Under the pieces are notes generated by a model. That model was not told the DNA's origin, searched no databases, and was given only the letters and a program-made list of their open reading frames with translations. From a virus: a stretch of DNA of 37,501 bases. The stretch spans positions 1 through 37,501 of the IMG/VR virus record IMGVR_UViG_3300028558_000062; one strand, 5' to 3'. Below, piece after piece: positions 1 to 37,501 of the stretch (positions are counted from its first letter, which is position 1; every line of letters begins with the position of its first letter). Both the position numbers and the translations under genes were made by a program.

Positions 1-23
1 TTGATGTTCAGCCGCGGATGCAG

Positions 24-3000
24 CTATTGAATGGTAGTAATTTGCGTCGGGCCGGTAGAGATCACCGAGCCGCCGGAGTTCCGATATTCGACTGCGTAAT
101 AGAGCACGCGACTGGATATGGCCGGGATGGCTATCGTGCAGCCGGACGCGCACGACAGGCCCACTGCGGCTTCGCTCGCCCACGAGAAGGGCGTTGCTTC
201 GCTCACCGCGGCGGCCATCGCATAGCAGGCCTCCTGGCGGGAAGTGCAATAGAAGGTCGGAGTGTAGCCGAACTTGACCGCGGCCGTGGAAGTGCTCGCG
301 GGTACGCTGCCGATCTGGATAGGCACGCCGATGAACGATGCTCGGTTGACCGAATCAGAGGAAGGCATCGGCGGAATCTTCACCATCATCAAATCCGAGC
401 GCTGGTCGTCGGACCAGAACGTCGTGAAGGTCGCCCACGATCCGTCTGGCGTGGCCTTGCCGGGGCTATAGTAGTCGAGCGGCTGACGCTTGAACCGCTG
501 GAAGCCGTAGGTGAGCGCCCTCTGGTATTTGCTGCTCGGGTCGGTCACGGTGCGGCCAACTTGGATGGCCGGAGAACCGAGAGGCCATCCCGAGTCACCG
601 ACGCAGATATCTTCCGCTTCCTCGCCGCTGCTTACTTCGTTGCTCGCCCCCGAGCAGCCGATGGTCACGCGGCCGGGGCAGTTCACGTAAGTGTCACCGG
701 AGTTCGCTCCCGAGTAGCACGCCGCCCCTTGGCAGTATTTCCAGTTGTCGCCGCTGGCATCCGTGATCGGACCCGGAGAGGCGTTCAACAAAACGTGCGA
801 TCCGCAGGATGCGAGGGTGGGCACGATCTTCGGGTGGGTCGTATCCGAGGTCTTGTAGAGATTTGAGGTAGTCGGAACCGCCGTCATCGTGGCGGCATAG
901 TATGCCGAGCCGATGATCGGGCGGGAGTCCAGCATCCAATTCAGGTTGTCGGCAGAGGCATCATCCTGCGCCTTTGACGGATGCGTGTCGCTGAGGTAGA
1001 TCGATTTCCTGAACCCGGCAAAGGTCGGGAACATTTGCAGGTACGACTGCGCGGGTTGGCCGATGGCCGTGGGCATTGGCCCGATGCGGCTTGCCAGGCA
1101 TACCCCGGTTCCGATTGCGGCCACACAGGGCGTACTGTCGCTCCACACGTAATCATTGCCCGCGCCCCATGTCGGATGAGAGACAGCCGAGCCCTCGGGC
1201 AGCACCGTCTGCCCGTTCGCATTCAGGCCAAGGGGATCATTGACGTAATCCCAGACGATGGCACCTTGGCCCGCTCCTGTGGGCCGCATATAAACGTTCG
1301 CTCCGTTGCTGTGCGCCGCCGCGCCGCCGCTCTGCGTACCCCAGTTCCGGGTAACTACCCAATGAGTCGAGGACACGACGCTGGTGATCAGCATCCATTC
1401 GCTGTTAACCTGGAAGGCGTCGCCGACGCGGGCAATGTCCAGCGCTCCAGCGCCCGGGTCTCCGGCAACGTAGACGTCGGTGACGGCGTTGTCGATTGCC
1501 TGAGTTAGCGTGGTGGTAAGCCGTGCATCTGTGCCGTTGTTGACCGTTACACTGATAAATCCGTTGTTCCGGCCGCTCGCCCCGTGGATCACGCCCCAGC
1601 GGGCGGGGTTGCTGTAGGGAGCACCCTTGTTGACCATGTCGAACACCGCGACAACGGGATTCACCGATCCGCTTGCGGTCAGGGAAGTATCGAGGACAAT
1701 GATGTATCCGGGGGGATAGTCCTGTCCGCCATTGCAATAACTGATAAGCTTCGTCCCTTGAACAGTGAATGCTTTGCAAGACCCGGTGGTCTCGGAGAAG
1801 GAGAACCGAGCATCGAACCGCGCGACGAGCGCCGTCAGGTTGTACTGTCCGGCCGGAGCATCGCTCGGATTCGACGGGGTGAGACTTGAGATCGTCGCTG
1901 GGAACGTGTCGCTGCTGTAATTCATGGACGCGACATCAGTGCCCGCTCCGTTGTATGTGGCCCCGAGAATGATGCGCTTGGTGGATGAGTCGGTGTAGTT
2001 GGAGTAGACCTTAAGCGGATTGCTTCCGTCTGATGTGAAGTTCACGCCAGACCAGAATGCGGCCTTCGACCATGCGTTACCGTGCCCGTCCGCGCTTTGG
2101 GCTGGCATTTGCAGCGGGCTCAGGTGGCGCACCGTTCCGTTTGTTCCGAGCCATCCGAAATACTCCATGTAGAGTTCGCAGTAGTAGCCCTTCTCGGACG
2201 AGAGCGTGACTGCGTTCGGGTTGCACTGTCGCGCATAGCCGGAGTTCCAGAAGGTGAAACCGCGGGCCTTGCCGATGTTGAAGCGCACGTTGGAGATCGT
2301 CACCGCGCCCGTGCCTGTTTTCTTCCAAATCAACACACCGAAGCTCTGCCCGACCACCGTGGGGCTGGTGAGCCCAAGCCCGGACGTGATCGTCGCAGAG
2401 GTGGGCCAAGAGTAGGCGCTCAGTTTATAGGGAGTGCCCGAGATCCAGACTCGCGTTCCGGTTGCCCACTTCCGGCCGAAATAGTAGCCGCTAGACCAAG
2501 TGAGCGCGCCTGTCGAATTGTTGTATGCGGCGACGGTGTTGGCGCGCTTCGCGAGATCCTGAGCGGCGAAGGATGGAGTTGCCCCGCCGAACCATGCCGT
2601 CCAGTATGGATTGGCATCGCCCACCGTCAACGTAGAAGATGACGACGTGAACGAGCCGCTATCGAGTCCGGTCGCATTCGGCGATCCCGCCGCGCACGTC
2701 ACTCCGTCAATGGTCAGGCAGGCCGTGACCTTTGCATCGTCGCCGCTGCCCGTCGCCGTGGCCGTGATGGCAATGGTTGCGTAGTTCGGAATCGCCACCG
2801 GGTCAGATGTGTAAATCGGCGTTGCGATTCCGACTGTGCTCATGTCGGCCGGAATGTACATCTTCGGCCGCGCCGTTCCGTCTGCGGTGTATGTGGCCGG
2901 AAGAGCGTTCGACGTGATCGACCACGGGTTCCCAGAGCCGGAATCATCGAAGGCTCCCAGGCCCACGATGTTCGTATACGGCGAATCGATGGCGGTCCCG

Positions 3001-3548
3001 GCGCCAGTGATCCGTTCTACCAGTGCGCCGGTCAGGGGATCGACATGGTATTCGGTGTTGGCCGTCAGTGTCTGCGTGGGCCATCCATAGTCGCCGGGCG
3101 AGTTGGGATCGACCGGATAGACCTCTGGGTACGTGTTGCCGAGCGGGATGTTCTGGGTCTTGAACTGCCCGTTGTAGATGCTCGCCCCGCAGGTGACACG
3201 GAAGTAATGCGTGGTGTTCGCTTGCAGCGCGCGGGAGTACCGCTTCCCGTCCGTGGCGGTTTCCGCAGCCCGCTTGCCAGCCACAAAGACACGCTCAGTT
3301 CCGACACTCAGTGATCCGGTCCGGCTATCCTGATCCGAGCCAGAGAATAGGCTGGTGTCCACGTCGTGCACAAGCGGAGATAGGCCGGATGCCTCGCTCA
3401 CCTGAAGGCTGCAAGCGTTCGCGTCCGGCGCGGTATAGCGAATAACTGCCTGCGTCGGGGTGGTGTCAACGGTAACACCGGTGACGGCGGCGAAGACAGG
3501 GACCACAAAGAGCGCCCCGATAGCTAGTGCTCTCATCGCGCTTGGCAT
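24..3548 (-). CDS. Large secreted FN3/propeller-like protein of the phage tail-fibre region
   Basis: This is a complete 1174-residue protein and the last gene of the secreted block. The first ATG (3548) lies one base after the stop of the upstream gene and has GGGGAG about ten bases before it. An in-frame ATG at 3536 (MRALAIGALFVVPVFA) gives a cleaner signal peptide and may be the true start. Residues about 20-130 look like a fibronectin III-type beta-sandwich. Around residues 700-760 is a stretch of the kind seen in phage beta-structured proteins (GDAFQVNSEWMLI then a WGTQ/H-x-NGA turn). Near residues 1035-1055 a motif (DGSWATFTTFW, then R-S-D-L) resembles the C-terminal propeller blade of the next gene. 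The C-terminal 80 residues look like another beta-sandwich. I recognise the style from Acidobacteria secreted proteins but cannot assign an enzyme activity. Binding to host surface or extracellular polymer is inference. Confidence 0.8.
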   Translation of the reverse strand: MPSAMRALAIGALFVVPVFAAVTGVTVDTTPTQAVIRYTAPDANACSLQVSEASGLSPLVHDVDTSLFSGSDQDSRTGSLSVGTERVFVAGKRAAETATDGKRYSRALQANTTHYFRVTCGASIYNGQFKTQNIPLGNTYPEVYPVDPNSPGDYGWPTQTLTANTEYHVDPLTGALVERITGAGTAIDSPYTNIVGLGAFDDSGSGNPWSITSNALPATYTADGTARPKMYIPADMSTVGIATPIYTSDPVAIPNYATIAITATATGSGDDAKVTACLTIDGVTCAAGSPNATGLDSGSFTSSSSTLTVGDANPYWTAWFGGATPSFAAQDLAKRANTVAAYNNSTGALTWSSGYYFGRKWATGTRVWISGTPYKLSAYSWPTSATITSGLGLTSPTVVGQSFGVLIWKKTGTGAVTISNVRFNIGKARGFTFWNSGYARQCNPNAVTLSSEKGYYCELYMEYFGWLGTNGTVRHLSPLQMPAQSADGHGNAWSKAAFWSGVNFTSDGSNPLKVYSNYTDSSTKRIILGATYNGAGTDVASMNYSSDTFPATISSLTPSNPSDAPAGQYNLTALVARFDARFSFSETTGSCKAFTVQGTKLISYCNGGQDYPPGYIIVLDTSLTASGSVNPVVAVFDMVNKGAPYSNPARWGVIHGASGRNNGFISVTVNNGTDARLTTTLTQAIDNAVTDVYVAGDPGAGALDIARVGDAFQVNSEWMLITSVVSSTHWVVTRNWGTQSGGAAAHSNGANVYMRPTGAGQGAIVWDYVNDPLGLNANGQTVLPEGSAVSHPTWGAGNDYVWSDSTPCVAAIGTGVCLASRIGPMPTAIGQPAQSYLQMFPTFAGFRKSIYLSDTHPSKAQDDASADNLNWMLDSRPIIGSAYYAATMTAVPTTSNLYKTSDTTHPKIVPTLASCGSHVLLNASPGPITDASGDNWKYCQGAACYSGANSGDTYVNCPGRVTIGCSGASNEVSSGEEAEDICVGDSGWPLGSPAIQVGRTVTDPSSKYQRALTYGFQRFKRQPLDYYSPGKATPDGSWATFTTFWSDDQRSDLMMVKIPPMPSSDSVNRASFIGVPIQIGSVPASTSTAAVKFGYTPTFYCTSRQEACYAMAAAVSEATPFSWASEAAVGLSCASGCTIAIPAISSRVLYYAVEYRNSGGSVISTGPTQITTIQ

Positions 3549-3549
3549 G

Positions 3550-6500
3550 TTACTTAAGCTCCCCGATGAAGATGTCGCGGTGTCCTGCCGCTCCGGCAGT
3601 GTTCAACCAGTCGCTCTTGAATAACACCCATCTGCCGTCATTGCTGACCTGGGCACTGGAGTAGACATAGTCGCCCTGCGCGGGCGTCTGCCATTTTTGG
3701 AAGAAGCGATAAACCGAGGCGCTGTTCTGTGTCGTGGTCGCCGACAGCGCGAGAATTTCTCCGCAACCCAGACACTGCTTGTTTCCGCCAGAGACGTTAT
3801 TGAGCGTGTCCTGAATTACTGGATACTGATTAGCATTAGCATCGTTGGCGTTGTTTGCCCAGCTCAAGTGGGTGCTATTGGTCGTGCTCGCCTGGAAGCA
3901 TCCGGAAGTCAAAACGGGCGGATTCGGAGTCGTAAACGTCCGATAGTCCATGCCGCTCTGGGAATAGGGGCACAGTTGCCCCGTGACGGCAAGCATGTTC
4001 CCGGCGCTCTGGTAAGCTATGCCTCCGTAGCCCATTGCAATGTGGGTCTGGTCGGAGTACCAACTCCATTGCGAGCCGGTTCCGGTAGCGAGATCGAACA
4101 TGAACTGAGCGTTCTTGGGGGGCGTAGACGAATACGAGCCGAAGGCCTGCCCGGTATCCACAAAGACGTAGCGTCCATCCTGGCCAACGACTATGGAGTG
4201 CAGTGTATTCAGACTGCCCACGTTGATGCCTGACATCACTGCGCCGTCAAACGTAGCCGCCGTTTGACCAACATCGACCAAGTGCGAGGCACCGCTCGTA
4301 AGGTTGTAGCAGGCGATCAACCTTCCGGTTCCCTGTCCGCTGCTCGTGCCGCTGTAGGCGCAGATTTCATCGCCGCCGCGGTAGATCGCAAGCCAGACTT
4401 GGCCAGAGATATAGCCAGGAATCGTATTGAGGTTCTTCAACACAGTCGGTGCTGTCCCCGGCGTATTGAGGTTGTACTGGACTAGATTCGGGTTGGCTAG
4501 AGCATAGAGAATGTTGCTGCTTGTGCCCGAGAATTGCCAGTTTTGATAGCCGCTGGGAAGCAACAGGCTTGACCCGGTGGTGCTCATGTTGGATGGGTTG
4601 AAGCCCACGTAATATTCCCGGTTGGCGTCGGCGGCAAAGATGACGCCGCTAGAGTCCGGAGCCCAGTTCTTATTCCACCCGCTGGCCGGCGTGTAGAACT
4701 GCGTACCGTTGGCCGTGCTGTTCAGTGAGCCCGTCGTGGTGATTCGCAAGATGCGGTTGCCCGTGTCGGGATCAGCATAGGTCGGCGTCGAACCAGGAGT
4801 GCATGCGTTAGTGGACGTGACGCTAACCGGGCAGGCCGCGCCAGGGGGCGTCGGAAGCACGGTGGTGGGATATGGGCCGCAGGCCCACGCGGCCCCGCTT
4901 CCGTTCCAGCCATTGCTTGCCGTGCCAGCCGCATAAGTCACGTTTGGGTCGCATCTCGGGCTGGTGTAGGTCTGAGCCGAGGGAATAACGGAGGCTATAT
5001 TCCACGATCCAGTGAATGTCCCCCTGAGTACAGCGCCCGTGGGTGCGGGCGAGATAGTTATCGAGAATCCGGTCGGACCAGCGGATCCGGCCGCATTCGT
5101 GGCAGTCACAGCAATGATCGACGTGCCCGGGGTAGTTGGAGACCCAGACAGTAATCCAGACGCCGATAGGGCGAGACCGGCCGGTACGCCGGACGCGCTC
5201 CATGTGATCGGCGTAGAACCGGTTGCGGTGAACTGTACGGAGTATCCCGCCCCGACCATTCCACCGGTGAGCGGCGAGGTCGTGATGAACGCCGGGGGAA
5301 TGATGGCGGCAGCTATCGTGAGCGCGAATGCCCGATTGCTCGTGCCCGCCGCGTTCGACGCCTGAAGTGTGAAGTTCGATGTGGCGATAGTGTTCGGCGT
5401 GCCCGTGATCGCGCCTGATGCCGCGTTGAGTGAAGCCCAGGCCGGAAGCGAGCCAGAGAGCACGCTCCAGGTGATCGGAGCGTCTCCCGTGGCTGCGACC
5501 GTGGCTGAATACGCTATTCCGACCGTACCTCCAGGCAGCGGAGAAGTGGTCGTGATCGTCGGAGGAACGGCGGACGGATTGATTGTGATTTGGAAGTTCT
5601 TGTTGTTGGACCCGACCGAATTGGTAGCGGTGACGCTGATCGTAGTCGTTCCTGCCGTCGTCGGCGTGCCCGAGAGCCAACCGCCGTTCAGCAGCGCAAG
5701 TCCTCCCGGAACATTGGTTGCGGTGAATGTAATCGGCGTAGTGCCGCTCGCATTGAACTGGTATCCATAGGCAGAGCCCACTGTGCCGGTGTTGATTGGC
5801 GAGAGATTGGTAATCGTGGGAGCGACCGGAGCCGCGGCAATCGTGATCGAGAGCGCCTTGTCGTTCTGCCCCGCCGCATTCGTCGCGCGCACGGTAAAGT
5901 TCGTGGTCGCTGCCGCATTCGGGGTTCCCGTAATCGCGCCCGTCGAAGTGTTCAGCGTTGCCCACGCGGGGAGAGATCCCACAACAACGGACCACGTAAT
6001 CGGCGTATCGCCTGTTGCCGTGAGTGTCTGGGAGTAGGCTACGCCCACCGTGCCGCTGGGAAGTGAGGCCGTTGTGATCGTCGGTGCCGTACCGCTGCCG
6101 GCGCCGTACTCGTACGCTCCCATGTCGTACCCGGCCCCATACGGGCGGGAGAGGCCCTCATGGTCCAAGGGCACGGAGGCAAGAGTATTGCCGGAGTTAA
6201 TCGCGGGGCTAGTTGCCTGTAGCCTATAGTCTCCGGCCCCGCTCGTAGACGACGGCGATACTAACTGCGGATTGCCATTGATGTCAGACCCTCCGGCCGG
6301 ATTAGCGAGCGTGTATCCGATATCGTACTGGATATTTCTTGTGCTGCCGGCAACGGAACCTCCGGTCTGCGCGTAATAATAACTACCGGGAAGGTAAGAA
6401 CTCATTCCGGTAAATATATTGTTAATCGCGGTTACGTGGGCTCCACCTGAACCCCAACTGTCACGGCTCACCAACTGCGCGTTTCCGCCGTGGCACACAT

Positions 6501-7473
6501 TGTTATAGAAGTTCACAATAAATCCGACGCTGTCAAATACTCCGCACCACGAACCGGCGTTAACCAGCAGGTTGTTCGTGATCGTCCACGTTCCGTAGTA
6601 GTTCGCAGTCGCATGATCGTTACTCAGCATGAAGCCTTCGTCGAAATTATCTACCGTGTTCCCGATCATGGTCATATTGCGGGAGAACAGGTTATTGGCA
6701 TCGTCGGAGAATGTCTGCCATCCGTCATTATGTGCCTGGGAAGACCTGCAGGTGCCGCTTGAACCCTTCGTTGTCCCGTGAAAATAGTTATATGCGAAGG
6801 TGTTGCTGTCCCCCCATAGTCTGTTGAAATCGCAATCATCGGTGCTGGTGCTAGGTAACGTGAGGGCATTTACCTCGTTGTAGTCGAGGAGGGAATTGTC
6901 GGCCGCCAACAGCGTGCCGTATTGAGCCCCTGTTATGTAGTTGTGGTATGCGTGAAGATGATTCGGCCTACCGGAAAAGCCCGGCCCCTGCGTGTTGATT
7001 CCGGTAACAAGGGTGTTTGGTGTAGCATCCACGTAGTTGTTGAAGAACTCCGCATATGCTACATTCGTTCCTCCGACGCTCATTCCTCCGGTCATCCGAA
7101 AGCAATCCAGCTTGTTGTAGCTGGAGTTGATCGCAGCCCCGTTGACGTAGACAACAGGAGCGGTCCTGGTCTTAACCGGACTCTCTACATCAGTTTGCGG
7201 AGTAGTCGGGCAGGAGCTTCCGATCGGATAACCCTGAAGAGTGATCGGATTACCGGAAGTCCCTGCACGGTTCATCGTTATCGACTCGCTATACGTACCG
7301 GCACTGACGACGATGGTGTCTCCGGCATTGGCTTGGCCGTAGGCATAGGCGATGGTGAGGCACGGAGAGCCCGCCGAGGTGCAGGCTCCCGAATTAGCAC
7401 CGGTTTTGGCAACGTAGCGCGTGGCCGCTTGGGCCGAGCAAGCCAATATCAACAGACAAATTAGTCGTCTCAT
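3550..7473 (-). CDS. Secreted beta-helix / Ig-repeat / propeller protein, possible depolymerase or adhesin
   Basis: This is a 1307-residue modular protein. It has a signal peptide (MRRLICLLILACSAQA, then ATRYV). Residues about 20-455 form a right-handed parallel beta-helix of the DUF1565/pectate-lyase-like type: it opens TRYVAKTGANSGACTSAGSP, repeats N-rich short strands, and closes with SPAINSG and a D-x-GAYEYG end. Residues about 458-814 are four putative Ig (He_PIG-like) domains. Residues about 820-1307 look like a beta-propeller, ending DGRWVLFKSDW and RDIFIGELK. The ATG overlaps the upstream TGA (ATGA), so translation is probably coupled; no good Shine-Dalgarno is seen. Beta-helices in phages often bind or cleave polysaccharide, but I see no assignable catalytic residues. 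A lipoprotein reading (I-L-A-C) is possible but less likely than type I cleavage after AQA. Confidence 0.85.
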   Translation of the reverse strand: MRRLICLLILACSAQAATRYVAKTGANSGACTSAGSPCLTIAYAYGQANAGDTIVVSAGTYSESITMNRAGTSGNPITLQGYPIGSSCPTTPQTDVESPVKTRTAPVVYVNGAAINSSYNKLDCFRMTGGMSVGGTNVAYAEFFNNYVDATPNTLVTGINTQGPGFSGRPNHLHAYHNYITGAQYGTLLAADNSLLDYNEVNALTLPSTSTDDCDFNRLWGDSNTFAYNYFHGTTKGSSGTCRSSQAHNDGWQTFSDDANNLFSRNMTMIGNTVDNFDEGFMLSNDHATANYYGTWTITNNLLVNAGSWCGVFDSVGFIVNFYNNVCHGGNAQLVSRDSWGSGGAHVTAINNIFTGMSSYLPGSYYYAQTGGSVAGSTRNIQYDIGYTLANPAGGSDINGNPQLVSPSSTSGAGDYRLQATSPAINSGNTLASVPLDHEGLSRPYGAGYDMGAYEYGAGSGTAPTITTASLPSGTVGVAYSQTLTATGDTPITWSVVVGSLPAWATLNTSTGAITGTPNAAATTNFTVRATNAAGQNDKALSITIAAAPVAPTITNLSPINTGTVGSAYGYQFNASGTTPITFTATNVPGGLALLNGGWLSGTPTTAGTTTISVTATNSVGSNNKNFQITINPSAVPPTITTTSPLPGGTVGIAYSATVAATGDAPITWSVLSGSLPAWASLNAASGAITGTPNTIATSNFTLQASNAAGTSNRAFALTIAAAIIPPAFITTSPLTGGMVGAGYSVQFTATGSTPITWSASGVPAGLALSASGLLSGSPTTPGTSIIAVTATNAAGSAGPTGFSITISPAPTGAVLRGTFTGSWNIASVIPSAQTYTSPRCDPNVTYAAGTASNGWNGSGAAWACGPYPTTVLPTPPGAACPVSVTSTNACTPGSTPTYADPDTGNRILRITTTGSLNSTANGTQFYTPASGWNKNWAPDSSGVIFAADANREYYVGFNPSNMSTTGSSLLLPSGYQNWQFSGTSSNILYALANPNLVQYNLNTPGTAPTVLKNLNTIPGYISGQVWLAIYRGGDEICAYSGTSSGQGTGRLIACYNLTSGASHLVDVGQTAATFDGAVMSGINVGSLNTLHSIVVGQDGRYVFVDTGQAFGSYSSTPPKNAQFMFDLATGTGSQWSWYSDQTHIAMGYGGIAYQSAGNMLAVTGQLCPYSQSGMDYRTFTTPNPPVLTSGCFQASTTNSTHLSWANNANDANANQYPVIQDTLNNVSGGNKQCLGCGEILALSATTTQNSASVYRFFQKWQTPAQGDYVYSSAQVSNDGRWVLFKSDWLNTAGAAGHRDIFIGELK
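5030..6100 (-). repeat. Four tandem putative Ig (He_PIG-like) domain repeats in an A-B-A-B order
   Basis: Four units of about 86-90 codons occur inside the 3550-7473 gene. Units 1 and 3 share PITWSV, GSLPAWA, LN..(S/T)GAITGTPN and a C-terminal LTIAA-type end. Units 2 and 4 share a G-L-A-L core, L-SG(T/S)PTT.GT and an ITI(N/S)P end. The alternation suggests duplication of a two-domain block rather than of single domains. Confidence 0.75.
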
Positions 7474-8468
7474 TGGAGTGTCACGAAAGTCGCAAAGTAC
7501 CCGTTGTCGGATTGCGAGTTAACTGTGGCTACATTGCCTCCCGGATAAGCACCGGTAGAGCTGACGATCTTATAGAACACGGCATGGTCTTGGCCATTCG
7601 GAGACGCCAGGATAAAGCTATTGGCCGCCGTATAGGTGTGTACGGCGTTCTCCACTACGCCGTAAACTAGGATCTCGTTTGCAGACGCCGTGGTTGCCGT
7701 ATTGGTCGCCAGTCTCGTGGTTGCCGTGGTAACGGAGGCGTCGCAGGCGGCACTGGAGCAAGTGAATGTATCTATCGATGTTACTCCGGTGAACACGACA
7801 ACCTGAACGCTCGGATAGGACGCCAAGTCACTAAATGTTGCAGTGAATGTTGCTGTCGCATTAGCGGTCGCATTGGTCTTTATCCAAACGTCAACAGAGT
7901 ACGCCCCTATATTTCCGTTGTTATTGACGGCGGCCGACGTCAGCGAGTTTGAACCTCCATCGGTAACGCTGGATACCTGCTGGTTGCCGTGGCCTACGAA
8001 AGCAACTACCGTGGCTCCAGCCGGAACAGAAACCGTAGAACTCGTGGCTACAGTTGCTACTCCATTGGCGAATGCACTATCGCGATAACTGCTGGCTTGG
8101 TAGGCCAAGGTTCCGCCTGCGCTGATCGTGTACGCCGCGCTCGCCTCGGCACTGTTGGAATAGCCGGGGCACCCGATCACCTTCGCGTACCATGTCCCCG
8201 CGCCCGTCACGCTGAACGTGTTCGAGTGGGTATCGCCTGAAGTAACTCCAGACGAGGTCTTGCTGTAGATGTACGAGGAGCACGCGCCCGTGGCCGTGCT
8301 GATCGTGACGGTCGTTGGATTCGACACCGCTCCGGCGACGGGCGAGAACGTCGGGGTGGCGGCGGTACCATTCCCGCCCCCCATCGTCAGACCACCCATC
8401 GTGCCGACTAGGACTTGTGCCTGAGTGGACAGGCTGAATGCGAGCGCGACAAAGATCAGTTTCTTCAT
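7470..8468 (-). CDS. Secreted two-domain beta protein, lectin/adhesin-like
   Basis: This is a 332-residue protein with a clear Sec signal peptide (MKKLIFVALAFSLSTQA, then Q). After the signal comes a glycine-rich block, VGTMGGLTMGGGNG, which recurs after the signal peptide of the 26583-28826 protein. Residues about 36-110 resemble the chitobiase/beta-hexosaminidase C-terminal type Ig fold (TPTFSPVAGAVSNPTTVTI and a following Y-x-K-V). Residues about 115-332 form an all-beta domain rich in Ser, Thr and Val, perhaps a jelly-roll lectin fold. A strong AGGAGG lies five bases before the ATG, nine bases after the upstream stop. Its own TGA overlaps the next ATG. A carbohydrate-binding role is inferred from fold style and context only. 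Confidence 0.8.
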   Translation of the reverse strand: MKKLIFVALAFSLSTQAQVLVGTMGGLTMGGGNGTAATPTFSPVAGAVSNPTTVTISTATGACSSYIYSKTSSGVTSGDTHSNTFSVTGAGTWYAKVIGCPGYSNSAEASAAYTISAGGTLAYQASSYRDSAFANGVATVATSSTVSVPAGATVVAFVGHGNQQVSSVTDGGSNSLTSAAVNNNGNIGAYSVDVWIKTNATANATATFTATFSDLASYPSVQVVVFTGVTSIDTFTCSSAACDASVTTATTRLATNTATTASANEILVYGVVENAVHTYTAANSFILASPNGQDHAVFYKIVSSTGAYPGGNVATVNSQSDNGYFATFVTLQ

Positions 8469-8477
8469 AGTGGCCTC

Positions 8478-11400
8478 CTAGTTGGCAGTCCATGCTCCGA
8501 AGTAGGACGTGACGAGATAATGAGTTGAGTCCCTCCCGACGAGACAGATACGATTGCCAGCCGCCGCCGTTGCCGTCATGGTCCCCGCCGCGGTCCCGTA
8601 AGCGGTAAGGCCCACATTGGAGTAGTAGTTGCCGGACCCAAGGGACGCCAGAGTGATCGCGGTCGATACGTTAACGTCATTCATTATGCAGAACTCGTTT
8701 CCGGCCGCAGGTACCGGAACCGTAACGGTGCATGTGCCGGTGCAGACGGCATAACCGCGTGGGGCCGCAAGCGTAATAGCGGTACTGGGGGTCGGGATCG
8801 GAGTCACCGGGATGTCGGTTGCTATCAGTGCCGCGCATCCAGGTGCCGAGCTTCCCTTGAGGACTCCCGACGTACATGCGACGATTGACGGAGCCCCCCC
8901 GGAGGTGGTAACCAGGACTCCCGAGTTGGACGTGGTAAGACCGCTGACGGCATTACCGGACGCTGAGTAGAGGAGTTGATTAACCGTCGTAGTGACCGGC
9001 CAGGTCGTTGTACTCCACGCTGCTAGACCGGCAGTGGCCGTCGAGACCTGCATCTGGTTGGCCGTGGTAGAAGTTGGGGAGAAAGCCAGAGGGACTGACG
9101 TGCTAGTTGCAGTCCTCAGTTCCAGCTTGTGTGTTGAGGAGTTGCACCACAGCTCGAAGTGTCCGGATGCAAGCGTCGTGGTCGGAATCGTTCCTTCAAT
9201 GCACTCGAAGTAGCCGGATGTCCCGTCACTCGAGGCTGGGGTGGACAGGCGATTAGTAGCCGCATCGAATTCAAAACCAGCGGTTGCGCCGAACGCGCCA
9301 GCGTTGTTGTACTGCACCTGCTTCGTCGCGCCCGCAGGGGTGCCCCCTACCGTGATCGTGCAGGTTCCGCCGAGGGTACATGTCTGCCCATTGACCGTGG
9401 TGCTCGTATTCCCGAGAGCCAGCGTGGGAATTCCATTCGAGGTGGTCTTTGTGAGCCCAGTTCCCGCCGCTACCAGATCCCGGTGAGAGGCCGTCCAGGT
9501 TCTCCGGCAGGCCCCGACCGTCCCGCTCACTACATCGCAGTCCGCAAGGATTACGGCGTCCGCGGGATAGGCCGTAACCGCCCCGTCGTCCGTCATCGCT
9601 GTCAGGGTTCCGGCCCCGGTAATTCCCGTTCCCCGTCCGATACGAACTTGGGTATCACCCGACGTCAGGTAGAAATAAACGGTGCCCGTGCCCGTGGGAG
9701 ATGCCGCCGAACTGGCCGAGATCGTCCGGGCCACGTTGCCGATCCCGAATACGCCGGAGGTCAGGCTGATCGTGTTGCCTGCCACCGAAGCCGTGTAATC
9801 GGTTGCCAGGCGGGTATTGAGCTGGGCCTGAATCCCGCTCGTGACTCCAGACAGATAGCTGACTTCCGTCGGGGTTGCGGTATCGATCGTCTTGCCCGTA
9901 AGCGTGCTCGGCACGTCGGCGTCCGCAATCGCGGCCTTCTGCTGTATTCCCGCTGTGTCGACGTGCGTCACAAATTGGTTCGCCGTGCGACTGGCCGCCG
10001 GGTAAACCATCGTGCCTGCCACAGTTCCCGCACTGCCCTCGTACTGTGGGATATGCGCGGAGGAATCAAACCAGATAGTCCCGCTACCGCTCGTCGGAGC
10101 CGATGGCTTAGCCTGTTCGGCACCAGTTGCGGAGAACGTGGAACCGCCCACGAAACCATTCGGCGCCGTAACTACTCCACCGGAACCTAAGACGCCGGTG
10201 CCCTGAAGATGACCGGCTCCGTCCGATGCGTTCAATTCGTTCGCCGCGCCCGTCGCACTCGCAATCGCAGGCCAAGTCGAAGGCGCGCCCGTGATGGCGT
10301 TCTGTTTCGCATTCCACGTTGCAGCCGAGGCGATGTAGGTGTCCGCTACGGCCGTACCATGCCAGACGCCCGCGGTGATCGTGCCGACCGTGACTACGTT
10401 CGCATCGCCGCCAGCGGGAACCGCGCCAACCTGCGCGGCGGTATCGCCGTGCGGGTTGCTCATGTTGGCAAGGTGCGCGTCAAGCTGTGCGTGCGTGTTC
10501 GCGCCAGCGCCCGAGAGGTTCTGATGTACGATGTTTCCCTCGTTGATCGTCGCGTCCACGCGGTCGGTTCCGTTGAGGGCGATCGTCAGACGGTTGTTCG
10601 CGGAATACAGCTTGTAAAACGCAAGGTCCACGCCGGTCTTCCCCTTGAACAATCCGGTGCCCACTGTGCCGGTGTTCGATGCGGTGTTTACCTCGCCGCT
10701 TCCCGAACCGCCCGGGGGAACTCGACACACGCCGTCTCCGCCGACTACCGTGGTGCTGTCCATCGTGCCGGACGAGCAGATGCGGGTAATCGGAATCGTG
10801 CCGGTCGTGATTGCCGCTGCATCGTGAACGTGAGAGAGTGCCGCATAGACCCCGGCGTGGAGGTGGTCACCTGCCGCAACCGTGCCCACCGCAGTACCAA
10901 CATTGAGGAGTGCGGCTCCGCCGAGTCCGAGGTTTCCGCGGGCGGTGACGACGTTGTTCAGGTCCGCAAGATTGCTGGCGATCTTGAGCTGAGGATTGTT
11001 CGTCACCGTACCGAGCCCGATTTGCGTCTTGTCTGTGGCGTGCGGATTAGAGGTGCTGGCGATATGGGCCTGGATATTGGCGTTGAAATCCTGCTTGCCG
11101 GAGAACGCCGCAACGAGGTCGGTCTGTGCCGCCAGTGAGCCGGTGATCCCGCCCCACGCGGTCGCAGAGTTGGCCGGGAGTTGCGCCACTGGAACCAGTC
11201 CGTTCGCGTCGAGATTGGGATAGCCGAATGGTTGCCCCTTGCTTGCGAGATTCTCCTTCCCGTTGAGCCCTGCCTGAAGGTTGCTCACGTCGCTGATCGC
11301 GTGCGCGTGACCTACCGGCGATTTTCCAGAGAGCGCGGTTGCGAGGTCCGTCTGATCCGATAGCGTGCCGAGGATCTGGCCCCACGAGCCACCCCCACCA

Positions 11401-11855
11401 GAACCCCCGCCGAATGCAGACCACGTTCCCGGAGTGCCCGTCGAGGTGCAGAGTTTCCACCCCGGAACACTCTTGTCCAGCCACACGTCATCGACCGTGC
11501 AGGACGCGGGAGCCGAGGACGAGATGAGGTAACGATCCGAAGTCCAGACGTTCGTCGCCGAGCAACGATAGAGTAGGCTCAAGCCCGTCTGATAGACGCG
11601 CTGTCCAACCGCGCACGTCGCAGGCAGTGAAGCTACATCAACGATGGGGAAATTCTGGAGGCGCGCGAAATTCGCGTTGATTACCGCGCGGGAATCGCCC
11701 GCCCAGTAGCCGCTCAGTATGACAGCTAGACTCGTGGTATCCACACACACGGTCACTGGAGCACTCACCGGCCCGGTTCGTACCGCGACTTGCGTCTGCG
11801 TACATTGACTGAATGCCGCAACCGCCAAAACAAAAGTCAGGATGATCGTTTTCAT
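8478..11855 (-). CDS. Large tail-fibre-like protein with an N-terminal signal peptide
   Basis: This is an 1125-residue protein. It starts with a signal-peptide-like segment (MKTIILTFVLAVAAFS, then QCTQ), which is odd for a tail fibre. Residues about 130-450 carry fibre-type repeats: W-GxI-x-G-x-L-x-x-QTDL-x-x-A-x-SGK, PNLDANGLVPVAQLP, and several His-x-His style sites (GHAHAISDV, GDHLHAG, SHVHDA, SNPHGDT). Phage long-tail-fibre shafts use such HxH sites to bind metal. The remainder is Gly/Ser/Thr-rich beta sequence typical of fibre shafts, including T-Y-x-SGVTSGIQAQL-type spacers. The last 75 residues match the C-terminus of the 28823-29308 protein. GAGGGG lies a few bases before the ATG, 12 bases after the upstream stop. 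Most likely it is a receptor-binding fibre. Whether the signal peptide works is unknown. Confidence 0.85.
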   Translation of the reverse strand: MKTIILTFVLAVAAFSQCTQTQVAVRTGPVSAPVTVCVDTTSLAVILSGYWAGDSRAVINANFARLQNFPIVDVASLPATCAVGQRVYQTGLSLLYRCSATNVWTSDRYLISSSAPASCTVDDVWLDKSVPGWKLCTSTGTPGTWSAFGGGSGGGGSWGQILGTLSDQTDLATALSGKSPVGHAHAISDVSNLQAGLNGKENLASKGQPFGYPNLDANGLVPVAQLPANSATAWGGITGSLAAQTDLVAAFSGKQDFNANIQAHIASTSNPHATDKTQIGLGTVTNNPQLKIASNLADLNNVVTARGNLGLGGAALLNVGTAVGTVAAGDHLHAGVYAALSHVHDAAAITTGTIPITRICSSGTMDSTTVVGGDGVCRVPPGGSGSGEVNTASNTGTVGTGLFKGKTGVDLAFYKLYSANNRLTIALNGTDRVDATINEGNIVHQNLSGAGANTHAQLDAHLANMSNPHGDTAAQVGAVPAGGDANVVTVGTITAGVWHGTAVADTYIASAATWNAKQNAITGAPSTWPAIASATGAANELNASDGAGHLQGTGVLGSGGVVTAPNGFVGGSTFSATGAEQAKPSAPTSGSGTIWFDSSAHIPQYEGSAGTVAGTMVYPAASRTANQFVTHVDTAGIQQKAAIADADVPSTLTGKTIDTATPTEVSYLSGVTSGIQAQLNTRLATDYTASVAGNTISLTSGVFGIGNVARTISASSAASPTGTGTVYFYLTSGDTQVRIGRGTGITGAGTLTAMTDDGAVTAYPADAVILADCDVVSGTVGACRRTWTASHRDLVAAGTGLTKTTSNGIPTLALGNTSTTVNGQTCTLGGTCTITVGGTPAGATKQVQYNNAGAFGATAGFEFDAATNRLSTPASSDGTSGYFECIEGTIPTTTLASGHFELWCNSSTHKLELRTATSTSVPLAFSPTSTTANQMQVSTATAGLAAWSTTTWPVTTTVNQLLYSASGNAVSGLTTSNSGVLVTTSGGAPSIVACTSGVLKGSSAPGCAALIATDIPVTPIPTPSTAITLAAPRGYAVCTGTCTVTVPVPAAGNEFCIMNDVNVSTAITLASLGSGNYYSNVGLTAYGTAAGTMTATAAAGNRICLVGRDSTHYLVTSYFGAWTAN

Positions 11856-11867
11856 TTTTCCCCTCTT

Positions 11868-12611
11868 TTACAGCGCGTCCCAAGTCGTGCCGACAGCCGA
11901 GAGCGAATCCCACGTTTGCCCGTATCCGCCGCCCGTTCCGGTACCGCACGGGCCGGAAGTTCCGTCCACGCGCACGCAATCGGTCGATGTGCCCGCCACC
12001 AGGCCGGGCGTGCCGCTCGTCACGGCGACGATTCCCGATCCGCTGGGAGTGGTGAGCTTCGCTCCGAACAGTGCCGCCAGGTCGGGCTGCTGCAACGGGT
12101 CCCCGCCGGTGATGCCACCCCATGCCGCGGAGCCCGCGACAGCGTTCGCTGGGAGCCAGGACGCGCCATTCCACACAAGCGCCTGCCCCGTGGTCGCGCC
12201 GGATCGCGCAATCTGGCTCGGCTGAATCGGAGTCGGCGGAGCGGGCGCATTCCCGACCTGAATCTGCGAGACCTTGAGCGGGCTTGCCGAGGTGGGTACG
12301 AGCCACGTCTCCGGCCACGTCTGCCCGCCGTTGGACGGCCGGTACGTCGCGCTGCATCGGCGCCCGGTCGGTTGGCCCGCGTCTCCGGGGTCGATATCGA
12401 CGTAGCCCGTGGGCGGATTGACGATGCCGTTGACAACGGAGACCTTCATCGCCCATCGGCGAATCACGTCCCCGGCTGCATTCACGCCAGAGGGACAGTC
12501 GATGAGGATGTCGCCGGACCAGCCGGTACCGTACGGCGTCTTGATCGGGCCGGTGATCTGGGTTGCGAACGCGCAGACACACAACGAAAGCAATGCGATG
12601 AGTCGTTTCAT
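11868..12611 (-). CDS. Short fibre-like protein with signal peptide
   Basis: This is a 247-residue protein. It has a signal peptide (MKRLIALLSLCVCAFA, then TQITG). A mid region from about residue 20 to 130 has the pattern W-S-G-D-I..CPSGVNAAGDV, followed by P-x-x-W. Residues about 145-175 carry the common tail-fibre motif SGATTGQALVWNGASWLP. Residues about 180-205 (WGGITGGDPLQQPDL..LFGAK) match a repeat of the next gene (8478-11855). The C-terminal 40 residues are Gly/Thr/Ser-rich and end in W-D-S-L and W-D-A-L. TAAGGA lies about nine bases before the ATG. It probably works with the downstream fibre, for instance as an adaptor, but this is inference. Confidence 0.8.
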   Translation of the reverse strand: MKRLIALLSLCVCAFATQITGPIKTPYGTGWSGDILIDCPSGVNAAGDVIRRWAMKVSVVNGIVNPPTGYVDIDPGDAGQPTGRRCSATYRPSNGGQTWPETWLVPTSASPLKVSQIQVGNAPAPPTPIQPSQIARSGATTGQALVWNGASWLPANAVAGSAAWGGITGGDPLQQPDLAALFGAKLTTPSGSGIVAVTSGTPGLVAGTSTDCVRVDGTSGPCGTGTGGGYGQTWDSLSAVGTTWDAL

Positions 12612-12621
12612 GGAGGGGTCC

Positions 12622-13011
12622 TTACAGAATCTTGTTGAGGTAGTTCTTCGTTTCGGTCGGCAGGAACGCGCGCCAGTCCGAGCCGTGGGCCGTCAGGCAC
12701 TTGTCAAGATTGCCCGGCCCCCAGTTGTAAGCCGCGAGCGCCTTCGGATATTCGCCGTACTTTTTCTTCAGCGATGCCATGTACTTCAGCCCGCCGTTGA
12801 CGTTCTGCCGCCAGTCCTTCGGGTCAACCTTTAGGCTCTCGGCCGTCTTCGGCATCAACTGCATGAGGCCGATGGCACCGCACGGCGATATCGCGGCCTG
12901 ATTGAATCCGCTCTCCGCTTGGCACTGCCGCAGATGCAAGTCGGAATCAAGGCCCAACTGGGGGGCGAGCCAACGAATGAAATTCTCGACGTCTTCGCGG
13001 GTGGGTGTCAT
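12622..13011 (-). CDS. Soluble lytic transglycosylase (SLT-like), endolysin or tail lysozyme
   Basis: This is a 129-residue single-domain lytic transglycosylase, predicted to cleave the MurNAc-GlcNAc bond of peptidoglycan. The family motifs are clear: the catalytic Glu in QCQAESGFN, then GAIGLMQLMPKTAESL, GGLKYMASLKKKYG and ALAAYNWGPGNL. I take ATG at 13011 because it lies two bases after the upstream TGA; longer readings only extend into antisense of the upstream gene. There is no signal peptide or membrane segment, unlike the five genes downstream of it. It could be the endolysin, or a virion lysin acting at DNA entry. No holin or spanin is recognisable nearby, so its release route is unclear. 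Confidence 0.93.
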   Translation of the reverse strand: MTPTREDVENFIRWLAPQLGLDSDLHLRQCQAESGFNQAAISPCGAIGLMQLMPKTAESLKVDPKDWRQNVNGGLKYMASLKKKYGEYPKALAAYNWGPGNLDKCLTAHGSDWRAFLPTETKNYLNKIL

Positions 13012-13013
13012 CG

Positions 13014-13508
13014 TCAATCCGTCGAGAACGAAATGCCCTCTATTGAGAGCCAGGTATTCCCGGTGACACTGTAGATCTTGATCGTTCCGTCCGTGCCGAT
13101 CACGACGTAGGGGTTCCCACCGGCGTTGCATCCGAGCGTGCGGAGGATGTTGCCGGCGGGCCGATAGCCGGACGGCAGGGTGAACAGCACTGTGGCATCG
13201 GTCGTGGTTCCGGACTTGATGAGTCCGCGAACCCAGACGCGGCCCTGCTTGTCCATGCGGTAGCCAGCAGAGGTGTAGCCGGAGCCGAAGTTGACCCACG
13301 AGGCCCCAAGGGTTGGAGCCGCCCAGGAGTCCTGCCCGATCCCCCCGCCCGCATAGAAGTTCAACTGCCCGACGTCCGTGATGTTGTAGCCCTGGTGTGC
13401 GGTATCGCCCGCAGGGTGCTGAATGTCGTAGGCCAGATCATAGAAATCCGTGTAGCTGGGCGCGAAGCCGGAAGCGAATCTCGATAGCAGTGCTCTCCAG
13501 ACTGACAT
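13014..13508 (-). CDS. Virion fibre/baseplate-type structural protein
   Basis: This is a 164-residue beta-rich protein. Residues about 60-164 follow the common phage receptor-binding or fibre-tip pattern: WVNFGSGYTSAGYRMDKQG, RVWVRGLIKSG, LFTLPSGYRPAG, then a TDGTIKIYSVTGNTWLSIEGI end. Residues 10-60 contain a short DF-Y-DLAYDIQHPAGDT segment that may attach it to the virion. AAGGAG lies six bases before the ATG. Unlike its left neighbours it has no signal peptide. I infer a small fibre or tip protein. Confidence 0.8.
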   Translation of the reverse strand: MSVWRALLSRFASGFAPSYTDFYDLAYDIQHPAGDTAHQGYNITDVGQLNFYAGGGIGQDSWAAPTLGASWVNFGSGYTSAGYRMDKQGRVWVRGLIKSGTTTDATVLFTLPSGYRPAGNILRTLGCNAGGNPYVVIGTDGTIKIYSVTGNTWLSIEGISFSTD

Positions 13509-13511
13509 GGG

Positions 13512-13712
13512 TTACTCCTTCGCTTTCAATTCTTCGACGGCTGTGAAGTCGGCGTTGAATCCGGCCGCGGGTGACATGCCGTGCTGAACGCGAAACACGA
13601 GCGCCATTGCCGCCGCCTGAGCGTTCAGCGTTGCCAGCGGACGGACGATGACTGCCTCCACGGCGGCCCGCTCCTCGTCGGTCAGGATGTACTGCGCGAC
13701 TTTCTGTTTCAC
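13512..13712 (-). CDS. Small hypothetical protein, GTG start
   Basis: This is a 66-residue protein of unknown function. The GTG start overlaps the upstream TGA (GTGA), and GAGGTG lies five bases upstream. The sequence is mainly helical (TDEERAAVEAVIVRPLATLNAQAAAMALVF) with an acidic end (VEELKAKE). No membrane segment is evident, so it does not look like a holin. Its place between virion genes suggests a small structural or assembly protein. Confidence 0.65.
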   Translation of the reverse strand: MKQKVAQYILTDEERAAVEAVIVRPLATLNAQAAAMALVFRVQHGMSPAAGFNADFTAVEELKAKE

Positions 13713-14191
13713 GGTTTCACCTCTTCAATGGGTTCGATGGGAAGCGGCGCGGGCTCGATCGGCAGCGGTTCCGGTTCGGGCTTCTGCTCGGCATCGAGTT
13801 TCTGCTGGGCATATAGGGTGGACATCTGCGGGCGGGCCTTGCGTTCCGCGCGGTACAGATCCGCGAGCCCCGTAATGGTGCCCTGGTAATCCGTCGCATC
13901 AATCGCCGCCATGATCGCGAGAGCTGGAACCATCACGGGAGAGATGCCGGGGTCGGAATCCACGTCTACGGTCAAGTACGCAAAGAACGGAGCGGGATCG
14001 GTTGGAATAGGCAGCGTGGGCATCGTGGGCGGCGCGATGGCTGCTCGATAGGCCGCTGCCACCTCTTGCGGGTTCAGTCCAGCGCCGAGTATCGCCTGAA
14101 CGATACTCACGGCGGTGTCCACCTGGTCCGGAGAAAGCTGCGCGGCCTTCATTTGCTGAACGATTTCAGTACTTTGGGATTGGTCTGGCAT
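13709..14191 (-). CDS. Hypothetical protein with acidic proline-rich tail
   Basis: This is a 160-residue protein from the ATG at 14191. A TTG at 14206 would add five residues, and neither start has a good Shine-Dalgarno. Residues about 1-55 are helical (two amphipathic segments). The middle is Pro/Ala-rich with FFAYLTVDVDSDPG, and there is a helix with DLYRAERKARPQ near residue 115. The last 25 residues repeat P-x-P-L-P-I-E-P twice. It is the first minus-strand gene left of the plus-strand insertion, so its expression must come from read-through or from a promoter in 14192-14235. Function unknown. Confidence 0.7.
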   Translation of the reverse strand: MPDQSQSTEIVQQMKAAQLSPDQVDTAVSIVQAILGAGLNPQEVAAAYRAAIAPPTMPTLPIPTDPAPFFAYLTVDVDSDPGISPVMVPALAIMAAIDATDYQGTITGLADLYRAERKARPQMSTLYAQQKLDAEQKPEPEPLPIEPAPLPIEPIEEVKP

Positions 14192-14199
14192 AAAGGGTA

Positions 14200-14229
14200 T
14201 TGACAACGTACCGCTACACGCGGTACTAT
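14200..14229 (+). promoter_or_regulatory. Sigma70-type promoter for the RHH/secreted gene pair
   Basis: A perfect -35 box TTGACA (14200-14205), an 18-base spacer and TACTAT (14224-14229) stand upstream of the ATG at 14236. The -10 box ends six bases before the ATG, so transcription would start at or next to the start codon. No Shine-Dalgarno is present. The transcript is therefore predicted to be leaderless or nearly so. Confidence 0.65.
14208..14226. promoter_or_regulatory. Operator-like inverted repeat inside the promoter
   Basis: Perfect 7-base arms GTACCGC and GCGGTAC are separated by TACAC and lie between the -35 and -10 boxes. A repressor bound here would block the promoter. The adjacent ribbon-helix-helix protein is the obvious candidate, since such proteins bind short palindromes and often repress their own gene. 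Confidence 0.6.
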
Positions 14230-14235
14230 GCGGCT

Positions 14236-14376
14236 ATGAAGAAAGCAACCAGTTTCCGGCTGAGCGAGGAAATGCTGAGGCTGCTTGCTCTCCTTGCCGC
14301 CGAGTTGGGAATCTCTCAGGCATCAGCGCTTGAGGTGGCAGTTCGTGAATCCACCAAGAAAAGAGGAATCAAGTGA
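14236..14376 (+). CDS. Small ribbon-helix-helix (CopG/ParD-like) regulator
   Basis: This is a 46-residue protein read directly from the sequence. It starts MKKATSFRLSEEMLRLLALL, continues AAELGISQASALEVAVRES and ends KKRGIK. This is the ribbon-helix-helix pattern: a basic beta strand (ATSFRLSEEM), helix A, a G-I-S turn, then helix B. The family binds DNA as dimers and commonly autoregulates. The gene lies directly behind a promoter with a palindrome. Its TGA overlaps the GTG of the next gene (GTGA), so the two form a coupled pair. The layout resembles antitoxin-toxin pairs, but the partner is a secreted protein, so a moron with its own repressor is an equal or better reading. Confidence 0.8.
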   Translation: MKKATSFRLSEEMLRLLALLAAELGISQASALEVAVRESTKKRGIK

Positions 14377-14726
14377 AGCAAATCGCGATGTTTGCCGCGC
14401 TACTTTTCGCGCTGCCCCTGAGCGCACAGATTCAACCCAAGCAGTTCTACGTCAACAACGCCTCCGGAATCCGCTGGTACATCGAGGACTCGCACCAGTC
14501 GGGATCCACGGACATTTCCATCGACTCCCTGACGCGCAACATCGACATCGTGCGGGTGATCGTGACCAAACCGTCTGGGCATTCCGAGACGTTCGTTGTT
14601 GACTTCCGGGACCTCAAGGGGCCGAGTAAAAACCGCGTCATTTCCACGATTCCCATCGGCATCCAGGATTGGCAGAAGGTCCGGCTTGAAATTCACCGCT
14701 TGCCGGAGACGGCAGATTTTGAGTAA
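14373..14726 (+). CDS. Small secreted protein, candidate lysogenic-conversion (moron) product
   Basis: This is a 117-residue protein with a GTG start, preceded by AGAGGA five bases upstream and overlapping the stop of the regulator gene. It has a typical signal peptide (MKQIAMFAALLFALPLSA, then QIQPKQ). The mature part is about 98 residues, beta-rich, with no cysteine pairs or membrane helix: NNASGIRWYIEDSH, then I-D-I-V-R-V-I-V-T-K, and an end R-L-E-I-H-R-L-P-E-T. It is predicted periplasmic or exported. I do not recognise the family. Its strand opposes all virion genes and it has its own promoter. That suggests expression in the lysogen, for example superinfection exclusion or host surface change, but this is inference. 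Confidence 0.8.
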   Translation: MKQIAMFAALLFALPLSAQIQPKQFYVNNASGIRWYIEDSHQSGSTDISIDSLTRNIDIVRVIVTKPSGHSETFVVDFRDLKGPSKNRVISTIPIGIQDWQKVRLEIHRLPETADFE

Positions 14727-14749
14727 GCTGTTTCGGGGCGGGCATGGTG

Positions 14750-14766
14750 TCCGGCGAGATGCCGGA
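14750..14766. terminator. Short hairpin between convergent genes
   Basis: TCCGGC-GAGAT-GCCGGA forms a 6-base stem with a 5-base loop, 23 bases past the stop of the plus-strand secreted gene and in front of the stop of the 14818-16362 gene. No T-run follows, so as a terminator it is weak. The rest of 14727-14817 shows no gene. Confidence 0.3.
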
Positions 14767-14817
14767 ACAGGCGCAATCCCTGAACTTGGGGGAGCAGGCC
14801 AACATGAAACACCCGCC

Positions 14818-16362
14818 CTACGTTGCCCATCCGGTAATGATTCCGCCCGTGATTGTGACTGTCTTGTTGTTTCCGCTTCCGTCCTTCACTGTTCGCGTCG
14901 TCGTGAGCCCCGCCGATCCGTTCAGGCTGATGTAGGTCTTTGTGATCTCGAATCCAGTACCGTGTCCGTCGTCCATTGTGATAGTCTGGTCATCGATGCT
15001 CATCACATGGCTGGCGCCTTCGATTTGCAGCGAATCGCGGTAATACCAGGATGTCGTAGTGGAGGTCGCAACCGTCATGCCGCGGTTGTTGAATGTTGCG
15101 GAGTTGGAACCGTAGGTAATACTCAGCCCGCCAGAATTTAGGGTGATTGTGTCGGTCCCGGCTGAAACCTGAATGTTCGGAGAGGTGAGCGTGATGGCTA
15201 CCGAAACCGTTCCGGAGTTAAGCTGAGTGGTGTTGATCGTGCCGGAATAAATCACCCCCGAGGCTAGCGTTCCTGTTGTGATCTTCGCTGCCGCCAGATT
15301 TACGATGTCCGCGTCACCGATGGCGATTTTGTCCACCCCCACCCGCTGAAGATGATTGTTGTGGATGGCATAATCCGCCACTAGGTCATAGGTGATTCCG
15401 GATGCGGCGACACCCAATACGCCGGACGCCACGTTGAGATGGGACGCAATGGACGAGGCGAGCGTCTGCCCGAGGTCGATCGTTCCTCCCGCCTGCCCGA
15501 GGGTGCTCATCACCATCGGCGTGTAGCCGGGGATGTAGGTGTTCACCTTGTCGTCGGTGACCGTCGCGCTATCGTTCGGGTCTGCGAAGGACCGGAAGCG
15601 CACCTCCATCGCGTACCCGTTTGCCGCCCACGCGGGGATCTTGCCCCAGTTCGAGGGCACCGTATCCGACGAGCGCGTCACTACGCCGACATTCCATACG
15701 CTCGTTCCACCCTTGGGCCAGATCTCGATATAGCAGCCGTGCCAGCGGGGGTCGATGGGTTTGGTGAACGTGACGTAATAGTACTGAGTCGCCACACCGG
15801 ACTCGAATCGGATCTCGGTGCGGACGGCCGCGTCCTTCACGTCGGGGCAGTATTCCTGCCCGCGCGGGCCAGTGGGCGTCACGCCAGGCGGAACGGGGAT
15901 CGTCACCAGAACTGACGGGGTTGCGCCCGTGAGCCCGTACTTGATTAGCTTCGTCTCTACGTTGTTCGCCGTGTACGGGGCACCGTAGATCCGCATCGAC
16001 AGGGCCGAGGTCTGATCCGCTGACGTGGGAAAGGTCAGAATCTTCGGCGACTTCGTGCATTTGCCATCGTCGCGCGGAGACCAGTCACCCACCGCCGGGT
16101 GTGTGCCGTCAGCTACCATCGTGCCATCGGCTATCAGTGCGCTGTCATTCGCCGGGAACTCATCGAAGAAATGCAGGCCCGCGGTCAGGCCGGTGAGTGC
16201 ATCGAATGTCAGCTTAACCGTGAAGGTCTTGCCATCCGTGGAGTAGGCTCCGAAGGTCGCGGCGAGGTTGTTGGGGTTCGTCGGCTGTGTCGGGGAATCG
16301 GGAGAGCCGGAGCCGGTCCACGAAGGCCCACTCTTTGATGTGATTACGAGATTGTTCGCCAT
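14818..16362 (-). CDS. Tail-tip / distal tail fibre protein
   Basis: This is a 514-residue protein. Its ATG overlaps the upstream stop by one base (TAATG). Residues about 1-270 look like beta domains, with two Trp-rich strands near residues 205-245 (RWHGCYIEIWPKGG and NWGKIPAWAANG). Residues about 285-400 match the region downstream of the J-type hub in many siphoviruses: TIDLGQTLASSI, then VDKIAIGDADIVNLAAAKITTGTLASGVIYSGTI in pieces. The C-terminus is a Ser/Thr/Gly-rich beta stretch ending TITGGIITGWAT. There is no signal peptide. It probably extends the tail tip and bears receptor contacts. Confidence 0.8.
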   Translation of the reverse strand: MANNLVITSKSGPSWTGSGSPDSPTQPTNPNNLAATFGAYSTDGKTFTVKLTFDALTGLTAGLHFFDEFPANDSALIADGTMVADGTHPAVGDWSPRDDGKCTKSPKILTFPTSADQTSALSMRIYGAPYTANNVETKLIKYGLTGATPSVLVTIPVPPGVTPTGPRGQEYCPDVKDAAVRTEIRFESGVATQYYYVTFTKPIDPRWHGCYIEIWPKGGTSVWNVGVVTRSSDTVPSNWGKIPAWAANGYAMEVRFRSFADPNDSATVTDDKVNTYIPGYTPMVMSTLGQAGGTIDLGQTLASSIASHLNVASGVLGVAASGITYDLVADYAIHNNHLQRVGVDKIAIGDADIVNLAAAKITTGTLASGVIYSGTINTTQLNSGTVSVAITLTSPNIQVSAGTDTITLNSGGLSITYGSNSATFNNRGMTVATSTTTSWYYRDSLQIEGASHVMSIDDQTITMDDGHGTGFEITKTYISLNGSAGLTTTRTVKDGSGNNKTVTITGGIITGWAT

Positions 16363-19300
16363 TACTGAACGCCCTTGATGACCACGGCATCACCCTGGAG
16401 GCTGAGTACCACGTTGTCCGTCCCATCGGGAAGCGTCTCGCCAGAAGCGGCGTGAATGGTTGCCGTGTGCGCGTCTCCGGAGATCTTCGAGAACTGGAAT
16501 TCGCGCCCCTTGGTGTTGGCTCCCGAAAGCATCGTGATCGTGACACTCTTCGCCGTCGTGTCGGCAAGGATGGTCTCGTCTTCGAGCACCATCACGTAAT
16601 CATCCGCAACTGTCCGAACCGTCTTCGGCTTCCCCTCCAGCCAAATCTCCCGGATCTTCATCAGGGCTTCGGCGCATGAATTCCCGCGGCCGTCCATCGT
16701 CTTCAGGCCGATCAGAAGCATCTGCCGAACGTCGTTCTGAATCGGGATGTTGAAGCTAACGAATTGCTCGGGATCGGTGTTGCTGATCGGCCGATACGGA
16801 TTCGCGAGCGGGAGCCAGTCGGCGTCTTCCGCGATAATTCGGCTGGTCGTATCGGGGGTGACCGGCCACGCCTCGGAGAACGAATAACTGGTGGATGTGG
16901 CGGCCGTGATACGGTTCGTCAGGCCCTCGCCCGTGCCGTGTCGTATCCGCGCGATCTTGCCCACTTCCCTCGTCGGAACAATTCCGCTCGGATAGTCCGG
17001 GTTGACCATGAGCGCATCGGTGAGGGTTTTTCCGCCGTTCGTTACGGTGTACTTGGCCCAAATCATCACGATGTCGCCAATTGCTAGACCGTCAGAAGCG
17101 GGATTCGGAGAGACCGTCAAGACGCCCGGCGCCGTGTTGGCCGAGATGCTGTAGTTCAGGAGCGGGAGTTCGGTGTTGTCGGCCTTCGAGATCACGGTGA
17201 GGTCCCGCCCCGCGAGCGCGTTTACCGTCCAGCCGCCTGCCGACTTCAAGGTGATCGTGTTGGTGCCGATAGCCGCGATGGGACCGCCCCAGATGCCAGC
17301 GCGCGCCACAACCTTCCCCATCGGCTGTACGGCGTCGAGTTCCTGGTCGGGGGCACCGCCGCGACAGTCCAGCCATGACGTTAGCGTGACCGTGGAGGGC
17401 TTCCCGGTGCCGGAGGCTTGCCAGGACATCCGGAAGGGCGTGCGGCCCGCGTAGAGCGCCCAGCCCGCGGTATCGGCATCCCACCACTGAACCGGAATCG
17501 TAATAGTGTTGGCTGTGCCGGACGCCAGATACGCCGAGGCCACCACAGAGAGCGGAGAATAGAGCCCGGCCGCATCCTTGGCCGCAATCGCCAGATAGTA
17601 AAGCCCGGCTCCGAGACTTCCGCCGCTTGCCGCCGTAGTCGCCTGCATGGCGACCTGGGGAGGCTGTGCGATACCGAACACGTTCGGCGGCATCTTCGAC
17701 TGGACTTCAATTTTCCCGTTCCAGGTTCCGTTCGCCCCGATGCTCCACTGCGGGGTGAGCCGGTGAAAACGATCTGACTGCAAGTACCATGCATCGCTCG
17801 CCCGCGCGTAGATGTGATCGGGGCACAGCGGGTAACTCGCTCGTGCGAGCTTATCCCGCTTCGGGTTGCTGTACGCCGGGTCCGGCCTCTGGCTTAGAGA
17901 GTCGATGTACCATGTATCGTCATGCTGCGATAGTGTGAGTGTGATCGTGCCGTCCTTCTTTGGCCCCTGGACGCCCTGAACGCGGAACAACGTACCCGAG
18001 AGTTGCAACTTCGTCCAGTCAACTATGACGATCTGCCCGACGTAGACCCGAATCGCCTTGATGGACGTGGTCAACTCGAACCAGCGAGTCCCGCGCGTGT
18101 CTCCCTGCACATTGCCGCGGTGTGCTTCCTTCTGCATGATCTTCGCGAGCCGCACGGACTGATCGTAGGTGGCGCATCCGTCGATTTGAACCGTGGCGCC
18201 GATCTCTTGCCCGACGCGCTCAATATCGTCGGAGTCGCTTAGGGCTAGGCTCGTCTGCGCGAATTGCGCCTCCGAGTCCTGGAACTGGAATGCGATTCGG
18301 TTGGGAGTGTCGGTGATCGGCCGTGGGATGCCCTTAATGCTGATGGTGTTGTCTTCGGAAAAGCGGTATGCTGCGTATCCGTTGGTGACCGAACCGCCGC
18401 GCGTAATGCTGACCACGGCAGTGTTGTAGTTGCTGCCGGCCACAGCCGAGGGTTGCTGGTCCGCCAGTGTGCCCTTGACGATTACCGATAGCTTCCCGGT
18501 GTCCCGGTTCGGTTGCAGGAGCGCACAGCAGTTCTGCCGGATGCCCCGAATGATGTCGGACGCCTGCCGCCGCTGCCGAAGGATCACGTTCGACTTGTAC
18601 CGCGCGTGCGAGAGCGTTCCGCCGTATTGCGAGGTGTACGAAACCGAGGCAGCACAGATCGCAGCGGCGTCGATGAAACTCTGGATATCTAACTCCGAAT
18701 AGGACCAGCCCGCCCGCACGAGCGCCCACATCAAATGCCAGACCGGGTTATCGGTCCATGCGTCAGCGTGTGTCGAGGTCGTGCTGTACGTGCGGATCTG
18801 CGGGCCGGAGAACAGCACCGACACTGAGGGCACGCTCTCGCCGCCCGCCTCGGAACGGGGGAGAACGACTTCGATTACCGCCTCGGAGCCGTAGGGATCT
18901 TCCTTGCCGTTGAACCGCGACGGCGTATTCCCATCGCGCCACCCGCGGCTAACCCAATTCCACCAGGCCACATTGCCGGGGTTGAGCGCGGTCCAGCTTC
19001 CGGCGTCGTATCCACCGGGGGGAAGTTCGTAGCCTTGAACGACCACCTTCATCCCAAGCGTGGCCGTGTTCCCGGTATCGATATGCCCGACACATAACCC
19101 CACGTCGCAGCGGGTGAAGTTTCCGTCCTGCCGCATGTTGAGCACGGGACATTCTACCCACCCGCGGCCCAACACTGCCGGCCACGGTTCGCCGTACTTC
19201 GCGTCGTTGCTCGAATTGTAAAGCTGAACCCAGTTGCCCGAGGTGTACTCCCGGCCCTTGCCGCCATCCGCGAGCGGCTGATACGTGACGCCCGCGAACC

Positions 19301-19922
19301 GCACCAGGTTATTGACCGCCAGACACCCCTCGCGCGTGTTGTAGCAGTCGGATGTCGGAGAGGCGAGCCCGCACCACCAGAAATCAGAATCCTCGTTCGC
19401 TGCCTCGGCGCATTGAGACGCGGACTTCGGTTGAATCTTCGGACAGTGCTTCTGAATCAGGAACGACGGCAGCATCTTTTTAGATGCGTTCAGCCGGTTC
19501 GTGGTCCGCACTTCGAGTGTAACGTCGTCAGTCGGGCAGGCCGGATCGCAGATGCCCGTGTAACGCACGAGTGAATCCGTGCTGAATTCCGCCCCCAGGA
19601 TGTCGTAGAACACGAAGCGCACTTCTACTTGCGCGCCCTTAAACCCCAAGCCCGCCGCGTTCTCGTAGTTGGAGAGAATCGAGCCGTCCGCGTCCGCAAT
19701 GTGCAGCGAGAGCGACGGTGGTATGTCGATTCCGCTCTCGGACATCATCTGGACGCGCTCAAGGTCGATGGTGGATAGCCGCGCTTGGTACGCTTGCCCG
19801 CTATACGTTACAGCGTGTGTGGACAGGTAGAGATTCGAGCCGTCCAGGAACGTGAATTTCGAGAGCAAAAGCGGAAGCTTTCCCGCTACGAGTTCCTTCG
19901 CTTGGTCGATCGTGAAGGCCAT
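16362..19922 (-). CDS. Tail hub protein: Cys-rich gpL-like start joined to a gpJ-like hub
   Basis: This is an 1186-residue protein. The N-terminal 120 residues (LDGSNLYLSTHAVTYSGQAY, then S-L-S-L-H-I-ADADG) resemble the beta-barrel of tail hub or gpL-type proteins. A cysteine-rich stretch follows: Cys125, 129, 160, 171, 184, 193 and 200, with W-W-C-G and NTREGC motifs. More cysteines occur near residues 260-280. The central part (about 380-700) looks like the hub region of J-type tail-tip proteins. Residues about 740-960 carry FN3-like beta domains. The C-terminus is a short beta domain (VLEDETILADTTAKSVTI). It lies between the gpM-like and tip-fibre genes with one-base overlaps on both sides. 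Function: closes the tail tube and opens on receptor binding. An Fe-S cluster is possible. Confidence 0.8.
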   Translation of the reverse strand: MAFTIDQAKELVAGKLPLLLSKFTFLDGSNLYLSTHAVTYSGQAYQARLSTIDLERVQMMSESGIDIPPSLSLHIADADGSILSNYENAAGLGFKGAQVEVRFVFYDILGAEFSTDSLVRYTGICDPACPTDDVTLEVRTTNRLNASKKMLPSFLIQKHCPKIQPKSASQCAEAANEDSDFWWCGLASPTSDCYNTREGCLAVNNLVRFAGVTYQPLADGGKGREYTSGNWVQLYNSSNDAKYGEPWPAVLGRGWVECPVLNMRQDGNFTRCDVGLCVGHIDTGNTATLGMKVVVQGYELPPGGYDAGSWTALNPGNVAWWNWVSRGWRDGNTPSRFNGKEDPYGSEAVIEVVLPRSEAGGESVPSVSVLFSGPQIRTYSTTSTHADAWTDNPVWHLMWALVRAGWSYSELDIQSFIDAAAICAASVSYTSQYGGTLSHARYKSNVILRQRRQASDIIRGIRQNCCALLQPNRDTGKLSVIVKGTLADQQPSAVAGSNYNTAVVSITRGGSVTNGYAAYRFSEDNTISIKGIPRPITDTPNRIAFQFQDSEAQFAQTSLALSDSDDIERVGQEIGATVQIDGCATYDQSVRLAKIMQKEAHRGNVQGDTRGTRWFELTTSIKAIRVYVGQIVIVDWTKLQLSGTLFRVQGVQGPKKDGTITLTLSQHDDTWYIDSLSQRPDPAYSNPKRDKLARASYPLCPDHIYARASDAWYLQSDRFHRLTPQWSIGANGTWNGKIEVQSKMPPNVFGIAQPPQVAMQATTAASGGSLGAGLYYLAIAAKDAAGLYSPLSVVASAYLASGTANTITIPVQWWDADTAGWALYAGRTPFRMSWQASGTGKPSTVTLTSWLDCRGGAPDQELDAVQPMGKVVARAGIWGGPIAAIGTNTITLKSAGGWTVNALAGRDLTVISKADNTELPLLNYSISANTAPGVLTVSPNPASDGLAIGDIVMIWAKYTVTNGGKTLTDALMVNPDYPSGIVPTREVGKIARIRHGTGEGLTNRITAATSTSYSFSEAWPVTPDTTSRIIAEDADWLPLANPYRPISNTDPEQFVSFNIPIQNDVRQMLLIGLKTMDGRGNSCAEALMKIREIWLEGKPKTVRTVADDYVMVLEDETILADTTAKSVTITMLSGANTKGREFQFSKISGDAHTATIHAASGETLPDGTDNVVLSLQGDAVVIKGVQ

Positions 19923-20674
19923 TAGGAGAGGTACTGCTCGACGCCTACGGTAAGCCTGTTGCTGTTCTTCGAGATGCGCGTGATGCTGATGGGGTCTGGC
20001 GAGAAACGGCAGACGGCATAGACCGCCGCGCTATCTGGATCGGTGAACGAAAAAGGATTGACCGGGCCGCCCGCCTTCTGGTAGTGCGTAACGATGGTCT
20101 GCACTTCGGCGTCCGTGATGTCGGCGTATTCCAGATTCATCACGCGGAGCGGAGACGACCACGAGTAATACGCGATGCGTTTTCCGCAGTCGAGATCGTT
20201 TCGAAGCGTGGAGTAGTTCAGCCCGACCTTGTTGGGAAGCTGCACTTTCGCGCCCGTGGAAAGCGCCGGGTAGGCCGCCTGCGGGTTCACCGTGACCGCT
20301 TCCCCGACAGTCTGCGACGCCGAAAGACTCACTGAGTATCTGCCGTTCTGCGTCTCGGTGTACTCGAAGGTATCCGAGTCCAGCCCCATGTTCGCGTAGG
20401 ACCGGTCACTCAGGGTGAACGGGTCACGAAGCGTGATCGACCAGGATGAATCGAAGGCGCCCTTTTGCGTTATGACGAAATCGCGGAGGCTTACCACCTC
20501 GGTCCACTTCAGATTGGAGTACGGGAACTTGAATAGGTTCAGCAGTCCGCTGATGGCGTACCGCTGCTCTTTGCCGGAGCGAAACTGCTTGACGTCTGAA
20601 CGAATTACCAGGGAGTGAGTATAGCCCGCGCGAACAGGCTTACCGTCTGCGAGATTGGGATAGGTGCCGGCCAT
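19922..20674 (-). CDS. Minor/distal tail protein (gpM- or Dit-like)
   Basis: This is a 250-residue protein directly downstream of the tape measure, where lambda gpM and Dit-type proteins sit. Features visible are an N-terminal beta segment (YTHSLVIRSDVKQFRSGKEQR) and LRDFVITQKGAFDSSWSI. The C-terminal pattern PVNPFSFTDPDSAAVYAVCRF is common in DUF2460-like phage tail proteins. No strong Shine-Dalgarno is visible, and the gap to the upstream stop is one base, so coupling is likely. It should form the ring between the tail tube and the hub. Confidence 0.75.
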   Translation of the reverse strand: MAGTYPNLADGKPVRAGYTHSLVIRSDVKQFRSGKEQRYAISGLLNLFKFPYSNLKWTEVVSLRDFVITQKGAFDSSWSITLRDPFTLSDRSYANMGLDSDTFEYTETQNGRYSVSLSASQTVGEAVTVNPQAAYPALSTGAKVQLPNKVGLNYSTLRNDLDCGKRIAYYSWSSPLRVMNLEYADITDAEVQTIVTHYQKAGGPVNPFSFTDPDSAAVYAVCRFSPDPISITRISKNSNRLTVGVEQYLS

Positions 20675-20675
20675 T

Positions 20676-23285
20676 TCAGGAGAGGCCTAGAGCCTGACTC
20701 ATTTTTGGCACCATTGCCCCGCCCTGGTCGATGGCGCGCGACACCCCGCGATTCAGCGTGTCGGCATTCTTGGAAAGGAACTGATCGAAGCTCGCCGCAT
20801 CCATCGCCTGAACGTGATAGTTGTTGACGATGATGCTCCGCGAATTCCCGCGCATATCGTAATCGGTCGTGCGCCCGTACATGTCAACGGAGTAGGAAAC
20901 GGGGTCCGCGCCGGTGAATCGATGCGCGTTCATGAAGTCGGATTCCTCTTGCGCTCGATTCTTCTTGGGATCACCGAATACGCCCGTGAGCATCCCGAGC
21001 CCCATGCCAGCAATCATCCCCACCGGTCCGAGGAACGAAAGCGACTTGGAGACCAATCCGATAATAGAACCCGCTGCGGCGACGGCAGAACCGGCCGCAG
21101 TGAGAGCGCCGCGAGCGCCGCCTGACTTGATACCTTCGTAGATACCGAGCGCCCCGCCCGCTGCCGCGCCCACTCCCAGAATGGTATTTCCGTGTTGTCC
21201 CCAGAAGTTCAGTGTCTCTGGCTTCCCGAGATACGAATCGGCAGCAGACAGGCTCATGGAGTCAAGGGCATCCATCGTGCTTCCGCCTCCGCCTCCCGTG
21301 CTTCCGCCGAACGAAGGGATAGAGAGGCCGCCCGCCGCAGTCCTGACGAGTCCACCCCCACCTCCGCTGGCAGAGGTCATCAGCGCCCGCGTGTTGGCGA
21401 TTGTCGCAAGCGTGTTCTGATCCGTCGCCGCCTTCAATGGGTCGGCACCGAACGGAGTGCCAGACAACAACCCGCCGAGCATCGTGCCCTCGCCCGCGTG
21501 CGGGATCATGCTGCCGAACTTGTCGTAGCCTAGCTTCGTCGCATTGCCCGCCACCGTGGAGAGTAGCCCGACACCCTGACCCTTGAGGAACGAGCCGAGC
21601 CCGCCGCCGCCGCTCAATAGGGCATTCGTCGCGCCCTGCACGAGGGAGACGTACTGCTCGACTTGCTGCTTGTGGAGTTGGAGGAGGGCTTCCTGCCGCT
21701 GATTGATGGCGTCCTGGGTCTCCAGTTCGGTCTTCGCTCCAGAGATGCGGAGTTGGTAGATTTTCTCGATAGCCGCGATCTCTCCACCGGGTCCGCTTAA
21801 CAGGTCCACCATGCGGATCTGGTGCTCAAGGGAGGCTTTCGAGAGTGCCTCGCCGCGCTCCTGGACTTCCTTCATCCCGGCGAGGTAGGCGATTGATTGC
21901 GCCAAGGACGCCGCCTCGCTGCCGGAATTCGTTCCGGTGATGTCGGCTTCGCTGGTCTGGAACGTGCCCAGCCCGCGACCGCCCAAGAGAGTCGCCACAT
22001 TCGCGGAGGGTCCACCGCGCCCAAACAGCGACGGTCGCATCCGCATCGCTGGCGGAAGCGTGTCGCCCTTGTCGATGAAGTACGCCGACTCCTCTCCGGA
22101 CTTCGCGAACTTCAGTTGAAATTCGAGAGATTGGATAGATGCAATGGCCTTTTTGTGGGCCGCTTCGTCTTGCGCGAGTTCGGCTTCCTTGAGGTTCTTG
22201 CGCGCCTCAGTGAGTCGTTGCTCAATGGCGATAGAACTGCGCAGGCTGTTGAAGTACGCATTCCACGCGCTCCCCTCGTTGGCGCGAGACGCTAACCCTT
22301 CCTGAATCGCCCACCCTGGATTCCCAACCGTGTTCTTGGGCGCCTGCAATTCGTCGCCCATACCACCCGGCATCCCACCGGGAGCGTAGGCCCCCATGCG
22401 GATACGGTCTGCGTTCGTCAGACCAGAGCCGTCATTAGAGAGTACGCGGATCTGGATTGCGACTCCGCCCGCCACCTTCCGTTTGAACTGGTCCCAGCGA
22501 ATGCCAAGTTTGTCGATCTCGTCGTCCAACTTCGCCAGTTCGTAGGTCAGGTTCTCATCGATCCCGACCCCCAGGCCCTTAACCTGCGACATCAACTGCG
22601 GCATCTGCTGGAACAGCGGCAGCAATTCCGCGCCTCCGCGCCCGAATAGATTCTTGATTGCGAGCTGCTGTTCCGGCCCACCGGGAAGGCGCGCGATCGC
22701 GGCCCCGATTTCGGTGATGAGTTCCCCCATCGGCTTGAGTTGGCCGTAGGAGTCCTTCGCGTCTACGCCCAACTGGCGGAGAACGCGCTTTCCCTTCTCG
22801 CCCTCATCCGAGTTTCCGGCGAGCGCCTCGGAGAGCTTCCGCATTCCCGACTCAAGAGAGCCGATGTCCACTCCGGCGATTCGTGCCGCGGCCGAGAACT
22901 GCTGGTACTGGCCTACCGAGACACCGATGCGACCGGCCGCATTGATCTGCTGCTCCGCCGCCTTCCCCATCACGGAGACGAAATCGAAGATCTGCTTTCC
23001 AGCAACCAGCGCTGCAGTACCGGCTACTGCGAGACCGGCCCCCATCGGGCCGAGGGATTGCAGGAATGCTTCGGCCGCGTTACCGGCGGCCTGGAGAGGA
23101 TTCTGGATTGCGTTCTTTACGCCTGACGCGAATTTATCGAAGGATGCAGAATTTGATTCCGCCGACTTCCCGCTCTTGTCGAGAGCGTTCGCGGTCTTCT
23201 CAAGTGCCTGCGTAAATCGCTGGAGATCCGCCTCCCCTACGGTCTTCGCTTCGATAATCCCGGTGAAACGATCAGAGCCAGCCAT
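20676..23285 (-). CDS. Tail tape measure protein
   Basis: This is an 869-residue protein that sets tail length and is delivered with the DNA. It starts with a coiled-coil stretch (DLQRFTQALEKTANALDKSG). A hydrophobic segment at about residues 76-102 (MGAGLAVAGTAALVAGKQIF) is followed by long helical regions with LPGGPEQQLAIKNLFGRGGAEL, a standard tape-measure signature. Residues about 650-690 are very glycine-rich. The end contains glycine-rich hydrophobic segments (GALGIYEGIKSGG to GMLTGVFG). By the usual rule of about 1.5 angstrom per residue the tail would be near 130 nm. The ATG overlaps the upstream TAA (TAATG). Confidence 0.93.
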   Translation of the reverse strand: MAGSDRFTGIIEAKTVGEADLQRFTQALEKTANALDKSGKSAESNSASFDKFASGVKNAIQNPLQAAGNAAEAFLQSLGPMGAGLAVAGTAALVAGKQIFDFVSVMGKAAEQQINAAGRIGVSVGQYQQFSAAARIAGVDIGSLESGMRKLSEALAGNSDEGEKGKRVLRQLGVDAKDSYGQLKPMGELITEIGAAIARLPGGPEQQLAIKNLFGRGGAELLPLFQQMPQLMSQVKGLGVGIDENLTYELAKLDDEIDKLGIRWDQFKRKVAGGVAIQIRVLSNDGSGLTNADRIRMGAYAPGGMPGGMGDELQAPKNTVGNPGWAIQEGLASRANEGSAWNAYFNSLRSSIAIEQRLTEARKNLKEAELAQDEAAHKKAIASIQSLEFQLKFAKSGEESAYFIDKGDTLPPAMRMRPSLFGRGGPSANVATLLGGRGLGTFQTSEADITGTNSGSEAASLAQSIAYLAGMKEVQERGEALSKASLEHQIRMVDLLSGPGGEIAAIEKIYQLRISGAKTELETQDAINQRQEALLQLHKQQVEQYVSLVQGATNALLSGGGGLGSFLKGQGVGLLSTVAGNATKLGYDKFGSMIPHAGEGTMLGGLLSGTPFGADPLKAATDQNTLATIANTRALMTSASGGGGGLVRTAAGGLSIPSFGGSTGGGGGSTMDALDSMSLSAADSYLGKPETLNFWGQHGNTILGVGAAAGGALGIYEGIKSGGARGALTAAGSAVAAAGSIIGLVSKSLSFLGPVGMIAGMGLGMLTGVFGDPKKNRAQEESDFMNAHRFTGADPVSYSVDMYGRTTDYDMRGNSRSIIVNNYHVQAMDAASFDQFLSKNADTLNRGVSRAIDQGGAMVPKMSQALGLS

Positions 23286-23839
23286 TACGCAGCCCTCCGA
23301 TTAGAGGTTGTGGTTCCAAGCGGGTCCATCCAGATAGGACCGGATCTGCTTCCGAAAATGTGTGCTCCGAAGTTCGCCATCTGACCGCCGAACATTTTGC
23401 AGAACATCGTCCCGAGTTTCTGTAGATCTTGCGGAGACCACCCGAACCACGGTGCTTTCTGCTCGTTTGCGCGAGCCCTCATGCGTCCATCGCGGGTGGT
23501 GATGTCGATGCGTGCTTGACTCTCGGAAACAGAACGCAGGGACATGTCGTTGAGCATGGAGCCTGTGAACGAAAGATCGCGGACGGTTCGGCCCTTCGCG
23601 CGATTCTTAAACTTTGAGTACCGAGCGGTCAACGGGGGCATCGGAGCATCATCAGAACCGATTCCCTTACCCACGCGCTGCTTCATCAGAGACACGCCGT
23701 ACTCACCGAGGGTCATCATGTGCTGTGCGCGCGGAGTGAGCGGCCCGAACAGACGCAGGCGCCCGCCGCCCACCTCACGCTTGTAAGTGGTTACGAGCTG
23801 CCGGAGTTTCGGGTCTAGGGTGACTTTGACTTGGATCAT
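23285..23839 (-). CDS. Virion morphogenesis / minor tail protein
   Basis: This is a 184-residue basic protein. The pattern PPLTARYSKFKNRAKG, RDLSFTGSMLNDMSL, then ARANEQKAPWFGWSPQDL is typical of phage virion morphogenesis and tail-completion proteins (gpS/gpZ-like). It lies between the chaperone overlap and the tape measure, whereas such genes usually lie before the tail tube; this placement is unusual. ATGA overlap upstream and TAATG downstream. Confidence 0.75.
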   Translation of the reverse strand: MIQVKVTLDPKLRQLVTTYKREVGGGRLRLFGPLTPRAQHMMTLGEYGVSLMKQRVGKGIGSDDAPMPPLTARYSKFKNRAKGRTVRDLSFTGSMLNDMSLRSVSESQARIDITTRDGRMRARANEQKAPWFGWSPQDLQKLGTMFCKMFGGQMANFGAHIFGSRSGPIWMDPLGTTTSNRRAA

Positions 23840-24261
23840 CGGTCGGAACCAGGAAGCGGGCGGGCCGCCTCCTCTTCGTTGCGACAGTGCTCGATTAGTA
23901 CGAGCGCGTCGTGAATGCGGCAGTCGGAGGCATTGGCTGGAGTGACGCCGTATCCCCGGAATGCTGCGCGCGCCTCAGAGGTGATGCGGAGGAGTGCCTT
24001 GCTCGTCGGGGTAATGACGGACACCGGGCACTCCTCGGATGAGATCTCAACCCCGTAGGGCTTGCCGTCGTGGGTCCGGTACACGGGACTCCAGGACTTG
24101 ACGAGCCGTTTACTTCCGTCCGCACGGTAGAGCGGGCGAGAGAACTTGCAGTACCACTCTTTTATGCGGCCGGACTCTCGGCAGGAATCGCAGTCGTACT
24201 CGGGGTCGGATTCGCCTCCGGAGGCGCCGAAGTGCCAGGCTGTCCGGAGGCGGAATTTTCC
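23836..24261 (-). CDS. Frameshifted GT-like extension of the tail assembly chaperone, Zn-ribbon-like
   Basis: This frame is -1 relative to the upstream 24162-24710 gene and is open from 24378 to the TGA at 23836. It has no ATG, GTG or TTG until a GTG at 24084. Third codon positions in the overlap are strongly C-rich in this frame, which suggests it is the coding one. The likely product is a fusion: about 150 residues of the upstream gene, then about 141 from here after slippage on a GGGGGAAAA run. The new part reads GGKFRLRTAWHF, YDCDSCRESGR, IKEWYCKF, LVKSWSPVYRTHDGKPYG, then CPVSVITPTSKALLRI and a helical end. A C-x2-C plus a third Cys resembles a zinc site. An independent start at GTG 24084 (GGAG four bases upstream) would give only 82 residues. 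Confidence 0.7.
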   Translation of the reverse strand, partial: GKFRLRTAWHFGASGGESDPEYDCDSCRESGRIKEWYCKFSRPLYRADGSKRLVKSWSPVYRTHDGKPYGVEISSEECPVSVITPTSKALLRITSEARAAFRGYGVTPANASDCRIHDALVLIEHCRNEEEAARPLPGSDR

Positions 24262-24710
24262 CCCGGCGTTAGGCCGTTGTGCGTCTGAATGTAGGCGTAC
24301 ACCTCGTCTGCGAGTTCGACCGGCCCGTCTTCGATGAACGTGTCCACCGTAGCCGGCGTACCGTCGATGTCCAGGCCCTCAATCTTATCGATGTAGACCT
24401 TTAGGTACGCAGGCTTCAGGTATGCGTCATCGAGGCTCTCGAAGTCGATGCGGAATGCTGCCTGCTTACGGAGTTTCTCGAGCCGAACTTCGGCAGAGTC
24501 GCCTGCTTCGATGAGCTTTCCCTCATCATCCTTAACGTCTGCCTTGATGAAGCACTCGGACATCTGACGCGCGATGTCCTTCTGGCGTTCGCGGTACTCG
24601 GAGAGTTGGAGTTCCACCTGCGCGCGACGTTTCACACTGAATTTTCGGAGGGTGATTGAGACACCCTCCGCTATGGTCGAATGGAGAACAGATCGGGATT
24701 CGATGTTCAT
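24162..24710 (-). CDS. Tail assembly chaperone, G-like
   Basis: This is a 182-residue protein that follows the tail tube gene, the position of lambda G. I take ATG at 24710, four bases after the upstream stop; longer readings run into the tail tube gene. The protein is helical and charged (LRKFSVKRRAQVELQLSEYRERQKD, then VRLEKLRKQAAFRIDFESLDDAYLKPAYLKVY). Its last 33 residues are a Pro/Ala/Ser/Thr-rich tail overlapping the -1 frame. G-type chaperones coat the tape measure while the tube assembles. Identification rests on position, size, helical character and the frameshift layout, not on recognised sequence identity. Confidence 0.75.
   Translation of the reverse strand: MNIESRSVLHSTIAEGVSITLRKFSVKRRAQVELQLSEYRERQKDIARQMSECFIKADVKDDEGKLIEAGDSAEVRLEKLRKQAAFRIDFESLDDAYLKPAYLKVYIDKIEGLDIDGTPATVDTFIEDGPVELADEVYAYIQTHNGLTPGENSASGQPGTSAPPEANPTPSTTAIPAESPAA
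24256..24264 (-). promoter_or_regulatory. Candidate -1 ribosomal slippery run
   Basis: On the transcript the run is GGGGGAAAA, read CCG GGG GAA AAT in the G-like frame. Slippage by -1 gives GGG GGA AAA TTC and enters the open downstream frame. It resembles the lambda site (GGGAAAG) but with a different phase against the run, so P-site slippage on GGG is the simplest model. Confidence 0.5.
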
Positions 24711-24714
24711 AAGC

Positions 24715-25728
24715 CTACGTGCAGACGATTGTCGCCTCGTCCTTCGCCGTTCCGCTGCTTGCCGCCGCATGGCACTTGAGGCCGTAGTAACGGCGGGCCG
24801 CATCATACCGCAACTCGGGAGCGTCAAACAGGTTGTCGTTCATGTTGACGGTCCAAATGTTCCCGGCAGTCTTACCGAACGCGAAAGACTGATCGAACGT
24901 GGTATGCGCGATCATCTTTCCGATGAGGGTTGCGAGACCGGCCGCATCGTCTTCATACTGTGACCAGTTCGCGCTCACCGTCCGCATTCCATCCGCGGGA
25001 GCAAGCGGATAATCCGTGTCCCATCCATCCTTCGGGAGTTCGCGGGCTATGGCGATGTCGATACTGCCCGTGCGGATCGTAGTGTAAGCAACACCGTCGA
25101 GCGTGACCGTGCCCTTGTAGCCGCTCACCGCGCTACCCGCCGTGGTCTGGCTCGCGGGCTCAGACGGGAATGCGCTCAGCCCGCCCTTGCCGTCCGTGTC
25201 CGCGCCCGCGTAACCGTTCTTGGTGAGTACCGCTTTTCCCTCGCCGCTGAACGTGATCTGCGCGAAGTTTCCGCCGAACGAGATCGTCGCCTTCTGAACG
25301 ATGGCGCCGAAGATGCAGCGCTGCTCAACTCCGGCCGGCGGGCAGAAGTCCCAGATGGTCAACGAGGGGGAGGCATCCTCCAGGGCATAGGTCACCGAGG
25401 TACTCGATGCTACGGTCCCATCCTTGCCCATCAGAGCAGCAAGAAACACATCGATGTCGGGAGCCGTTCCTGCCGCTCCGCTGCCAGCCAGCGAACAGGT
25501 CATCGACCACGTAGCCGACTTGCGGCCAGCCGTGCCCTTCACCTGAGAGAGCGAGCCGGTCTTGTCGGGGCGCGCATTGATCGGCTGAGCCGAGTTCATG
25601 TCGAGTGAGATGAACTGAAATGCGTCGGTGGCCGCCACGGTCGCCACGTTACCCGTAGCGGGAATAACGCCCCAGGAAGATTCTTTCTGCACGTACCCGC
25701 GTTGATTGCGAGACGAACCGTATGCCAT
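24715..25728 (-). CDS. Major tail tube protein
   Basis: This is a 337-residue protein. It begins with the tail-tube style start SSRNQRGYVQKESSWGVIPA, followed by beta strands typical of tube proteins (ATWSMTCSLAGSG, ATISFGGNFAQITFSGEG, VTLDGVAYTTIRTGSIDIAI). The region NWSQYEDDAAGLATLIGKMI, then TTFDQSFAFGK, also fits, as does position before the chaperone and tape measure genes. A strong TAGGAG lies six bases before the ATG. No sheath gene precedes it, which supports a siphovirus. Confidence 0.85.
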   Translation of the reverse strand: MAYGSSRNQRGYVQKESSWGVIPATGNVATVAATDAFQFISLDMNSAQPINARPDKTGSLSQVKGTAGRKSATWSMTCSLAGSGAAGTAPDIDVFLAALMGKDGTVASSTSVTYALEDASPSLTIWDFCPPAGVEQRCIFGAIVQKATISFGGNFAQITFSGEGKAVLTKNGYAGADTDGKGGLSAFPSEPASQTTAGSAVSGYKGTVTLDGVAYTTIRTGSIDIAIARELPKDGWDTDYPLAPADGMRTVSANWSQYEDDAAGLATLIGKMIAHTTFDQSFAFGKTAGNIWTVNMNDNLFDAPELRYDAARRYYGLKCHAAASSGTAKDEATIVCT

Positions 25729-25737
25729 GTTTTTCTC

Positions 25738-26241
25738 CTAAACGTCTTTTTCAAAAACTAGAGTGAATTCCACCGACTGATAGAACGCGCCCTCGATCCA
25801 CAGAAGATCGGAGCGAGTCATGGACGAACCCTTCAGTAGCGTGATGGTTCCGAGGTCAGCATCGAAGATAGACGCGATTACCGCGGACTCGAAGGCGTCC
25901 GCAACCGTTTCGTTATCCGTTACGTCGGCGTCAGGAAAACGAAGCAATCCTCGCAGCGTGGCCTGAACTCTACCCGCCCATGTGCGCGACACCTGCTCGG
26001 AGTCATCACTACTACCGTCTACGCACAGCACGAGCGTCGGCCAGGACTCCGGAACTTCGAGTCGCACCATGTCTTCGAGTCCCAACTTCGACTCGAAGTA
26101 CGATTTCCCCGGCTCATCGAAGTTGATGCTGAACGGGTCGATGCCGAACTCCACACAGGCATCCGACGCCGCGGCATTGAATCCCGTCGCGAGTGCGGAC
26201 TTGACCGCCTGCCGTACTGCCCTGCTGATGAGGATTACCAT
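25738..26241 (-). CDS. Tail terminator / tail completion protein (probable)
   Basis: This is a 167-residue protein from ATG 26241, which overlaps the upstream TAA by one base. Longer readings run through antisense of the upstream genes. It starts with a helix (ISRAVRQAVKSALATGFNAA), then PESWPTLVLCVDGSSDDSEQ and a C-terminal beta stretch (SVEFTLVFEKDV). Position between the head-closure protein and the tube, and a size near gpU/HK97 gp10-type proteins, support a terminator role. The sequence itself is not diagnostic. Confidence 0.65.
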   Translation of the reverse strand: MVILISRAVRQAVKSALATGFNAAASDACVEFGIDPFSINFDEPGKSYFESKLGLEDMVRLEVPESWPTLVLCVDGSSDDSEQVSRTWAGRVQATLRGLLRFPDADVTDNETVADAFESAVIASIFDADLGTITLLKGSSMTRSDLLWIEGAFYQSVEFTLVFEKDV

Positions 26242-26549
26242 TAGCGCCGCTCGCGAAGTTCCATGCTGATCGATCCGTCGCTCGATTTGCGGAAACTGCG
26301 GATTCGGTATTCCACGTCGCGAACGGTCAACGTGGAAGCATCGCCGGGGTCTCCCGGAAGGTCTGCGTACATCGCTTCCGCGCGCGCCCAGATACCGGGA
26401 GCCTGCTGCTCGGCTTCGGGGGTCTCGTAGATGATCGCCATCAACGTCACCACATCCTCGTCCGGCCCAGGCCGATACGTCACGATCTCGCCGCGGAGGG
26501 AGAGCATGGCCGCACGGCCGGCGGATTGGGCGGAGGCGAAGGGGGTCAT
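26241..26549 (-). CDS. Head-tail joining / head-closure protein (gpFII-like)
   Basis: This is a 102-residue protein. LRGEIVTYRPGPDEDVVTLMAII, followed by a beta stretch and VRDVEYRIRSFRKSSDGSI, matches the short beta-barrel head-closure proteins of lambda FII type. It is followed by the terminator candidate through a TAATG junction. The start has no evident Shine-Dalgarno. It seals the DNA in the head and gives the tail its docking face. Confidence 0.7.
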   Translation of the reverse strand: MTPFASAQSAGRAAMLSLRGEIVTYRPGPDEDVVTLMAIIYETPEAEQQAPGIWARAEAMYADLPGDPGDASTLTVRDVEYRIRSFRKSSDGSISMELRERR

Positions 26550-26582
26550 GGGATTTGGTAACGCTGGCGCTGTTTACGGTTC

Positions 26583-28826
26583 CTACTTCGCGCCGATGTT
26601 GACGTTCGATGCCGGGGTGATTCCTGAGATCACGACGCCCGCGCCGATGGCCGGGGAGCCGGCCTGGAGGGTGAAATCGCCCGCTGCGGGATTGGTCAGG
26701 AGTGGATCGGTCGTGAGAGCGTTCGTTACACTCCCATAAGCCGTTGCCCAGGAAGTATACGTCGATTGAAATGCGCCGAGTCCCCACTCGATGAAGTTGG
26801 CCGCTTGTGGCCCAAAGGCGTTGTACGTGTAGACGTTTCCGGTTCCGTGCGTGGTATCGTTCTCGCAACCGAACTCGGTGAGTAGTTCTGGTCCAGCAAC
26901 CGCAGCCACGGAGATGTTGTCCTGCACTGTATTGTTAACGCATCCAGCAGCCATCAAAGGGTAATAGCCGGATAGTAACAGTTGTCCCCAAGCGTATACG
27001 AGAGCCGAATTGGTCACGTTACCCCAGAGGGTGTTAGAATAAATCTGCATGTTTCTGGTCGTTGTCCCATCAGTGTTATTCGATGTAGCTACACCGATTC
27101 CGGCTACATCGTTAGAGTATGCAACATTGTGGTGAACCAGGATCCCGCTGTCGTTCTCAATGTATATACCGTGCAATTTGTTCAGTCCACTGACGTTATA
27201 CGAAACAACTGCTCCGTTTGGATCGGCGGTATCAATCCAGATTCCAATTCCGTTCGCTAAAGTCTCATTTGATTGAGGCCATGTAACCGCAAGGCCGTTG
27301 TAATCAACTCCATTGGATAATGTTGTGTTTCGTGTGATTAGCAATCCGTTTGAGTGTGTGCTTCCAGGCGGGAAGTCAATTGTTCTGATCCCGCCGCTAA
27401 ACTGCAAATCGTTTACCGTCGTGCTCCACAATTGCCCGTTTCCGTTCGCCACGCTGTCAACGACGGTGGAGTTTTTGGTATACCCGGAAAAACAAATTCC
27501 GGTATTTCCATTATTCAGGGACGTCACGCCGCTGACCAAAAGATTATTGCGGTAAGTCGTTCCCGAAGTTCTCGACCGGATTCCCTGCCATACTGCGTCT
27601 CTTACGGTGAGATTGGATATGGTGACTCCGGTAGAGTCCTCCGCAACAACGATGTCGATATTTGCCGCCCGAACATCTATTCCTGTCACCGTAAGGTAGC
27701 TTTTCCCACTGATATTGACACCGAAGTTCCGCTGACTGGCAGTGAGCGTGTAACCTGTTGGCGCATTGTTGCCGCTCGTGCGGATATAGATGGATGATCC
27801 GCTCCACCAAGAATTTCCTACGTTAAGGTGCGCTTGATCTGCTACGGGCAAGTAACGCGTACCATTCTCGAACACTTGTCCTGGTGCCGTACCCATTGCC
27901 AGAGAGTAATCCGTGAATGTACCTCCGCTGGTATAGTTGCCAGCAGATGTGGACGCCTCCCACTGCGACCACGCCAAAGTGAGGGACTTACCCGTGCCGA
28001 CATAGTTGTAAATCCCGTCCCCGCTTTCCATGGAAATCCTGGTATTCACATAAGTACTACCGGATGGATCAACAGTCGTCACGCTAATCCGATAAAACCC
28101 ATTCCCGGCCAACAGGCTGGATGCTGTACACCCATCTGTCTTGTAATTGGACCCTATCTGCCCGGTTCCAACATTAAACCAATAGTTACATTGAGTTCCA
28201 CCGCTCCACGAAGTATGCAACCTGACCCAACTCAATGTCCCGGCTTTGGCAAACACGGAAAAGGTATACGTGGTGCCTGGAGTCTGCGCCGGATATGTCT
28301 CGGCAAGATGCTCTGCATTTGTTCCGTCGTCTGTTATGACTGACCCCGACGTTCCCCCCTTGGGGTCGGAGCCGGACGCGACTGTCGAAGCACTAAGAGA
28401 GAAAGTGGCTGAGTTAATGTCGCCCGCAAAAAGGTTTGCAGATGCAACGCTGGTATGCGTCGTGAAGCCGCTAATGACATCTGTGCCGTCGATGACTGGG
28501 TTAGCCCCCGCCCCGTACGCCCCAAACGTAATCGGACTCCCCGCGCTTCCGCTCTGCCCCGGTGTCAACGTCTCGCGCCACAGCCCGCCTCGCTTGAAAC
28601 CGACAGACTGACCCGGCGTGAGGGTGGTCCCGTTCACCTTGGCAATCGTCTGCCACGGCAGCGCCAGCGTACCGGCGTTGGAGTCAGAGCCGGCGGAGGA
28701 ATCGACGTAGTAGGTATAGGACTCGCCGTTGCCACCCCCCATTGTAATTCCGGCCATGGTGCCGACGACCTGGGCCATCAGGGGCACAGCTATAACCCCT
28801 ACCATAAGGATTTTGTACGGAGTCAT
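26583..28826 (-). CDS. Secreted right-handed beta-helix protein with lectin-like insert
   Basis: This is a 747-residue protein. I take ATG 28826, overlapping the upstream TGA (ATGA), because it gives a signal peptide (MTPYKILMVGVIAVPLMA, then Q). Next is VVGTMAGITMGGGNG, shared with the 7470-8468 protein. A beta-helix start of DUF1565 type follows (YTYYVDSSAGSDSNAGTLAL), then an insert at about residues 130-280 with the phage jelly-roll/CBM pattern (YTFSVFAKAG, YWFNVGTGQIG, GFYRISVTT, GKSLTLAWSQWEAS). The rest is a long N-rich helix (VTISNLTVRD, NGIGIWIDTAD, HHNVAYSNDVAGIGV), closing TDPLLTNPAAGDF and SPAIGAG. It is visibly AT-richer than its neighbours. Likely it binds or degrades surface polysaccharide; no catalytic residues are assignable. 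Confidence 0.85.
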   Translation of the reverse strand: MTPYKILMVGVIAVPLMAQVVGTMAGITMGGGNGESYTYYVDSSAGSDSNAGTLALPWQTIAKVNGTTLTPGQSVGFKRGGLWRETLTPGQSGSAGSPITFGAYGAGANPVIDGTDVISGFTTHTSVASANLFAGDINSATFSLSASTVASGSDPKGGTSGSVITDDGTNAEHLAETYPAQTPGTTYTFSVFAKAGTLSWVRLHTSWSGGTQCNYWFNVGTGQIGSNYKTDGCTASSLLAGNGFYRISVTTVDPSGSTYVNTRISMESGDGIYNYVGTGKSLTLAWSQWEASTSAGNYTSGGTFTDYSLAMGTAPGQVFENGTRYLPVADQAHLNVGNSWWSGSSIYIRTSGNNAPTGYTLTASQRNFGVNISGKSYLTVTGIDVRAANIDIVVAEDSTGVTISNLTVRDAVWQGIRSRTSGTTYRNNLLVSGVTSLNNGNTGICFSGYTKNSTVVDSVANGNGQLWSTTVNDLQFSGGIRTIDFPPGSTHSNGLLITRNTTLSNGVDYNGLAVTWPQSNETLANGIGIWIDTADPNGAVVSYNVSGLNKLHGIYIENDSGILVHHNVAYSNDVAGIGVATSNNTDGTTTRNMQIYSNTLWGNVTNSALVYAWGQLLLSGYYPLMAAGCVNNTVQDNISVAAVAGPELLTEFGCENDTTHGTGNVYTYNAFGPQAANFIEWGLGAFQSTYTSWATAYGSVTNALTTDPLLTNPAAGDFTLQAGSPAIGAGVVISGITPASNVNIGAK

Positions 28827-29308
28827 TGATTCGTCCATGTTCCGCCGCCAGTGAATGCCATGTACTGCGTAGTCGAAACAGCTACCACGCAAGCCGAATC
28901 GCCCAATGCTCCCCCACTCACGAGCGTTCCCGCTGCACTTCCGTTCGCCCCTTTCACGTCGATGTAGGTCGAAGCCGGAGCGGTGAGCGTAATAGCCCCG
29001 GTCCGGGTAACCGCGTTACGGAAGCACATCTGAAGCCCCACTGTGGCCGTGATGATGGCTGGTAGGTTGTAGGTGACCGCTCCGGAGCCGTTGTTGAGGT
29101 AGAAACCTGTCGCAGCTGGGCTGATCGGGCTTGTGGTCGTAATCGCCAACGGAACGATGACGCCGGATGTGACGTTAAGCACCGTAGCGCCGATCGCTAC
29201 GCTACTGCCCGCCTTGCGAGGAGAGATGGTCGTTCCGTTCTGCTTCCAGGGATTCGTCTGCCCGCACAGGAGCGCGGCGGCAAAGAGAGTTAGGATTGCG
29301 GTCTTCAT
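28823..29308 (-). CDS. Small secreted fibre-tip-like protein
   Basis: This is a 161-residue protein. Signal peptide MKTAILTLFAAALLCG, then QTNPWKQNG. The mature part is beta-rich (NGSGAVTYNLPAIITATVGLQMC). From about residue 92 its C-terminus matches the end of the large fibre at 8478-11855: C-F/I-x-N, AITL, Y, AAGT, C-V/L-V, Y, G-x-W-T at the end. The ATG overlaps the upstream TGA, and its own TGA overlaps the next ATG, so it is fully embedded in the operon. Perhaps a small attachment or chaperone-like domain for fibres; function unknown. Confidence 0.8.
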   Translation of the reverse strand: MKTAILTLFAAALLCGQTNPWKQNGTTISPRKAGSSVAIGATVLNVTSGVIVPLAITTTSPISPAATGFYLNNGSGAVTYNLPAIITATVGLQMCFRNAVTRTGAITLTAPASTYIDVKGANGSAAGTLVSGGALGDSACVVAVSTTQYMAFTGGGTWTNQ

Positions 29309-29649
29309 CGCGACTCCAGAATCAGGGTGAGAATGTCACCAGCCGCTTGTGCCACAGCCGCATCCTTAAGCCCGCTGCGGACCTTGAGATACTGCCACGG
29401 ACGGAATACTTCCCTGTTTAGCGAGCAGCCCTCACCGTTCGCCAGTGCGCCGGTCGTGTATTCGCCCGAGTCGTCATAGATGTTGACCCACGCCTGGCCG
29501 TCGAATGAACCCTGGAAACTGAGTGCGGCGGTGGCCCAGTTGGCCGCAGGCGCCAGAATGCCCACCGGCAATTTCCCACCGAGTGACGCAGAGCCGGACA
29601 AACTCTGTCCGTCCGCGATTGTGGCCGTAACGATTGCGAGTCTGCTCAT
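29305..29649 (-). CDS. Small virion structural protein
   Basis: This is a 114-residue protein with no signal peptide. The pattern NWATAALSFQGSFDGQAWVNIYDDSG and WQYLKVRSGL is seen in small beta-sandwich structural proteins of tailed phages. A strong AAGGAG lies six bases before the ATG. It sits between two fibre-like genes and is translationally coupled to the following secreted gene. Exact role unknown; capsid or fibre association is plausible. Confidence 0.7.
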   Translation of the reverse strand: MSRLAIVTATIADGQSLSGSASLGGKLPVGILAPAANWATAALSFQGSFDGQAWVNIYDDSGEYTTGALANGEGCSLNREVFRPWQYLKVRSGLKDAAVAQAAGDILTLILESR

Positions 29650-29670
29650 GGTGTTCTCCTTGGGGTGGGC

Positions 29671-29692
29671 GGGGCGAGCCGAAGCCCGCCCC
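29671..29692 (-). terminator. Strong UUCG-tetraloop hairpin
   Basis: On the transcript, GGGGCGGGC and GCUCGCCCC pair (nine pairs, one G-U) around a UUCG loop closed by C-G, an exceptionally stable type. It lies ten bases past the stop of the 29702-30535 gene and 22 before the next start. No U-tract follows, so it could be a partial terminator or a 3' end stabiliser. The rest of 29650-29701 contains only the ribosome site. Confidence 0.55.
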
Positions 29693-29701
29693 TTGGGTGG
29701 C

Positions 29702-30535
29702 CTAGAATACCGACGTGCCTTCCGAGTAGACCGTGACGGCTTCGGTGCCAGAGCTGACGTTGGTGAGCAACACGAGGAATCGCTTCGAGTTGTTCTGCGC
29801 GATGGTCATGGTCCCGGAGAGCGTTACCGGGGCGCCCGGCGTTGCTACCGTGATCGTTTCGGAAGCGTCGGCCGTGTTTCGGATCGTGAACTCGAAGCCG
29901 GTACCGACGACTGCCCCGGGGATGGCCGCAACGATGTTTGCCGCGGTGGGAAGCGTGTCCGATCGCGCGCCGCCATTTGGATCTCGCAGGATCATGCCCG
30001 CGATGATCTGAGCTGCCGTGTATGTCTGGTCCGAGGCGGTATTGTTGGTCGTCACCGAGAAGAACCGCGTGAGTGCGACTGTCGCCACGATCTTTCCGAC
30101 TCCCTGCGCTCCGAGCTTCAGGGACACGTCGGTATCGTCGCCGCTGCCCGACAAACTCGGGGAGTTTCCGATCGCGGCGTTGCGGACGGTCACCTGGTTG
30201 ATCGCGCTCGCCGTCGCCGGAGTGTTGATCAGTTCGTTTCCGCCCGTGTCGCAGATTGCCAGGCCGACATTCGGGGAGGTAAGGGTCTTTCCGGTGAGGG
30301 TCTCGGTCCCGGCGATGGTGGCAAGCGTGGCGCTGTAGTCGGGAACCGTGAACACGCGGTTCTGGCCGGCCGTCACTCCGGAGACCTGAAACGACATTTT
30401 CTTCGTGGGCGCTACATTGTCTTTGATGGCGAAAACGTTGTCAACAAACTCGTTTCCGGCAGTGGGGGTAAGCGTCCCATCCACTGTTAGATCGCCGGTG
30501 ATGTGCAGATTTCCGCGCATGATTTTACGAGGCAT
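29702..30535 (-). CDS. Head/tail fibre-like structural protein
   Basis: This is a 277-residue protein. It begins MPRKIMRGNLHITGDLTVDG, and a typical phage fibre layout follows: GNEFVDNVFAIKDN, PTKKMSFQVSGVTAGQNRVF, SATLATIAGTETLTGKTLTSP. The C-terminal half is beta-rich with FEFTIRNTADASETITVATPG, SGTMTIAQNNSKRF and TEAVTVYSEGTS. These are features of capsid-attached or tail fibres. There is no signal peptide. AGGAG lies about ten bases before the ATG. It sits alone between two strong hairpins right after the capsid gene, suggesting high expression. I infer a head fibre. Confidence 0.75.
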   Translation of the reverse strand: MPRKIMRGNLHITGDLTVDGTLTPTAGNEFVDNVFAIKDNVAPTKKMSFQVSGVTAGQNRVFTVPDYSATLATIAGTETLTGKTLTSPNVGLAICDTGGNELINTPATASAINQVTVRNAAIGNSPSLSGSGDDTDVSLKLGAQGVGKIVATVALTRFFSVTTNNTASDQTYTAAQIIAGMILRDPNGGARSDTLPTAANIVAAIPGAVVGTGFEFTIRNTADASETITVATPGAPVTLSGTMTIAQNNSKRFLVLLTNVSSGTEAVTVYSEGTSVF

Positions 30536-30568
30536 GGTCTTTGTTCTCCTGTTCTGGGTATTGGTTTA

Positions 30569-30597
30569 GCGGGGCCGGGATCGTTGCCCAGCCCCGC
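30569..30597 (-). terminator. Stable hairpin downstream of the capsid gene
   Basis: On the transcript GCGGGGCUGGG and CCCGGCCCCGC form an 11-pair stem with one U-G pair around a seven-base loop. It starts 13 bases past the capsid stop. The wobble pair would be a C-A mismatch on the other strand, so the hairpin is suited to the minus-strand mRNA. No U-tract follows. The remaining bases of 30536-30609 hold the next ribosome site only. Confidence 0.5.
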
Positions 30598-30609
30598 ATT
30601 GCGAGGATG

Positions 30610-31641
30610 TTAGATGGTGATGTCCACCAGGACTTCCGGCCGCTTGCAGATCGGCAGGACGTTCGACTCGGCCCAGATGTCCAGACCGGCGTTGAATTTC
30701 TTGGGCTCCTGCCGAGCGTAATACGGCAGGCCCACAGTGTTGGCGGTCTCCAGGAAGTTACCCGGAGCCGCAACCTGCTCGAAGGTATTGCCGGTGCCCT
30801 CGGGGAACACGATGGCGTGATCTGCGGTGATGGCGACACGGGCGTTGCCGTCCTTGTCGGTCCAGGAGGCGTTGTACTCCTCGAAGGTGATCCCCGCGAA
30901 CTGGAATCCGCTACGGTAGTCGCCAGCGAGGTTCTGGCCGTTCAGCATGTAGAACTGATACGCCTTCTCCACCTCGGGGTGATGCGTCAGCGCATCGTAG
31001 AACGTCGAAGAGCAGAGAGCGCGCAGACCGCTCATGCTTTCACCGCGGAGATTCTTCTCGATGTGACGCTTCACGTTCAAGCACTTGTCGCGGACGATGG
31101 TGCCGTCGTTGTCGAGCACGAAATCGAGCACCATGTAGGAACCGACCGTGGGAACGACCACGGGGCCAGCGATGGCGAATTCCGTCCGCAGGTTGTACAG
31201 CGTGGAGCCATCCGCGTCAAGGATGATGCTCTTGAGCGCGCCGGCGCGGAGGAATTCGAGGGACTGGTCCAGGGAGTTCTTCATCTTCTGGACCTTGCGG
31301 GCCAGAATCGAAGACTGGGTTTCCATCGCGCTCTCGGAGCCGAACGCCCGGACGTTCTGGTAGTCCTCGGGCAGCAGGACATCTTCGAGCGGGATATGCG
31401 GAATGGCGAAGATCCGCAGGGCGCGTTTGTCCATCGTCGGCTTATCGGCCGCGGCGCCACGCGGGCGGGAGCGCACGATGTTCAGCGTCCCGTTCAACTG
31501 CTCAACCTGCACGCTCGTGGTGGTGATGCCGTTCGGCGCACCGAAGACGGATTCCAGCCGGTTGTACAGATTCGGCAGTTTGTTGATTGCGGCGGTCATC
31601 GCCGCCATGTCGAAGCCGGTCCCAGTGAATGGATTCAGCAT
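30610..31641 (-). CDS. Major capsid protein (phage capsid E family)
   Basis: This is a 343-residue protein of the lambda gpE family (HK97 fold). Visible signatures: IPHIPLEDVLLPEDYQNVRAFG near residues 78-100, a helical spine (LARKVQKMKNSLDQSLEF), ADGSTLYN, then LCSSTFYDALTHHPEVEKAY, GFQFAGITFEEY and ADHAIVFPEGTG near residue 270. The length is close to lambda gpE. One base separates it from the decoration gene, and a GGAGG-type ribosome site precedes the ATG. Confidence 0.95.
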   Translation of the reverse strand: MLNPFTGTGFDMAAMTAAINKLPNLYNRLESVFGAPNGITTTSVQVEQLNGTLNIVRSRPRGAAADKPTMDKRALRIFAIPHIPLEDVLLPEDYQNVRAFGSESAMETQSSILARKVQKMKNSLDQSLEFLRAGALKSIILDADGSTLYNLRTEFAIAGPVVVPTVGSYMVLDFVLDNDGTIVRDKCLNVKRHIEKNLRGESMSGLRALCSSTFYDALTHHPEVEKAYQFYMLNGQNLAGDYRSGFQFAGITFEEYNASWTDKDGNARVAITADHAIVFPEGTGNTFEQVAAPGNFLETANTVGLPYYARQEPKKFNAGLDIWAESNVLPICKRPEVLVDITI

Positions 31642-31642
31642 G

Positions 31643-32047
31643 TTACACCCCCTCCACGAAATGAATCCCGAGCGCCTTCAGGTCAACATACGCCTCAGGG
31701 ATGTCGTCGGTCGTTGATTCGCCGGTCTTCCAAGTGAGACCCGCCTTGCTGACGACCGCGGGACCGCACGACAGCATCACTCCCGGAGTGTCGGCATTCG
31801 CGCCAGTAGCGGAAGCGTCAACCGCATGGATCAGGATACCCACTGCGGTAGCGGTAGCATTGCTACCGTCGCCCTCGTACTCAACAACCTTTCCGGCGTT
31901 CGCACCGTCGTCACGTTTCGCGACAACGGCGCCGGAAGCGAGTTTCTGCCCCGACAGGACAGTCACCTCTTCGCGGCAATAGTTGGGGGCGAATAACTCG
32001 TCAATGAGCCAGTCGCCCGGATAGTTGCCTTCGGTTTTGGCAGCCAT
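31643..32047 (-). CDS. Head decoration protein (gpD-like)
   Basis: This is a 134-residue protein of the lambda head decoration family. Signatures are a short N-terminal arm, REEVTVLSGQKLASGAVVAKR, AVGILIHAVDAS and CGPAVVSKAGLTW. It would trimerise on the expanded capsid and stabilise it against internal DNA pressure. It sits just before the capsid gene, as in lambda. The gap to the protease gene is one base. Confidence 0.92.
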   Translation of the reverse strand: MAAKTEGNYPGDWLIDELFAPNYCREEVTVLSGQKLASGAVVAKRDDGANAGKVVEYEGDGSNATATAVGILIHAVDASATGANADTPGVMLSCGPAVVSKAGLTWKTGESTTDDIPEAYVDLKALGIHFVEGV

Positions 32048-32048
32048 G

Positions 32049-32456
32049 TTAGCTTTTCCCCTTTCCCGCCTGGGCGAGCCGTGAGGCTGCCTTTACGATT
32101 GGCGAGTCATCGACGTTAGCAACCGTCCCGCGTTCCGGAGCCAGTGCCCCGGTCTCGGATAAGACGGCAGAGTGAATCTGTGTATCGGCGTCCTCGGCCA
32201 CTCGTGCGGCCTGAAGGTCGGCGCCAACCTGATCGAGAGATTTTCCGCTGCGGACAAGAGCGGCGGCCATGTTCGGCAGACCGGCTTTCACGCAGAGTTC
32301 AATAACGTCAGCGGCAGACGCGCGGATCGTCTCGGCGTCCACCACTGCCACCTCGACGGTTACGGCGGCTTCGGCGGTCGGTACGATCTCGGTTTTTACC
32401 ACCTCGACGGCGGCGGTCTCTAATTGGGCCTCCGCCTGAGCCGGTTCATCGGCCAT
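32049..32456 (-). CDS. Nested scaffolding protein (Nu3-like), in-frame with the protease
   Basis: An internal ATG at 32456 (MADEPAQAEAQLE, residue 266 of the protease) has GAGGAGAA ending six bases upstream, one of the best ribosome sites in the window. It would make a 135-residue acidic protein: a Val/Glu-rich first half, then helical segments (AADVIELCVKAGLPNMAAALV, DQVGADLQAARVAEDAD). Lambda Nu3 is made in the same way from within gene C, so a scaffold is the natural reading. Direct proof is lacking. Confidence 0.75.
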   Translation of the reverse strand: MADEPAQAEAQLETAAVEVVKTEIVPTAEAAVTVEVAVVDAETIRASAADVIELCVKAGLPNMAAALVRSGKSLDQVGADLQAARVAEDADTQIHSAVLSETGALAPERGTVANVDDSPIVKAASRLAQAGKGKS

Positions 32457-33251
32457 AATGTTCTCCTCTTGTGCTGGAATCGTGGCGGATGCCACTGAAC
32501 TCTTTGAAGCCATCGCGTACCATGCCTCGTCGGGAGTTCCCACGCGATCCGCTAGACCGGAACCGAGCGCCGATGCGCTGCCGCGATACAGTCGCGCCCC
32601 GCGTTTGACAACCTGCGATTCCGGCATCTTGCGGCCACGCGCGACGGATGCGACAAACTCACCATAGAGCCGGTCCACGTCTCCCTTGATCTCGGCGTAT
32701 GCGGACTCCGACAGCGGCTCGTAGGGATTGCCTTCCGTCTTGCCCTCGCCCGCAGAGATGAGCGTTACCTTGATGCCCATCTTGTCGAGCATCTGGGACA
32801 TGTCCGCGTGCGCCGCGTAGACGCCGATGGAGCCAACTCCACCAGAAGTTTGCGGAGCCCAGATCTCGGAGGACTGAGACGCAAGCAGGTACATCGCAGA
32901 GTAGGAATTCGGATCAGCCACCGCGCAGATGGGCTTGCGCTTATTCACGTCGGCCCACAATCCGGCCGTCTCAAACGCCATCTCGCACGAGCCACCCGGA
33001 GAGTCACAGACCGCGACGATGGATTTTACATTCGGGTCCGCATCGGCTTGCCTTAGGGCATCCTGAATCGAGGCGTAGGACGTATCACCAAACATCGGAT
33101 CATTCGACAGCACGCCCGAGATACCGAATACCGCCACCCCCTCGACCACTTCGTACGGTTTACGTTCTGCGTACGAATCCGACACCGCGGCCATCTCGAT
33201 CATGTGCGGCTGAGTACCGAGAGACTCAAGCAGCTTTTCGCGTCGTGTCAT
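32049..33251 (-). CDS. Prohead serine protease, S49 (SppA/gpC-like) family
   Basis: This is a 400-residue protein. The protease part spans residues about 30-250: VFGISGVLSN, AVCDSPGGSCEMAFETA, the likely nucleophile Ser118 in YSAMYLLAS, GGVGSIGV and the likely base Lys171 in AGEGKTEGNPY. The C-terminal third (from residue 266) is acidic and Ala/Val/Glu-rich. It is also readable as a separate scaffold from an internal start. The gene overlaps the portal by 26 bases and has AGGAGG seven bases before its ATG. It degrades the scaffold and trims head proteins during maturation. Confidence 0.93.
   Translation of the reverse strand: MTRREKLLESLGTQPHMIEMAAVSDSYAERKPYEVVEGVAVFGISGVLSNDPMFGDTSYASIQDALRQADADPNVKSIVAVCDSPGGSCEMAFETAGLWADVNKRKPICAVADPNSYSAMYLLASQSSEIWAPQTSGGVGSIGVYAAHADMSQMLDKMGIKVTLISAGEGKTEGNPYEPLSESAYAEIKGDVDRLYGEFVASVARGRKMPESQVVKRGARLYRGSASALGSGLADRVGTPDEAWYAMASKSSVASATIPAQEENIMADEPAQAEAQLETAAVEVVKTEIVPTAEAAVTVEVAVVDAETIRASAADVIELCVKAGLPNMAAALVRSGKSLDQVGADLQAARVAEDADTQIHSAVLSETGALAPERGTVANVDDSPIVKAASRLAQAGKGKS
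32461..32467 (-). promoter_or_regulatory. Internal ribosome binding site of the nested scaffold
   Basis: On the mRNA AGGAGAA, preceded by AAG, lies four bases before the internal ATG at 32456. No coding constraint explains such a good match in the middle of a gene. Confidence 0.7.
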
Positions 33252-34755
33252 TCGATGCCTCCTGTGCTTGGTCTGGGTCTACCTGTGCCGCCCCGGTGCC
33301 TGCCGTGGCCGCAGCGTTTGAGTCGCTCACGAGGTCGTACTGCTCGTCGCGCGCATTGTCGGCCGCGCGTTCCGCGTCAACCTGTTCGGGGTCCTCGCCG
33401 CTCTCGCGAATCTTTGCGGAACGACTGGCGAATCCAGAACGAACCTCTTCCTTCGCCGCCATCACTTCCTTGAGCGGATCCACCCATGACCACTTCGGTG
33501 TGCGCCAATCAACGGAGTACAGGTCGTTCCACCCCTGCTGATTACGTGGGCGCGGGAGTGCTCCAATGATCACGGCGTCGTTGATCCACCTTCGCCAGAT
33601 CGGACGGCAGAACTGATGGACCATCACCTGAAATTGGAACTGCTCACAGCGGCGGCGGAACTCAAGCAGTCCCGCGCGGATGGAGGAGTAATTGACGCCC
33701 TCCAGGTCTCCCGTGAGTTGCTCGTAGGTGATGCCGATACCAGCCGCTATTTGTCGGAGGTGGACCTTGACGAACTCCGCATACGTCGCCGCGGGGTCCG
33801 GAGGTTTACTCCACTCAATCGTCTTGCCTGAGTCCGGACGGAGTACCGTACCGCCCTCGATATCGCCGTACCCTACGTCGTTCTGGTCCTCATCGGTATC
33901 CGCTCCGGTCGGCGGCAGGAACACGCTGCCGTCGTCCCCGATCACCTGCTCCACGCCGACGAACATGTTCGCGAGCGTCTGCCGAAGCAGTGTCGCGTCC
34001 ATGAACTGGTCGAGCTGATACAGCGGGACCAGCACGGGCGCGAGCCACGTAACTCCGCGCATCTGACCGGGCGCTACCTGTCGGAAGCAATGCAGTACGT
34101 TCTCGGCGGGCACCCGTACCAAATCCAGCGGATTCCCGAACGCGAACTGGCCTAAACCTGGATTCTCACGATAGAGGTGATACGCCGCACGTTTCCCGAT
34201 CGGGGTAAACTCAATCCCCCACCGTACGGTGTTCTGCCCGTTAAGGTCGTTCTTCGTGAGCGGCAAATGCTCCGGATTGAGTAACTGTACCTGGAGCGGA
34301 ACCGCAAGACCGTCAGAAGGAAGCCTTGGCCGCAGACGAGCGAGACATTCGCCCGCTACCATCTGCGTCGTCACGTTGATCCGCTGAAGTCCGCCCCAAT
34401 CGCTTAGTCCGTCCGAATCCAACTCCGTGCGAGAGATTTCCCACAGAGCATCCACGGCCTTGCGTGTTGCGGGGTCAGGGTGAAGCGACTGCGGGGTGAT
34501 TCCGTCCGCACCGATTGAATTCGCAACGTAGGACTCAACGGCGTTATTGGCGTAGGGGTTCTTCCGATACGAGCCCCTCGCACGACGCCGAAGTATCTCA
34601 CCCTCGGAGCCAATGAGTGCATCAATCGCAGCATCGGTTTCACCCTTCGCGAGAGCGACCATGCGGCGGCCCTGCGATGCGCCCTCGAAGCCAGCACCCA
34701 TGACGGTGCGACCGAATAGACTCGCGGCCCTACCTACCCTGCGGAGATAGGTCAT
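33226..34755 (-). CDS. Portal protein (lambda gpB family)
   Basis: This is a 509-residue protein. Signatures: RARGSYRKNPYANNAVESYVANSIG near residue 60, GDGITPQS-like loop, MVAGECLARLRPR, LLNPEHLPL, ENVLHCFRQVAPGQMRGVTWLAPVL, and GITYEQLTGDLEGVNYSSIRAGLLEF in the stem and wing region. The last 70 residues are acidic and Ala-rich. The length fits the family. The start overlaps the joiner stop (TAATG) and its end overlaps the protease. It forms the dodecameric DNA channel at one capsid vertex. Confidence 0.95.
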   Translation of the reverse strand: MTYLRRVGRAASLFGRTVMGAGFEGASQGRRMVALAKGETDAAIDALIGSEGEILRRRARGSYRKNPYANNAVESYVANSIGADGITPQSLHPDPATRKAVDALWEISRTELDSDGLSDWGGLQRINVTTQMVAGECLARLRPRLPSDGLAVPLQVQLLNPEHLPLTKNDLNGQNTVRWGIEFTPIGKRAAYHLYRENPGLGQFAFGNPLDLVRVPAENVLHCFRQVAPGQMRGVTWLAPVLVPLYQLDQFMDATLLRQTLANMFVGVEQVIGDDGSVFLPPTGADTDEDQNDVGYGDIEGGTVLRPDSGKTIEWSKPPDPAATYAEFVKVHLRQIAAGIGITYEQLTGDLEGVNYSSIRAGLLEFRRRCEQFQFQVMVHQFCRPIWRRWINDAVIIGALPRPRNQQGWNDLYSVDWRTPKWSWVDPLKEVMAAKEEVRSGFASRSAKIRESGEDPEQVDAERAADNARDEQYDLVSDSNAAATAGTGAAQVDPDQAQEASNDTTRKAA

Positions 34756-34967
34756 TAGTCGAGCCCCTTGCTGCCGATGAGGCGCACTTGGCGGATACGG
34801 GACGTGCCTGCGGCGGAGTTGACTGAATTTCGCATCAAGTCACGCACACGCAGCATGTCGGCAGTCGATTGATAGCGGGTCCTGGAACCGTCCGGGAACT
34901 GGACTTCGAGCACGCCCGTCGCGATTGCCTTCTCAAGTACGTCGATATTGGTTTGTGTCCAGGCCAT
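34755..34967 (-). CDS. Head-tail joining protein (gpW-like)
   Basis: This is a 70-residue protein with the gpW pattern: a helix (NIDVLEKAIATGVLEVQFPDG), a short beta hairpin (RTRYQSTADML) and a second helix (RVRDLMRNSVNSA). Its position between terminase and portal matches lambda. It binds under the portal and closes the DNA-filled head. Confidence 0.88.
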   Translation of the reverse strand: MAWTQTNIDVLEKAIATGVLEVQFPDGSRTRYQSTADMLRVRDLMRNSVNSAAGTSRIRQVRLIGSKGLD

Positions 34968-34969
34968 CG

Positions 34970-36901
34970 CTATCCTCGGAAGCGGCCGACTACGCGGCGG
35001 CGGGCGAACTGTCGCTGAACTTGCGGCGGGGGCGGAGACATCGGCGCTTCGGGTTCCTCCGCTCGGATCTCCATCGTCTCGGCCACGGTGAGAGTGACCG
35101 GCTCCACGCGCAGCGAGGATTCCAGGTCCCGCCAGTTCCTCTCGCTGAAACGGTCAATCCCGATCACGGATGCCGCGGCCCGCGCGTAGTTCGCGCAGTC
35201 CAGTGCCTCGTTGCGCTCACGGGTCTTGATCCATTCGGTCTTGCGGTAGCCAGCCTTGTTGACGCTCGTGGTCAGTTGCTCGGCGGTCAACTGCTTGAAG
35301 AATTCTTCCTCAAGATCTTTAGCGAAATGGACCCATCCCGCGGGGTACGGCTCACCATCGGCGGGTCGCTCCTTGCCGAGCATCCCGTACAGTTCGGACT
35401 TCGCCATCGACACATTGACCGGCCACAACTTCACGCCGCGGTGAATCTTGCGCCCGCCCACGGTCACGTCCACCGAGGTGGGCATTCCAACCAGCCCGGC
35501 GCCTGTAGCACGGCCATCAACGGCCAGCACGCGCCCCGGATGCTGCCGTGCGAATCCGTATACCTCGTTACTCGCGTACCCGGTATCGATCGCAAGCCGT
35601 AGAATCGACATCTGGGCGCCGGAGGGATGGCGGTATGTGCGGTTGAGGATCTCCCCCATGTCTTCCCACCAGGAAATGTCGTAGGGATTCTTCTCAACCC
35701 GGATGTGGTCGATTACCCACCGCTGCCGGCCGCGGCCAAACCCGTACACGTAGCCCTCAATCCAGGTCTTCTGTGTGTCGAATCCGCCCACCAGAAACAG
35801 CGGCCCTTGGGGAACGTGGCCGAGTCGGTAGCACTCTTCGCGACGGGACATCAGTTTCTCGTGATCCGGCGCCTCGCCTGCTTGCTCGAATAACTCAGCG
35901 AGGGATGTGTTGACGAAGGTCTGGAGTGTGGCCGGATTGTCCTTCTTTCCGAGAAAGTCATCGACCAACTCGGAGAGGCGACGCCACTCGCAATACAGCT
36001 CCGAGATGCGAAATCCGCGCTTGCCTTTGACCTCGGGACGATCCGCCCGCCATTCGCCGCGGTCACAGGCCGCCCACCGCTCAACGTCGCTCCACGGTGC
36101 CTCACAGTGCTCGCACGCATAGGCCGTGGACGCTGGCTGGTCTCCGGGAAAGCGGGGATCGCGCACCCGCGCCCACTTGAGCACCTGGAACTCGCCGCAC
36201 TCGGGGCACGGAACCCATCGGCGGCACTGATCGGTTGCCTCATAAGCGTCCGCGATTGCCGAATCACCCTTGATGGTCGGAGAGCAAACCTGAACCCGCT
36301 TGGCCCGGCTGCGAAACCGAGCTGTGCGCTTCACGCCGAGCGAATACCCGTCGCCCTCTTTGCCGACGTTCTTGAGCCACTTGTCCCGCTCGTCTGCCAG
36401 AAAGTACCGAATGGTCCGACGCGCGAAGTTGCCGGCGGTCTGAGCCCCAATGAGCGACAGCGAGCCACCTGGGAACATCTTGTGCAGGGTGGTATTCGCC
36501 TTCGACGTGCGCTTCTCCGGAGCCACGCGATCCCGCAGGCAGTCCATGTCCCGAATCATGGGGGCGAGGCGCTCCTTGCTGAACGTCTCGGCGTCCGTCT
36601 CTGTCGGCTGTGCCAGCAGAATCGGGCCTGGATCGCGAGCGATCACATAGGCGACGATTGCCTGAAGGAATAGCGTCTTGACCATTTGGGTAGCGCACAT
36701 CACAACGATGTCTTGCGTGTAGGGATCAGTGAACGAGTCGAAGATTTCGCGTTGAAACGAATGAAGTTGCAGCCCGCCCGTCTGCGCCGAGTACTCCGGA
36801 GATAAGACGAAGTTTTCCTCCGCCCACTCGGATAGCGTTTGCTTCGGCGGCGGCGCCCAGACCCGCGAGCACTCCGCGATTACCTGCTCGGCAGCGTTCA
36901 T
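34970..36901 (-). CDS. Terminase large subunit (GpA family)
   Basis: This is a 643-residue protein from ATG 36901, which overlaps the TGA of the small subunit (ATGA); a longer reading goes into antisense of that gene. The ATPase comes first: an atypical P-loop (CATQMVKT, residues 69-76) and Walker B FLADE at about 167-171. A Zn-type site follows, C-P-E-C at 232-235 and C-E-H-C at 263-266. The nuclease part has GGFDTQKTWIEG near 372 and an IDTGY site near 455. It pumps DNA and cuts genome ends. The GpA family usually goes with cos packaging. Confidence 0.95.
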   Translation of the reverse strand: MNAAEQVIAECSRVWAPPPKQTLSEWAEENFVLSPEYSAQTGGLQLHSFQREIFDSFTDPYTQDIVVMCATQMVKTLFLQAIVAYVIARDPGPILLAQPTETDAETFSKERLAPMIRDMDCLRDRVAPEKRTSKANTTLHKMFPGGSLSLIGAQTAGNFARRTIRYFLADERDKWLKNVGKEGDGYSLGVKRTARFRSRAKRVQVCSPTIKGDSAIADAYEATDQCRRWVPCPECGEFQVLKWARVRDPRFPGDQPASTAYACEHCEAPWSDVERWAACDRGEWRADRPEVKGKRGFRISELYCEWRRLSELVDDFLGKKDNPATLQTFVNTSLAELFEQAGEAPDHEKLMSRREECYRLGHVPQGPLFLVGGFDTQKTWIEGYVYGFGRGRQRWVIDHIRVEKNPYDISWWEDMGEILNRTYRHPSGAQMSILRLAIDTGYASNEVYGFARQHPGRVLAVDGRATGAGLVGMPTSVDVTVGGRKIHRGVKLWPVNVSMAKSELYGMLGKERPADGEPYPAGWVHFAKDLEEEFFKQLTAEQLTTSVNKAGYRKTEWIKTRERNEALDCANYARAAASVIGIDRFSERNWRDLESSLRVEPVTLTVAETMEIRAEEPEAPMSPPPPQVQRQFARRRVVGRFRG

Positions 36902-37440
36902 GCACGGGCCGGCCACTCCGCAAGTTCCGAAAGGGCCTGGTGGATTTTGCCGTCCACCAACTCTCGGCAACGTACCGGGTCGGAGGTGGCGGCCAACTTG
37001 TCACAGAGTTCGTCCGCAATCGTGATGAGTTTGCTTTTCGATGCGCCGATCATGGCGGAGACCGTGGCCTTCACGTCTTCAGTCTTCAGGAGCGAACCTT
37101 CGAGCGTCTTGCGGTCGAGCGCCTCACGGTCTGCCTTCTCGCGCGTCAGGCGCCACTGCTCATACAGGAGCGTGCCCTTGGGCGGCTCGACGCCCGCCGC
37201 CTGCTCCCGGTGTTGACCTACCGAATGCTCCGGCTTCTCGGCTCGGTCACGCGCCGGGGATGCCTGCCTGCCATCGAGACTCTTGCCGAGCGCCGCGGCG
37301 ACCTTGGCTGCGTCCCACTTTCCATCGGGCTCGCGGGTGATCTTTCCCTGACGACCGAACTCGTTGACCCGCTGACGACTTATGCCAAGGATGGCCGCAA
37401 GTTCGACCGTGCTGACGGTGGAGCCCTTTCCAGATTTCAT
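36898..37440 (-). CDS. Terminase small subunit (Nu1-like)
   Basis: This is a 180-residue protein. Residues about 8-55 form a winged-helix/HTH (STVELAAILGISRQRVNEFGRQG, then KWDAAKVAAALG), as in Nu1-type DNA-packaging proteins. A linker follows and a helical part (LLYEQWRLTREKADREALDRKTLEGSLL). It recognises the packaging site and recruits the large subunit, whose ATG overlaps its stop. No strong ribosome site is visible before the ATG. Confidence 0.88.
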   Translation of the reverse strand: MKSGKGSTVSTVELAAILGISRQRVNEFGRQGKITREPDGKWDAAKVAAALGKSLDGRQASPARDRAEKPEHSVGQHREQAAGVEPPKGTLLYEQWRLTREKADREALDRKTLEGSLLKTEDVKATVSAMIGASKSKLITIADELCDKLAATSDPVRCRELVDGKIHQALSELAEWPARA

Positions 37441-37454
37441 GTGCGGAGTGGAAA

Positions 37455-37468
37455 CCCCTTTCCAGGGG
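37455..37468. other. Small hairpin upstream of the small terminase gene
   Basis: Five-base arms CCCCT and AGGGG around a four-base loop, 14 bases before the terminase ATG. On the transcript the loop is GGAA, a GNRA-type loop. It may be part of a packaging site or a leader structure. In 37441-37501 I see no other signal. Confidence 0.25.
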
Positions 37469-37501
37469 CACTAACTAGAGCGCGCGTGCAATAAGGCTAC
37501 C

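Follow-up and report, generated by a model that had tools for sequence, protein, structure and literature searches.

By the textbook, tailed phages are assembled wholly in the cytoplasm. Why, then, would consecutive genes in the fibre region of such a phage open with export signals, and where might their products end up? We addressed this with the IMG/VR virus record of a soil phage, analysed in its entirety (37,501 bases, carrying no host genome; hereafter the window), in which the minus-strand genes run from terminase, portal, protease and capsid protein to the tape measure and tail genes, a transglycosylase gene and finally five ORFs with signal peptides (Table 1).

Signal peptides in the window

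The five N-termini share a basic n-region, a hydrophobic core of 8–11 residues and a small-x-small site, and their KD mean over 11 residues is 2.5–3.0, as compared with 1.73 or less in the other called genes (signal peptide gene 28823 excepted). The initial annotation had read a Sec signal peptide at the start of each gene and had proposed signal peptide prediction as a check. Using a rule-based predictor written for this analysis (n-region charge, hydrophobic core and small-x-small site; it is not SignalP), we found all five to be of the Sec/SPI type, which bears out that reading. Two extra genes, sited between the capsid and tail modules, also carry signal peptides, so the window holds at least seven such genes rather than five. 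The rule was passed by 6/16 window genes of at least 240 aa but by only 3/216 ORFs of at least 240 aa in 55 other contigs (binomial p=5e-8 for 6 or more of 16 at the control rate), and by 21/1519 internal Met contexts. A lipobox (SPII; [LVI][ASTVI][GAS]C) was absent from the core end in all seven proteins, the 3550 product having a near-miss, ILAC; read from sequence, a lipoprotein identity was rejected since the lipobox is missing.

Table 1. Signal peptide genes and post-signal motifs of the window (a slash marks the predicted cut, placed by eye)
Feature	Positions	Strand	Signal peptide	Predicted cut	Remarks
SP-bearing 1174-aa protein	24..3548	-	~3489-3548	MPSAMRALAIGALFVVPVFA/A	20 mature Cys
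SP-bearing 1307-aa protein	3550..7473	-	~7426-7473	MRRLICLLILACSAQA/A	four He_PIG Ig-like domains; 18 mature Cys
SP-bearing 332-aa protein	7470..8468	-	~8418-8468	MKKLIFVALAFSLSTQA/Q	4 mature Cys
SP-bearing tail-fibre-like protein, 1125 aa	8478..11855	-	~11808-11855	MKTIILTFVLAVAAFS/Q	20 mature Cys
SP-bearing fibre-like protein, 247 aa	11868..12611	-	~12564-12611	MKRLIALLSLCVCAFA/T	4 mature Cys
SP-bearing beta-helix protein, 747 aa	26583..28826	-	~28773-28826	MTPYKILMVGVIAVPLMA/Q	
SP-bearing 161-aa protein	28823..29308	-	~29261-29308	MKTAILTLFAAALLCG/Q	mostly fibre-tip domain with Cys pair
Post-signal motif GTMxGxTMGGGNG, copy 1 (7470 product)	8368..8405	-			exact; 0 expected in shuffles
Post-signal motif GTMxGxTMGGGNG, copy 2 (26583 product)	28726..28763	-			exact; 0 expected in shuffles

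The 8478 product combines a phage tail repeat (PTR, 25.4 bits, just under the Pfam cut-off of 27 bits), HxH motifs and a C-terminal tip domain with a Cys pair, and it matched PHROG tail families. It has a fibre repeat, WGGITG..QxDLxAxFxxK, in common with the 11868 product. The fibre repeats that had been ascribed to both proteins are thus present, as are the HxH sites of the former; HxH sites in the 11868 product were rejected, its sequence being without any histidine. The 24 product gave no family match, and the 3550 product is weakly similar to ORF17 of the cultured phage Tunturi_1 (29% over 269 aa). The signal peptide and first domain of the 7470 product, whose gene has a 4-base overlap with the next, resemble those of a soil contig protein (L069:5235; 33% over 178 aa). 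The ATG of the beta-helix gene (at 28826) overlaps the stop of its upstream neighbour 28823-29308. The search with the post-signal motif found copies in the window only. Among 50,697 phage records the 24, 8478 and 11868 products had zero relatives, and in IMG/VR the tail protein 16362 and Tunturi ORF11 used as baits likewise returned none.

A 117-aa ORF with a GTG start (14373-14726, plus strand) lies opposite to all other genes, in a gap between minus-strand genes. It has a signal-peptide-like start (MKQIAMFAALLFALPLSA, followed by Q) and zero cysteines; it is a doubtful eighth signal peptide gene, whose product could be a small secreted protein.

Recurrence in cultured phages and soil contigs

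Five phages of Tunturiibacter (Acidobacteriota) have been cultured (PMC11924767). Signal peptide blocks are present in four of them: the podoviruses Tunturi_1 and Tunturi_2 (ORF12, 13, 14, 16 and 17), the siphovirus Tunturi_4 (ORF113 and ORF114, joined by ORF111 when its start is moved to an upstream TTG) and the myovirus Tunturi_5 (ORF337, annotated as tail fiber; ORF338, virion structural; ORF341 and ORF342, both tail fiber). No signal peptide gene was found among 43 ORFs scanned in Tunturi_3. The paper's text annotates these proteins by fold (for Tunturi_1 and Tunturi_2 in part as tail spike, ORF14; tail fiber; pectin lyase; virion structural protein, ORF17) and mentions neither signal peptides nor virion proteomics (PMC11924767). 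Like the window, the four phages have runs of signal-peptide-bearing, Cys-even, fibre- or beta-helix-like genes in their structural modules, and their proteins share domains with those of the window, partly via intermediate contigs; they differ from the window phage in gene content. The initial annotation had regarded a shared mechanism as not described for siphoviruses, which understates its reach: the pattern takes in podo-, sipho- and myoviruses that all infect one host genus, and it is found outside the fibre block too.

In Tunturi_4, the annotated start of ORF111 (80433; L062:30076-33171) hides a signal peptide; starting from the upstream TTG instead gives a signal peptide and a first domain that share 54% identity with those of ORF113 over 103 aa. 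The signal peptide is kept whatever domain comes next (Tunturi_1 ORF17, Tunturi_4 ORF114), and the only large spike-like genes of the podovirus Tunturi_1 bear signal peptides. Fibre-type genes lacking a signal peptide are found in the window (13014-13508) and in Tunturi_4 (ORF112), and the signal-peptide-bearing proteins may therefore be accessory. The same scan of reference phages gave one match in lambda, one in P22, none in T7 and one in the parts of T4 scanned. We take the lambda match to be lom and the P22 match to be a membrane protein, and have seen no apparent fibre gene among the lambda, P22 and T4 matches.

Similar blocks occur in soil contigs L002 and L065–L076, that of L065 being syntenic at 33–53% identity, and the signal-peptide-bearing proteins of the window, L002, L065–L072 and the Tunturi phages form a network of shared domains. 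When INPHARED was searched with such a protein from L069, the sole records matched were Tunturi_1, _2 and _4. Given this network and the restriction of the matches, the host of the window phage is likely a bacterium of the Acidobacteriota; L067 (39% GC) and L072 (63% GC) may infect other hosts. A TerL search did not find the host; it returned a single contig of 8 kb together with distant loci in genomes from other phyla. The position of the block varies: in L069 it separates the portal gene from a putative minor head gene, in L002 and the window it follows the capsid gene, and the window has a further one at its far end. The blocks tend to adjoin a putative lysozyme, endolysin or transglycosylase gene (L065:10454, L071:3506, L059:24200 and 12622-13299 in the window), an arrangement that would suit a timing shortly before lysis.

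Even cysteine numbers in the predicted mature proteins

If the signal peptides are functional, the mature proteins are expected to have paired cysteines. Across all phages including Tunturi_5, and counting mature proteins with at least two cysteines, the number was even in 47/50 with and 44/80 without a signal peptide (Fisher p=6.5e-7; as some members are homologous, this and the following parity p-value are somewhat optimistic). In the first set, even numbers were seen in 27/29 signal-peptide-bearing proteins (window, Tunturi_1 and _4, L002, L065 and L066), as compared with 17/37 structural proteins without signal peptides (window, Tunturi_1, _3 and _4); in the loci fetched afterwards (L067–L076) the counts were 16/17 (p=1.4e-4) and 27/43. 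Cysteine density also differs, at 1.71% with and 0.61% without a signal peptide (p=2.7e-9), and in the ORF114 family 18/20 and 19/20 cysteines are conserved at about 50–53% identity. Within the window, six of the seven proteins have an even number, the exception being the 26583 product with five. The sequences thus support the signal peptides, their gene context, a cysteine pairing signature and recurrence in cultured phages. Export and a shared mechanism, both raised by the initial annotation, gain from the conserved signal peptides, the even and conserved cysteines and the recurrence in unrelated phages: these proteins are very probably exported and, if exported, we would expect with strong confidence that they carry disulfide bonds.

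Virion parts or free secreted proteins

A fibre-tip domain with an invariant Cys pair takes up the last 110 residues, at the C-terminus, of the 8478 product and accounts for the greater part of the 28823 product. Besides these two copies, it is present in L002, L067, L068/L069, L070/L071 and L072, and the ORFs that contain it bear signal peptides in 6/6 independent phages where it was found (those of L068/L069 and L070/L071 were assigned by eye, since an Arg close to the cleavage site makes the strict rule reject them when the likeliest start is taken). By comparison, a signal peptide was found in 0/41 fibre ORFs of the control contigs (25 distinct N-termini). An AlphaFold model of the tip is beta-rich and of middling confidence (pLDDT 73); its fold resembles fibre proteins of viruses as well as unnamed phage proteins and has a weak likeness to a capsid spike, and a PDB search with the tip profile gave weak tailspike matches only (E about 0.5). 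Residues 145–294 of the 26583 product match Rcc01080, the head spike fibre of the Rhodobacter capsulatus gene transfer agent RcGTA (E=4.4e-10), the likeness being limited to this one domain of about 150 aa. Furthermore, the mature N-end of Tunturi_5 ORF337 weakly resembles the N-end of Tunturi_4 ORF112, which has no signal peptide (41%, E=0.2), and ORF112 in turn matches the tail fibre of Sinorhizobium phage phiM5 (54% over 35 aa, E=5e-4), a protein without signal peptide for which detection in the particle proteome is noted. Finally, the first mature residues are shared within one phage, as expected of a common docking tag, between the window 7470 and 26583 products, between Tunturi_4 ORF111 and ORF113, and between two L073 genes.

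These data suggest an extracytoplasmic site of folding for some fibres of such viruses. We infer cleavage, disulfide bonding, periplasmic storage and docking at lysis as the successive steps. The tailed phage would express these fibre- and spike-type proteins late, the host Sec pathway would export them and signal peptidase I would cut them; they would fold with disulfide bonds in the periplasm and most likely build up there during the cytoplasmic assembly of heads and tails; and, as lysis breaches the inner membrane and wall, they would dock onto virions via the N-terminal segments exposed by cleavage. Taken whole, this scheme may well be correct, with a probability just short of even; its last part, that the proteins are virion parts joining at lysis, is mildly favoured once export is granted. 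That a whole set of tailed phages of podo-, sipho- and myovirus types, mainly infecting Acidobacteriota, uses Sec export and disulfide formation to mature its receptor-binding fibres or spikes in the host periplasm, and fits them to virions only at lysis, is a more tentative proposal.

The main alternative, a serious one if somewhat less than evenly probable, is that the proteins are exported and disulfide-bonded without being virion parts: late "morons" at work in the periplasm, at the surface of the cell or within the lysate, where they might bind or cut polysaccharide, clear receptors from debris or serve in adhesion. The signal peptides and cysteines fit this too, the domains are typical of secreted proteins (He_PIG, Big_2, laminin-G and beta-helix domains often occur in ordinary ones as well), and the blocks lie at differing sites in L069, L002 and the window, like cargo. 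Assembly of tailed-phage virions in the cytoplasm counts against a virion role, as does the number of large proteins, five to seven per phage being many for one virion, and so do the fibre-type genes lacking a signal peptide in the window and Tunturi_4. The single lambda match, which we take to be lom, would be an established case of export from a tail-region gene. Lom is a Sec-exported outer-membrane protein from a single gene without fibre features, and morons of its type are small outer-membrane beta-barrels. The window proteins range from 161 to 1307 aa and have beta-helix, Ig and fibre domains. The fibre repeats and tip domains, the match of the 26583 product to the RcGTA head spike and the restriction of large spike-like genes in Tunturi_1 to signal-peptide-bearing ones all argue against free morons. 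Together with the position in structural operons and the N-end link from ORF337 through ORF112 to phiM5, they make joining of virions at lysis slightly more probable than a free secreted role.

It is improbable that the hydrophobic N-ends stay uncut, play no part in export and anchor the fibres to the virion or, from inside, to the membrane, an option that the initial annotation had offered in its virion form. Cleavage is predicted from sequence alone, and a rule-based predictor cannot separate all anchors from signal peptides; however, the cores are short with small-x-small sites, often followed by Q, the signal peptide is kept ahead of differing domains, and an uncut N-end would leave the even and conserved cysteines unexplained. 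An artefact, be it from hydrophobic starts arising by chance, from misassigned start codons or from contaminating host DNA, is highly improbable: although start codons are inferred and Tunturi_4 ORF111 requires a TTG upstream of its annotated start, the excess over the base rate, the interleaving with phage structural genes and above all the four cultured phages largely refute it.

Tail fibres are a known kind of protein; in the literature searched, which left out most subscription journals, we found neither a precedent for Sec-routed fibres of tailed phages nor a description of Sec-exported, disulfide-bonded ones. For phiCbK, Circe, UFJF_PfDIW6 and rumen phages, signal peptides are mentioned for lysis proteins or in counts only. 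The tail-fibre-like surface adhesins PblA and PblB of the Streptococcus mitis prophage SM1 are released via holin and lysin and have no signal peptides, unlike the window proteins. The coat proteins pIII and pVIII of filamentous phages are virion proteins inserted by the host export machinery before assembly; they differ from the present case in that the phage is non-tailed and assembles at the membrane. Docking at lysis, if true, would be categorically new. Fibres made outside would give tailed phages a second assembly compartment and an extra step, possibly harden the fibres for soil through disulfides, and make infectivity dependent on host export and Dsb enzymes. If the proteins instead act free, phages of a dominant soil phylum would secrete large polysaccharide-binding proteins before lysis. 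Under both readings signal peptides would serve as a marker; with the cultured Tunturi phages the question can already be tested.

Two further observations concern individual blocks. The GC content is 0.51 across 27001-28500, within the beta-helix gene, as compared with a window mean of 0.60, a hint that this gene was perhaps acquired recently. In L073 (6828-17781), seven signal-peptide-like genes follow one another, six with 4–14 mature cysteines (all even) and one without cysteine; two of them share the post-signal sequence QGFNPAGxPPxVYADNYGRW, and possible integrase and transposase genes lie nearby.
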